IMG/VR virus record: IMGVR_UViG_3300010412_000033
Span: 1-40,548 of that record
Length of the DNA: 40,548 bases
From: a virus
Direction: 5' to 3' (one strand)
The position numbers were made by a program, and so were the translations under genes. The stretch's first letter is position 1, and every line of letters begins with the position of its first letter. Below, in pieces: positions 1 through 40,548 of the stretch. Below the pieces are notes generated by a model. It worked only from the letters and a program-made list of their open reading frames with translations, made no database searches and was not told the DNA's origin.

Positions 1-144
1 GCCAGGGTTTCAGCGTCAAGTTGACTAAAGTTGTTTTCAGTAGTAACAACCTGAGGATCGAAGTCCGTTAGGTCCAGCGTCTCGGCATCCAACGCCGAAA
101 TATTCTTTTCCGTGGTAACGATTACTGGATCGTTATCAGACAGG
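1..144. repeat. Terminal overlap, copy 1 (circular contig)
   Basis: These 144 bases are identical to the last 144 bases of the window (40405-40548). The reading frame of the long tail-protein gene runs through the junction without a shift, so the simplest reading is a circular assembly of 40,404 unique bases. The overlap is exactly two units of the 72-bp repeat that the gene is built from, so a collapsed or mis-joined repeat array is also possible. It says nothing firm about the physical ends of the virion DNA. Confidence 0.95.
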
Positions 145-743
145 GATAAAGTAGCCCCCGGCAGCTGGGCAAAGTTATTGGCCGCTGTTACCGCCTGTGG
201 AGCATAATTCGTTATGGTAAGGGTTTCAGACTCAATCTGACTGATATTGTTCTCAGTCGTCGTAATCTGAGGAGCGAACGCCGCAAGAGCCACAGACGCA
301 GCTGCCAATAGCGCGATGTTCTTTTCTGTTGTGACCGCCTGTGGGTCATTGGCCGCTAGGCCCAACGTTTCTGCGTCTAGGGCCGCAATATTCTTTTCTG
401 TTGTGACCGCTTGTGGGTCGAAATCAGCCAGGTCCAATGTCTCAGCATCAAGCTGTGACTGGTTGTTGTTAGACGTGACTGCCTGTGGGTCAAAACCCGT
501 TAAGTCCAGCGTCTCGGCATCTAACTGGCTATAGTTATTTTCAGAAGTTACCGCCTGTGGGCTATAAGCCGTTAGATCAAGAGTCTCAGCATCCAGTTGG
601 CTAATGTTATTGTCAGTAGTGACAGCCTGGGGGTTATAGTCCGTTAGGCTAAGAGTCTCAGCCGGAAGTTGTGAAGTCTCCCCTGCCTCCGAAACCTCGA
701 CAGTCGGGGCATAGGTAGTTACAGTTAAATCATCAGACGGTAA
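1..743 (-). repeat. 72-bp coding repeats, first part (9 units plus one in the overlap)
   Basis: Translated on the minus strand, this stretch is a tandem series of units of about 24 aa (72 bp). The shared pattern is LDAETLDL, two variable residues, YDPQ, one variable residue, VTTENN, one variable residue, SQ. Units differ by substitutions and a few end insertions, so the array is diverged rather than freshly amplified. The array continues at 39228-40548; I count 26 units in all. Confidence 0.9.
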
Positions 744-2501
744 GTTAACCTGATTCGGATCATTAAGCAATACCGCATGAAAATAAGCACTGAAAGCACC
801 ATAAGCTGGTCGGACGTAAGAAATACCAAGATAACGGCCCTTGAATAGGTCCGGGCCTTCCCAGGTATAGATGTTAGCGTCGACTCGCGTCGCTGTTATG
901 CCATCTTGAAGTTCTGTTCCCGTTCCAAAACTTACAGCTTCATTAGTCGAAAGGGCATAATAGAGGTCTTGATCCGTGGTAGGGGCACTACCACCGCCAG
1001 AATAGGTAAAATAAATATTACCATCTGCTGAATCGTAATTTAGATAGAAGTCCTGTGTAACGGGATCAGGGTCGATGACATTGGAATTTTCATCACCAAC
1101 TGCAAGATCACCATTACCATCCTCTGTCCCCCGCATTATTGTGGCTCTGTTGATAGACGCAACATTCCACACAATTGGTAAGGCAATTCGTTGAGTAGAA
1201 CCATCTACCCACGTTATCGGTCTCTTGGAAAAAGCAAGGCCAGTGGGACCATTGGTAATTTCCCAATTGGTCCCATATCCACCGACAGTGGTGGATAGGC
1301 TATTACTTGAATCTAGGGTCCTGCCTTCAATCGCAGCGAAGCTTGTTTGCGGATCTTCTTTTACATCCGTAATGCCCCACATAATGTGGCATTCATCATT
1401 GGGGGCCATGACGCATTGGGGGATGCCATAGCTGAAACCACCACCAGCGTCCAAAGCAATGTTATTAGTCCAACTACCCCCAGTACTGCGACGGGCATAA
1501 TCAACTCGACATCGATCGCCACCCTTAACGGTATCCTCAGGACCGTTATATGTTACAATTACTTCACCATTACTACGAACAGCGACATCGCACCAAGAAA
1601 CTCCGTTCTGGGCGAAGCCAACCATGTAGACACCTTCAAGGCTGGTGGTGACCCACTGGTTGGTGGACATGTTGAATTGGCCATACTCAACATACCATGC
1701 GCCTCCACCACTTCGCCACGTTAATGCTATGTGGATAAGGGTTCCATCGCTGACAGATGAAACCATGCCGTAGGTGTCGTAAGCAATGTTAGGACTCGGC
1801 TGACCTATGGACCTTAAGGTCCAAGTTACGCCGTTGTTGGTAGAGCCATAGACCCGAAGTTGGCCACTACTATTTTGGGCGGTTACTTGGAATAGGGATT
1901 TGCCATCCGACCTAATGTGTGGTGGATTATTGCCATATACCTTGAAGTGTGCATTAGGAAAACTAATCGGTGCCGGTAAGCCTACGTGGTAATATACTTT
2001 GATCTGAACGTAGTCAACCAGAACATTACCAGGATTTCCAGTACCGGAAACAGGGGAAATTACAAAACCAACGTCCGCGTCAGTCAGGTCATCGCGTTCT
2101 AAGTTTGTGTTCCATAAGTCCCATGGCCCACCGGCAATTTCAGTGGCTATAAAGTTAATCGATGGATAGTCAGCGGCTTTGTTGTCGCCGGTCATGATGC
2201 CAAAGCGATTAACCATTCTAACTACGTCCCAGGCGCAACCGGTCGACGCGCTAGAACTGCGATAATCGCCTATACGAACTTCGAAGCCATCAATAATGGC
2301 ATTGGTCGGGATGCCGCTAAAATCAAAGTTTGACGCACGTAATCCGTAGCCAACCTGCCCTGAACCGGTAAACGGCCAACTGGCATTTAAGCCGTTATCA
2401 GTGGCCGCGTTACCCGGATCTGTGACATCGATCGTGGGGGTGTTACCAGCGTCGTATGTCGCGCTAAGGGTTCCAGCTGTTAACCAACCAGTATCAGCCA
2501 T
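1..2501 (-). CDS. Repeat-rich tail protein with sialidase-like region, N-terminal part (continues at 40404)
   Basis: This gene starts at the ATG at 2501, which overlaps the stop of the upstream gene (TAATG). It runs to position 1 and continues on the circle from 40404 to 39225, giving 1226 aa in one frame. Residues 1-170 are a beta-rich domain rich in Gly, Asp and Thr that starts MADTGWLTAGTLSATYD. Residues of about 190-580 look like beta-propeller blades: STNNGVTW at 220-227 fits an Asp-box (BNR) motif, and phrases such as VRSNGEVIVTYN and SADGNIYFTYS recur. From about position 743 downward the protein is made only of 24-aa repeats of the type LDAETLDL..YDPQ.VTTE. Glycan binding or cleavage at the host surface is an inference; I see no proven catalytic triad. 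Its place after the tail adaptor genes supports a tail or receptor-contact role. Confidence 0.8.
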   Translation of the reverse strand, partial: MADTGWLTAGTLSATYDAGNTPTIDVTDPGNAATDNGLNASWPFTGSGQVGYGLRASNFDFSGIPTNAIIDGFEVRIGDYRSSSASTGCAWDVVRMVNRFGIMTGDNKAADYPSINFIATEIAGGPWDLWNTNLERDDLTDADVGFVISPVSGTGNPGNVLVDYVQIKVYYHVGLPAPISFPNAHFKVYGNNPPHIRSDGKSLFQVTAQNSSGQLRVYGSTNNGVTWTLRSIGQPSPNIAYDTYGMVSSVSDGTLIHIALTWRSGGGAWYVEYGQFNMSTNQWVTTSLEGVYMVGFAQNGVSWCDVAVRSNGEVIVTYNGPEDTVKGGDRCRVDYARRSTGGSWTNNIALDAGGGFSYGIPQCVMAPNDECHIMWGITDVKEDPQTSFAAIEGRTLDSSNSLSTTVGGYGTNWEITNGPTGLAFSKRPITWVDGSTQRIALPIVWNVASINRATIMRGTEDGNGDLAVGDENSNVIDPDPVTQDFYLNYDSADGNIYFTYSGGGSAPTTDQDLYYALSTNEAVSFGTGTELQDGITATRVDANIYTWEGPDLFKGRYLGISYVRPAYGAFSAYFHAVLLNDPNQVNLPSDDLTVTTYAPTVEVSEAGETSQLPAETLSLTDYNPQAVTTDNNISQLDAETLDLTAYSPQAVTSENNYSQLDAETLDLTGFDPQAVTSNNNQSQLDAETLDLADFDPQAVTTEKNIAALDAETLGLAANDPQAVTTEKNIALLAAASVALAAFAPQITTTENNISQIESETLTITNYAPQAVTAANNFAQLPGATLSLSDNDPVIVTTEKNISALDAETLDLTDFDPQVVTTENNFSQLDAETL

Positions 2502-3196
2502 TATGGACCACCGAGATAAGGTGCACCATTAGTACCGATAACCTCGGCACCGGTCAGAGTTTGCAGCTCTTGCATGGTGCGGGTGGGTTGGCCATCGGTC
2601 ATGTAAATTACCCGTTGAGTCCCGGCGAATAGATTCAAAGCATTGTTTATTTGTATGATTTCCTGATCGGTGGTATTCTCGTCGATCATGTCTTCAACAA
2701 TACATACCGTGGGCCAACCACCCAACGCAGCACGAATGTTGCCGCGAGACTGATTGGTCTGCATATCCTCATTTAGGATAATGACGTTCGACCGGGGCTG
2801 GAAATCGCAAACCCCGGCTAATATGGCGGCTCCTTGTCCAGAGTCTGGATCTCGGCCACCGGCTATAATAGCCGCTCTTATATCTGCTTCTTCGGTATTG
2901 TCTTTCTCAGCATGGACATAATCACTTATGTCAATACCCACAGTGGTGCAGCCCGTCTCAGCGATAAATGCCTCAACACCCCAACCGAAGCCAGCACCCA
3001 CAATGAGTACCGACTCGGTTGGGGCAATGTTGAGGACAGGCGCACACTTGGCCCACCTTTCAGCAAGGATAGGGGCCATGCTGTATTTATGGTAGTTAAT
3101 CCATACAGGCTCTTGGCCCTCAGTTTCCCCACCAAAGTACCGACTAATGCGGAACCGATACAGCAGATCGTATTCGGCTTTCGTATACCCGGCCAC
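2501..3196 (-). CDS. SAM-dependent methyltransferase-like protein in the tail operon
   Basis: A 231-aa protein starting at GTG (3196). Residues 63-73 (VLIVGAGFGWG) match motif I of class I SAM-dependent methyltransferases, and the acidic residue expected at the end of strand two is D89 in VGIDIS. The rest has alternating strand and helix segments as in a Rossmann fold (VIILNEDMQ, TVCIVEDMI). The substrate cannot be read from the sequence. It lies between a small structural gene (6 bases away) and the long repeat tail protein, which it overlaps by one base, so it is made late with the tail. It may modify a virion protein, or be a degenerate fold with a structural role. The fold is fairly clear and the activity is unproven. 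Confidence 0.6.
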   Translation of the reverse strand: MAGYTKAEYDLLYRFRISRYFGGETEGQEPVWINYHKYSMAPILAERWAKCAPVLNIAPTESVLIVGAGFGWGVEAFIAETGCTTVGIDISDYVHAEKDNTEEADIRAAIIAGGRDPDSGQGAAILAGVCDFQPRSNVIILNEDMQTNQSRGNIRAALGGWPTVCIVEDMIDENTTDQEIIQINNALNLFAGTQRVIYMTDGQPTRTMQELQTLTGAEVIGTNGAPYLGGP

Positions 3197-3201
3197 TCAA
3201 C

Positions 3202-3660
3202 TTACGTCTCGCCACCACTCAGTTCGTAGTAACCGCTAGCGTTGACCTGGATCGTCAGCGTATTGGTATCCGTTGTGGTTACGTCTGCCGGGGTATTGTC
3301 CAGCAAGCCGTAGAAGCACAGCGGGTCAAGCGGTGAAGTCGGCGTGTCGTCGAAAACCCACCAGTAACGCGCTACGATAGAACCACCTGAAGCGGTGAAT
3401 ACTGGGTTATCGGAGTCGAAACGCCACGTACCAGCAACCGGCTCGGTGAGCGCAACCGTGGTCAGCGTCTGACGAGCGTAACCGTTACCAGTTACCTCGT
3501 TTGTGATGTTGGCCAGAACTTCGTGGGCCGAACGGTCCGGAACATACGTCGAGGTCGAAAGACCGCAGATAAACGTATCGTTATCGAGGTCCATGGTTCC
3601 GTTCTGGATATCGCGCTTGAACGAATCATAGACAATGAGAGTGCCAGTAGTTGTTGCCAT
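3202..3660 (-). CDS. Small phage structural protein of unknown role
   Basis: A 152-aa beta-rich acidic protein with no Cys cluster or membrane segment. The N-terminal pattern LIVYDSFKRDIQNGTMDLDNDTFICGL resembles a phage family in which a short body is made with the tail genes (pattern LYDSFK..l..G..dfd.D.ikv.L). The exact function in that family is not known to me. Its start ATG overlaps the stop of the preceding 81-aa gene by one base. A minor virion or adaptor protein is the most likely role from its position between the fibre adaptor and the methyltransferase-like gene. Confidence 0.6.
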   Translation of the reverse strand: MATTTGTLIVYDSFKRDIQNGTMDLDNDTFICGLSTSTYVPDRSAHEVLANITNEVTGNGYARQTLTTVALTEPVAGTWRFDSDNPVFTASGGSIVARYWWVFDDTPTSPLDPLCFYGLLDNTPADVTTTDTNTLTIQVNASGYYELSGGET

Positions 3661-3905
3661 TAAAATTTCCTCAGTTTAGTTACATCAGAATCGATCATTG
3701 TTGCCCCGTCCCATTGGTGCGCCCAAGCCCACGTTTCCGCAGCCTTGTCTTTCATTACCCCGAAAGGAGCGGACAGGATCAATTGCTCCTCAGGCGGCAT
3801 TTTGTCAATAGCTTCCCGATCTTTTGGCGTGAGTAAAATAGCAATGGCTTGCTTGGTTGAGTCAAACTCAAGTGTTATATCGTTATGTTTTATTTTGACT
3901 AACAT
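3660..3905 (-). CDS. Hypothetical 81-aa protein in the tail operon
   Basis: I do not recognise this protein. It is 81 aa, has no membrane segment or signal, and ends with a Trp-rich stretch (AETWAWAHQWDG). The start overlaps the stop of the upstream adaptor gene by one base (TAATG), and its own stop overlaps the next start, so it is translationally coupled in the late operon. This coupling, rather than homology, is the support for it being a real gene. Confidence 0.6.
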   Translation of the reverse strand: MLVKIKHNDITLEFDSTKQAIAILLTPKDREAIDKMPPEEQLILSAPFGVMKDKAAETWAWAHQWDGATMIDSDVTKLRKF

Positions 3906-4591
3906 TACAGGTCCTCTTTATATCTTATAGTTATATGCAGGTCAAGGACTGTACCGCTTTGGGCCGTAGTCTCTAACCATACCCAGGAACCGGCTGGGAT
4001 CGTGGCGTTATCGAACACCGTTACTTTATCGCCCGTAGTTACATCAGTTGTAGTAGTACCTCCCACCACAATCTCTGATCCTACGGCACTTCTATCTGGG
4101 CCATACCTAAAGGTCCAGGTTACTGATGGGGTGGATACCCCGTTCAATACAGCTGCCAATTCGTAAATGGTAAGAGCCACCGGGGTGTAGAAGATCGTAA
4201 CATCTTCAGCGCCGCTTGGTGTCTCAACCGTTACCGATTTTGATTTGGCAGCAGTATCCTTTGTCAAATCCTGCAGGGCCATGGTCAGCTTGTCTAGAGC
4301 AAACTCGTGGGTTTCTGAATCAAATGGCCCATACCTTGTGTAGTCATTTTCCTGGGTAATTGGCACGTTACGCGCCAACACTATCTGTTGGCCGTTTGGT
4401 GGTGCTACTAAGTAGTCAACCGATCCACCGGGGGCGATATCCTGATTGCCGTTAAGCAAGATCTGGTCCAGGTTCGTATTGTACGATAAACTCAGCCAGT
4501 TCAGGTCGTCGACCCTAAAGCCAAACGCGAAGCTGGTGGTTACACCGTTGCCGAGGAATGTTACCTCAGATGCTATGTCTTGAACTGTCAT
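3905..4591 (-). CDS. Tail-fibre adaptor-type protein, paralogue A
   Basis: A 228-aa protein whose first 120 residues match the N-terminal attachment domain of T7-type tail fibres and related adaptors. Features include FAFGFRVDDLNWLSL, VAPPNGQQIVLARNVPITQE, DYTRYGPF, then an acidic/helical ALDKLTMALQDL. The same domain with the same order is found at 38523-39215, so the genome carries two copies. The C-terminal half here (from about residue 125) is different, beta-rich, and probably joins to a partner protein. Its start overlaps the stop of the largest internal virion gene by four bases (ATGA). It is likely to attach to the tail tube and carry the next proteins in the operon. Confidence 0.75.
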   Translation of the reverse strand: MTVQDIASEVTFLGNGVTTSFAFGFRVDDLNWLSLSYNTNLDQILLNGNQDIAPGGSVDYLVAPPNGQQIVLARNVPITQENDYTRYGPFDSETHEFALDKLTMALQDLTKDTAAKSKSVTVETPSGAEDVTIFYTPVALTIYELAAVLNGVSTPSVTWTFRYGPDRSAVGSEIVVGGTTTTDVTTGDKVTVFDNATIPAGSWVWLETTAQSGTVLDLHITIRYKEDL

Positions 4592-7500
4592 TGTCTAAAG
4601 AACTCCGGTCCTTCCTCACGTTCGCGAATATCGTACTGCGGCTTGTCATCCGGCACTGGGATATTCTGTCTACGAACCGCTCTGGCAATGTTCTTGTACT
4701 CTGGAATGGTGAATTCGTGGTGAATCATTACAGTTTCGCCATTCGGCAGCTTAAATGTATTGTTTTCGCCTGAGTGCTTCCTGAGCCAATCCAACATTTG
4801 CAGTCGACCCTGGGCGCTTCCGATAGATAGGGCCTTTCTAAGGGCCATATCACCCTCGGACCCGGGTCCGATGTTGTTATTGGCAACGAGCCTGTTCCAT
4901 GCTCCCTTCTTCATCAATTCCTGAACGGCGTTATGGCGGGCCTTACCCACTAACTCTACGTACTTATCGTAAACATACCCCCTACCATTGTCCATAGCAA
5001 ATAGGTCTATGAAATTACCAGTACCACCCGGCATTGCGATTCTCTTGTCCGGCTTGGTGGGGGCAATCCTGGCATAGGCTATAGCCATACTAGCCGCATC
5101 AACATCCTTCGAGTCTTTCATGTTGAATGGCACTAACCCACGTACATAGGCGTTGCCATAATAATTGACGATTTCGCCCTTCCAATCCCTTCTAGGCGGA
5201 ACTTCATCCGACAACCCGGGGGTTGCGTTCTTCATCTGGTTCACTATCTGTGTCCCGATGTCGGGACTAGTGGTACTGCGTACTGACTCATCCGTTACCC
5301 TACGGATGTCACGTAGCAGATTAGGTACGACCATGGAATTAATCGTACTTGCCATGATCGATTGGCTTCGTCCAGTTTCCTTGGCCTGGATCGCCGTAAT
5401 TGTGTCTGCGACAGTAGACATAAATGACTCATCGATCATGTTATCGGCTAGGTACAGTAATCCTGCCCCCACCCAACCGATTTGATCCTCTTCTTTGGCT
5501 TCATGATTTAGAGTCATGTAGTCTAGAATAGAGGCTATTATATTCAGCGCTCTGCCACCCGGAGCGGCTCTTGCGGTATCAACCCACGTATCACCAATCT
5601 TAATCGAATTCGGTTGCCACCCGGCAGCTTTCCAGGCTTCCACCTCTTCCCAATTAACCGGGCCAGTACCACTGATTCGGCCTTCCTGATGTAGCTGATA
5701 AACAGTATACCATATGCCTACGGCTGCTGTCAATTTTGCTAAAGCTTCTTGACGAGCCACCGGGTCTTTGCCGATGATGTCCCTGTAAGTACGCTGCATA
5801 CCGAATCCAGGGATTACCGCATTCAACCCGGTCATTTCAACTGAGTAGCTAATTAGATTGGCCGGGGTCCGAATGAACGGCATCAGCATGTTTGACATGA
5901 GCGACTTGTCACGAAGCTGGATGCGGTTCAAGCCATCCGCCAAAACCCCAAAGATATTTTGGTATACATTGGGGTCATTGGTATACGTCATTTTGGCCGC
6001 GAAGTCCTTGGCATCCTGCATATCCCTAGGGGTAGCACTTTCCAGGGCCTCTTGGAACGCTTGGTCGAAATTCTTGCCCTCTTCAAGTTCCATACGTCTA
6101 GCCTTCCTAGCGGCAATGCCGTACATATGGGAATTGTAGTACTGATTCTTGAAGAAAGCATCCCCGGCCTCAAGCATACGGACCGGGGTAGTGCCCAATT
6201 TGCCAAATGAACTCTGTGGTACGTTAACCACGTCGTAGCGAAGGCCAAGTTCGTTCCAGACCTTACCCTCACCAATGTCACGGCCCAGGGCAATCTCCTT
6301 AGCGAGTCTTAGACTATCCATTGCACTCTGAAAGTGGGCCTGGATTTCCTTGGCGTACACATTGAACGTCCAGCGGCTGGCAGGGTCTAAATCTACCTTC
6401 GTTCCCGGGATCTTGGAGTATGCATATTTGGATGCATAGGCCACGTTATTGATCGCGCCACCTAGTGGGTTTACCAACAGGTGATGGTAAAGGCCAGATA
6501 CCGAGTTGCCCAGGAAGTTATAGAAGTGCGTCCTCCAACTGGACAGCATCAGGTTGTATCTGGTAATCAGAATGGCCGAAGCCACCCTGTTATCCCAAAG
6601 TGTTTGGTTTGCCTTAGCTACCTTCTGAGCCGCCGTTAAGTTTGCATCGCCACTCTGAATGGCTTCAAACATATTCATTATCGTGCGTTCAGTGTTAACC
6701 CGGCCACCACCGGCCCCAATGTCAGATCGAATGGCATCGGAGAAGTCGTAAATTTCTTTGGTTGGTCTGGTCTTTAGGATGTTCAGCTGTCGTGCGGCAT
6801 TGCCCGAGGTCCCATAGAACAAGTCTCGAGTGGCCATAAATGTAGCATGGGCCGAATTAAAGAAGGCCAAATCAGCGTCGTTAAGTCCGCCCTCAACGCG
6901 CATCTTTTGTTCCATCTTACGCACGAGTGCAGCCATGCCGTTAGCCTGGGCATTGTATGTATCCCGAAGCCACATTAGTTCCGCTGGGGTCCAATAACTG
7001 GTTTCACTCTTCTCTAGGATGTCAATGCCCATATCCTTCATGGACTTAACCAATTCTTGGTGGACCTTATGCGGAATTACCTGGTCCTTGAGGCGACGGG
7101 ATGTTACATCCTCCGCCATCTTAATAACCTGAGCCGCATCCTTACCGAACGGGTCCAATGACATCGGACCGGCCTGATTAGGGGCAGGAGACTTATCTAC
7201 TATGTCGAACTGGTTGCGACGAAGATTGACTTCCTCACCGGTCTTAAGGTTTACAGCTTTGTACCACCCGTAGTTGTTACGGGCATGAAGTTCGTACAGG
7301 CCAGAATCCTTAACATTTCGTACGGTAGACCCACGTGCATTTGGAGTACGAAGGACTACATCACCTCTTTGCAACTCATCCATTTCCAGGACTCGTTGCT
7401 TAAGCTTCTCGGACTCGGACATAGGCACAGGCTCAACCGGCTTACCACCGACTTGCCGCTGGGTATCGACCATTTTGGCCGTACCTTCAGCCTTCTCTAA

Positions 7501-8883
7501 AGCGTTAAATGCCCCTTCCGCCTCAGCTTTACTTTCCCAAGTACTCCACAGATTTCCTTCCCCATCGTATATCTCATAACGACCAGGCTTACCGGATTCG
7601 TGGTATACGGCCTCTAGGTCATTGGCAGCAGCACCCGGAACTTCATCCTTAGGCGGCTTGTAATTCTTGAGCATAGTCTCAATGAATTTATCAACGTCCA
7701 GATCGCCGGTTTCAGGGTCCCTAGGTATGTCCGGACCCTCTAGGCCCTTGAGCAGCATTTCTGTCATCGGATCACGCTTACCCTCGGCAGCGCTTGCCCT
7801 AGCAGAAGCTTCCAAGGATGTACGCAATTGTTCCTCGGTAAGATCAGATACCCTACGGGCTTGACCGCCCAACTGACGGGTTAGCTCTTTATCTGCACCA
7901 GCCAGTAGCTTATCAATATACCTACCGGCAATAGCACCGCCCCCACCGCCAAGCAACAGGCCAAGCGCACCACCAGCCGCCGCTGACAACCCGGCCTGGC
8001 CATAGTCAAGATCTTCTCTAGCACCGGCTTCTTGTTCGATGTTTTGTTTCGCAAGATCAAACCCTCCTGCCAGCATCGAACCCTCAGTAAGGCCAGCACC
8101 GCCGCCGATTAGGGCTAACTGCACCGCCTTCTTAAGGCCCGCTTTGGCGGTAGTCCTTGCTACTCCCTTAGCGGCGACGGAGCCAACCCCCGCGCCAAAA
8201 TAGGTAGTCGGATCAGTGCCGATATTAAGTAAAGCTTTGCCGAATTCCTTTGCGCCACCGTCCGAGTGGTCGTACATGTTCATTAGGTTCAGGAATGCTA
8301 GGGCCAGCTTAGGGTCATCCGCCGTAGTGACCTTCTTGGCATAAGCCATCGTAGCTATCAGATTCCAGTTGAACAGGCTCATCTGGTTAGCCGCCCAATC
8401 TGCAATCTCCTCGTCCGATGCCATAGTACCGGCTGGGCGATCGGTAAGTTCATAGAAAATCTTGGCGTTCTTGATCCACTCTGGATCGCGGACAATCTGG
8501 TCCGTGGTAGGCGGTTCGTAATTCTCCGCTTCCGCCTCCTTGGGCGGCATCCACATACCCTCTGGAGCCGCCATGGTCCCATCGTCGGCGGTATCCCCGG
8601 CCTCATCGGGACGGGTCTCCTCGTCATCGGGACCCCGACCCGGTGGGGTAGTAGCGATATCCCCTATCGGCACTCCCCCGATCAGCACATCAAGTTTTCC
8701 TTGCTGGGCCGCAGATTCCAGGTCCGTGAGGTGCATAAAGGTATCGAGAGCAGCTTCATCGGGAATCCGCTCATTTGGCATTGACTCCCGCCATTCGCTA
8801 TATTGGCGATCAACACCTACTGCTTGTAGCTGCTTTTCCTCTTCCTTTTGGCCTTCCGCAAGGAGTTCGTCTAATTGGCCCAT
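4588..8883 (-). CDS. Large internal virion (DNA ejection) protein, T7 gp16-like
   Basis: At 1431 aa this is the longest intact gene, third in the trio of 128, 565 and 1431 aa that sits where T7 has genes 14, 15 and 16. In T7 such proteins form the internal core and make the channel that carries DNA across the cell envelope. The first 150 residues are acidic and Pro-rich. Residues of about 245-325 hold two Gly/Ala-rich hydrophobic segments (VQLALIGGGAG, AAAGGALGLLLGGGGGAIAG) that could insert into a membrane. The remainder is mostly helical. I see no lysozyme motif of the kind found at the start of T7 gp16. It starts one base inside the stop of the 565-aa gene. The assignment rests on size and gene order more than on sequence. 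Confidence 0.75.
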   Translation of the reverse strand: MGQLDELLAEGQKEEEKQLQAVGVDRQYSEWRESMPNERIPDEAALDTFMHLTDLESAAQQGKLDVLIGGVPIGDIATTPPGRGPDDEETRPDEAGDTADDGTMAAPEGMWMPPKEAEAENYEPPTTDQIVRDPEWIKNAKIFYELTDRPAGTMASDEEIADWAANQMSLFNWNLIATMAYAKKVTTADDPKLALAFLNLMNMYDHSDGGAKEFGKALLNIGTDPTTYFGAGVGSVAAKGVARTTAKAGLKKAVQLALIGGGAGLTEGSMLAGGFDLAKQNIEQEAGAREDLDYGQAGLSAAAGGALGLLLGGGGGAIAGRYIDKLLAGADKELTRQLGGQARRVSDLTEEQLRTSLEASARASAAEGKRDPMTEMLLKGLEGPDIPRDPETGDLDVDKFIETMLKNYKPPKDEVPGAAANDLEAVYHESGKPGRYEIYDGEGNLWSTWESKAEAEGAFNALEKAEGTAKMVDTQRQVGGKPVEPVPMSESEKLKQRVLEMDELQRGDVVLRTPNARGSTVRNVKDSGLYELHARNNYGWYKAVNLKTGEEVNLRRNQFDIVDKSPAPNQAGPMSLDPFGKDAAQVIKMAEDVTSRRLKDQVIPHKVHQELVKSMKDMGIDILEKSETSYWTPAELMWLRDTYNAQANGMAALVRKMEQKMRVEGGLNDADLAFFNSAHATFMATRDLFYGTSGNAARQLNILKTRPTKEIYDFSDAIRSDIGAGGGRVNTERTIMNMFEAIQSGDANLTAAQKVAKANQTLWDNRVASAILITRYNLMLSSWRTHFYNFLGNSVSGLYHHLLVNPLGGAINNVAYASKYAYSKIPGTKVDLDPASRWTFNVYAKEIQAHFQSAMDSLRLAKEIALGRDIGEGKVWNELGLRYDVVNVPQSSFGKLGTTPVRMLEAGDAFFKNQYYNSHMYGIAARKARRMELEEGKNFDQAFQEALESATPRDMQDAKDFAAKMTYTNDPNVYQNIFGVLADGLNRIQLRDKSLMSNMLMPFIRTPANLISYSVEMTGLNAVIPGFGMQRTYRDIIGKDPVARQEALAKLTAAVGIWYTVYQLHQEGRISGTGPVNWEEVEAWKAAGWQPNSIKIGDTWVDTARAAPGGRALNIIASILDYMTLNHEAKEEDQIGWVGAGLLYLADNMIDESFMSTVADTITAIQAKETGRSQSIMASTINSMVVPNLLRDIRRVTDESVRSTTSPDIGTQIVNQMKNATPGLSDEVPPRRDWKGEIVNYYGNAYVRGLVPFNMKDSKDVDAASMAIAYARIAPTKPDKRIAMPGGTGNFIDLFAMDNGRGYVYDKYVELVGKARHNAVQELMKKGAWNRLVANNNIGPGSEGDMALRKALSIGSAQGRLQMLDWLRKHSGENNTFKLPNGETVMIHHEFTIPEYKNIARAVRRQNIPVPDDKPQYDIREREEGPEFFRQ

Positions 8884-10580
8884 CAGCTACCCTCGTAAAG
8901 TGGCCCATCGTAGGCTGTTTGTTCTGTTGGGGCTATACCCTGGCCACGATAGTACATCATAAAATAACCGGCAATAGTCTCGGCTGCTTCTTTGTCAATA
9001 TCGCCGTTGGTAACCGCCTTACGCAACCACTGTACAAATCGATCCTGCTGCTGGCGATTAAAGCTAGTTACCTCGCCAGCCTCAGTGGTCATGAACTGGC
9101 GCACTTGTGGGAATTCCTGATAGAATGCCTGGTTTATGCCATCTTCCATCTTAGCAGGATCAAAGAAGTCCCTATTATTCCTGAAAAATTCGTTAGGATC
9201 AGCGTCAATACCGTACTGATTCATGTAATTGTCAAGCGCCCGTTTAAAGGCGATGGCAGAGTCAATCTGGGCCTGATTCCCGGACAACCCGCCAGTAAGT
9301 GGGTCATTAGCCTTGGTATGAATCCGAATCTGCTCCCAAACGTCATTGTAATCGGAAGTCTCGGTGTACCGTTTGACTGTATCGTCAATGTCCTTCATCA
9401 ACTTGAAGGCATCCTCACCGGATATGGTAGGCCCAGAGGGTAAAGGTTCGCCTGTAACATCAAGACCCATAGCGCTCATTCGAATTGTCCGCTTCATCAG
9501 GTCCGCTTTCTGCTTAACCGTCAGGCCAGTTCCAGCAACATACGGTAATCCTAACATCTGCCTACGCCAATGGCTGAGGACAAACGGGTCAGTGGCCTTG
9601 GCCGTACCACTACCGGCATCTAGCGCGTTGTACAGAGTTCGGGCAACCTCCTGGCTGATCTTATCCTTAGACAGGTAATCAGATACCATCCCCTTAGTTA
9701 GATCACCATTGATCATCAGGACTGTCAAGTCCTCCTCATTCTGTACTTTGGCTTCGTTTTCTTGCTTCTGGAAATCAATCCTTCTCTTATCAGCTTCTAC
9801 CGATAGGGAATTACGGGCATCGGCTGACAGTCTATTCTGGCCTTCCCATACCTCGGATTCAATCTGGTCAATCTCATCGACGCTAGCAGCGCCCTTAAGT
9901 CTGTTAGTGGCATCGATGTAGTCAATCTTGGACCCAATCTGCTGACGCTTCTGCTCAATCAGTTGTGGATTAACCCCCAACAGCGATTGACGGGCCAGGA
10001 TTTCATAGGCTTGCTCTTCCCTTTGCCTACTTGGTCCGCCACTGGATATAATTTCGTCAATAGATACCTGGGCAACGGCCCAATTATGCGCTTTCTTGCG
10101 TTCAGCCGCCTTACCACTAATAGCCAGAGTTCCAGGAACAACGTATCGCTCCTGCATTTCATTGACGAATTTATTACGGGCTTCTCTACTTCTGATCCCA
10201 GCAGCATGCCGATCAATGATAGCCTGACTTTGCATTTCCCACATCTGGTTAGCAACGTCATGGGTAAATACCGTTGGCAGTTCAACCTCGATTTCTTCCC
10301 CAGCTTCATCCTGTACAACCTTGATATTGTTGTACTCAATTCCCTCAGGGACCTCCTCAACTGGTAGGGTATTGTTGTCTTCCAGCTTGGCCCGAAGTCT
10401 AGCTAATTCCTTGGCAGCTTCACCGGAAGCTGTCGAAATATCGGTGTCGGCATCCAGTAGTCCTACAACAGACGAAGCGAGTCCCGCAAAGGCATCGCCA
10501 ACTTGAGTGTAGTCCAATTTTGGCAAATTCCTGGCATGGTATCTACCAGTTGTGGGTATATTTAGTCCAGGTAATTTCAT
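8883..10580 (-). CDS. Internal virion protein, T7 gp15-like
   Basis: A 565-aa, largely helical, charged protein without membrane segments, located between a small gp14-like gene and the very large gp16-like gene. Size and order match T7 gp15, a core protein ejected into the periplasm with DNA. It begins MKLPGLNIPTTGRYHARNLP, a short Pro/Gly-rich head, followed by long helices. The start codon overlaps the stop of the upstream gene by four bases (ATGA). Direct sequence similarity to T7 gp15 is not visible by eye, so the call depends on context. Confidence 0.7.
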   Translation of the reverse strand: MKLPGLNIPTTGRYHARNLPKLDYTQVGDAFAGLASSVVGLLDADTDISTASGEAAKELARLRAKLEDNNTLPVEEVPEGIEYNNIKVVQDEAGEEIEVELPTVFTHDVANQMWEMQSQAIIDRHAAGIRSREARNKFVNEMQERYVVPGTLAISGKAAERKKAHNWAVAQVSIDEIISSGGPSRQREEQAYEILARQSLLGVNPQLIEQKRQQIGSKIDYIDATNRLKGAASVDEIDQIESEVWEGQNRLSADARNSLSVEADKRRIDFQKQENEAKVQNEEDLTVLMINGDLTKGMVSDYLSKDKISQEVARTLYNALDAGSGTAKATDPFVLSHWRRQMLGLPYVAGTGLTVKQKADLMKRTIRMSAMGLDVTGEPLPSGPTISGEDAFKLMKDIDDTVKRYTETSDYNDVWEQIRIHTKANDPLTGGLSGNQAQIDSAIAFKRALDNYMNQYGIDADPNEFFRNNRDFFDPAKMEDGINQAFYQEFPQVRQFMTTEAGEVTSFNRQQQDRFVQWLRKAVTNGDIDKEAAETIAGYFMMYYRGQGIAPTEQTAYDGPLYEGS

Positions 10581-10963
10581 TTACCCATTCCCATTATGCT
10601 CATACCACTAGACAATGCATCCATGATACCAGCTTGTTTCCTCAGTGATGCTCCTTCGTACCCAAGTCTCCTGGCTTCCTCGGCATATGCCTTCATGAAT
10701 TCAATTTCTTTCTTAAATTGGTAATCCATCGTATCCAGGTATCCTTGAGCCGAAGACCCACCCGAGTGCAGGACCCCGGAAGCTTCACTGTATGCCTTAG
10801 CCGTACCACGAATCTGGTGCTGCTCAAACTGCCTACGGCGAATATCCTCAAGATTGCTCTTATACTCAAGATTTGCGATGTCCTTTTCGTGGGCAGATTG
10901 CTGACCAACGCCGAACAGTTTAACACCAGTGGTAAATAAGCCTAAAGCCAAAGCCGCTGACAT
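10577..10963 (-). CDS. Small internal virion protein, T7 gp14-like
   Basis: A 128-aa protein. It opens with a hydrophobic Ala/Gly/Leu segment (ALALGLFTTGVKLFGVG), continues with a long charged helix (NLEYKSNLEDIRRRQFEQ), and ends in a Gly/Met-rich tail (SGMSIMGMGK). This is the usual plan of the smallest ejection protein of T7-like phages, which inserts in the outer membrane. It follows tail tubular protein A by a few bases and is coupled to the next core gene. Confidence 0.7.
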   Translation of the reverse strand: MSAALALGLFTTGVKLFGVGQQSAHEKDIANLEYKSNLEDIRRRQFEQHQIRGTAKAYSEASGVLHSGGSSAQGYLDTMDYQFKKEIEFMKAYAEEARRLGYEGASLRKQAGIMDALSSGMSIMGMGK

Positions 10964-10967
10964 AATT

Positions 10968-11561
10968 CTACCTCTTCCTAGCGCCGGTTAGGTTGCTACT
11001 TCTCAGAACCTCGGTCCTGCCTTGACTGCCATCGGTGTAGGCGGCATCCGCTAACTTGGCAACGTATCTCTCTTCCATCTTTTCCTCCATCCGAATGCTC
11101 TCGGTGAAGGTAATTGCGGTATCTGCAGCTAATCTTGCGGCTAGTGCATGGACAAAACCGGGACTGAACCTATTGGGGTCAGTGACCCTTACTATGAACA
11201 CAGCCCACAAAGTGCTTTCGGGGCTAATGATGTAATTGCCTTCCCTAACCCACTCAGCGTTGCTGAACTTGTTGGACTGAGAAGTATTGGTAGCCTTAAA
11301 TACCCTGTGTACCCGTAGTACATTACCAGGTATCAGAAATTGGTTGCCTGACCCAAAAGCAGGGGCAGTAGATACTGGGGCTAACACCTTTCTTTCTGTG
11401 GCAAAGGTCCAGGCGGCATCCGCCAAGGTTTTATCCCTAGACAACTCATAGTTATCATTCATGACAATCGCTTCGTTTTGATTGTCTTGTAGGGAATTTA
11501 TCCTCTTTTGCCCCATCCAAGAAAGGGCAAGATTACAAATTTGTACCGGTGTAGCGGACAT
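10968..11561 (-). CDS. Tail tubular protein A (gp11-like adaptor)
   Basis: A 197-aa protein of the T7 gp11 family, which forms the ring between portal and nozzle. The N-terminus VQICNLALSWMGQKRINSL and the later TLADAAWTFATERK are typical of the family. The LAARLAADTAITFTES helix and the basic C-terminal tail also fit. I place the start at the ATG at 11561, one base inside the stop of the upstream gene (TGATG). An in-frame TTG just before it is possible but unnecessary. Confidence 0.88.
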   Translation of the reverse strand: MSATPVQICNLALSWMGQKRINSLQDNQNEAIVMNDNYELSRDKTLADAAWTFATERKVLAPVSTAPAFGSGNQFLIPGNVLRVHRVFKATNTSQSNKFSNAEWVREGNYIISPESTLWAVFIVRVTDPNRFSPGFVHALAARLAADTAITFTESIRMEEKMEERYVAKLADAAYTDGSQGRTEVLRSSNLTGARKR

Positions 11562-14017
11562 CAAATTTCTCCACTGGTGACCTTGCCGAAGATCGCATCG
11601 ATTTCGGTGATCAAAGGTCTATCCTGGGTAACTTCTATATCACCCTTACCTGTTCCTAGTTCTGAGTATTCTACGTCGCCGGTAACAATTGGCTCACCAG
11701 TACCCATTACAGTAGATGGGGTTCTATCCTTAGGATATTCACCCTCGACCAGAGGTACGGCAGAATCACTTAGCCTCAAAACAACCTTATTCCAGCGAAT
11801 CTTGGATACCTGAGACGTGCCCCTATTGGACACACCCTCTCTTGGCAGCAATTTGATCTGGTTCTCGTAAAAGTGGCCAATAAAGGCTACACAAGCTTCC
11901 TGCAAAGCCCATTCCTGTAATTGACTGGATACACCCGCTACAACGGACAATGGGGGGTGTACCGTAAAACTACGTTCAGCTGTGGCCGGGTCATCCCTCA
12001 TTATGATACAATCTACGGTCTGGTCATTAAAAATGTCCAAATCGGAAATCACATTGGTTAAGGGATCGATTACCCTGGCCACATGGGTATCCAAGGCATG
12101 GAACTGATACTTTCTATTCTCAAATGATAACAGCTCATGCTGCGGGTAATCGGTATTGGCAAACCCTACTCGATTGACCACCATCCACAGCTTATCGCCT
12201 TCGGATGTGTTAATCTTGGTTATGTCTATGATTCTGTTCGATGCCTGGGTTGGACTATCATTGTACGCAGTCTCATACTTCCACCAGCCGATCACGTCTT
12301 CCTCATAAAAGTAAGTGGCCATGGCCATCGTACCATCGTCCAAGAGGAAACATGCTTGTCGAGCGGGTTCATTCAGGTAGACCATTCTAGCAACAGCCGT
12401 ACCAAACAATTCCTCCGCCAGTAGCGAAATCTCATTGCCATCCCACCCGTTAACTTCGTCACCCTTATCCTTGAAGGTGCGCACTACTCGTTTACTGTTG
12501 GAAGTGAATATCATGTCACGACCAACAATCATAGGCTGGACACAGTTTGAACCCCAATCAGTTTGTTTGGGGAATGTGAAATCATCATAGGCTATTACGC
12601 CAGTATACGATTCACCAATAACCTCGGATATATCGGTGTTGATAACCAAGGCCTTTCTACTGGTTAGGGTTTTAATCCTACCAGCCGTAGACAATGGGAA
12701 TAAGTACGGAGCATCCTTGGCCGTAGGACTCACATTGTTGAAATTTTCATAGTTCCCCGACTCCGAACCCCATATGGTTCCAGGGTCAACTGGGGAGCCA
12801 CCCATTACCAACCTTCCCTCGTGGAAACACCCACACGCCGGGTAATTACCAACGCCCCAGTTGTTAGGAGTGGGACCGGCAAAGATGTTGGGATCGGTTA
12901 TCGCTGACAACGCCTGAAAAGTCCATTCGCCATTGTTGTACCGTAGCCTGTGCGGTTCTACCTCAGGGTGGAAGAAATAAGCTACCTGTTCGCCCGGGTC
13001 CATACAATACTGGAGACATTCCATTTGCGCAGCGGTATAGGGTGATGTGAAAGTAACCCCCGTACCTGAACCACCGGACAATGGCGCTACCCAGTACATT
13101 TTGGCCACAGAAGCGGCCATACTGTAACCAGAATCGCCCCAGCCGCTATTAAAATGGGGTATAGGATCACCAGCGCCGGTCCAAACGATACCCACACTAA
13201 AATACAGGGTATTATTGCCAACACCCGGTGTAAAATTCAGTACAACGTCTTGAGGTTGCCATGCATTGCCCAGGGTGATGTCAGTCGTATAAACATCATT
13301 TCCACCCTTGGTAGTGCCAACAGACACACGGATAAACGGATCTGGTTGACTGCCACCGATCTGGAACGGGACAAACAGGGGTGTTACTGTCATCCCGATT
13401 TCATTGAGTTCTAATTCAGAACCCGCTGGCAGAATAATTGGGTGTGATGCGGCTGTCTCAAGGGCAGCGCCATGGAATCCTTGACTGACACCATTAATCT
13501 CAGCCGATAAGATTGCACCCCGGCTGAAACCAAGGTGAATGCCAAGGCTCGAGCCAACACCATAATCGAACCCGTATCTCTTAAACCGGCCCGGGTCAGT
13601 ACCGTAGATGTACTTGTCTAAATCCGGATCCCAATACTCAGTCATACCCAAGTACAGGAGCCATACCAAATTTAGCAAGTTATCAGTGACACCACCAATT
13701 ACGGTTTCGCCTTCCGCGCCGAGAACCTTAATGGTATCAGCGCCCACCTCAATGACGTTATCCGCGTCTACACCACGTTGGAATGTAAATACACGAACGC
13801 CAGCGGCTCCAGCTTCCCCGGCCACCCAATTAGCTGCGTCCACATTGCTAATGAATTCAGAACCTGGCCGAAGACGAATTGGCCCTTGAACAAGGGGATG
13901 CCAATTCGTGCATTCGGAGAGGCCCTGCTTGTATACATCGCTTGAAACTCTACCCCTAACCCTCTTGCCTAAGTATCCGGCGTTAAAGGATTCCTGGATA
14001 GGAGATAAACGGGGCAT
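11561..14017 (-). CDS. Tail tubular protein B (gp12-like nozzle)
   Basis: An 818-aa protein that matches the size and position of the T7 gp12 nozzle. The start, SPIQESFNAGYLGKRVRGR, followed by YKQGLSECTNWHPLVQGPIRLRPGSEF, is the classic opening of this family (the chain lists the tail tube, then 'GP..RRPG..F'). Mid-protein phrases such as YPACGCFHEGRLVMGGSP and IWGSESGNYENFN are also characteristic of the propeller of gp12. It lies directly before tail tubular A and after a small helical protein. Confidence 0.9.
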   Translation of the reverse strand: MPRLSPIQESFNAGYLGKRVRGRVSSDVYKQGLSECTNWHPLVQGPIRLRPGSEFISNVDAANWVAGEAGAAGVRVFTFQRGVDADNVIEVGADTIKVLGAEGETVIGGVTDNLLNLVWLLYLGMTEYWDPDLDKYIYGTDPGRFKRYGFDYGVGSSLGIHLGFSRGAILSAEINGVSQGFHGAALETAASHPIILPAGSELELNEIGMTVTPLFVPFQIGGSQPDPFIRVSVGTTKGGNDVYTTDITLGNAWQPQDVVLNFTPGVGNNTLYFSVGIVWTGAGDPIPHFNSGWGDSGYSMAASVAKMYWVAPLSGGSGTGVTFTSPYTAAQMECLQYCMDPGEQVAYFFHPEVEPHRLRYNNGEWTFQALSAITDPNIFAGPTPNNWGVGNYPACGCFHEGRLVMGGSPVDPGTIWGSESGNYENFNNVSPTAKDAPYLFPLSTAGRIKTLTSRKALVINTDISEVIGESYTGVIAYDDFTFPKQTDWGSNCVQPMIVGRDMIFTSNSKRVVRTFKDKGDEVNGWDGNEISLLAEELFGTAVARMVYLNEPARQACFLLDDGTMAMATYFYEEDVIGWWKYETAYNDSPTQASNRIIDITKINTSEGDKLWMVVNRVGFANTDYPQHELLSFENRKYQFHALDTHVARVIDPLTNVISDLDIFNDQTVDCIIMRDDPATAERSFTVHPPLSVVAGVSSQLQEWALQEACVAFIGHFYENQIKLLPREGVSNRGTSQVSKIRWNKVVLRLSDSAVPLVEGEYPKDRTPSTVMGTGEPIVTGDVEYSELGTGKGDIEVTQDRPLITEIDAIFGKVTSGEI

Positions 14018-14019
14018 TG

Positions 14020-14274
14020 CTAATCCTCGTCGTCGTCTTCCTCGACTTCTTCAAGTTTGGCTTTCAACCTGGCATTTTCTTCCGCGATCCTAGCAACTGC
14101 AGGATTGTCTTCCATCGCCAAGTTTCTTTCCTCACGTCCCTCAAGATGTGCGACAATCCTTTCAAGGGATTGGGGTTCCATTCGCAGCTGCCTAGCAATT
14201 ACGTGCTGGGGCACTCCTTCTTTTAGCCACCGCTTAATCTGGCTATGCTGTCTTGCGTTTGCTCCGACTCTCAT
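14020..14274 (-). CDS. Small HTH-like, acid-tailed protein
   Basis: An 84-aa protein. Residues of about 10-42 (QIKRWLKEGVPQHVIARQLRMEPQSLERIV) read as a helix-turn-helix of the resolvase/transposase type. The second half is a helix with regular Leu/Ala, ending in a run of Glu and Asp. The function is unknown. In the head-tail operon it could be a regulator of late genes or a structural adaptor that simply uses the fold. It sits two bases upstream of tail tubular B. The acidic tail could keep it from binding DNA freely. Confidence 0.6.
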   Translation of the reverse strand: MRVGANARQHSQIKRWLKEGVPQHVIARQLRMEPQSLERIVAHLEGREERNLAMEDNPAVARIAEENARLKAKLEEVEEDDDED

Positions 14275-14289
14275 GGAGTTCTCCTTATT

Positions 14290-14730
14290 TTAGCCGTCTG
14301 ACAGAGCTTCCCTGATGAAGTCTCTAATCGAATCGACAGCGTTACCATAATTCAGGGATGATCCGGCATCTGCGAAACCGTTATACGTAATGGCTACAGA
14401 ATCCTCGGTAAAAGTGTCATCAGCAATCGCAGCAATACTACCTACGACCACTGATCCCTTAACATCGGGAGTGGCCAGCAAATACCCGTAATCAGTAGCC
14501 AATGCGCCATCCGGCCATTGGGCTTCACGAAGTACGTCGGAAATTTGCTGAATAGCGATGTCCAGTTCTTTACGCTTGATATCGGTGAAGAGGTTGTCAC
14601 CGACTGTGACAATTAACTCACCGGCAGCTGCCGCAAATCCTGAACCAATACCCGTAAGGGCTTTAGCAGCCTGGGTAATATTGGGATGCCCATTAGCGTC
14701 ATTGTTACTTGCTGTGAATTGCTGTCCCAC
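14290..14730 (-). CDS. Head-associated protein of unknown function
   Basis: A 146-aa protein starting at GTG (14730) with a good AGGAG eight bases upstream. It is Ala/Gly/Asp-rich, mixed strand and helix, with no membrane segment. Its place directly after the major capsid gene and the capsid terminator, and before the tail genes, suggests a head completion or decoration role. I do not recognise the family. The shine-dalgarno lies immediately beyond the terminator, so readthrough from the capsid transcript must supply it unless an unseen promoter exists. Confidence 0.6.
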   Translation of the reverse strand: MGQQFTASNNDANGHPNITQAAKALTGIGSGFAAAAGELIVTVGDNLFTDIKRKELDIAIQQISDVLREAQWPDGALATDYGYLLATPDVKGSVVVGSIAAIADDTFTEDSVAITYNGFADAGSSLNYGNAVDSIRDFIREALSDG

Positions 14731-14744
14731 GTATTTTCTCCTGT

Positions 14745-14772
14745 AAAAAAGGGGTCCCGATACCGGGACCCC
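14745..14772 (-). terminator. Rho-independent terminator after the major capsid gene
   Basis: On the minus strand a perfect 9-bp stem GGGGTCCCG / CGGGACCCC with a GTAT loop is followed by six T. It starts 26 bases past the capsid stop. The stem is identical to the terminator at 28992 on the other strand, with only the loop different. Downstream late genes must be reached by partial readthrough, which would give the high capsid-to-tail ratio a virion needs. Confidence 0.9.
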
Positions 14773-14798
14773 AACTCACACTTCGCCAGAAGTACGGG

Positions 14799-15683
14799 TT
14801 AAAGCGTATCGGCAAGCTGAACCTGGACGATGTGCTCATCCTCAACACGAACTGCACCGATCGTCATGAACGAGTAAATCCGCCATGCGAAACTGATCGA
14901 CGGGTCCTCGGCAATGCGCGACGTGATATCGCGGTCAACCATGAGGCCCAGGGCCTTCTTGGTCATTGCGAAGCAGTCGATATCCGTACCCGGAGCGGTC
15001 GGGTGATTGAGTCGCGTAGAGACGATCCAATCGAAGCCCATCCAGCCCTGTACATAACCGCGAGACTGCAACGGACGAAGCGCGTTATAATCGGCACTGG
15101 TGGCTTCCGTCAGCTGCAGGAGCTTACGGGCCTGTACCGGGCCAATAACGAAGCACTTCGGCTCATCGGGATCGATATCGTTATCGAAGAATTTCTCAAT
15201 TACCTGGGTAATGAGGTCGAAGTTCAGAGCGGTATTGTACACGTCAACCGTGACACCGAATACCTTCTGAGCGGCGGGGAATGCCTGGGCCGCGCCGTTG
15301 CCATCGAGTGCAGTACCGGTTGCAGCTGCGATGATTTCGTCGTCATAAGCTCGACGCATCGCGTTGCCCTGGGACTGTGCGATGTTCGAATTCGGGTCGA
15401 CGATCATCTGTACTACGTCTTCCTGCTCGGTCGAATCACCAACGTCATAAGTCGTCGGCACCGAGACTCGCCTTGACCACGGCCAATCCTGGACCGGCGT
15501 AGCTTGGAGGCGGGTTGACTTGACCTGGGCTTCTGCCGTACCGAGGCGTTCCCAGTTATGCTCTTCCGAATTGGTGCCACGTTCCATGACCCAACCCCGA
15601 AGACGAGAAGGTTTCTGCTGAGCAAGATGTCGTACAATGTTCTCATATGTACTGACAAATGCTTGATCTACTGTGTTTACCAT
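14799..15683 (-). CDS. Major capsid protein
   Basis: A 294-aa protein in the position of the major head protein, after scaffold and before the tail genes. It has the composition of a coat protein, with no Cys cluster or membrane segment. Features include FVSTYENIVRHLAQQKPSRL near the start, VPTTYDVGDSTEQEDVVQMI, and AMRRAYDDEIIAAATG in the middle. Capsid genes of related podoviruses show the same AYDDEIIAAATG-type phrase. It has its own strong promoter (15827-15855) about 140 bases upstream and a terminator downstream, as expected for the most abundant virion protein. The start ATG follows a GGAG at the right distance. Confidence 0.85.
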   Translation of the reverse strand: MVNTVDQAFVSTYENIVRHLAQQKPSRLRGWVMERGTNSEEHNWERLGTAEAQVKSTRLQATPVQDWPWSRRVSVPTTYDVGDSTEQEDVVQMIVDPNSNIAQSQGNAMRRAYDDEIIAAATGTALDGNGAAQAFPAAQKVFGVTVDVYNTALNFDLITQVIEKFFDNDIDPDEPKCFVIGPVQARKLLQLTEATSADYNALRPLQSRGYVQGWMGFDWIVSTRLNHPTAPGTDIDCFAMTKKALGLMVDRDITSRIAEDPSISFAWRIYSFMTIGAVRVEDEHIVQVQLADTL

Positions 15684-15826
15684 TATCGGCTCCTACACAA
15701 AGTTAAACGAAAGCTTTTGCGCTTGGAGCTACCCGGTAAACCGGACCCTCAGCTTACACCTTGCGTGGTGTCCACCGGGGGCTGCACAGGACCTTACGGC
15801 TACCCTATGCACGTCCCATTTTGAGA
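15684..15826 (-). other. Structured 5' leader of the capsid mRNA
   Basis: About 140 untranslated bases lie between the capsid promoter and its ATG. On the minus strand they hold the self-complementary GGTGGACACC and CCGGTTTACCGG, which could stabilise the message. I see no reading frame of note in it. Confidence 0.45.
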
Positions 15827-15855
15827 AGTATATCACACCTCGGGGTTTCTGTCAA
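15827..15855 (-). promoter_or_regulatory. Sigma70-type promoter for the capsid gene
   Basis: On the minus strand TTGACA (15850-15855) is followed by 17 bases and TATACT (15827-15832), preceded by TGTGA, an extended -10 arrangement. The spacer GAAACCCCGAGGTGTGA resembles the spacers of the early promoters. The promoter overlaps the 3' end of the preceding Cys-cluster gene. Confidence 0.85.
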
Positions 15856-16093
15856 CCCTTTCTAATGCTTCGAGGTACTTAGGCCAATTCGCCTCCTGAA
15901 GCTTGCACCATTTTTCCTGCTCTGATTCGGGCCTCTTCGGGTCAAGACGACAGAAATCGGGCCTATCTTCATATATGGCACAGGACATATCCTCCTGCAA
16001 ATGAATGCAGGCCCTGTCACCGCGATCTAAGTCTCGAGCGATAAGACCTACAAAGCGGCAACAGGCCCCGCACTTCCAACACTTAAAGGCCAC
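15833..16093 (-). CDS. YkgJ-type cysteine-cluster protein (metal binding)
   Basis: An 86-aa protein starting at GTG. It has the pattern of the YkgJ/UPF0153 family: CWKCGACC at residues 5-12, then C29, C38 and C48 with the typical YEDRPDFCR. In this family eight or so cysteines are thought to bind zinc or an iron-sulphur cluster; the reaction is not established. The gene overlaps the scaffold stop by 11 bases, and its 3' end contains the capsid promoter. A metal-cluster protein within a head operon is unusual. It may act on host metabolism during late infection rather than in the particle. Confidence 0.75.
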   Translation of the reverse strand: MAFKCWKCGACCRFVGLIARDLDRGDRACIHLQEDMSCAIYEDRPDFCRLDPKRPESEQEKWCKLQEANWPKYLEALERVDRNPEV

Positions 16094-16898
16094 CGGCCAG
16101 AGCAGCCTTATTCAGGTCCACGACCTTCTGGACATACTCTTTGTGTTGTGGATGAGAAGCATCCCAGTAAGGTCCAGTAGTATCATCAAGGATTTCCTGC
16201 GCCCTTGCACGTGCCTCTGCTGGAGCAAGCCTGGTAGTCGACTCGTCCTTATTGAAGTTGATTCCTTCGCTGCCCAACTGTTTGCCGATGTTATACAACC
16301 ATTTGATGGTATCAGCGGGAAGGACACCGGATGCGGCAAGCTCGAGCATTTCTTTTGGCGCTCCAGTGCCCTTCATTACTGAATCCACCAGCTCCAAATT
16401 GTCCTCATAAACTATGCCCCATTCCTGCTTGAGGGCACGTTTCCCTTCGGCAATTTCCGCTTTATCAGCGTCTTGCTTGTTGGTAAGGGACTGGTGTAAA
16501 GTACCTACAATGGTTTCATACTGCTTCTTTGTAAGACCCAACTGGTGAGCGGTCTTGGCAAAATCACCAAGTGTAGTCGGATCAACACCCTCCGGGTGCT
16601 TATAGCCTTCTGGGGCTTCCGGACGCCCCATCCGGTTATACAGTACCGACATTACCTCCTCATTATCAGGGTCAGGAGTTGGGATAAGAGTGGGAACCTT
16701 ATCCGTAAGCTTGGCGTGGAAATTCTTCCAAGCTTCTTCCCCGGCATCAGGGCCAGGAATTCTGATCGATTGGCCAATCATCTGCTGGCTATCGATAAAC
16801 TGCTGGGCAAGACTACCTACGTCCTTAACATCGGCCAGAGTCTTATTTCCCCGCAAATCTTCTGGGAGACTGTCCCTCCAATTACTATTCTCTTCCAT
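16083..16898 (-). CDS. Capsid scaffold (assembly) protein
   Basis: A 271-aa, acidic, helix-rich protein located between portal and capsid, the usual place of a scaffold. The phrase YNRMGRPEAPEGYKHPEG, followed by AHQLGLTKKQYETIVGTL, is common to scaffold-like proteins of many T7-type and related phages. Long helical segments fit the family. It overlaps the upstream 76-aa gene by 14 bases. Confidence 0.78.
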   Translation of the reverse strand: MEENSNWRDSLPEDLRGNKTLADVKDVGSLAQQFIDSQQMIGQSIRIPGPDAGEEAWKNFHAKLTDKVPTLIPTPDPDNEEVMSVLYNRMGRPEAPEGYKHPEGVDPTTLGDFAKTAHQLGLTKKQYETIVGTLHQSLTNKQDADKAEIAEGKRALKQEWGIVYEDNLELVDSVMKGTGAPKEMLELAASGVLPADTIKWLYNIGKQLGSEGINFNKDESTTRLAPAEARARAQEILDDTTGPYWDASHPQHKEYVQKVVDLNKAALAGGL

Positions 16899-17115
16899 CT
16901 TCCGCGTACCTCATTAGTTGTTTTATATATATGAACGCATCCCGACGACCAACGTTATACGCCGTATCATCCGACGTTTTTCCCTTGAGTACGTCGGGAT
17001 TCAGTTCCTTTTCAAGGTCTTCCAACACTTTCTTCCCACTTGGCGAAGTGAACGTAATAAGAAAGTGTCGGGCCTTCTGACTAAGCTGCTTCTCCAGCTG
17101 CTCCCTCTTCTCCAC
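16885..17115 (-). CDS. Bbp19-like small protein
   Basis: A 76-aa protein, GTG start, overlapping the portal gene end by 35 bases. The pattern FTSPSGKKVLEDLEKEL ... NVGRRDAFIYIKQLM resembles the Bbp19 family (pattern F.TP.G..VL.DL ... eG.R....I...l) found beside portal genes of podoviruses. The function of that family is unknown to me; a head assembly role is likely from its position. Confidence 0.65.
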   Translation of the reverse strand: MEKREQLEKQLSQKARHFLITFTSPSGKKVLEDLEKELNPDVLKGKTSDDTAYNVGRRDAFIYIKQLMRYAEDGRE

Positions 17116-18751
17116 TACTTACCTCTCTTAGGGCTTGCCTACCCTTACCAATGGCTTCCATACCCGCGCCTTCTTCTTGTGCTTGGGCCGCTTGTTCGGC
17201 TCGGGCCATCTTAGCCTGACGGTCCTTACGAGCCTTCTTGATGTCTTGATCACCACGCATCAACTTAGCTGGGACTCCCTCCAACGAGCCAAGTTCCCTG
17301 GCAATCTCATCCCAATCGGGGATATCCAACACGTCAGGCGTAACTTCAGCCAACTCGACCAATGTAGCCGCCCATCGCATGACACCTTGAGCAATATCAG
17401 CCCGTTGTGCTCGTACAAGCGGTCCGGTGTAGATAATGTCAAGCTGACCGGAATCTTCGAATACGATTTCGGGCGGTTCGCCCAAGACCCCTGCGCGATA
17501 AAGGATGTTGAACGTACGTTGTACAAGAGGGTCCAGATAGTCAGATTGGAGTCTTCCGAGAGTTGGGCCAAGGAGCCTTTGCATGAGTTCATATCGAGTC
17601 TGGACCTCTGTTGCGGTCATTGCGGGGGATTCTTTGAGTTCCAGCTGATCAACGAAGAATATTGATCGAATTGCCTGTTTCAATTGCTCCCTTTGCAACT
17701 GAGACACGTCAAACCTGGCCCCGGACTCATAGGGTTCCATTGAGTCCATCGTCCGCACAACGGTCATACCAGCAGGTTCCAAGTCCAAGTCGGACAGCAG
17801 ACCTCGTTCGGTCACTTTGGTCGGAGGGTCGACTACCTTCTCTGTTGCTTTAAGTATAAGCTCCACGAGACTGTTGATAGTCAGTATATCCGGCAGGGCA
17901 ATCATGGCGGGTCCGTGACCCCACATGGACTTGGAAGTCTTTCTCCATCGAGGTACAAAGGCAGGCATTTCGTAGTATCCGCCCTCTTCCCCAAGTTCCG
18001 ACGCATCCCTGTGAAGTACATACTTCATGCCGTAAGGACGTTCGGTGGGGGCCAGAGTCTTAGAGGTATCCGCGTCTATTTTATCTTCACGCGGGAAGAT
18101 GCACATGACGACATCTTCTTTTACGTCCATGCCCTGGGGGGTTGCTGCCTTATCCTTGATGGACTGGGGAACATTGTCCCCGAATTTGGTCATAATCTGG
18201 ACGGGTGTCCATTTGTGGCGACGATATGCCCGGTGAACTTGTCCAGCGTGGTCCTGCTCAAACCACATCTCCTCAACCGGAACGCTCTGGAAGTTAAGCC
18301 GCTGGAATTTGCCATTCTTTTCCTCGACTTCCTCGATGATCATTGACGTACCATACGACACCAGATCAAGGTACGTCTCGTTAGCTTCCAGGTTGAAGTT
18401 CGAATCTTGGAGGGCGGTAAAGCAAAGTGCAGCTGATTCCTCAAGCCACTGTCGGGCTTCTTTTACTTCGTTTAACCGGTTGCTCCTGAACGCTAGTTCA
18501 AACCAACGAATGGCTGGGCTAGTCAGGGAACCGTGGATACTTGATGCCAGGATGTGCGCGGCATCAATCGCCGTGGAGTCAAAAACGTTACGATTGTCCC
18601 GCCACGACACCGAATGTTCCGATGAAATGTCCCGGAAGAAGTCACCCCGGAAAGGAACTACCAGTTGGTTGATTACTTCCCATATGTCTTCTACAGACTT
18701 ACGCTGGGATACTAGCGCGTCAAACCGTTTTACGATTTCTAAGCTGTCCAT
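17081..18751 (-). CDS. Portal protein (head-to-tail connector)
   Basis: A 556-aa protein of the T7 gp8-type connector family. It opens with a helical segment (EIVKRFDALVSQRKSVEDIWEV), then INQLVVPFRGDFF, and contains DSTAIDAAHILASSIHGSLTSP, which is characteristic of the family. ELKESPAMTATEVQTRYELMQRLLGPTLGRLQ, seen at about residue 375, is another hallmark. The C-terminus is rich in Ala, Glu and Lys. It forms the ring through which DNA is packaged. The start codon overlaps the terL stop by one base (TAATG). Confidence 0.93.
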   Translation of the reverse strand: MDSLEIVKRFDALVSQRKSVEDIWEVINQLVVPFRGDFFRDISSEHSVSWRDNRNVFDSTAIDAAHILASSIHGSLTSPAIRWFELAFRSNRLNEVKEARQWLEESAALCFTALQDSNFNLEANETYLDLVSYGTSMIIEEVEEKNGKFQRLNFQSVPVEEMWFEQDHAGQVHRAYRRHKWTPVQIMTKFGDNVPQSIKDKAATPQGMDVKEDVVMCIFPREDKIDADTSKTLAPTERPYGMKYVLHRDASELGEEGGYYEMPAFVPRWRKTSKSMWGHGPAMIALPDILTINSLVELILKATEKVVDPPTKVTERGLLSDLDLEPAGMTVVRTMDSMEPYESGARFDVSQLQREQLKQAIRSIFFVDQLELKESPAMTATEVQTRYELMQRLLGPTLGRLQSDYLDPLVQRTFNILYRAGVLGEPPEIVFEDSGQLDIIYTGPLVRAQRADIAQGVMRWAATLVELAEVTPDVLDIPDWDEIARELGSLEGVPAKLMRGDQDIKKARKDRQAKMARAEQAAQAQEEGAGMEAIGKGRQALREVSSGEEGAAGEAA

Positions 18752-20157
18752 TATTTAATAGTCCCTTCAATTAACCATGGGTAAAGGTCTTCTACCGATT
18801 GCTTCTGGCGACGTTTCGACCTACCAGCGACAGCAGGTTTGACTGAGAATCTTTCGGACGTGAGGATTTTGTTTCCGACTCCGTAATCGCGCCACCCAAC
18901 AGAGAGATAGCGCATAGCATCTGCGGGGTGACTGGCCCAATCATGGAGTGGTTTATCCCTAAAGAGTTGTGTACGGTCATCAAACTCGCGTCGATAGGAG
19001 TAAAGACCGTCAAGTAATCTTCCGACTTTCTTTTCATTGAATCTGGCAGTCCTTATAAGCGCTCTCGTCGCGTCAATCCCGTCCTGAACCGGGATTTTCG
19101 GAACAATGTCGAACGCAAAATTAAGGCCAAGGGCGAACTCCCTTCTTGTCTTTCCGGTCGTCCAATCGGTGTTTTCAAGATCGTGGGGTCCGTAGTGTTC
19201 TTCGTAGTCATAAGGGAGGGAACGGACATCCCTAATCCATTCGTCGAGAGCTTTGTTCCGAGCCTCAAGGTAGTCGATGAGGATCGGTTTGCCATCGTCC
19301 CCCCGCTGCGTAACAATAATAGCTGTGGCATCACGAAATCCTATATCCCACCATGTTTGACATTGCTTGGACGGGTCGTGTGGGAAATCCCCGATCCTGC
19401 CTTCCTTTTCTGCAAGGTTGAGTTCAGAGGTATAGAATGCTCCTTCCATACCGGCTTCAAACGAGCAGTAATACTCTTGAAGAATTTTCTCCTCGGACAT
19501 CCCCTCGGCGCGTTCATCGGCAATAACGTCAGGGCCAATGACCGGGGACCCGTCTTCTCGGAAGGTATCGTCGACAGTAAGCAAAGAGGAGTACCATTTA
19601 GGATTTCCTTGAGCCATGTCGAAAAGCTTCTTACCGTGGTTCTTTCCACGAGGGGTGTATATAAACAATGCCCATCCGCCGTTTTCCGCCAGGATTGGAC
19701 GAATATAGTCCCACGCCTTAGGGTCCGCGACTGAGAACTCCGAGAAAATAACCCCAACGGGATTTGTTCCGACGAGTGAGTCATAATTGTCTGACCCTAC
19801 AACCTGGTATATAGACCCATTGGCAAACCTGATCTGCATATCCGAATTGTTTATCGGATTTTGCGCTTGTCGCATTTCTTTGGGAAATGCCTGGTCGATC
19901 ATCCTTCGACCTTCTCGATCGATACCGTCCCATATTACTCGCCTTCCCTGTTTAAGAGTTGGCAACATATGCCATATCGTCCCAACGCGCATTTGAGACG
20001 CGACTGCGGACAATTGTAGACAACACGAGTCTTTGCCGCAACGTCTGTGCCATACGACAGCTGCACGTTTACGCTCCAGCCCCCCTTCGAACATGAACTT
20101 AAATAGGGGCCGCTGGTAATCACGTGCCGACCAATCATGAGGAAGGTTCAGAGCCAT
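18751..20157 (-). CDS. terL: Terminase large subunit (packaging ATPase/nuclease)
   Basis: A 468-aa packaging motor. The ATPase half carries an adapted Walker A, HRRCGKDS (residues 37-44), and a Walker B strand VGVIFSE with the catalytic Glu at 140. FIYTPRGKNHGKKLF (about 165-179) fits the coupling motif. The nuclease half begins with TWWDIGFRDATAI, where D271 is the first metal ligand, and ends with PADAMRYLSVG. It is of normal length for podoviruses. The start lies 23 bases inside terS. The type (cos, pac or direct terminal repeats) cannot be told from sequence alone. Confidence 0.95.
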   Translation of the reverse strand: MALNLPHDWSARDYQRPLFKFMFEGGLERKRAAVVWHRRCGKDSCCLQLSAVASQMRVGTIWHMLPTLKQGRRVIWDGIDREGRRMIDQAFPKEMRQAQNPINNSDMQIRFANGSIYQVVGSDNYDSLVGTNPVGVIFSEFSVADPKAWDYIRPILAENGGWALFIYTPRGKNHGKKLFDMAQGNPKWYSSLLTVDDTFREDGSPVIGPDVIADERAEGMSEEKILQEYYCSFEAGMEGAFYTSELNLAEKEGRIGDFPHDPSKQCQTWWDIGFRDATAIIVTQRGDDGKPILIDYLEARNKALDEWIRDVRSLPYDYEEHYGPHDLENTDWTTGKTRREFALGLNFAFDIVPKIPVQDGIDATRALIRTARFNEKKVGRLLDGLYSYRREFDDRTQLFRDKPLHDWASHPADAMRYLSVGWRDYGVGNKILTSERFSVKPAVAGRSKRRQKQSVEDLYPWLIEGTIK

Positions 20158-20668
20158 CTTCGCATTCCCCCTCGATAGTTATACCAAGGGCCTCATGGTT
20201 TATGTTAATTGTTAAACCCCCTCTAACAACTTCTGGAACGGTAAACCCACTATGTTTAGCCATCATGTCAATAGCTTTACCATATGCTGCCATATTTGTG
20301 ATTTTCGCTTCGAACTGTATACCGTCCCTGTCAACACCGTGGACGGGTATTTCACCCTTAGCCCTGGGCAAATACTCATGTATCAACTCATACTGAACCA
20401 TATCCCGGGTAATAATGGACTCATGGGCTAACTCTTCTGTGAGAAGCTTGATATACTGGGTAATTAAAGGCTTACGGAGAAAACGTATCCCGGAATTTGG
20501 AGATAGCCCAACTTTTGTAGCAGCAGCACGATGATTGAATTCTACCAGGTATTCATGGCAGAATAACCGTTCTTGCGGTGTCAGAAGATCATTTAGCTTG
20601 GCTAATTCGTCTGACGGTTCGTTTTGTTGCGGCAACGATAGGCTGGTCGATTCGTTTTCTTGCGACAT
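20135..20668 (-). CDS. terS: Terminase small subunit
   Basis: A 177-aa protein. The block LTPQERLFCHEYLVEFNHRAAATKVGLSPNSGIRFLRKP (about residues 29-67) is the typical N-terminal DNA-binding helix-turn-helix of terminase small subunits, with the 'Q..F..EYL.....AAA...GYS' pattern. The rest is an oligomerisation region and a loose acidic tail. It is the first gene of the leftward operon, about 110 bases after a strong promoter, and overlaps terL by 23 bases. Confidence 0.9.
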   Translation of the reverse strand: MSQENESTSLSLPQQNEPSDELAKLNDLLTPQERLFCHEYLVEFNHRAAATKVGLSPNSGIRFLRKPLITQYIKLLTEELAHESIITRDMVQYELIHEYLPRAKGEIPVHGVDRDGIQFEAKITNMAAYGKAIDMMAKHSGFTVPEVVRGGLTININHEALGITIEGECEDGSEPSS

Positions 20669-20786
20669 CCTGGCTCTTCATGCGCTCATTCAAGATACGG
20701 ATACGCTCTTCCAAGGCCATCGGATGGCCCAGGCCTTCAATTGTGATGGGACCAAAGTCCTTGAAAAGCGATTTCCTCATTCTGGG

Positions 20787-20816
20787 AGTATACCACGAAC
20801 CGGGTATCTCTGTCAA
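20787..20816 (-). promoter_or_regulatory. Leftward promoter for the packaging and head operon
   Basis: On the minus strand TTGACA (20811-20816), 18 bases, and TATACT (20787-20792) with the extended -10 TGG just before it. It faces terS and is the only strong leftward promoter upstream of it. The spacer includes ACCCGGT and so shares the dyad habit of the early promoters. Confidence 0.8.
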
Positions 20817-21114
20817 GCCCTGGTTCCTCGCGCGCGTACGCGAAAAAAGAAGAATCGCTCGAGTCACAAGGGCGCGGAGCGAGAGATATCGGAGCGCGTG
20901 TGCAACCCCAATTGCGTGGAACAGCGGGTCCTCGCGAGCCGGGGTGTACCCCCATTCCAAAACGCCGCGCATACGCCCGGTTCGTTTTTGCGCGCAAAAG
21001 GCCCCCCGGCTCCCGGGGTGCGCGGCGGGCGGGGCGGGCGGCGGGGCAACGCGTCGCGGCCACGGCCACAGGCCCCGCGTCGGACGGGGTTGGAACGCGT
21101 TGGCCACAAGGGTA
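20817..21114. other. GC-rich divergent control region, no gene seen
   Basis: These 300 bases separate the leftward and rightward promoters. They are much richer in G and C than the rest of the genome, with runs such as CCCCGG-CTC-CCGGGG and CGCGCGTACGCG. Frames across it are Arg/Pro/Gly-rich and lack a good ribosome site, so I do not count them as genes. It may hold an origin, a packaging-related site or a barrier between transcription units; a compositional origin from a GC-rich donor is also possible. Confidence 0.5.
21027..21046 (+). other. G-quadruplex motif
   Basis: Four G-tracts of three or four lie within 20 bases (G3-C-G4-C-G3-CGGC-G4) on the plus strand between the divergent promoters. 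This fits the canonical pattern for an intramolecular G-quadruplex. Whether it forms in vivo is not known. Confidence 0.7.
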
Positions 21115-21144
21115 TTGACACGACCCCCCGGGGTGTGCTTTAAT
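21115..21144 (+). promoter_or_regulatory. Early promoter P1
   Basis: TTGACA (21115-21120), 18 bases, then TTTAAT (21139-21144), with GTGTGC before the -10. The spacer holds the dyad ACCCC-CC-GGGGT. It drives the first rightward gene. A leader hairpin follows at 21151. Confidence 0.85.
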
Positions 21145-21150
21145 GGTGGT

Positions 21151-21174
21151 CTGTCGGGGGCGGCGACCCGGCAG
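21151..21174 (+). other. Hairpin in the leader of the first early transcript
   Basis: CTGTCGGG and CCCGGCAG can pair (one G-U pair in RNA) around an 8-base loop, at the very 5' end of the transcript made from P1. There is no T tract, so it is not a terminator. Such hairpins can protect phage messages from decay. Early promoters P2 and P3 also have one. Confidence 0.5.
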
Positions 21175-21208
21175 AACAACCAACCCGCCGCGACACAGGA
21201 GAAACACC

Positions 21209-21604
21209 ATGAGCAAGAAACAAGAACGCGTACGTGAAGAGAAGCTGGCCACCGAGGTTGAGGGAACGCCGAAGCGGTCGAAGTCCGAACAGCTGAAGCT
21301 GTACAAAGCCGGGTACGAAACGTACCAAGGCCCGAACGGGAACCTGAGCATGGACAACGGCGACGACGTTGCACAGGCCCTGCGCGGGGCAAGCCCGGAA
21401 GCGGTCATGGCGGCGGCTGAGAAGCTGAAAGGCCTGGCCCCCGGGACGCTGGCAACGCGCTACGCCGACCGCAACAACGGGGCCAAGCGCATGAACTCCG
21501 GCAACATCATCCGGGCGCTGGTCAGGAAGGGCGACAAGACGACCAAGGAAGTCACCGCCGCAATCAAGGCCGCGAGCAAGGAACTCAACACGGTCAGCAA
21601 GTAA
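21209..21604 (+). CDS. First early gene, basic protein of unknown function (paralogue of 25617-26096)
   Basis: A 131-aa protein; I use the ATG at 21209, which follows ACACAGGAG. It is basic and charged (MSKKQERVREEKLATEVEG). Residues of about 83-112 (LATRYADRNNGAKRMNSGNIIRALVRK) resemble residues 62-90 of the protein at 25617 (LQAKYGHLNVGMQRMNLGNRIRGAVAK). The shared pattern is Y....N.G..RMN.GN.IR..V.K. This indicates two copies of a small domain, perhaps nucleic-acid binding, each expressed from its own early promoter. The function is unknown. It is the first gene transcribed rightward, so a host-takeover role is possible. Confidence 0.7.
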   Translation: MSKKQERVREEKLATEVEGTPKRSKSEQLKLYKAGYETYQGPNGNLSMDNGDDVAQALRGASPEAVMAAAEKLKGLAPGTLATRYADRNNGAKRMNSGNIIRALVRKGDKTTKEVTAAIKAASKELNTVSK

Positions 21605-21611
21605 GGAGAAC

Positions 21612-21633
21612 GGCCCCGGGGCAACCCGGGGCC
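21612..21633 (+). terminator. Strong hairpin after the first early gene (no T tract)
   Basis: GGCCCCGGG-GCAA-CCCGGGGCC has a 9-bp all-GC stem with a GNRA-type tetraloop, placed 8 bases past the stop of the first early gene. The bases beyond it are C-rich, so termination is doubtful. It could be an RNA-stabilising or processing hairpin. Confidence 0.45.
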
Positions 21634-21658
21634 ACCCCCCCAACACGAGGAACACGTT

Positions 21659-21826
21659 ATGCAAACCAAACCGCACATGAACTACACAGCCCGGGAACTG
21701 GCCCGGAACCCGTTGATCAGGGAAGCAGCCTTCGCCCAGGAGCCAGTGGAACACGTGGAATACCACCGCCACTACGCCTGGAACTGGACCAAGGAACGCG
21801 GCCCCGAATTCCACCCCTTCGTGTAG
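21659..21826 (+). CDS. Small early protein, 55 aa
   Basis: A 55-aa frame starting at ATG 21659, after GAGG at a proper distance, and ending at TAG 21824-21826. It begins MQTKPHMNYTARELARNP, and the end is His, Trp and Pro-rich (EYHRHYAWNWTKERGPEFH). It has good codon-position bias for G/C. It lies between the hairpin at 21612 and the terminator at 21841, so it is likely to be a genuine early gene. I do not recognise it. Confidence 0.55.
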   Translation: MQTKPHMNYTARELARNPLIREAAFAQEPVEHVEYHRHYAWNWTKERGPEFHPFV

Positions 21827-21840
21827 GAACACGTCACCCG

Positions 21841-21873
21841 GCCCGGGCGGAGGAATCTGCCCGGGCTTCTTTG
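21841..21873 (+). terminator. Rho-independent terminator
   Basis: GCCCGGGC, a 10-base loop, GCCCGGGC, then TTCTTTG. It begins 15 bases after the 55-aa gene, so it closes the first early transcription unit. Confidence 0.75.
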
Positions 21874-21886
21874 TACCCGGATTCTG

Positions 21887-22008
21887 GGAACACGTTGTTG
21901 TTGTGTGAACGCGTTGCCTTCGTGCCCGGGCATGGAACGCATTATAAAGCGGACTTAGAACGCCTTCCGTGGTATCCAACGCATTGCAAAGCGGACCTGG
22001 AACGGTTT
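21887..22008 (+). repeat. Iteron-like repeats in a 546-base gene-free stretch
   Basis: The short motif GGAACRCGTT or GGAACGCATT recurs with drift at 21887, 21906, 21934, 21957, 21976 and 21999, with gaps of 19-28 bases. A longer direct repeat (AACGCATT..AAAGCGGAC...GAACG) at 21936 and 21978 has a 42-base period. Extra copies of the core lie at 21092, 21649, 21747 and 21826. The whole stretch 21827-22372 has no gene I trust; frames in it repeat because the DNA repeats. It could bind a replication or regulatory protein. Confidence 0.55.
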
Positions 22009-22105
22009 TTCACTAGGGAAGCGCCGAGCCGACCCAACCGTGTGCGTGGAACGGGTCGCCGGTCCCGGTCCTTCCAGGACCGCCGATTCGGTCCGAACCA
22101 CGGCG

Positions 22106-22152
22106 AGGGGGAGGAGTGTATTTTTGAACACCCCCTCCCCCTTCCTCTTTCT
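22106..22152 (+). terminator. Possible terminator hairpin
   Basis: GGGGGAGGAGTGT and ACACCCCCTCCCCC pair with a small mismatch around a short T-rich loop, and a pyrimidine tract rich in T (TTCCTCTTTCTT) follows. It lies in the gene-free region upstream of promoter P2 and would insulate it. Confidence 0.5.
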
Positions 22153-22276
22153 TACTCGATTTTCTCAGAGAAGGACCAGAAAGACCATGAAGACCCACGC
22201 GGCCTCGAGCGCGTTCCACAAAAGACCACGGTCTTCCAGGTCTCGCTCTCAACACGCTCCCAGAGGCAACAGATAC

Positions 22277-22305
22277 TTGACAGACAGCCCCGGCTGTGCT
22301 ACAAT
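22277..22305 (+). promoter_or_regulatory. Early promoter P2
   Basis: TTGACA (22277-22282), 17 bases, TACAAT (22300-22305), with TGTGC before the -10 and CAGATAC before the -35. The spacer holds the perfect dyad ACAGCC-CC-GGCTGT. The leader holds TGCCCGG and CCGGGCA, which can pair. The next gene starts at 22373. Confidence 0.88.
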
Positions 22306-22372
22306 GGGGGTCCTGCCCGGGGCCACGCGCACAACACGCGGAGAAGGACCGGGCAACACACAGGAGGCAATA

Positions 22373-22630
22373 ATGAGCCACAAACCAGAAGTAATGGGCA
22401 TGAAAGCCGAGGATTTGACAATCCGGGTGCTGGAAGGCATGAGGCTGTTCGTAGCCCACGATCACGACGTTCACGAAGTGATCAATTTCACAGTTGAAAC
22501 GGACATGAGAACCGGCGAAACCGTCGTAATCCTCGTGCCAGCGGATAAACCGCATTCAACCTCAGCCCGGGATTTTGAGCCACACCCAGGATTTGAGGAA
22601 TTTAATCGGTGGCTGTTTGGAGAGAACTAA
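22373..22630 (+). CDS. Early protein of unknown function, 85 aa
   Basis: An 85-aa protein starting at ATG 22373 just after CAGGAGG, with promoter P2 70 bases upstream. Longer versions of this frame would start upstream of the promoter and are not likely. It is acidic and His-rich in the middle (LFVAHDHDVHEVINF) and ends in NRWLFGEN. I do not recognise the family. It overlaps the next start by one base (TAATG). Confidence 0.65.
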   Translation: MSHKPEVMGMKAEDLTIRVLEGMRLFVAHDHDVHEVINFTVETDMRTGETVVILVPADKPHSTSARDFEPHPGFEEFNRWLFGEN

Positions 22631-22806
22631 TGGAAAATGCAAAAATCGAAGTAAACGGCAATGAACTTACCATCAAAATCGACCTGACCCAGGATTTGGG
22701 ACTCAGCAAATCGGGTAAGACGCGAATTATCGCAACGAGCCGGGGCAACTACAAAATCCCGGGGACGGACGCAACAATCGGCCTGAACGTCTACAGAAGG
22801 GCCTGA
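22630..22806 (+). CDS. Small conserved phage protein, 58 aa
   Basis: A 58-aa protein. I choose the ATG at 22630, which overlaps the preceding stop and has a GGAG upstream. The pattern LTIKIDL ... SKSGKTRIIATSRGN ... IGLNVYR belongs to a small family I have seen in phages and bacteria (with SGK, A.T.GN and LN.Y hallmarks). Its function is unknown. Confidence 0.65.
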   Translation: MENAKIEVNGNELTIKIDLTQDLGLSKSGKTRIIATSRGNYKIPGTDATIGLNVYRRA

Positions 22807-22817
22807 GTTGTCGACTG

Positions 22818-22843
22818 GTTGCCCCTTCGAAAGAGGGGGCAAC
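22818..22843 (+). other. Intercistronic hairpin
   Basis: GTTGCCCC and GGGGCAAC pair around a 10-base loop in the 62-base gap between two early genes. No T tract follows, so it is more likely a processing or stability element than a terminator. Confidence 0.5.
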
Positions 22844-22868
22844 TGGAGGCCAACACAGGAGAAACCTC

Positions 22869-23090
22869 ATGACACCAACACCAACAGTAGTTCGCTTTTG
22901 TAAGCGAGGCAATCGAATTGGAATCGTCACCGACGTAAGCGGTGACTTCTATTTCCAAGTCTATGAAATCAACCCCGGTGGAACGACCCACCTGATTTAC
23001 ACCATGCCTTACGGTCATTTTGAGGACAAGAATGGCAGAATGGGCGCGTTAGATCACTGGCTCATTTTTGAGGAAAGGGGGGCGTTCTGA
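22869..23090 (+). CDS. Early protein of unknown function, 73 aa
   Basis: A 73-aa protein after a good ACACAGGAG. It has alternating strands (IGIVTDVSGDFYFQVYEI) and no membrane segment. I do not recognise it. Its stop overlaps the next start by one base (TGATG), which supports translation as part of a set of four tightly packed genes. Confidence 0.6.
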   Translation: MTPTPTVVRFCKRGNRIGIVTDVSGDFYFQVYEINPGGTTHLIYTMPYGHFEDKNGRMGALDHWLIFEERGAF

Positions 23091-23281
23091 TGCCGAAGAC
23101 AATCCGACTGAACCCGTCCTGGGAATGGGCAGCTAGCGTGTTGCTAGAAGTTGTCGAACACGGCACAACCGATGCCAAAGCGGAAGCCAAGGCCGAAATC
23201 ATGAAAATGGCCAAAGGCTACGATGGAATGCTGCGTAAACACACAGACTATTTTGAGCCAAAAGAGGTGGAAATCGGATGA
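23090..23281 (+). CDS. Early protein of unknown function, 63 aa
   Basis: A 63-aa, mostly helical protein with an Ala/Glu/Lys-rich segment (TTDAKAEAKAEIMKMAK). It is unrecognised. The start overlaps the previous stop and the stop overlaps the next start (ATGA), so it is translationally coupled on both sides. Confidence 0.58.
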   Translation: MPKTIRLNPSWEWAASVLLEVVEHGTTDAKAEAKAEIMKMAKGYDGMLRKHTDYFEPKEVEIG

Positions 23282-23526
23282 GAAAGCTGACAAAACATGA
23301 CCACAACCTGCTGCAGGAAGCCATCGACAACAGCGACGGAATCTTTGAATGCGTGGAGCGGGTTATCGGCTACGTGTTGGAGCAACACCCCGAGATAGAA
23401 GAATGCCTGGAAGAGGACGACTATTTACAATGGCGGGTCGTGCTTGAGCGGGAAATTGGGGATGGAAGCGACGATGGTTGGGACGCAAACGGACGAGGGC
23501 CAGAACCCTTACTGGACAAACCATGA
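23278..23526 (+). CDS. Early acidic protein of unknown function, 82 aa
   Basis: An 82-aa acidic protein with a helical first half (HNLLQEAIDNSDGIFECVERVIGYVLEQ) and a Gly/Asp-rich tail. Acidic small early phage proteins often bind and inhibit host factors or mimic DNA, but nothing in the sequence proves that here. It is coupled to both neighbours by ATGA overlaps. Confidence 0.58.
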   Translation: MRKLTKHDHNLLQEAIDNSDGIFECVERVIGYVLEQHPEIEECLEEDDYLQWRVVLEREIGDGSDDGWDANGRGPEPLLDKP

Positions 23527-23705
23527 GAACAAAAGTAATAGCAGGCGCAATAGCCATCGTGCTATTCTGCGTCAGTTGGGTAATCTTTGCCGCTGCTTAC
23601 GCGCATGGGAACCAGCCACCCCGGGAAGAGCCAAAACCCTGGAGCGGACGACCGATTCCAAAATGCGATAAAGAGCTGTGGCTCAGAATCAAAGACGGGT
23701 GCTAA
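23523..23705 (+). CDS. Small exported or membrane early protein, 60 aa
   Basis: I take the ATG at 23523, which overlaps the preceding stop, giving 60 aa. MRTKVIAGAIAIVLFCVSWVIFAAAYAHG has a basic start, a hydrophobic core of about 20 residues and a possible cleavage site, so it is either a signal peptide or a membrane anchor. The C-terminal 30 residues are Pro-rich and contain two Cys. Such a protein made early could act in superinfection exclusion. That is inference. Confidence 0.58.
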   Translation: MRTKVIAGAIAIVLFCVSWVIFAAAYAHGNQPPREEPKPWSGRPIPKCDKELWLRIKDGC

Positions 23706-23725
23706 TTTCTCGAGTAAACAGATAC

Positions 23726-23754
23726 TTGACAGGACCACCCGAGTGTGCTTTAAT
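23726..23754 (+). promoter_or_regulatory. Early promoter P3
   Basis: TTGACA (23726-23731), 17 bases, TTTAAT (23749-23754), with GTGTGC before the -10. It is preceded by GAGTAAACAGATAC, identical to the sequence before P4. Right after the -10 is the hairpin GTACGGC-ATGGG-GCCGTAC (23759-23777), close to the expected start of transcription. Confidence 0.88.
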
Positions 23755-23794
23755 AGAGGTACGGCATGGGGCCGTACAAACACAGGAGCTTGAA

Positions 23795-24199
23795 ATGTTT
23801 GATCAAAACGTAGCAGAAAAGCTCGTTGAACAGCAGGAGCGTTTGACGAGTGAAGCAGCATGGTATCACCGCAACAAGGAGGAAATCCAGGCGGTGGCCG
23901 AAATCTTCGCTGGGGCCAACATTACGGTGGCCCGGGCGAATCTCGGCGGTAAGTGCGTCGATCTGGCAATTGCCGGTGACTCGGAAGTCCTCAAGAGGGT
24001 CTTCACGATCTTCCGCAACCGTGGGTACGCACCCAGCAACAGGCCGGATGAAGACGATAAGACCGGCTTCAGCTGCTTCTTCAATCACCCGGACTTTGAG
24101 TGCCGTTTTTGGCTCAACTTCACCAGCACCGTTTGCCACCGAGTTCAGGTCGGCACGAAGATGGTTGAACAGCCCGTCTACGAAGTCCGTTGTGAGTAA
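23795..24199 (+). CDS. Early protein of unknown function, 134 aa
   Basis: A 134-aa protein. I start it at ATG 23795, which follows ACACAGGAG and promoter P3; longer forms would begin upstream of the promoter. It has a helical N-terminal third (VAEKLVEQQERLTSEAAWYHRNKEEI) and a more compact beta-rich remainder with two aromatic stretches (FSCFFNHPDFECRFWLNF). The family is unknown to me. A terminator lies 50 bases downstream. Confidence 0.65.
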   Translation: MFDQNVAEKLVEQQERLTSEAAWYHRNKEEIQAVAEIFAGANITVARANLGGKCVDLAIAGDSEVLKRVFTIFRNRGYAPSNRPDEDDKTGFSCFFNHPDFECRFWLNFTSTVCHRVQVGTKMVEQPVYEVRCE

Positions 24200-24386
24200 T
24201 CTCATCGACCCGATTGAAGGCTATGTAATAGTCCTCATGAAAAACACGGAGCCTGGGTTATTTACTCAGGCTCCCGTTTTCCCACTCCAGCTTTCTAAGG
24301 TTGGAGGCGCACATGTTGTCGAACCTGAAGATTTAATCAGGAAAATCGAGGACGCAATTCTTAAACAGGAGCAAAAGGATGCCTAA
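24192..24386 (+). CDS. Doubtful 64-aa frame across a terminator
   Basis: A GTG at 24192 overlapping the preceding stop could open a frame of 64 aa ending in VVEPEDLIRKIEDAILKQEQKDA, and an ATG at 24238 would give 49 aa. The end overlaps the next gene's start. The frame is cut through by a good terminator hairpin, so it may not be translated. I list it for completeness only. Confidence 0.3.
   Translation: MSNLIDPIEGYVIVLMKNTEPGLFTQAPVFPLQLSKVGGAHVVEPEDLIRKIEDAILKQEQKDA
24248..24280 (+). terminator. Rho-independent terminator after the P3 gene
   Basis: GGAGCCTG, an 11-base loop, CAGGCTCC, then CGTTTT. It lies about 50 bases past the 134-aa gene. Some transcription must pass it, since the next genes have no separate promoter that I can see. 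Confidence 0.6.
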
Positions 24387-24699
24387 CACACAGCGTGGCA
24401 AATTTATCCGGCAATACCACGTCCAGAAGGACGGAAGCGAAATCATCGAGGATTTGCTGGTCGACCCGGTTGTAAACCAGCCGTACGTGGTTGGTCAAGC
24501 GAGTTTTGCCAATGGCATGCGGTTCACGATAACACGTGAGCCTGGAAAAGGACTCAAATCAGGCGGGTTCAAGATCACCCGCCATAACGACAACGCCGCT
24601 GACGATAAATCGTACGCCGGTACGTTGTCCAAAGCATGGGCCAGTGTCCGTTACATGGCGCGCATTGCCCAAACCACCGAAAGAAGCACCCTTGCGTGA
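24379..24699 (+). CDS. Early protein of unknown function, 106 aa
   Basis: A 106-aa basic protein following AACAGGAG. It has beta-rich segments (QYHVQKDGSEIIEDLLVDP, MRFTITREPGKGLKSGGFKITRH). Unrecognised. It overlaps a tiny membrane-protein frame at its 3' end. Confidence 0.6.
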   Translation: MPNTQRGKFIRQYHVQKDGSEIIEDLLVDPVVNQPYVVGQASFANGMRFTITREPGKGLKSGGFKITRHNDNAADDKSYAGTLSKAWASVRYMARIAQTTERSTLA

Positions 24700-24802
24700 C
24701 TTCTTGGTAAACGAGGTGCTGCCCTTATTGGTCTTCTTTGGGCCAATTTGGGCAGCTATTTATCTGGAGAAGAAATGTGACAAACGCACTCGCCGTAAAT
24801 GA
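24692..24802 (+). CDS. Possible 36-aa membrane peptide
   Basis: A frame starting at TTG 24692 encodes 36 aa: a short head, then LPLLVFFGPIWAAIYL (a membrane span), then a basic tail (KKCDKRTRRK). It overlaps both neighbours (the 106-aa gene by 8 bases, the next by 26). The purine-rich GAAAGAAG upstream could act as a ribosome site. The clear membrane-plus-basic design argues it is real, but the TTG start and small size leave doubt. Confidence 0.4.
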   Translation: MRDFLVNEVLPLLVFFGPIWAAIYLEKKCDKRTRRK

Positions 24803-25538
24803 TCCGAAATCCGTTATCAAGCATAAATGGCACGATGGGCTTGATGCAGCGGACCTAGGAGAACTGTCCAGGATTGCTCGAGAAATCGATCAAACCGTGG
24901 ATACAACAGTAAAGCAAGTCGCCAGAGCTAAAATTAAGGTAGGTAAGCTGCTCCTGGAAGCCCGGGAGAAGTTCAGCCAAGATCAGCAATTCGGCATGTG
25001 GCGCAAAACGGCCACCCCGGTCAAATCCAAGCAACACGCTCATTACCTGATGCAAATTGCCAAACGGTTCGGTAGCGCCCCAAAATTGATTGATGGAGCG
25101 AACTACTCGATCCTGCAAGAGTTGGTAACAGCCGAGGATAAAGACATCCAGTGGATTGAGGAAAAGATCGACAAGGGTGAGGAACTGCCCACTGTTGCCG
25201 AGGTCCGGGAGAAGGTCAAAGAAACCAAAGGGACCAGTAAGAAGGGTCAATCGATAGTCCCGACATCGGGACCCGCCAACCCGAATCAGCCATTGAACGA
25301 CATCGTGCAAATGACGCTAACCCAGCGAATCCAGCGTGTCGTTGAACGCAAGATCAAAGATATCACTGGCGATTATTTGATATTGGGAATGGACCCGGAC
25401 CCACAAACACCGATGCACCCGCTTTGCCTGGAAGCGATCTATGATTGCTGGCTTGAGCGGTGCGAAAATGACGACGAGAAACGAGCAGTTAAGGATAGCT
25501 ATAACCGCGTGAAGCTTGACTTCAAAGCGTGGGAGTAA
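24777..25538 (+). CDS. DUF3102-like regulatory or nucleoid protein
   Basis: A 253-aa protein. I start it at GTG 24777, which follows GGAG. The block AKIKVGKLLLEAREKF ... FGMWRKTATPVKSKQHAHYLMQIAKRF (about residues 48-95) resembles the DUF3102 and ParB/KorB-associated pattern 'G..L.eak..l....F..W......s...a...m.iA..f'. DNA-binding or host-gene control is inferred from this. It ends at promoter P4, whose upstream element shares its stop codon, TAA. It contains, in frame, one copy of the GTCCCG-N4-CGGGAC hairpin (25257-25272). Confidence 0.6.
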   Translation: MTNALAVNDPKSVIKHKWHDGLDAADLGELSRIAREIDQTVDTTVKQVARAKIKVGKLLLEAREKFSQDQQFGMWRKTATPVKSKQHAHYLMQIAKRFGSAPKLIDGANYSILQELVTAEDKDIQWIEEKIDKGEELPTVAEVREKVKETKGTSKKGQSIVPTSGPANPNQPLNDIVQMTLTQRIQRVVERKIKDITGDYLILGMDPDPQTPMHPLCLEAIYDCWLERCENDDEKRAVKDSYNRVKLDFKAWE

Positions 25539-25546
25539 ACAGATAC

Positions 25547-25575
25547 TTGACAGCGATCCACAGCTGTGCTATACT
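25547..25575 (+). promoter_or_regulatory. Early promoter P4
   Basis: TTGACA (25547-25552), 17 bases, TATACT (25570-25575), with CTGTGC before the -10. The spacer holds the perfect dyad CACAG-CTGTG. The preceding GAGTAAACAGATAC is identical to that of P3, and includes the stop codon of the upstream gene. Confidence 0.9.
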
Positions 25576-25616
25576 TTTTTTAGATCCACCCACAGCCAGA
25601 AGTAAGGAGAATTACA

Positions 25617-26096
25617 ATGGCAGACAACAACGAAGTAAAAGCAGTAGAAATCAAGCCTAACCTGGAAAAGTACGTAAACGGCATCAGCGGCAGCGGTAAG
25701 CGCACCAAACGCGCAGATGACCCAATCGCTGCAGCCCTTGATGGCTTTACCCTTGACGAGACGTACGGCGTTGCAAGCCGGATGACGGACGTTACCATCA
25801 AGGACCTCCAGGCCAAATACGGTCACCTCAACGTTGGCATGCAGCGTATGAATCTGGGCAATCGGATTCGCGGTGCAGTTGCTAAGTTGGACGCGGCTCA
25901 CGAGCAGGATAAGAGCGTCGCAACTGGCCTGACCACCCTGGAACTGGAGTGCCGCAAGCCTGCCGAAGCACGTGCCAAGCGCATTGCAGCAGCCGAGAAG
26001 GAAGCCGCTGCAAAGGCCGCAGCAGCCGAGGCTAAGGCAGAAGCCAAGGCAAAGGCTCCGGCTAAGAAGGCTAAGGGCAAGTCCAAAGCTGCCTAA
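25617..26096 (+). CDS. Early protein with Lys/Ala-rich histone-like tail (paralogue of 21209-21604)
   Basis: A 159-aa protein after AAGGAG, served by P4. Residues of about 62-90 (LQAKYGHLNVGMQRMNLGNRIRGAVAK) match the first early protein. The last 50 residues are a run of Ala and Lys (KEAAAKAAAAEAKAEAKAKAPAKKAKGK), like the tail of histone H1 or AlgP, and would bind DNA or RNA in a non-specific way. Its function is unknown; a nucleoid-like protein acting during replication is a fair guess. It lies one base before the helicase gene. Confidence 0.7.
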   Translation: MADNNEVKAVEIKPNLEKYVNGISGSGKRTKRADDPIAAALDGFTLDETYGVASRMTDVTIKDLQAKYGHLNVGMQRMNLGNRIRGAVAKLDAAHEQDKSVATGLTTLELECRKPAEARAKRIAAAEKEAAAKAAAAEAKAEAKAKAPAKKAKGKSKAA

Positions 26097-27518
26097 ATGG
26101 GCTTTACTTTCAAGGTCCCTCCAATGGGCCACCAAACGGTGGCCTTGCGGAGGGCTTGGAATCGCCAGGAGTTCGCCCTTTTCCATGAAATGGGAACAGG
26201 CAAGACCTACACAACAATAAATCTTGCCGCTGCGCGCTTTGAACGGGACCAAATCGACGGGTTAGTGGTCATATGTCCAACGCCAATCAAAAACGTATGG
26301 GAAATAGAGCTATCCAAGTTCTGCCCTACCAACTACAGCGTTTGGGTCTATGAATCAGGTGATCAGCCTTTTAATTGGATCACATCAAAACGGGATGAAC
26401 TCAAGGTTCTCGTCGTGGGAGTTGAGTCCTTATCTATCGATAATGGACGGTCGATGCAGACCATTGAATTCTTTAGACGACACCATAAGTTCATGGCCGT
26501 TGTGGACGAATCCAGTCGGATCAAGAACTGGAAAGCTAAAAGAACGAAGAACGTCGTTAAGGTTGGCGGATGGGCTGATTATCGACTCATACTCACAGGA
26601 ACACCTATCACCCAAGGTATGGAAGACCTCTTTGGTCAGTTCCTTTTCCTGAACTCCAAGATCATCGATTGTAAGAATTTCTTCGTCTTTCGCAATAAAT
26701 ACTGCGTGATGGGTGGCTTCCAGGGTAAGCAGATCCTTGGTTATCAATTCACTGATGACTTACTGGAGCGGATTCGGCCATTTGTGGATTATGTCACCAA
26801 GGAAGAGTGCCTGGACCTGCCTCCCAAGGTGTATGCTGACCCATTGCTGGTCAAACCCACGCCAGAGCAAGCCCGGGTGATGTCGCAACTGACACGCGAA
26901 TACGCAATGCAGGATCAAGACAAGGAAATCGAAGTGTCAACGGTCCTGGAACGCATGCTGCGCTATCAACAGGTGATAGGTGGTACTTTCCCGTTTGAGG
27001 AAGACGGTGAATACCACACCAAACCGATCAGTGGCAAGAATCCCAAGATCGATGCAATGATGGAGTACATCAGTGACATACCAGAAAATGCCAAGGTTAT
27101 TATATGGGCACGATTTGTCCCTGAAATACAGTATATTTCTAAGGCTCTCGATGAGGAATACGGGGAAGATAGTTTTGTCACATTTTATGGCAAAACGACC
27201 CAAGACGAGAGGCGGGACAACACCATCCGATTCCAGGATGACCCATCATGCCGATTCATGGTGTCTAATCAAACCGTGGGCGGCTATGGTCAAACGTGGA
27301 CAGCGGCCACTTATGTAATATACTACAGTAATACCTTTAGCTACGAGGATCGTTACCAATCAGAAGACCGGGCGCACCGTAAGGGGCAGACCAATCACGT
27401 AACGTACCAGGATATCGAAATGGGAGTACAGCAGGACCAAATGATCCTGAAAGCGATACGCAAGAAGAAGGACCTCGCTAAAATTGTGGAGGAAGAGCTA
27501 ACACAACCCGCAGAGTAA
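26097..27518 (+). CDS. SNF2-family DNA helicase/translocase
   Basis: A 473-aa superfamily 2 ATPase. Seen are a Q-type motif around H12-Q13, Walker A EMGTGKT (31-37), motif II VVDESS (135-140), motif III LTGTPIT (166-172), and motif VI QSEDRAHRKGQ (about 421-431), the last being diagnostic for SNF2-type proteins. In phages such enzymes remodel or unwind DNA in replication or recombination. The gene begins directly after the histone-tail gene (stop TAA, then ATG) and is followed by P5. I see no nuclease domain. Confidence 0.92.
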   Translation: MGFTFKVPPMGHQTVALRRAWNRQEFALFHEMGTGKTYTTINLAAARFERDQIDGLVVICPTPIKNVWEIELSKFCPTNYSVWVYESGDQPFNWITSKRDELKVLVVGVESLSIDNGRSMQTIEFFRRHHKFMAVVDESSRIKNWKAKRTKNVVKVGGWADYRLILTGTPITQGMEDLFGQFLFLNSKIIDCKNFFVFRNKYCVMGGFQGKQILGYQFTDDLLERIRPFVDYVTKEECLDLPPKVYADPLLVKPTPEQARVMSQLTREYAMQDQDKEIEVSTVLERMLRYQQVIGGTFPFEEDGEYHTKPISGKNPKIDAMMEYISDIPENAKVIIWARFVPEIQYISKALDEEYGEDSFVTFYGKTTQDERRDNTIRFQDDPSCRFMVSNQTVGGYGQTWTAATYVIYYSNTFSYEDRYQSEDRAHRKGQTNHVTYQDIEMGVQQDQMILKAIRKKKDLAKIVEEELTQPAE

Positions 27519-27526
27519 ACAGGGGA

Positions 27527-27555
27527 TGGACACCGACCCCCGGGTGTGGTATACT
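27527..27555 (+). promoter_or_regulatory. Early promoter P5
   Basis: TGGACA (27527-27532), 17 bases, TATACT (27550-27555), with GTGTGG before the -10. The upstream GAGTAAACAG again includes the stop codon of the preceding gene. The leader can fold (GGTGGG ... CCCACC). Confidence 0.8.
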
Positions 27556-27599
27556 AGTCGGTGGGGTGGGGCCACCCACCCAAATCACAGGAGAGAAAA

Positions 27600-28052
27600 A
27601 TGGACGAAGACAGACGGCAACAAGTCATTGATGCGCTTGAGGGCGCGTCTTATAACCACCTAGTGGCCGCGATGTTGGCAGCACAAGAGCACCACGCCAA
27701 CCTGAAAGCGGCTGCAGCCGAAGCCTGGGAAGAGGTGGTGTTGATCACTCGACACATAATCCCAGAGCGAATGGATGCTGACCAGATCCAGAATATCACA
27801 GTAATTCTGCCCGATGGCAGCAAGAAGCAGCTCCTTTGCATTGATCAGGTATCCGTGAAAACGCCGCCTGACCAAAAGGCCAACCTTTACGCGTGGTTGA
27901 CCGCTCATGGTGCCGAGGAGCTTATTACCGAGACGGTTAACTCGTCCAGCTTGGCTGGATTCGTTAGAGAGCAGATGCGGCAAGGAGAACCATGGCCAGC
28001 CGACATTTGTGAGGTATCGACCTATACAACCGCCTCTCTCCGCAAGGCCTAA
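27600..28052 (+). CDS. Conserved phage protein near replication genes, 150 aa
   Basis: A 150-aa protein starting at ATG 27600 after ACAGGAGAG and P5. The end (DQVSVKTPPDQKANLYAWLTAHGAEELITETVNSSSLAGFVREQM) is a pattern I have seen in many phage proteins that sit near SSB or recombination genes; the role in that family is not known to me. The first 60 residues form helices rich in Ala. There are no membrane segments. Confidence 0.7.
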   Translation: MDEDRRQQVIDALEGASYNHLVAAMLAAQEHHANLKAAAAEAWEEVVLITRHIIPERMDADQIQNITVILPDGSKKQLLCIDQVSVKTPPDQKANLYAWLTAHGAEELITETVNSSSLAGFVREQMRQGEPWPADICEVSTYTTASLRKA

Positions 28053-28123
28053 CGGCTCCTGTGTATCGGTCCTTGCCCTCCCGATGCGGAACAATTGGGC
28101 ACTAAATTCAAACTGAGTGCGCC

Positions 28124-28152
28124 TTAGACGTTTAGCACCTGCGAACTAAATA
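28124..28152 (+). promoter_or_regulatory. Weak candidate promoter before the SSB-like gene
   Basis: TTAGAC (28124-28129), 17 bases, TAAATA (28147-28152) in the 164-base gap before the SSB-like gene. It does not share the TGTGC element of P1-P5, so I rate it low. The gap has no frame worth reporting. Confidence 0.3.
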
Positions 28153-28216
28153 TAGAACGTCCGGGTGGGTGGGATGCCCCCAGAACCTAAGGTAAATTAA
28201 CAGAGGAAGATGGAAG

Positions 28217-28984
28217 ATGGCTAAGAAAGATGTAGCAGTAGCAGCCCAGACGGGTCTTGCAGAGCGCCCTACTTGGATGGGTGATAGTTCACGTGGCTCA
28301 GAAGAAGTGACGATTCAAGATGTCACCATCCCGCGACTGTCGATAATCCAGGACCTCAGTCCTCAGCGTAAGAAGAACAACGCTGAGTATATTGAGGGTG
28401 CCGAGGAAGGCATGCTCTTCAATACGGTGACCAACGAACTGTACACTGATCCAGTGTTGTTCGTACCGGTCTACTTCCGCCTGGAGTGGTTGGTGTGGAA
28501 GCATCGGGATGCCGGTGGTGGCTTGCAGGGTGTCTTTGCGACGCAGGATGAAGCAGTATCCTTTGTGTCACAACACCAGTTAGCTGGTCAAACCACAGAG
28601 AAGGGTGAACCGGTACTCGAAGTTCAAGACACAGCTCAGCATTTTGGGCTGTTGTTGGACCCCAACTCACCCGCCGAACACCCCCACGCTACTGAAATCG
28701 TGGTGTCAATGTCTCGGAGCCAGTTGAAACCGAGCCGCCAGCTGAATAGCCAGGTCCGCATTGCGGGTGGCGATCGCTGGGAGCGTTATTACCGTCTGTC
28801 TGCTGTGCAGGTTGACGGTCCTCGCGGTGACTACTGGAACTGGAAGGTAGAGCAGCTTGGATTTGTGTCGGAAAACGTGTACAAGCAAGCTGAGTCCCTT
28901 TACGAGGCCGTAAAGTCCGGTCAACGCGACGTAGAGCGCGATAACACGGAATCGACGACTGAAGTAGACGACGACAACATGTAG
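28217..28984 (+). CDS. Probable single-stranded DNA-binding-like protein
   Basis: A 255-aa protein. Position just before polymerase and primase, a beta-rich middle section, and an acidic tail (TESTTEVDDDNM) resemble phage ssDNA-binding proteins such as T7 gp2.5. The opening TIQDVTIPRLSIIQDLSPQRKKNNAEYIEGAEEGM is found in a family of phage proteins next to DNA replication genes. Direct proof of an OB fold cannot be had by eye. A strong terminator follows within 10 bases. Confidence 0.55.
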   Translation: MAKKDVAVAAQTGLAERPTWMGDSSRGSEEVTIQDVTIPRLSIIQDLSPQRKKNNAEYIEGAEEGMLFNTVTNELYTDPVLFVPVYFRLEWLVWKHRDAGGGLQGVFATQDEAVSFVSQHQLAGQTTEKGEPVLEVQDTAQHFGLLLDPNSPAEHPHATEIVVSMSRSQLKPSRQLNSQVRIAGGDRWERYYRLSAVQVDGPRGDYWNWKVEQLGFVSENVYKQAESLYEAVKSGQRDVERDNTESTTEVDDDNM

Positions 28985-28991
28985 TTGATTT

Positions 28992-29018
28992 GGGGTCCCG
29001 GCGACGGGACCCCTCTTT
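28992..29018 (+). terminator. Terminator before the replication and Z-DNA operon
   Basis: GGGGTCCCG-GCGA-CGGGACCCC followed by TCTTTTC. The stem is identical to the capsid terminator. All genes of the Z-DNA operon lie beyond it and no sigma70-like promoter is seen between, so it probably acts as a partial attenuator. Confidence 0.88.
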
Positions 29019-29033
29019 TCACAGGAGACTGTA

Positions 29034-29285
29034 ATGGCGTTTGAACAAAAAGAAAATAGCGGTAGCCTCTTTGTAAATGATCGCAAGGAGAAAGAATCAC
29101 AACCAGATCGTCAGGGTTCGGCTAAGGTAGTGTGCCCCGAGTGCAACAAAGCCTCTGAGTTTTGGCTCTCCGGGTGGATTAAGGACCTCAAGAATAAGCC
29201 GGGTAAGTGGCTGTCCATCGCGTTTGAGGTGAAAGAAGACAAGCCAGCTGTGGCTCCAGAGTTCGACGACGATATCCCATTCTAA
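29034..29285 (+). CDS. Small protein with an SSB-type C-terminal tail
   Basis: An 83-aa protein. Its last eight residues EFDDDIPF nearly copy the end of E. coli SSB (which ends DFDDDIPF), the tail that recruits PriA, DNA polymerase III chi, RecQ, ExoI and others. Residues 10-30 (GSLFVNDRKEKESQPDRQGSAKV) match a family of small phage proteins with the pattern 'GaLF.N..K....pd..G....'. Residues 34-37 form CPEC, a possible half zinc site. It overlaps the polymerase start (TAATG). A likely role is as an SSB relative or as a decoy that captures host SSB partners; which of these is not known. Confidence 0.7.
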   Translation: MAFEQKENSGSLFVNDRKEKESQPDRQGSAKVVCPECNKASEFWLSGWIKDLKNKPGKWLSIAFEVKEDKPAVAPEFDDDIPF

Positions 29286-31153
29286 TGTACCCAGACCTCC
29301 GTCAATACCCATACTTTGCGTACGACACGGAGACAACTGGACTACATTACCCTGTTGATAAGGCATTTGCCTGCTCTATTGCCGTACCGGGTGGGGAATC
29401 CTGGTACTTCGATTTCCGGCGACAGCCGAAAGCTATCGAATGGCTCAATGACTCTTTTCAAGCTATACCCCCTGACTCAAGGGTCATTTGCCACAACGCA
29501 CCGTTCGATGCTTGCATGTCGGCTGTCGCCGGAGTTTTTATCCCGCTTGAATTGCTGGATGACACCGTAACCAGAGCCACCCTCATTAACGAACATGAGG
29601 CGACCAAGTTTCCCTGGAATAAGTATAAGCAACCGGGCAACTATAGCCTGGATTATCTGTGCCGCAAATACTTGAAGCGGGGCAAGCTAAAGATTGATAT
29701 CGAGAATATCGCAGACCTCCCGTACGAGGAAGCCAAAGCGTACGCCGCTGAGGATGCGATATTGACCCTCCTGCTGTGGGAGTGGCAGCAGGAAAAGATA
29801 ATGACTCCCGACGCTTGGGGCAGAACCCTCGAGGCGGTTGAGTCCCTAGAACGTAGGACCATGCCACGTATCATTAGATCCCAGATGACGGGGATCCGGG
29901 TAGACTTACGCCGTACTGAACGGGCAATGGCCGAAATGACCCCGCACATCAAGGAACTCCAGGCCAAAATGGATCAAATGGCCGGGTGGGGCTTTAATGT
30001 TAATTCCAGCCCACAGGTCAAGAAGCTCTTTGAGCCGAAAGAGAGGAACAAGGCGTGGTACGTTGGCGACATACGGATTGGGACCACTGATAAGGGTGCG
30101 CCCTCGTTCGGAAAGGAGTACCTGGAATCACTTGCGGAGGTAGACCCACGTGCTAGACAGATTATTGATATACGTTCCGCCCTCAAGACACGAGATACCT
30201 TCCTGGCCAAACATATCCTTGAACACGCAGTTGGGGATAGGGTGTACCCAACAATCAATCAAACAGTTCGTGAGACAGGTGGTACAAAGTGGGGACGATT
30301 ATCGTACGTTGATCCGGCTATGCAACAAATACCTAGCCGAAATAAAGTCGTGGCCGCAATTGTCAAACCATGTTTCTTACCAGATGATGGCCAAGTGTGG
30401 CTCGATTACGATCTTAACAGCTTTGAGGTCCGGGTATTCGCTGCACTTGCCTCACTATACGATAGGACACAAGCCCTACTCAAAGCGTATTCACTAGACC
30501 CATACCTCGACTTCCATCAGTGGGTTGCTGACCTAACTGGGCTGGTACGTAATGCAGAGTATGGGGGCCAACCCAACGCTAAGCAGCTAAACCTTAGCAT
30601 GATCTTTAGCCAGGGTAAGGGCGCAACAGCAGCCAAGATGGGAATGGAGACAACAGACGATGAATTTGAAGACGAGTGGGGCGAAAAGATCAAGTTCCAA
30701 AGAGCCGGTGCGGATGCGGATATCATTATCAATAGATATCACGATAGAGTTAGAGGAGTACGAGAACTTGCACGAGCAGCTAAGCAAGTCTCCGAAGATC
30801 GCGGTTATGTCCGTACTAAGTATGGAAGACACCTCCGTTTCCCTAAGAAGTACAAATCTTATAAGGCGTCTGGAATCCTGATCCAGGCAACGTCAGCTGA
30901 CATCAATAAGGAGAATTGGTGTCTGATAGATGAGGCAATGGATGGCCGGGGCCGAATGGTCCTGAACACACACGACAGTTATAGCTTAAGTGTCGATCCT
31001 GCCCATTTAGCCGGTGTTGAGAAGGACATCCCGGGGGCGATTAATAGAGAATTTTTGGGTATACCGTTGCTGTTGGACCGCAATGGTGTCGGGCTGAATT
31101 GGTGGTCAGCCTTACAGGATGAAGGGATAGATAATGTTATTACCGTTAAATGA
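29285..31153 (+). CDS. dpoZ: PolA-family DNA polymerase with 3'-5' exonuclease (DpoZ-like)
   Basis: A 622-aa family A polymerase. The exonuclease half holds exo I D14-x-E16, exo II N71...D75 and exo III Y153...D157, so proofreading looks intact. The polymerase half has motif A DLNSFEVR (D376), an O-helix PNAKQLNLSMIFSQG (K433 retained), GYVRTKYGR (508-515), QATSADI (534-540) and motif C THDS (H563, D564). There is no 5'-3' exonuclease domain. Unusual points: the O-helix Arg and aromatic positions of E. coli Pol I (R754, F762, Y766) read Q, L and F, and motif C reads HDS rather than HDE. In the known Z-phages a PolA-type enzyme (DpoZ) copies with diaminopurine; the operon with purZ, mazZ and datZ supports that name. 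Confidence 0.85.
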   Translation: MYPDLRQYPYFAYDTETTGLHYPVDKAFACSIAVPGGESWYFDFRRQPKAIEWLNDSFQAIPPDSRVICHNAPFDACMSAVAGVFIPLELLDDTVTRATLINEHEATKFPWNKYKQPGNYSLDYLCRKYLKRGKLKIDIENIADLPYEEAKAYAAEDAILTLLLWEWQQEKIMTPDAWGRTLEAVESLERRTMPRIIRSQMTGIRVDLRRTERAMAEMTPHIKELQAKMDQMAGWGFNVNSSPQVKKLFEPKERNKAWYVGDIRIGTTDKGAPSFGKEYLESLAEVDPRARQIIDIRSALKTRDTFLAKHILEHAVGDRVYPTINQTVRETGGTKWGRLSYVDPAMQQIPSRNKVVAAIVKPCFLPDDGQVWLDYDLNSFEVRVFAALASLYDRTQALLKAYSLDPYLDFHQWVADLTGLVRNAEYGGQPNAKQLNLSMIFSQGKGATAAKMGMETTDDEFEDEWGEKIKFQRAGADADIIINRYHDRVRGVRELARAAKQVSEDRGYVRTKYGRHLRFPKKYKSYKASGILIQATSADINKENWCLIDEAMDGRGRMVLNTHDSYSLSVDPAHLAGVEKDIPGAINREFLGIPLLLDRNGVGLNWWSALQDEGIDNVITVK

Positions 31154-33350
31154 AATCCGGGACATAGACCGGATAGATGATTTTAAAGTCAAAATGCACA
31201 TGGCCGCTAGGCTGTATGCAAGGCAGGGAATACCGGTAGTTCCCCTACGACCTAACAGCAAGATACTGCCTGAAAAATCCACTGGGATTAACTACTATTC
31301 GTCGTCAACCAAGGAAAAGACGATGGACAAGTGGTTCGGGGAAGGTGGCAAGTATCGTGGCTGGAACATCGGTATAGTTTGTGGCCAGGATGTCTTTGTC
31401 GTTGACTTAGACTTACATGGCCGAGAGAACGGGATCGAGAACTGGGATAAGTTTAGGGGTGACCGTGAACTTAATTGCCCAGTGCAAAAGACCCCAACAG
31501 GCGGGAAGCATCTGATCCTCCAATGGCGCGATAACCTGACATCCAGTTCGGGCAAGCTGGCCCCCGGCGTAGATACCCGGGGCGGCGACGGTAGCCCCCG
31601 CTCACACGTCGTGGCGTGGCCATCCCGGACCTCAGATGGTCAGTATGAGTGGGAGTGCGGCGGGGACGTACCCGCTACCCCGGAGTGGATCAGCGATGTC
31701 ATGGGTGTACCGTGGCGACAACGGGCAGGACGCGGAAACGAGGAGGTGGGGCAAGATGACGAAGAGTACCAGTACACCATTACCCAAATCCAGGCCATGT
31801 TGGACCACATTGATCCCAATGTATTGTCGTACGAGGAATGGCTGTTTGTTGGGCAAGCTATCAATTCACAGCACCCTAATGAAGACGGCCTTGCTGTATG
31901 GGACAGTTGGAGTGCGAATGGGGAACGTTACGTATCCGGTGAGTGTCACAAGCGATGGACCGGCTTTAACCCCGGCGGTAGTATTCGAATTGGCTCGCTT
32001 ATATACTTCGCTAAGCAGGGAGGCTATAATGCAGCAGCTGACCCGGCAAGAGCCGGGGATTTTGACGAGTTAGTAGAGCGGATGAATGAGGATAATGCCG
32101 TACTACTGACAGGCGGCAAGGTCCGTATCGTTCACCGCGACAAGCTGGGTGGAATCCACGTGATGGGTAGTCAAGACTTCAACACTCTGATGTACAATAA
32201 GAAGATAACAATACCTGGGGTAACGGCATCGGGCAAACCGGTAATGAAAACCTTCACAGAAGCCGAAGTCTGGATGGGTGCTGAGGAAAGGCGCGAATGT
32301 CTAAGGGGCATGGGCTTCTTCCCGGGCAAGGACCTGTGGCACGATGGGTACGTTAACCTGTGGCAAGGTTGGGGGGTGGAGCCGGTTAAGGGTGATTGGT
32401 CCATATTCAATAATCACATACTAAATGTGCTGTGTGATGGTAATGAAGAACTGCACACCTTTGTGCTGGATTGGGCGGCTGATATGCTGCAGGACCCAAT
32501 GTACCCTAAAGGTACGGCAATAGTGATGCATGGTAAGGAGGGTACTGGTAAGGGTACTTTCTGCGAAATGTTAGGTAAGGTGGTAGGTCCGAAGCACTAT
32601 AAGCATGTGACCAATGAGCGTCATTTGACCGGCAATTTTAACTACCACTTAATGGATGGTCTATTGGTATTTGCAGACGAGGTGGTTTATGGAGGTAGTA
32701 GATCAACGGCAGGAATCCTCAAGTCCATGGTCACTGAGAAAATGCTTGTTTGCGAGAGAAAGGGCCTGGACTCTTTTATGTATGACAACCGAGTTAGACT
32801 CGCGGTGGCCTCAAATGAGGACTGGTTTATACCGGCTGGTCCCGAATCAAGGCGATGGCTCGTACTTGAGGTTAGAGATACCCATTCAAGTGACCGGCAA
32901 TATTTCGATAACCTATACCGCAAGATGGAGGAAGAAGGCGGCTTAGAAGCAATGATGTATGACTTGCTCGAGCGTAAGATCACATCGAACCTTAGCAGGG
33001 CGATTGAGACTAAAGGCCTCGAGCAACAACGGGCAATATACCGAGCCACAGGCGATTCAGTTGATCGGTGGCTTGACGAGTGTATTGCAAAGGGAAGTCT
33101 CGGTGTAGCCGATGCTAATGACATGGGCGATCGAGTTGGGACTTGGCCAGAAGACGTGGATAGGATCGAATTATTCAATGTCTACACCAATTGGGCCAAT
33201 GATAAGAAAGCAAGAACTAAGGGCGCAGCCCATTTTTATAAAAAGGTAGAAAGTTATGGCTTCATCAAACACAGGCCAAGGGTCGCAAACGGCATCAGGA
33301 AGTGGAGATACAAGGTCCCGCCTCATGAGCGGTTTGACCCCCAAGGTTGA
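31134..33350 (+). CDS. Primase-polymerase/helicase fusion
   Basis: A 738-aa protein. Residues 1-200 resemble a bifunctional prim-pol (AEP) domain: D91-x-D93 (VVDLDLHG), GGKH at 123-126, and D147 (APGVDTRGGDG). Residues of about 212-300 look like a primase C-terminal (PriCT-2) region (LSYEEWLFVGQAI, CHKRWTGF). A superfamily 3-type helicase follows with Walker A GKEGTGKGT (467-475), Walker B LLVFADE (510-516), a sensor segment RLAVASNED and an arginine finger ESRRWLVLE, as in phage P4-type and DUF5906 proteins. One gene could thus supply both primer synthesis and unwinding. It starts inside the polymerase gene (20-base overlap). Confidence 0.88.
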   Translation: MLLPLNEIRDIDRIDDFKVKMHMAARLYARQGIPVVPLRPNSKILPEKSTGINYYSSSTKEKTMDKWFGEGGKYRGWNIGIVCGQDVFVVDLDLHGRENGIENWDKFRGDRELNCPVQKTPTGGKHLILQWRDNLTSSSGKLAPGVDTRGGDGSPRSHVVAWPSRTSDGQYEWECGGDVPATPEWISDVMGVPWRQRAGRGNEEVGQDDEEYQYTITQIQAMLDHIDPNVLSYEEWLFVGQAINSQHPNEDGLAVWDSWSANGERYVSGECHKRWTGFNPGGSIRIGSLIYFAKQGGYNAAADPARAGDFDELVERMNEDNAVLLTGGKVRIVHRDKLGGIHVMGSQDFNTLMYNKKITIPGVTASGKPVMKTFTEAEVWMGAEERRECLRGMGFFPGKDLWHDGYVNLWQGWGVEPVKGDWSIFNNHILNVLCDGNEELHTFVLDWAADMLQDPMYPKGTAIVMHGKEGTGKGTFCEMLGKVVGPKHYKHVTNERHLTGNFNYHLMDGLLVFADEVVYGGSRSTAGILKSMVTEKMLVCERKGLDSFMYDNRVRLAVASNEDWFIPAGPESRRWLVLEVRDTHSSDRQYFDNLYRKMEEEGGLEAMMYDLLERKITSNLSRAIETKGLEQQRAIYRATGDSVDRWLDECIAKGSLGVADANDMGDRVGTWPEDVDRIELFNVYTNWANDKKARTKGAAHFYKKVESYGFIKHRPRVANGIRKWRYKVPPHERFDPQG

Positions 33351-34317
33351 TATCGTCGTTGACCTGCAATTTGGTAGTACGGGTAAAGGTCTAATCTGTG
33401 GGTATCTTGCCGATACCCGGGAGTATGACACGGTTGTATCGGCCAACATGCCGAATGCCGGTCATACCTACATCAATGCTAACGGCCAGAAGTGGATGTT
33501 TAAGGTACTACCATCAAGTGCTGTAGGCAAGAGCGTCAAAACAGTAATGTTAGGCCCGGGCGCGATCTTTAGCCTTACGAGGTTAGTCGAGGAAATGGCG
33601 CACTTAAGGTCTGACCAGAGGCTGGTGATCCACCCCAACGCTGTGCTGTTGTCCGAGGATCACGCCAAGAAAGAGCGCAAGAAGCTGCAACATATTAGCA
33701 GTACAACACAGGGCAGCGCTGCTGCAATGATTGAGAAGATCTGGCGATCGGGTAATGCTCCAACAGCCGGAAAGATTCTCAAGGGCACAAAATTCGATAA
33801 CCTCGTGGCATCCCATGATGAATGGCAAATTCGCCTGTCAATGGCAGATGCTATACTTGCCGAAGGTTCGCAGGGGTATAGTCTGGGTATCAATACCCAA
33901 TTCTATCCCTATACCACCAGCCGGGATTGTACCCCTGCGTCCTTCCTTTCTGCAATGTCTATACCTCTGGCGATGTTAAATGAGGTATACGGCGTGGCGA
34001 GGACATTGCCTATCCGCGTCGGGGGGCCGAGTGGCGATTGCTATCCGGACCAGACTGAATTGACCTGGGAGCAGGTGGGTCAACCGCTTGAAAGAACCAC
34101 AGTGACTAACAAGATCAGGCGGATCTTTACCTACTCGCAGAAGCAGATGGAAGATGCCATATTCAACTGCAACCCGGATCATGTCTTTCTCAATTTCTGT
34201 AACTACGTGACCGAGGCAGAGGTGCAACAGATGGTGGCCCATATTGACCAGTACAGCAACGTCAAGTGGGTCGGGTTTGGTCCCACGTTCAATGATGTGG
34301 GGGTGTTGCATGGATGA
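33325..34317 (+). CDS. purZ: PurZ, N6-succino-2-amino-2'-deoxyadenylate synthase
   Basis: A 330-aa relative of adenylosuccinate synthetase PurA. The key first loop reads VVDLQFGSTGKG (GSTGKG at 17-22), where PurA has GDEGKG with a catalytic Asp; the Ser is the reported mark of PurZ. NAGHTY (44-49) is the second signature, and GPSGDC, LTWEQVG and NFCNYV further fit the family. PurZ joins Asp to dGMP using ATP; host PurB then releases fumarate to give dZMP. I start it at ATG 33325, 10 residues before the first strand; an upstream ATG at 33256 with a better ribosome site would add 23 low-complexity residues that lie over the primase gene. Confidence 0.94.
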   Translation: MSGLTPKVDIVVDLQFGSTGKGLICGYLADTREYDTVVSANMPNAGHTYINANGQKWMFKVLPSSAVGKSVKTVMLGPGAIFSLTRLVEEMAHLRSDQRLVIHPNAVLLSEDHAKKERKKLQHISSTTQGSAAAMIEKIWRSGNAPTAGKILKGTKFDNLVASHDEWQIRLSMADAILAEGSQGYSLGINTQFYPYTTSRDCTPASFLSAMSIPLAMLNEVYGVARTLPIRVGGPSGDCYPDQTELTWEQVGQPLERTTVTNKIRRIFTYSQKQMEDAIFNCNPDHVFLNFCNYVTEAEVQQMVAHIDQYSNVKWVGFGPTFNDVGVLHG

Positions 34318-34609
34318 ATTAGCCGCTGTCCAAAGAGCAATCTGGGAGTGGGCTAATGGTATTATGCCGGAAAGGACTCCGGCTGATGCTATCAAGAAGC
34401 TGTCAATGGAGGAAGTACCAGAGTTGTGGCGCTCCCTCAAGGAGAATGGTACGGTTGACGAGGACGAAATTGCCGATATCCTAATCCTTACGCTCGATAT
34501 CTGTGAAATGTGCAATATCGATGCACTTGACGCGATCCACATAAAAATGCAAGAAAACATAAGACGCAAATGGAAATTCGAATACGGGGTACTACAACAT
34601 GAAGATTAA
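34310..34609 (+). CDS. mazZ: MazZ, MazG-type (d)GTP pyrophosphohydrolase
   Basis: A 99-aa protein with the all-helical MazG-like motif: E34-E35-x-x-E38 (MEEVPE) and E53-x-x-D56 (EIAD), which bind metal. In cyanophage S-2L the protein at the same position (MazZ) converts dGTP to dGMP and pyrophosphate to feed PurZ. Its substrate here is inferred from that and from its place directly after purZ, whose stop it overlaps by 8 bases. Small MazG proteins act on many nucleotides, so substrate choice should be tested. Confidence 0.85.
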   Translation: MDELAAVQRAIWEWANGIMPERTPADAIKKLSMEEVPELWRSLKENGTVDEDEIADILILTLDICEMCNIDALDAIHIKMQENIRRKWKFEYGVLQHED

Positions 34610-35099
34610 TGACATTCTCCGCGCATCCGGTGTAACCCGGTGGCACATCGTCAGAACCGTAAGACCACAATCCCTGGCAGAACACACGTTTGACGTGGTT
34701 ATGATCGCTAGAGCCATTGCCAAAATCGCGGGGCACAACGACTATGAAATTACAAAGGCAGCTTTACTCCACGACCTCGATGAAATTGTCACAGGCGATA
34801 TCCCAACTCCGACTAAGGGTAGAGCGCGTGATAACGGTTGGAATCTTAATGAGCTTTATAAAGGAATTACGGGACGCGAACTTAGTCCAGACGAATCGCT
34901 CATTGTCAAATTGGCCGATAAAATGGCCGACCTCCACTGGTTGTGGCTGCATGCGCTTGGACCCCATTCTAACCGGGTGTATGAGATTATGGCCGACGAA
35001 TTCAATAACTACGTGCGCTCCGATGCGATACCAGATAACATTCGGGAAGCGACACTCGACGTTCAAATGCAGATGTTATCTGAGGAGTTTGTGATATGA
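34599..35099 (+). CDS. datZ: DatZ, HD-domain dATP triphosphohydrolase
   Basis: A 166-aa HD-domain protein with ligands H29, H58-D59 (LLHDLDEI) and D108 (KLADKMADL). Its size and the phrase HTFDVVMIARAIAK fit the short DatZ of Z-phages, which hydrolyses dATP to deoxyadenosine and triphosphate and so keeps adenine out of new DNA. It overlaps mazZ by 11 bases and the next gene by 4, so production with PurZ is assured. YfbR-type dNMP phosphatases share the fold and are an alternative, but the gene context favours DatZ. Confidence 0.9.
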   Translation: MKINDILRASGVTRWHIVRTVRPQSLAEHTFDVVMIARAIAKIAGHNDYEITKAALLHDLDEIVTGDIPTPTKGRARDNGWNLNELYKGITGRELSPDESLIVKLADKMADLHWLWLHALGPHSNRVYEIMADEFNNYVRSDAIPDNIREATLDVQMQMLSEEFVI

Positions 35100-35581
35100 G
35101 TGGCGAACGCCGAATGTGGAAGTATTTAAGCCCCAAGCTAAAGAAATACGGGCATTTTGAGAGAGTCGAGTCCCACGAGACAGCTATTGGTACTCCTGAC
35201 GTGGAGTACTGCATCGAGGGTTATACCAACCGCCTGGAACTCAAATATACTGAGAGGGAAATGGGGTGTCACTTACGAGCCGCCCAGTGTGGGTGGTTCA
35301 AGAAGAGGGTTAAGGCCAAAGGCCAACCGTGGTTATTACTCCACGCCAAAATTCGGGGCAAGAGGTCATATGCCCTGATTGCTGGAGCGGATGTGCCACC
35401 ATTGGTATATACCAAGGACGTTCAAGATTGGCTCACAGCGGCGGTAATGGTATGGGAAGACAAGATCGATATAGAACAGTTAGTGGACTTCCTGAAAACG
35501 TACTTGATTGTAGATGGTACGAAACCAAAAGAGTCTTCTGGATTGATTTTACCTGGGAAGGACTTGATAACATCAGTCTAA
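35096..35581 (+). CDS. PD-(D/E)xK nuclease, VRR-NUC-like
   Basis: A 161-aa protein. The motif GTPDVEY ... LELKYTE gives a PD (P34-D35) and E48-x-K50, a PD-(D/E)xK core, and Q64 in AAQCGWFKKR fits a VRR-NUC-like helix. Nucleases of this kind resolve junctions or cut recombination intermediates. It starts four bases inside datZ, so it is the last gene of the Z operon. A role in breaking host DNA while sparing Z-DNA is attractive but is only an inference. Confidence 0.72.
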   Translation: MSGERRMWKYLSPKLKKYGHFERVESHETAIGTPDVEYCIEGYTNRLELKYTEREMGCHLRAAQCGWFKKRVKAKGQPWLLLHAKIRGKRSYALIAGADVPPLVYTKDVQDWLTAAVMVWEDKIDIEQLVDFLKTYLIVDGTKPKESSGLILPGKDLITSV

Positions 35582-35593
35582 TTCATGACGCAA

Positions 35594-35622
35594 TAGAACT
35601 ATACGATCCGTGTATAGTTCTA
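35594..35622. repeat. Inverted repeat between convergent genes
   Basis: A perfect 11-base inverted repeat TAGAACTATAC / GTATAGTTCTA around a 7-base spacer lies in the 105-base gap where the rightward Z operon and the leftward late operon meet. No T tract follows on either strand. It may be a bidirectional terminator without a T tail, an operator, or a processing or packaging site. Confidence 0.7.
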
Positions 35623-35686
35623 ATGCGCATGGACGTTAAGATCAAAACCCACTTCGCTGGCGCTTGCACTGATGGCAAGTACTGTG

Positions 35687-35836
35687 TTAGCGGCGTTTCT
35701 TCTTACGTTTTCGACCTGATGACTTCTTGCTGTGAGCAATGAACTTTTTAGCCGCCTTCTTAGGTATTCCTATGGTGGATTTACCCTTGGCGGCGGCGTA
35801 CATTGCCCTACGTTGCTTTGCGCTTTTGAAGGGCAT
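35687..35836 (-). CDS. Small basic protein, 49 aa
   Basis: A 49-aa frame not usually called because of its size. It starts with [19 protein letters not shown] and ends with [13 protein letters not shown], 21 Lys or Arg in 49 residues. Short phage proteins that open with MPFKS..QRR.MYA are widespread, and their function is unknown. It overlaps the holin gene by 29 bases and has a GGAG upstream of the ATG. It is the last gene of the leftward operon. Confidence 0.7.
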
Positions 35837-36242
35837 TTCTCTCGACTCCTAATCGTTTTTCATAGGTCCGAAGTCCACCCAGGCCAAGCATGCCGAGGAG
35901 AATAGTGGTGAGTTCTCCTGTGTCAAGCGTAGGCATTCCCGCCAGATCGATTCCACTGACGAAGGCTGCCCAAGATGCAATTGGCTGTATAATAAAATTC
36001 CAGCCGAGGGCAGCACCACAAATCCATCCGATCCCGGGTCGCCACCCAGCCACAAAGATACTTGCATGCTCAGCTTCCTTCTTATTGATCTCAAGTTGAC
36101 CCTGGACCAATGAGGTCATGGCGGCAAGCATTTGGGCCTCGATCTGCTCCTTGGCCCGGGCACGTTCGTTAGGGTCTGGTATCCTATCGATCAGCGGCCC
36201 AATTATCGGGCCAATCATCGACTTGATGAGATCGCCTAACAT
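35808..36242 (-). CDS. Holin-like protein, 3-TM (GTA holin family)
   Basis: A 144-aa protein. The phrase [29 protein letters not shown] is typical of the 'holin of 3 TMs' family first noted in gene transfer agents. Hydrophobic segments lie at about residues 65-90 and 112-128, and an amphipathic start ([13 protein letters not shown]) comes before them. Its location next to the endolysin agrees. Holins make the membrane lesion that lets endolysin reach the wall. Confidence 0.82.
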
Positions 36243-36274
36243 TTCTTCTTACCTTTGCCTTTTCTCTTAGCCAT
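36236..36274 (-). CDS. 12-codon basic frame ([12 protein letters not shown])
   Basis: A 12-codon frame starts at the TAATG that ends the 41-aa gene and ends within the first codons of the holin gene. It bridges the two by overlaps on both sides. It may be a real microprotein or may serve only to carry ribosomes to the holin start (translational coupling). Confidence in a functional peptide is low. Confidence 0.25.
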   Translation of the reverse strand: MAKRKGKGKKKC

Positions 36275-36399
36275 TACTTCTTCCTCTTTTTCTTGCGCTT
36301 TTTCTTAGCGCCTGGAGTTTGTGACCCACCGGGTGGGTTCTTGGTTGTGATGCGTTTTGGCTTCTTACCCTTCTCGGGTGGTTTCATCTTTGCCATCAT
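36274..36399 (-). CDS. Lys-rich small protein, 41 aa
   Basis: A 41-aa frame, ATG at 36399 (or the next codon, also ATG) after AAGGAG. It starts MMAKMKPPEKGKKPKRITTK and ends in AKKKRKKKRKK. It overlaps the endolysin stop (ATGA). Nearly half of its residues are Lys or Arg. Such tiny basic proteins could bind nucleic acid or anionic lipid, or help lysis. Its role is unknown; the ribosome site and overlap favour a real gene. Confidence 0.55.
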   Translation of the reverse strand: MMAKMKPPEKGKKPKRITTKNPPGGSQTPGAKKKRKKKRKK

Positions 36400-36851
36400 A
36401 CACTCCTTATTCCGCTAACGTACATAGTACCCTTATCACCCAACATGGCGGTTAAGTCCTGTTGCCTGATGTCGTCCTCTTCCCTAGAAATTCCGACATG
36501 CACCCACCTACCAAATTCGTGGATTAACTGGTCATAGGGCAAGTCCATATCCCTTATGGCCTCTGCTACTTCAAACGGGGACTTACCCGCTACGTAAAAG
36601 TCAGCAGCCCTTCCGTCCATATGAGCAGAAGTGGTGGACCCACCGATCATTTCGTTTAACTTCGGTGGTCTATACCCCGATGTAATGGTGATGGGGACAC
36701 CAATAACATCACGATAAGGTTGAAGGATATCAACACACAACCTCCGGAGGTTATCGACTACTTCGATCGGCGGGTCCATTGATATTCCGTGTCTTGTGGC
36801 GGTCTGTGAGCGTAAGAACTCATGTAGACTAAAATTATCTGTTAGCTTCAT
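36396..36851 (-). CDS. Endolysin, M15-type D-Ala-D-Ala peptidase
   Basis: A 151-aa peptidase of the M15A type. The zinc ligands are H77 (SAHMDG), D84 (RAADF) and H118 (WVHVG), in the order usual for the family, and the substrate-binding SGYRP is at 58-62. It opens peptidoglycan by cleaving peptide cross-links. I start it at ATG 36851 because the domain begins there (NFSLHEFLRSQTA); an upstream ATG would add ten residues that lie over the preceding gene. There is no signal peptide, so it needs the holin. Confidence 0.88.
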   Translation of the reverse strand: MKLTDNFSLHEFLRSQTATRHGISMDPPIEVVDNLRRLCVDILQPYRDVIGVPITITSGYRPPKLNEMIGGSTTSAHMDGRAADFYVAGKSPFEVAEAIRDMDLPYDQLIHEFGRWVHVGISREEDDIRQQDLTAMLGDKGTMYVSGIRSV

Positions 36852-37128
36852 TTTGTAGGTATTCCATAAACAGGAGTTCAAACTGCTTCTGGGATGTTTG
36901 CAGTTCGATTAGCCTGGTTGTGTTATCATCAATCCCATCTTTGATGATGGTCAGTTCTCCGTTAATACTGGTAGTAAGCGGATGATCCACTGTGTGAGCG
37001 GCAATTTTCTCGTCGACTACTTTGCCGATATAAGCGTCCAGGGCGAACGCCAAAATGGTGACAACTACACCACCGCTAATGCCAATAGCGCCGCCCCATA
37101 CGGCTATCTTTTTAATGGTCTCTTTCAT
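36835..37128 (-). CDS. Small membrane protein of the lysis region
   Basis: A 97-aa protein with one N-terminal membrane span (VWGGAIGISGGVVVTILAFALDAYIG, about residues 9-34) and a helical, charged C-terminal half that could form a coiled coil. This is the plan of an inner-membrane spanin or a second holin. It overlaps the exported protein gene by 17 bases and the endolysin by 17. No separate outer-membrane spanin lipobox is evident. Confidence 0.6.
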   Translation of the reverse strand: MKETIKKIAVWGGAIGISGGVVVTILAFALDAYIGKVVDEKIAAHTVDHPLTTSINGELTIIKDGIDDNTTRLIELQTSQKQFELLFMEYLQNEANR

Positions 37129-37741
37129 CAGTCCTTAATTCCTTGATCTTTTGATAGGTTTCCTGGGCTATTTCACGACGCTGTTGCGCTTTGGCTGCTG
37201 CGGCTCTTTGGCCACGTTCAATTCTTTCCAGCCTTTGCTCCAAACTTTCGTGTTTCTGTTCTACCTCAGCTAATTGCTCCACGTTGGGTGTAGCCGCAGG
37301 TACTATAATTGTTACCGGTTCTGGCGGTGGGCTATAAGTATTAGCCTGTACACATTCTTCTTCATTGTTAAAATGCTTACCGATTTCCTTTATGTCGCAA
37401 CGAATCAACGCCGCCATGGTATGCAACCCCCTGGCATCGTATGATTCAGCAGCGCACCACTTGTTTAACACGATCTTTTGTTTAGACACTAGGATCGTGC
37501 CCCATTGGGTCGACGCTAGGCATTGGTTGATGTCAACATCACCTAACCCATGGGCGAAAGCGAAACTCTTAGAGTCTGAATTTACGGCAACGTCTCCGGC
37601 ATTCACTGTGGTGGGACCAGTTTCAATGCCGACATTCGTGGTAACGTCAGTATTTGACGTTCCACACGGCTGGTTTCCCCTGCAATCATCAGCGAATGCC
37701 GCCAATGGTAACAGAAAAAACAATGCAATTATAATTCTCAT
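37112..37741 (-). CDS. Exported phage protein of unknown function
   Basis: A 209-aa protein with a clear signal peptide (MRIIIALFFLLPLAAFA, cleavage after about residue 17). The middle (DSKSFAFAHGLGDVDINQCLASTQWGTILVSKQKIVLNKWCAAESYD) matches a family widespread in phages of Gram-negative hosts whose function is not known. It has conserved Cys pairs and a long C-terminal coiled coil (VEQKHESLEQRLERIERGQR). It lies in the lysis region, so a periplasmic or envelope role in release is plausible; a spanin-like bridge is one option. Confidence 0.68.
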   Translation of the reverse strand: MRIIIALFFLLPLAAFADDCRGNQPCGTSNTDVTTNVGIETGPTTVNAGDVAVNSDSKSFAFAHGLGDVDINQCLASTQWGTILVSKQKIVLNKWCAAESYDARGLHTMAALIRCDIKEIGKHFNNEEECVQANTYSPPPEPVTIIVPAATPNVEQLAEVEQKHESLEQRLERIERGQRAAAAKAQQRREIAQETYQKIKELRTDERDH

Positions 37742-37750
37742 CGGTATATC

Positions 37751-38521
37751 CTACAGTTTGTTTATGAACAGAGCGCAATAATTTGACTTACAAGTAGCGA
37801 CCACCTGTGGATTAACGAAACCGGTAAACCCTGCCAGGTTCTGGTCACTTGGGTATTGATTATTTCCCCAAATAAAGGCTGTGGTTCCGGTGATTGAACC
37901 CGCAATTACATCCTCATTGAAATTGCCAGCTGAATTTAATTCTATCATTTGTTGAGGGGAGACACTCTTAGAACCGCCATACAACATGATCAACCCTTTT
38001 GAAGACCCGTATAGCGAGTTATGAGGCCCCCATTCCATGTCTAATTGGGATTGATTAATTGTGCCGCCTATCTCATTGCAGTAGAAAAGGCCGCTAGAAT
38101 ACAATGGGCCATCCCTCCAGCCGTAAATTAGACAACCAGCACCACACTGTGATTGGGGGATATTGTCATTTGCATCGCCTGTTGCGGTTCGCCAATGCCA
38201 ATGCATCAAAAAAGGATCATAGTCAAATTCGGTATACCCAGTTGCACCAGAAGTGGTCTTTCCGGCTATTAATAAATCACCGGCTAAAGTGCCGGAGGGG
38301 GCAGTTGCATCGCCAGTACTATTAGTTCCAAATGTACCAGGACCTTGAAAATACCCGGCATAAAAACCGGGATACCCAGCCGGTACGTCATATTCAACCG
38401 TTGGATCATGCGTAGTTATCGGTAAGCCATTAGGCCCGACGATCTGGGATATACTTCGGTCAGGGGTTTTAGGCTCCAACAAAGCTGGGGCAATGTATCC
38501 TGATGGCATTGGAGGTGACAT
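37751..38521 (-). CDS. Tail spike or fibre protein distal part
   Basis: I start it at ATG 38521, one base after the stop of the adaptor gene, giving 256 aa; an earlier ATG at 38572 would overlap the adaptor. It is rich in Gly, Ser, Thr, Tyr and Asn with no membrane segment, as in tail-fibre or spike tips. It has a few Cys that could form disulphides (NIPQSQCGAGCLIYGW). It directly follows the second adaptor copy, so it likely forms the receptor-binding part carried by that adaptor. I see no chaperone or endosialidase motif at the end. Confidence 0.6.
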   Translation of the reverse strand: MSPPMPSGYIAPALLEPKTPDRSISQIVGPNGLPITTHDPTVEYDVPAGYPGFYAGYFQGPGTFGTNSTGDATAPSGTLAGDLLIAGKTTSGATGYTEFDYDPFLMHWHWRTATGDANDNIPQSQCGAGCLIYGWRDGPLYSSGLFYCNEIGGTINQSQLDMEWGPHNSLYGSSKGLIMLYGGSKSVSPQQMIELNSAGNFNEDVIAGSITGTTAFIWGNNQYPSDQNLAGFTGFVNPQVVATCKSNYCALFINKL

Positions 38522-38522
38522 T

Positions 38523-39215
38523 CTATACACTCGGGTCAATGTTACCCGCAATGAACCACTTGTTGGGTTCATCTTGGATAATGGTTACTGTTCCTTTTTG
38601 CAGGGCGACTGCAGCATTCGTGAATGGGTTGTCCAATACGACACCGATCCCTGGCGTAAACTGCAGTACTGATGTCCCATGCTGCTTGAACGAAATCTGA
38701 GTCCCTAATTCAAACGGGACATCTGCATTTGGGGGTATGGTTACCGTTTGTGTTCCGCCATCATCTATCGAGCGCAGCATCTTGTACGCGTCCGTGAATT
38801 CCAGGGTCCGATCACCCTGAAAATTGACGAAGTTCCAAGCGAATTCAGAGGTCCTAATATCCAGGATCTGGCCTGACAACTCTTCCTTCAAGTCTTGAAT
38901 GATAGCAGTAAGTTTGTCCAGCGCCGTTTCGTGTGCTTCCGCGTCGAAAGGTCCATATCTAGTGTAATCTTTTTCCTGCGTCAATGGAGTATTACGCTGG
39001 ATAGTGATTACCTGCCCACTAGGTGGAGCCACAGCGTAGTTGACCGAACCGCCAGGATTGGTGTCTTGATCGATGTTAAGTGATATCGAATTCAGCTGAT
39101 CGGTAAAACTAACCACGACCCACGATATTCCATCAACCCGGAAGTTAAACGCGAAGTCAACAGTTACACCATCACCTGTATATTCAACATTATTGGTTAC
39201 GTCTTGAATTGTCAT
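38523..39215 (-). CDS. Tail-fibre adaptor-type protein, paralogue B
   Basis: A 230-aa protein with the same N-terminal 120 residues in plan as paralogue A at 3905-4591: FAFNFRVDGISWVVVSF, VAPPSGQVITIQRNTPLTQE, DYTRYGPFDAEAHETALDKL. The C-terminal half is different (FQGDRTLEFTDAYKMLRSIDDG), typical of a fibre attachment part. It follows the long repeat protein by a short gap with an AAGGAG. It should place the fibre tip at 37751-38521 on the tail. Confidence 0.75.
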   Translation of the reverse strand: MTIQDVTNNVEYTGDGVTVDFAFNFRVDGISWVVVSFTDQLNSISLNIDQDTNPGGSVNYAVAPPSGQVITIQRNTPLTQEKDYTRYGPFDAEAHETALDKLTAIIQDLKEELSGQILDIRTSEFAWNFVNFQGDRTLEFTDAYKMLRSIDDGGTQTVTIPPNADVPFELGTQISFKQHGTSVLQFTPGIGVVLDNPFTNAAVALQKGTVTIIQDEPNKWFIAGNIDPSV

Positions 39216-39224
39216 TATCGCTCC

Positions 39225-40548
39225 TTAAGTGATGACGAATAACCGCTGCGATGGTTCAGTAAATTCGACTGTTGGTGCGTATGCTGTTAAGGTTATAGTC
39301 TCAGCGTCCAACTGGCTGATCACATTTTCAGTGGCCACTACCGTTGGGGCATACCCTGTGACCGTGATCGCTTGGCTGGCCAACGTGGACGTGTTGTTAT
39401 CGGTCGCGACCACCTGTGGGTCATAACCAACCAGGTCAAGCGTCTCAGCGTCCAGATTAGACTGATTAGGATTAACACCCTCGGTAGTTACAATCTGGGG
39501 GCCATTAGTGGCCAGGCCCAATGTCTCGGCATCCAGTAAGGATACACGATTCTCTGTGGTTACTACCGTTGGGTCATTATCGGTTAACGACAGAGACTGC
39601 GATGGTAGGTTACTGTCGTTGGCCCCACTTTCAGTTGTTACTGCGTCTGGTGCGTAACCCACCAGACTGAGCGTTTCGGCATCAAGCTGGCTAAAGTTGT
39701 TTTCAGTAGTAACCGTCTGAGGGTCGAAATCAGCAACAGAGAGGCTTTCTGCGGGGAGTAAACTAACTTCGCCCTCAGACGTGACCGCTTCTGGAGCGTA
39801 CGCCGTGAGATCAAGTGTCTCAGCGTCCAGTTGACTGAAATGATTCTCGGTTGTAACAGCCGTTGGCGCATAACCCACCAAATCGAGCGTTTCAGCATCG
39901 AGGTCGGCAACGTTATTCTCGGTCGTAACAGCCTGGGGATCGTACCCAACCAGATCCAACGTTTCAGCGTCAAGTTGGCTGGTATTAGGGTTAGTATTTT
40001 CTGTTGTGACGATCTGCGGATTGTTGTCGCCAATCGTGAGAACCGGACGCGGTAGTAACGAAATATCACCGGCCCCGGCTTCCGTGGTTATGATCGTAGG
40101 ATCATAGTCAAGTATGGTTAGCGTCTCAGCGTCTAACTGGCTGAAGTGATTCTCAGTAGCAACAACGGTCGGATCGTAACCTACCAGGTCAAGTGTCTCA
40201 GCGTCAAGCTGGCTGAAGTTGTTTTCAGTCGTGACAATGGTTGGATCATAGTCCACCAGATCCAACGTTTCAGCGTCAAGCTGGCTGGTGTTGTTTTCGG
40301 TAGTAACGGTCTGTGGGTCAAACCCGACGAGATCCAATGTCTCGGCATCCAACAACGATACCCGGTTCTCTGTGGATACAACCGTGGGATCAAAGTCTGT
40401 TAGTGCCAGGGTTTCAGCGTCAAGTTGACTAAAGTTGTTTTCAGTAGTAACAACCTGAGGATCGAAGTCCGTTAGGTCCAGCGTCTCGGCATCCAACGCC
40501 GAAATATTCTTTTCCGTGGTAACGATTACTGGATCGTTATCAGACAGG
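39225..40548 (-). CDS. Repeat-rich tail protein, C-terminal part (continues from 1)
   Basis: This is the rest of the gene that starts at 2501. It enters at the window edge, in frame, and ends with ...SQRLFVIT and TAA at 39225. It holds 17 of the 26 units of about 24 aa, such as LDAETLDLVGYDPTVV, with a few units changed to LPSQSLSLTDNDP or LASQAITVTGYAP. The regular DPQ and VTTE positions suggest a beta-solenoid or beta-rod, in which each unit adds a turn. The protein lacks Cys in the repeats. Its length may vary between isolates, as tandem units allow. Confidence 0.8.
   Translation of the reverse strand, partial: LSDNDPVIVTTEKNISALDAETLDLTDFDPQVVTTENNFSQLDAETLALTDFDPTVVSTENRVSLLDAETLDLVGFDPQTVTTENNTSQLDAETLDLVDYDPTIVTTENNFSQLDAETLDLVGYDPTVVATENHFSQLDAETLTILDYDPTIITTEAGAGDISLLPRPVLTIGDNNPQIVTTENTNPNTSQLDAETLDLVGYDPQAVTTENNVADLDAETLDLVGYAPTAVTTENHFSQLDAETLDLTAYAPEAVTSEGEVSLLPAESLSVADFDPQTVTTENNFSQLDAETLSLVGYAPDAVTTESGANDSNLPSQSLSLTDNDPTVVTTENRVSLLDAETLGLATNGPQIVTTEGVNPNQSNLDAETLDLVGYDPQVVATDNNTSTLASQAITVTGYAPTVVATENVISQLDAETITLTAYAPTVEFTEPSQRLFVIT
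39228..40548 (-). repeat. 72-bp coding repeats, second part (17 units)
   Basis: Same array as at 1-743. Several units share phrases at the DNA level (for example CTCAGCGTC and CCAACTGGCTGA runs on the plus strand), which can mislead short-read assembly. The array ends 24 bases before the stop codon. Confidence 0.9.
40405..40548. repeat. Terminal overlap, copy 2 (circular contig)
   Basis: Identical to positions 1-144; see copy 1. The bases here are the continuation of the array, and should be counted once in the genome of 40,404 bp. Confidence 0.95.

Follow-up and report, generated by a model that had tools for sequence, protein, structure and literature searches.

We find that the viral record IMGVR_UViG_3300010412_000033 (positions 1 to 40,548; this whole stretch of 40,548 bases is called the window here) carries an operon which, as judged from homology, we are highly confident directs the synthesis of a genome with 2-aminoadenine (Z), following the route known from phiVC8 and S-2L. 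Our comparisons show directly what the genes are and that their active sites are conserved, while the enzyme activities, the host steps and a virion DNA containing Z are predicted from homology. Replacement of A by Z in the DNA of this virus is very likely. In the proposed pathway, MazZ would convert dGTP to dGMP, which PurZ would join to aspartate with the use of ATP or dATP to give succino-dZMP, and PurB and kinases of the host would carry this product on to dZTP. DatZ would remove dATP, and DpoZ together with the primase-polymerase/helicase and the SSB would copy the genome, preferring Z over A opposite T. This pathway had been put forward in an earlier note on the same DNA and is well supported by our tests of protein family, residues and structure.

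Our reading rests on the fact that DpoZ and PurZ both pass the NCBIfam cut-offs, that the nearest structures are those of characterised Z enzymes and that the diagnostic residues are kept. It rests also on a gene order which is that of phiVC8 and BUCT555, and on a module that recurs in almost every related viral contig. Three observations count against it, namely a MazZ that scores under the Pfam cut-offs, the change of its residue N20 to Met and a DpoZ without helix E1.

Layout of the operon and type of virus

The operon is formed by seven overlapping genes on the + strand (positions 29034–35581; Table 1), all of them located where the earlier note had placed its genes, with the addition of the SSB-like gene, which had not been named there. 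From the SSB-like gene to the nuclease gene, successive overlaps are 1, 20, 26, 8, 11 and 4 nt long, and the genes are therefore probably transcribed and translated together. The purZ-mazZ-datZ order, with mazZ in the middle, is that of Z-genome phages. The putative nuclease aligns with gp20 of phage ZP6, an annotated nuclease, and shares with it a GxPD...ExK motif; no sequence match for it was found in the PDB.

Table 1. Genes of the Z operon and its upstream flank in the window, with predicted products, and the DUF7220 gene of three related contigs.
Predicted product	Position	Strand	Evidence
SNF2-type helicase	26097–27518	+	profile matches; helicase at the same place in phiVC8
DUF7307 protein	27561–28052	+	profile matches; hypothetical gene there in phiVC8
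Pam3 gp34-like protein	28217–28984	+	profile matches; hypothetical gene there in phiVC8
SSB-like small protein, 83 aa	29034–29285	+	phrog_18154 single strand DNA binding protein, E 1.5e-7
DpoZ, family A DNA polymerase with 3'-5' exonuclease, 622 aa	29285–31153	+	NF038380, 7pbk
Primase-polymerase/helicase, 738 aa	31134–33350	+	Prim-Pol PF09250, E 1e-18; PriCT_2 PF08707, E 2e-17; DUF5906 PF19263, E 3e-23
PurZ, N6-succino-2-amino-dAMP synthetase, 330 aa from ATG 33325	33325–34317	+	NF038379, phiVC8 PurZ
MazZ (MazZ-1 type), (d)GTP diphosphohydrolase, 99 aa from ATG 34310	34310–34609	+	7ody
DatZ, dATP triphosphohydrolase, 166 aa	34599–35099	+	phrog_7076, 6zpa
Putative PD-(D/E)XK (VRR-NUC-like) nuclease, 161 aa	35096–35581	+	phrog_2165, E 5e-19
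DUF7220 gene of relatives	L034 11313–11582; L035 11316–11537; L005 6410–6643		

The window encodes T7-type tail tubular proteins, a head-tail adaptor, an internal virion protein and T7-gp17-like fibre domains, in agreement with the earlier description of the virus as a podovirus. These virion genes are located on the - strand. The head-tail adaptor is 55% identical to those of Vibrio phages of the phiVC8 group, which are its nearest annotated relatives. No DNA near-identical to the window was present in the phage records searched, and bacterial genome contigs gave only a few, distant matches to PurZ.

Two - strand proteins (3908–4591 and 38526–39215) begin with an N-terminal T7-gp17-like tail fibre domain (phrog_1640), which suggests the presence of two tail fibre or spike anchors. 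A 62-nt repeat occurs in three copies (at 22263, 23712 and 25533) before early + strand genes and contains a near-consensus sigma-70 promoter (TTGACA ... TATAAT-like). The two ends of the record are identical over 144 nt and are spanned by a - strand protein gene that consists of diverged 72-nt (24-aa) repeats (39228–40548 and 1 to about 650). Because the terminal repeat lies inside this gene, the repeat count may reflect assembly.

PurZ

PurZ scores 319 bits against NF038379 (curated cut-off 300, E 3e-95), matches the phiVC8 PurZ structure 6fm1 with an E value of 6e-108 and is 55% identical to phiVC8 PurZ. The nearest solved sequences are 6fm1/6fko of phiVC8 and 7odx of S-2L; these entries, as well as 7ody, 6zpa and 7pbk used below, are phiVC8 or S-2L proteins (PMC8342488, PMC8065100, PMC8599892). 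Comparison with E. coli PurA and nine PurZ sequences reveals Ser in the window protein at the position of the catalytic Asp of PurA (S23 in S-2L), a change common to all of the PurZ compared. The protein retains the residues of the dGMP pocket, the TTVT loop and V241; the small changes G130 to Ser and C204 to Thr occur in relatives too. The likely start of purZ is ATG 33325, since the first ATG (33256) would add 23 residues that are absent from characterised homologues. The likely mazZ start at ATG 34310 falls within the 3' end of purZ.

PurZ is a homologue of PurA and also matches the PurA family PF00709 (E 1.5e-27), and DatZ is a member of the wide YfbR family by profile search. Such matches would be expected if PurZ were an ordinary adenylosuccinate synthetase raising the supply of adenine, with general nucleotide-pool enzymes as neighbours and normal DNA in the virion. 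However, we consider this reading extremely improbable. An identity of PurZ as ordinary PurA is rejected on the Asp-to-Ser change, the cut-offs of NF038379 and NF038380 are both exceeded, and the linkage of PurZ with DpoZ is near universal. Moreover, DatZ would destroy the dATP that an adenine-boosting PurZ helps to make.

MazZ and DatZ

MazZ matches the S-2L MazZ structure 7ody with an E value of 8e-10. Its metal ligands E35, E38, E50 and D53, along with I56, D60 and R83, are kept and are invariant across 27 aligned homologues, and K76, N80 and W85 are likewise kept, a pattern characteristic of MazZ-1 (PMC8342488). The AlphaFold2 model (pLDDT 96.7) contains four helices and two C-terminal strands (residues 88–91 and 94–97), that is, the MazG-HisE fold with the two extra strands of MazZ-1. 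The four best PDB matches of this model in Foldseek are the four chains of 7ody (TM 0.80–0.84). Of the two points noted above against MazZ, the guanine-contacting residue N20 varies among other MazZ-1 proteins too (PMC8342488).

In nine related contigs (L048, L050, L051, L056, L057, L059, L060, L063 and L065), purZ and the datZ ORF overlap or directly adjoin each other, leaving no room for a gene between them, and mazZ is therefore absent from its usual place in these loci. This contrasts with the published claim of its constant presence there. In four others a small protein of another family, with a motif like ERxFQDSKxG...EAELAEAK, is encoded in the mazZ slot (L081 11032–11361, L083 10995–11480, L100 5389–5667 and L102 1971–2321) and may represent a third type of enzyme that cuts dGTP.

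DatZ matches phrog_7076 (E 1e-32) and S-2L DatZ (6zpa, E 1e-12). The equivalents of R19, W20, I22, H34, H66, D67, P79, K81, K116 and D119, residues described in PMC8065100, are all kept and identical to those of S-2L. The residue K116 has been described as strictly conserved (PMC8065100); the window has Lys there, but the nine aligned relatives of its clade have Gln or His.

DpoZ and the missing helix E1

DpoZ scores 672.8 bits against NF038380 (curated cut-off 500, E 4e-202) and matches the phiVC8 DpoZ structure 7pbk with an E value of 6.6e-180. Equivalents of R440, L455, F459, G548 and S583 and insertions 1–3, all features described in PMC8599892, are kept, and the exonuclease catalytic residues D14, E16, D75, Y153 and D157 are invariant in the family alignments. 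The model of the protein has a pLDDT of 91.5 and its best PDB match is 7pbk (TM 0.89).

The extended exonuclease helices E1 and E2 (PMC8599892) are not both present in the window DpoZ, which lacks about 20 residues, covering E1 (A145–F155) and onward to the R161 position of E2, and in its model only a short helix (139–144) is left in the E1 region. These helices have been described for the phiVC8 enzyme and are not a condition of the NF038380 model, whose cut-off is passed. Absence of E1 is common to all contigs of the window clade that have DpoZ (64–76% identical), while in our alignment every more distant DpoZ covering the region has the longer form with E1. The degree of Z preference, reported as 10–100-fold for dZTP in phiVC8-like DpoZ, is therefore not simply transferable from phiVC8 to the window DpoZ.

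This absence raises the alternative that replacement of A is partial or conditional, with an E1-less DpoZ that discriminates weakly and with control of the nucleotide pool by DatZ and MazZ setting the A/Z ratio, as in S-2L. In S-2L, DatZ alone can impose specificity (PMC8065100), the active-site residues of the window DatZ are intact, and the part missing from the window DpoZ (E1 and the R161 position of E2) belongs to the mobile exonuclease element of the phiVC8 enzyme. However, mutation of this element in phiVC8 DpoZ (R161A/M165A) abolished exonuclease activity and raised the selectivity for Z over A (PMC8599892), so an enzyme without the element need not be less specific. DatZ is missing from three relatives whose DpoZ also lacks E1, which argues against reliance on DatZ. 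We therefore regard partial replacement as quite unlikely, and full use of the Z pathway remains our preferred reading.

Relatives with a DUF7220 gene in place of datZ

In three relatives (L034, L035 and L005) the slot between mazZ and the nuclease gene is occupied by a DUF7220 gene (PF23858) of 73–89 aa, and no DatZ was found in them either at this slot or elsewhere in the sequence at hand, which comprises two partial records and one with repeated ends (G001, carrying L035; 40,822 bases, ends identical over 141 nt). G001 keeps PurZ, MazZ-1, DpoZ, the primase and the nuclease. None of the examined loci with datZ yielded a DUF7220 gene.

On the PurZ tree the datZ-less pattern requires three changes. 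A single clade of datZ-less relatives is rejected (p-AU 3e-6, an optimistic value as the group was defined after the tree was seen). Replacement of datZ by DUF7220 would fit loss with replacement as well as cassette exchange by recombination, and recombination at the level of modules would also account for the scattered distribution of the datZ-less relatives. It is conceivable, though we hold it only tentatively, that the DpoZ of this clade discriminates Z from A without E1 well enough to make dATP removal optional, and that datZ was lost and replaced by DUF7220 several times with purZ, mazZ and dpoZ left intact. All phages with a phiVC8-like DpoZ have been said to have datZ, mazZ and purZ (PMC8599892); given these datZ-less relatives, that statement would need amending, if the contigs are as they seem.

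How common the gene set is

The earlier note took the combination of PurZ, MazZ, DatZ and a PolA-type enzyme not to be the commonest set. Our survey reveals the opposite, as DpoZ, MazZ and DatZ accompany PurZ in 39 of the 52 related viral contigs in which purZ is flanked by at least 4.5 kb upstream and at least 2.5 kb downstream; presence was called in these metagenomic contigs with small purpose-built profiles. The remaining contigs have DpoZ and DatZ with MazZ undetected (nine), no DatZ (three) or none of the three proteins (one). The cluster datZ-mazZ-purZ has been described as conserved and occurs together in ten complete phages compared (PMC8342488), and PurZ phages mostly have DatZ plus MazZ-2 or a DUF550 (MazZ) protein (PMC12884076). 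The window is an added member of an already known type of Z-phage, with an ordinary gene set. PurZ homologues are also present in L049 (a contig of 119,931 bases), L106 and L107, where the profiles detect no DpoZ, MazZ or DatZ nearby.

What goes beyond the known picture is the DpoZ of this clade without helix E1, and the three relatives with DUF7220 in place of datZ. The window adds to the Z-genome phages a metagenomic clade of podoviruses that is 50–55% identical to phiVC8 in PurZ and DpoZ. The natural variation within it, namely the E1-less DpoZ and the presence or absence of datZ among close relatives, offers ready pairs for asking whether it is the polymerase or the nucleotide pool that excludes adenine. 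As a candidate Z-preferring enzyme, the window DpoZ is also of interest for producing ZTGC-DNA.

Comparison with known Z-genome phages

It had been proposed that phiVC8, SH-Ab 15497 and S-2L carry different subsets of the Z genes. This holds for S-2L, which alone is without DpoZ, but phiVC8 and SH-Ab 15497 have all four genes.

Vibrio phage phiVC8 (Enhodamvirus), a podovirus, has the gene order of the window from the SNF2 helicase to the nuclease, and its PurZ and DpoZ are 55% and 50% identical to those of the window. However, its MazZ is of the MazZ-2 type in contrast to MazZ-1 in the window, and its DpoZ has helices E1 and E2 whereas E1 is missing from the window enzyme. Between datZ and the nuclease gene, phiVC8 has a further small ORF that the window lacks, and it has an SSB and an endonuclease just upstream of dpoZ while no endonuclease is present beside the SSB of the window. 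Alteromonas phage ZP6 (Mareflavirus) is likewise a podovirus with the same module and all four genes in phiVC8 order (PurZ 51% and DpoZ 51% identical; PMC8515928), but its MazZ is of the MazZ-2 type and its DpoZ has E1, in contrast to MazZ-1 and the E1-less enzyme of the window.

In Stenotrophomonas phage BUCT555, dpoZ, the primase gene, purZ, mazZ-1, datZ and the nuclease gene follow the order of the window, with 46–47% identity in PurZ and DpoZ; its DpoZ has E1 and its DatZ has Tyr in place of W20. SH-Ab 15497 carries its four genes in another arrangement, with MazZ within a longer protein. Cyanophage S-2L resembles the window in its purZ-mazZ-datZ cluster with a MazZ-1 and in the residues kept, but it uses an unspecific PrimPol (PMC8065100) where the window has DpoZ.
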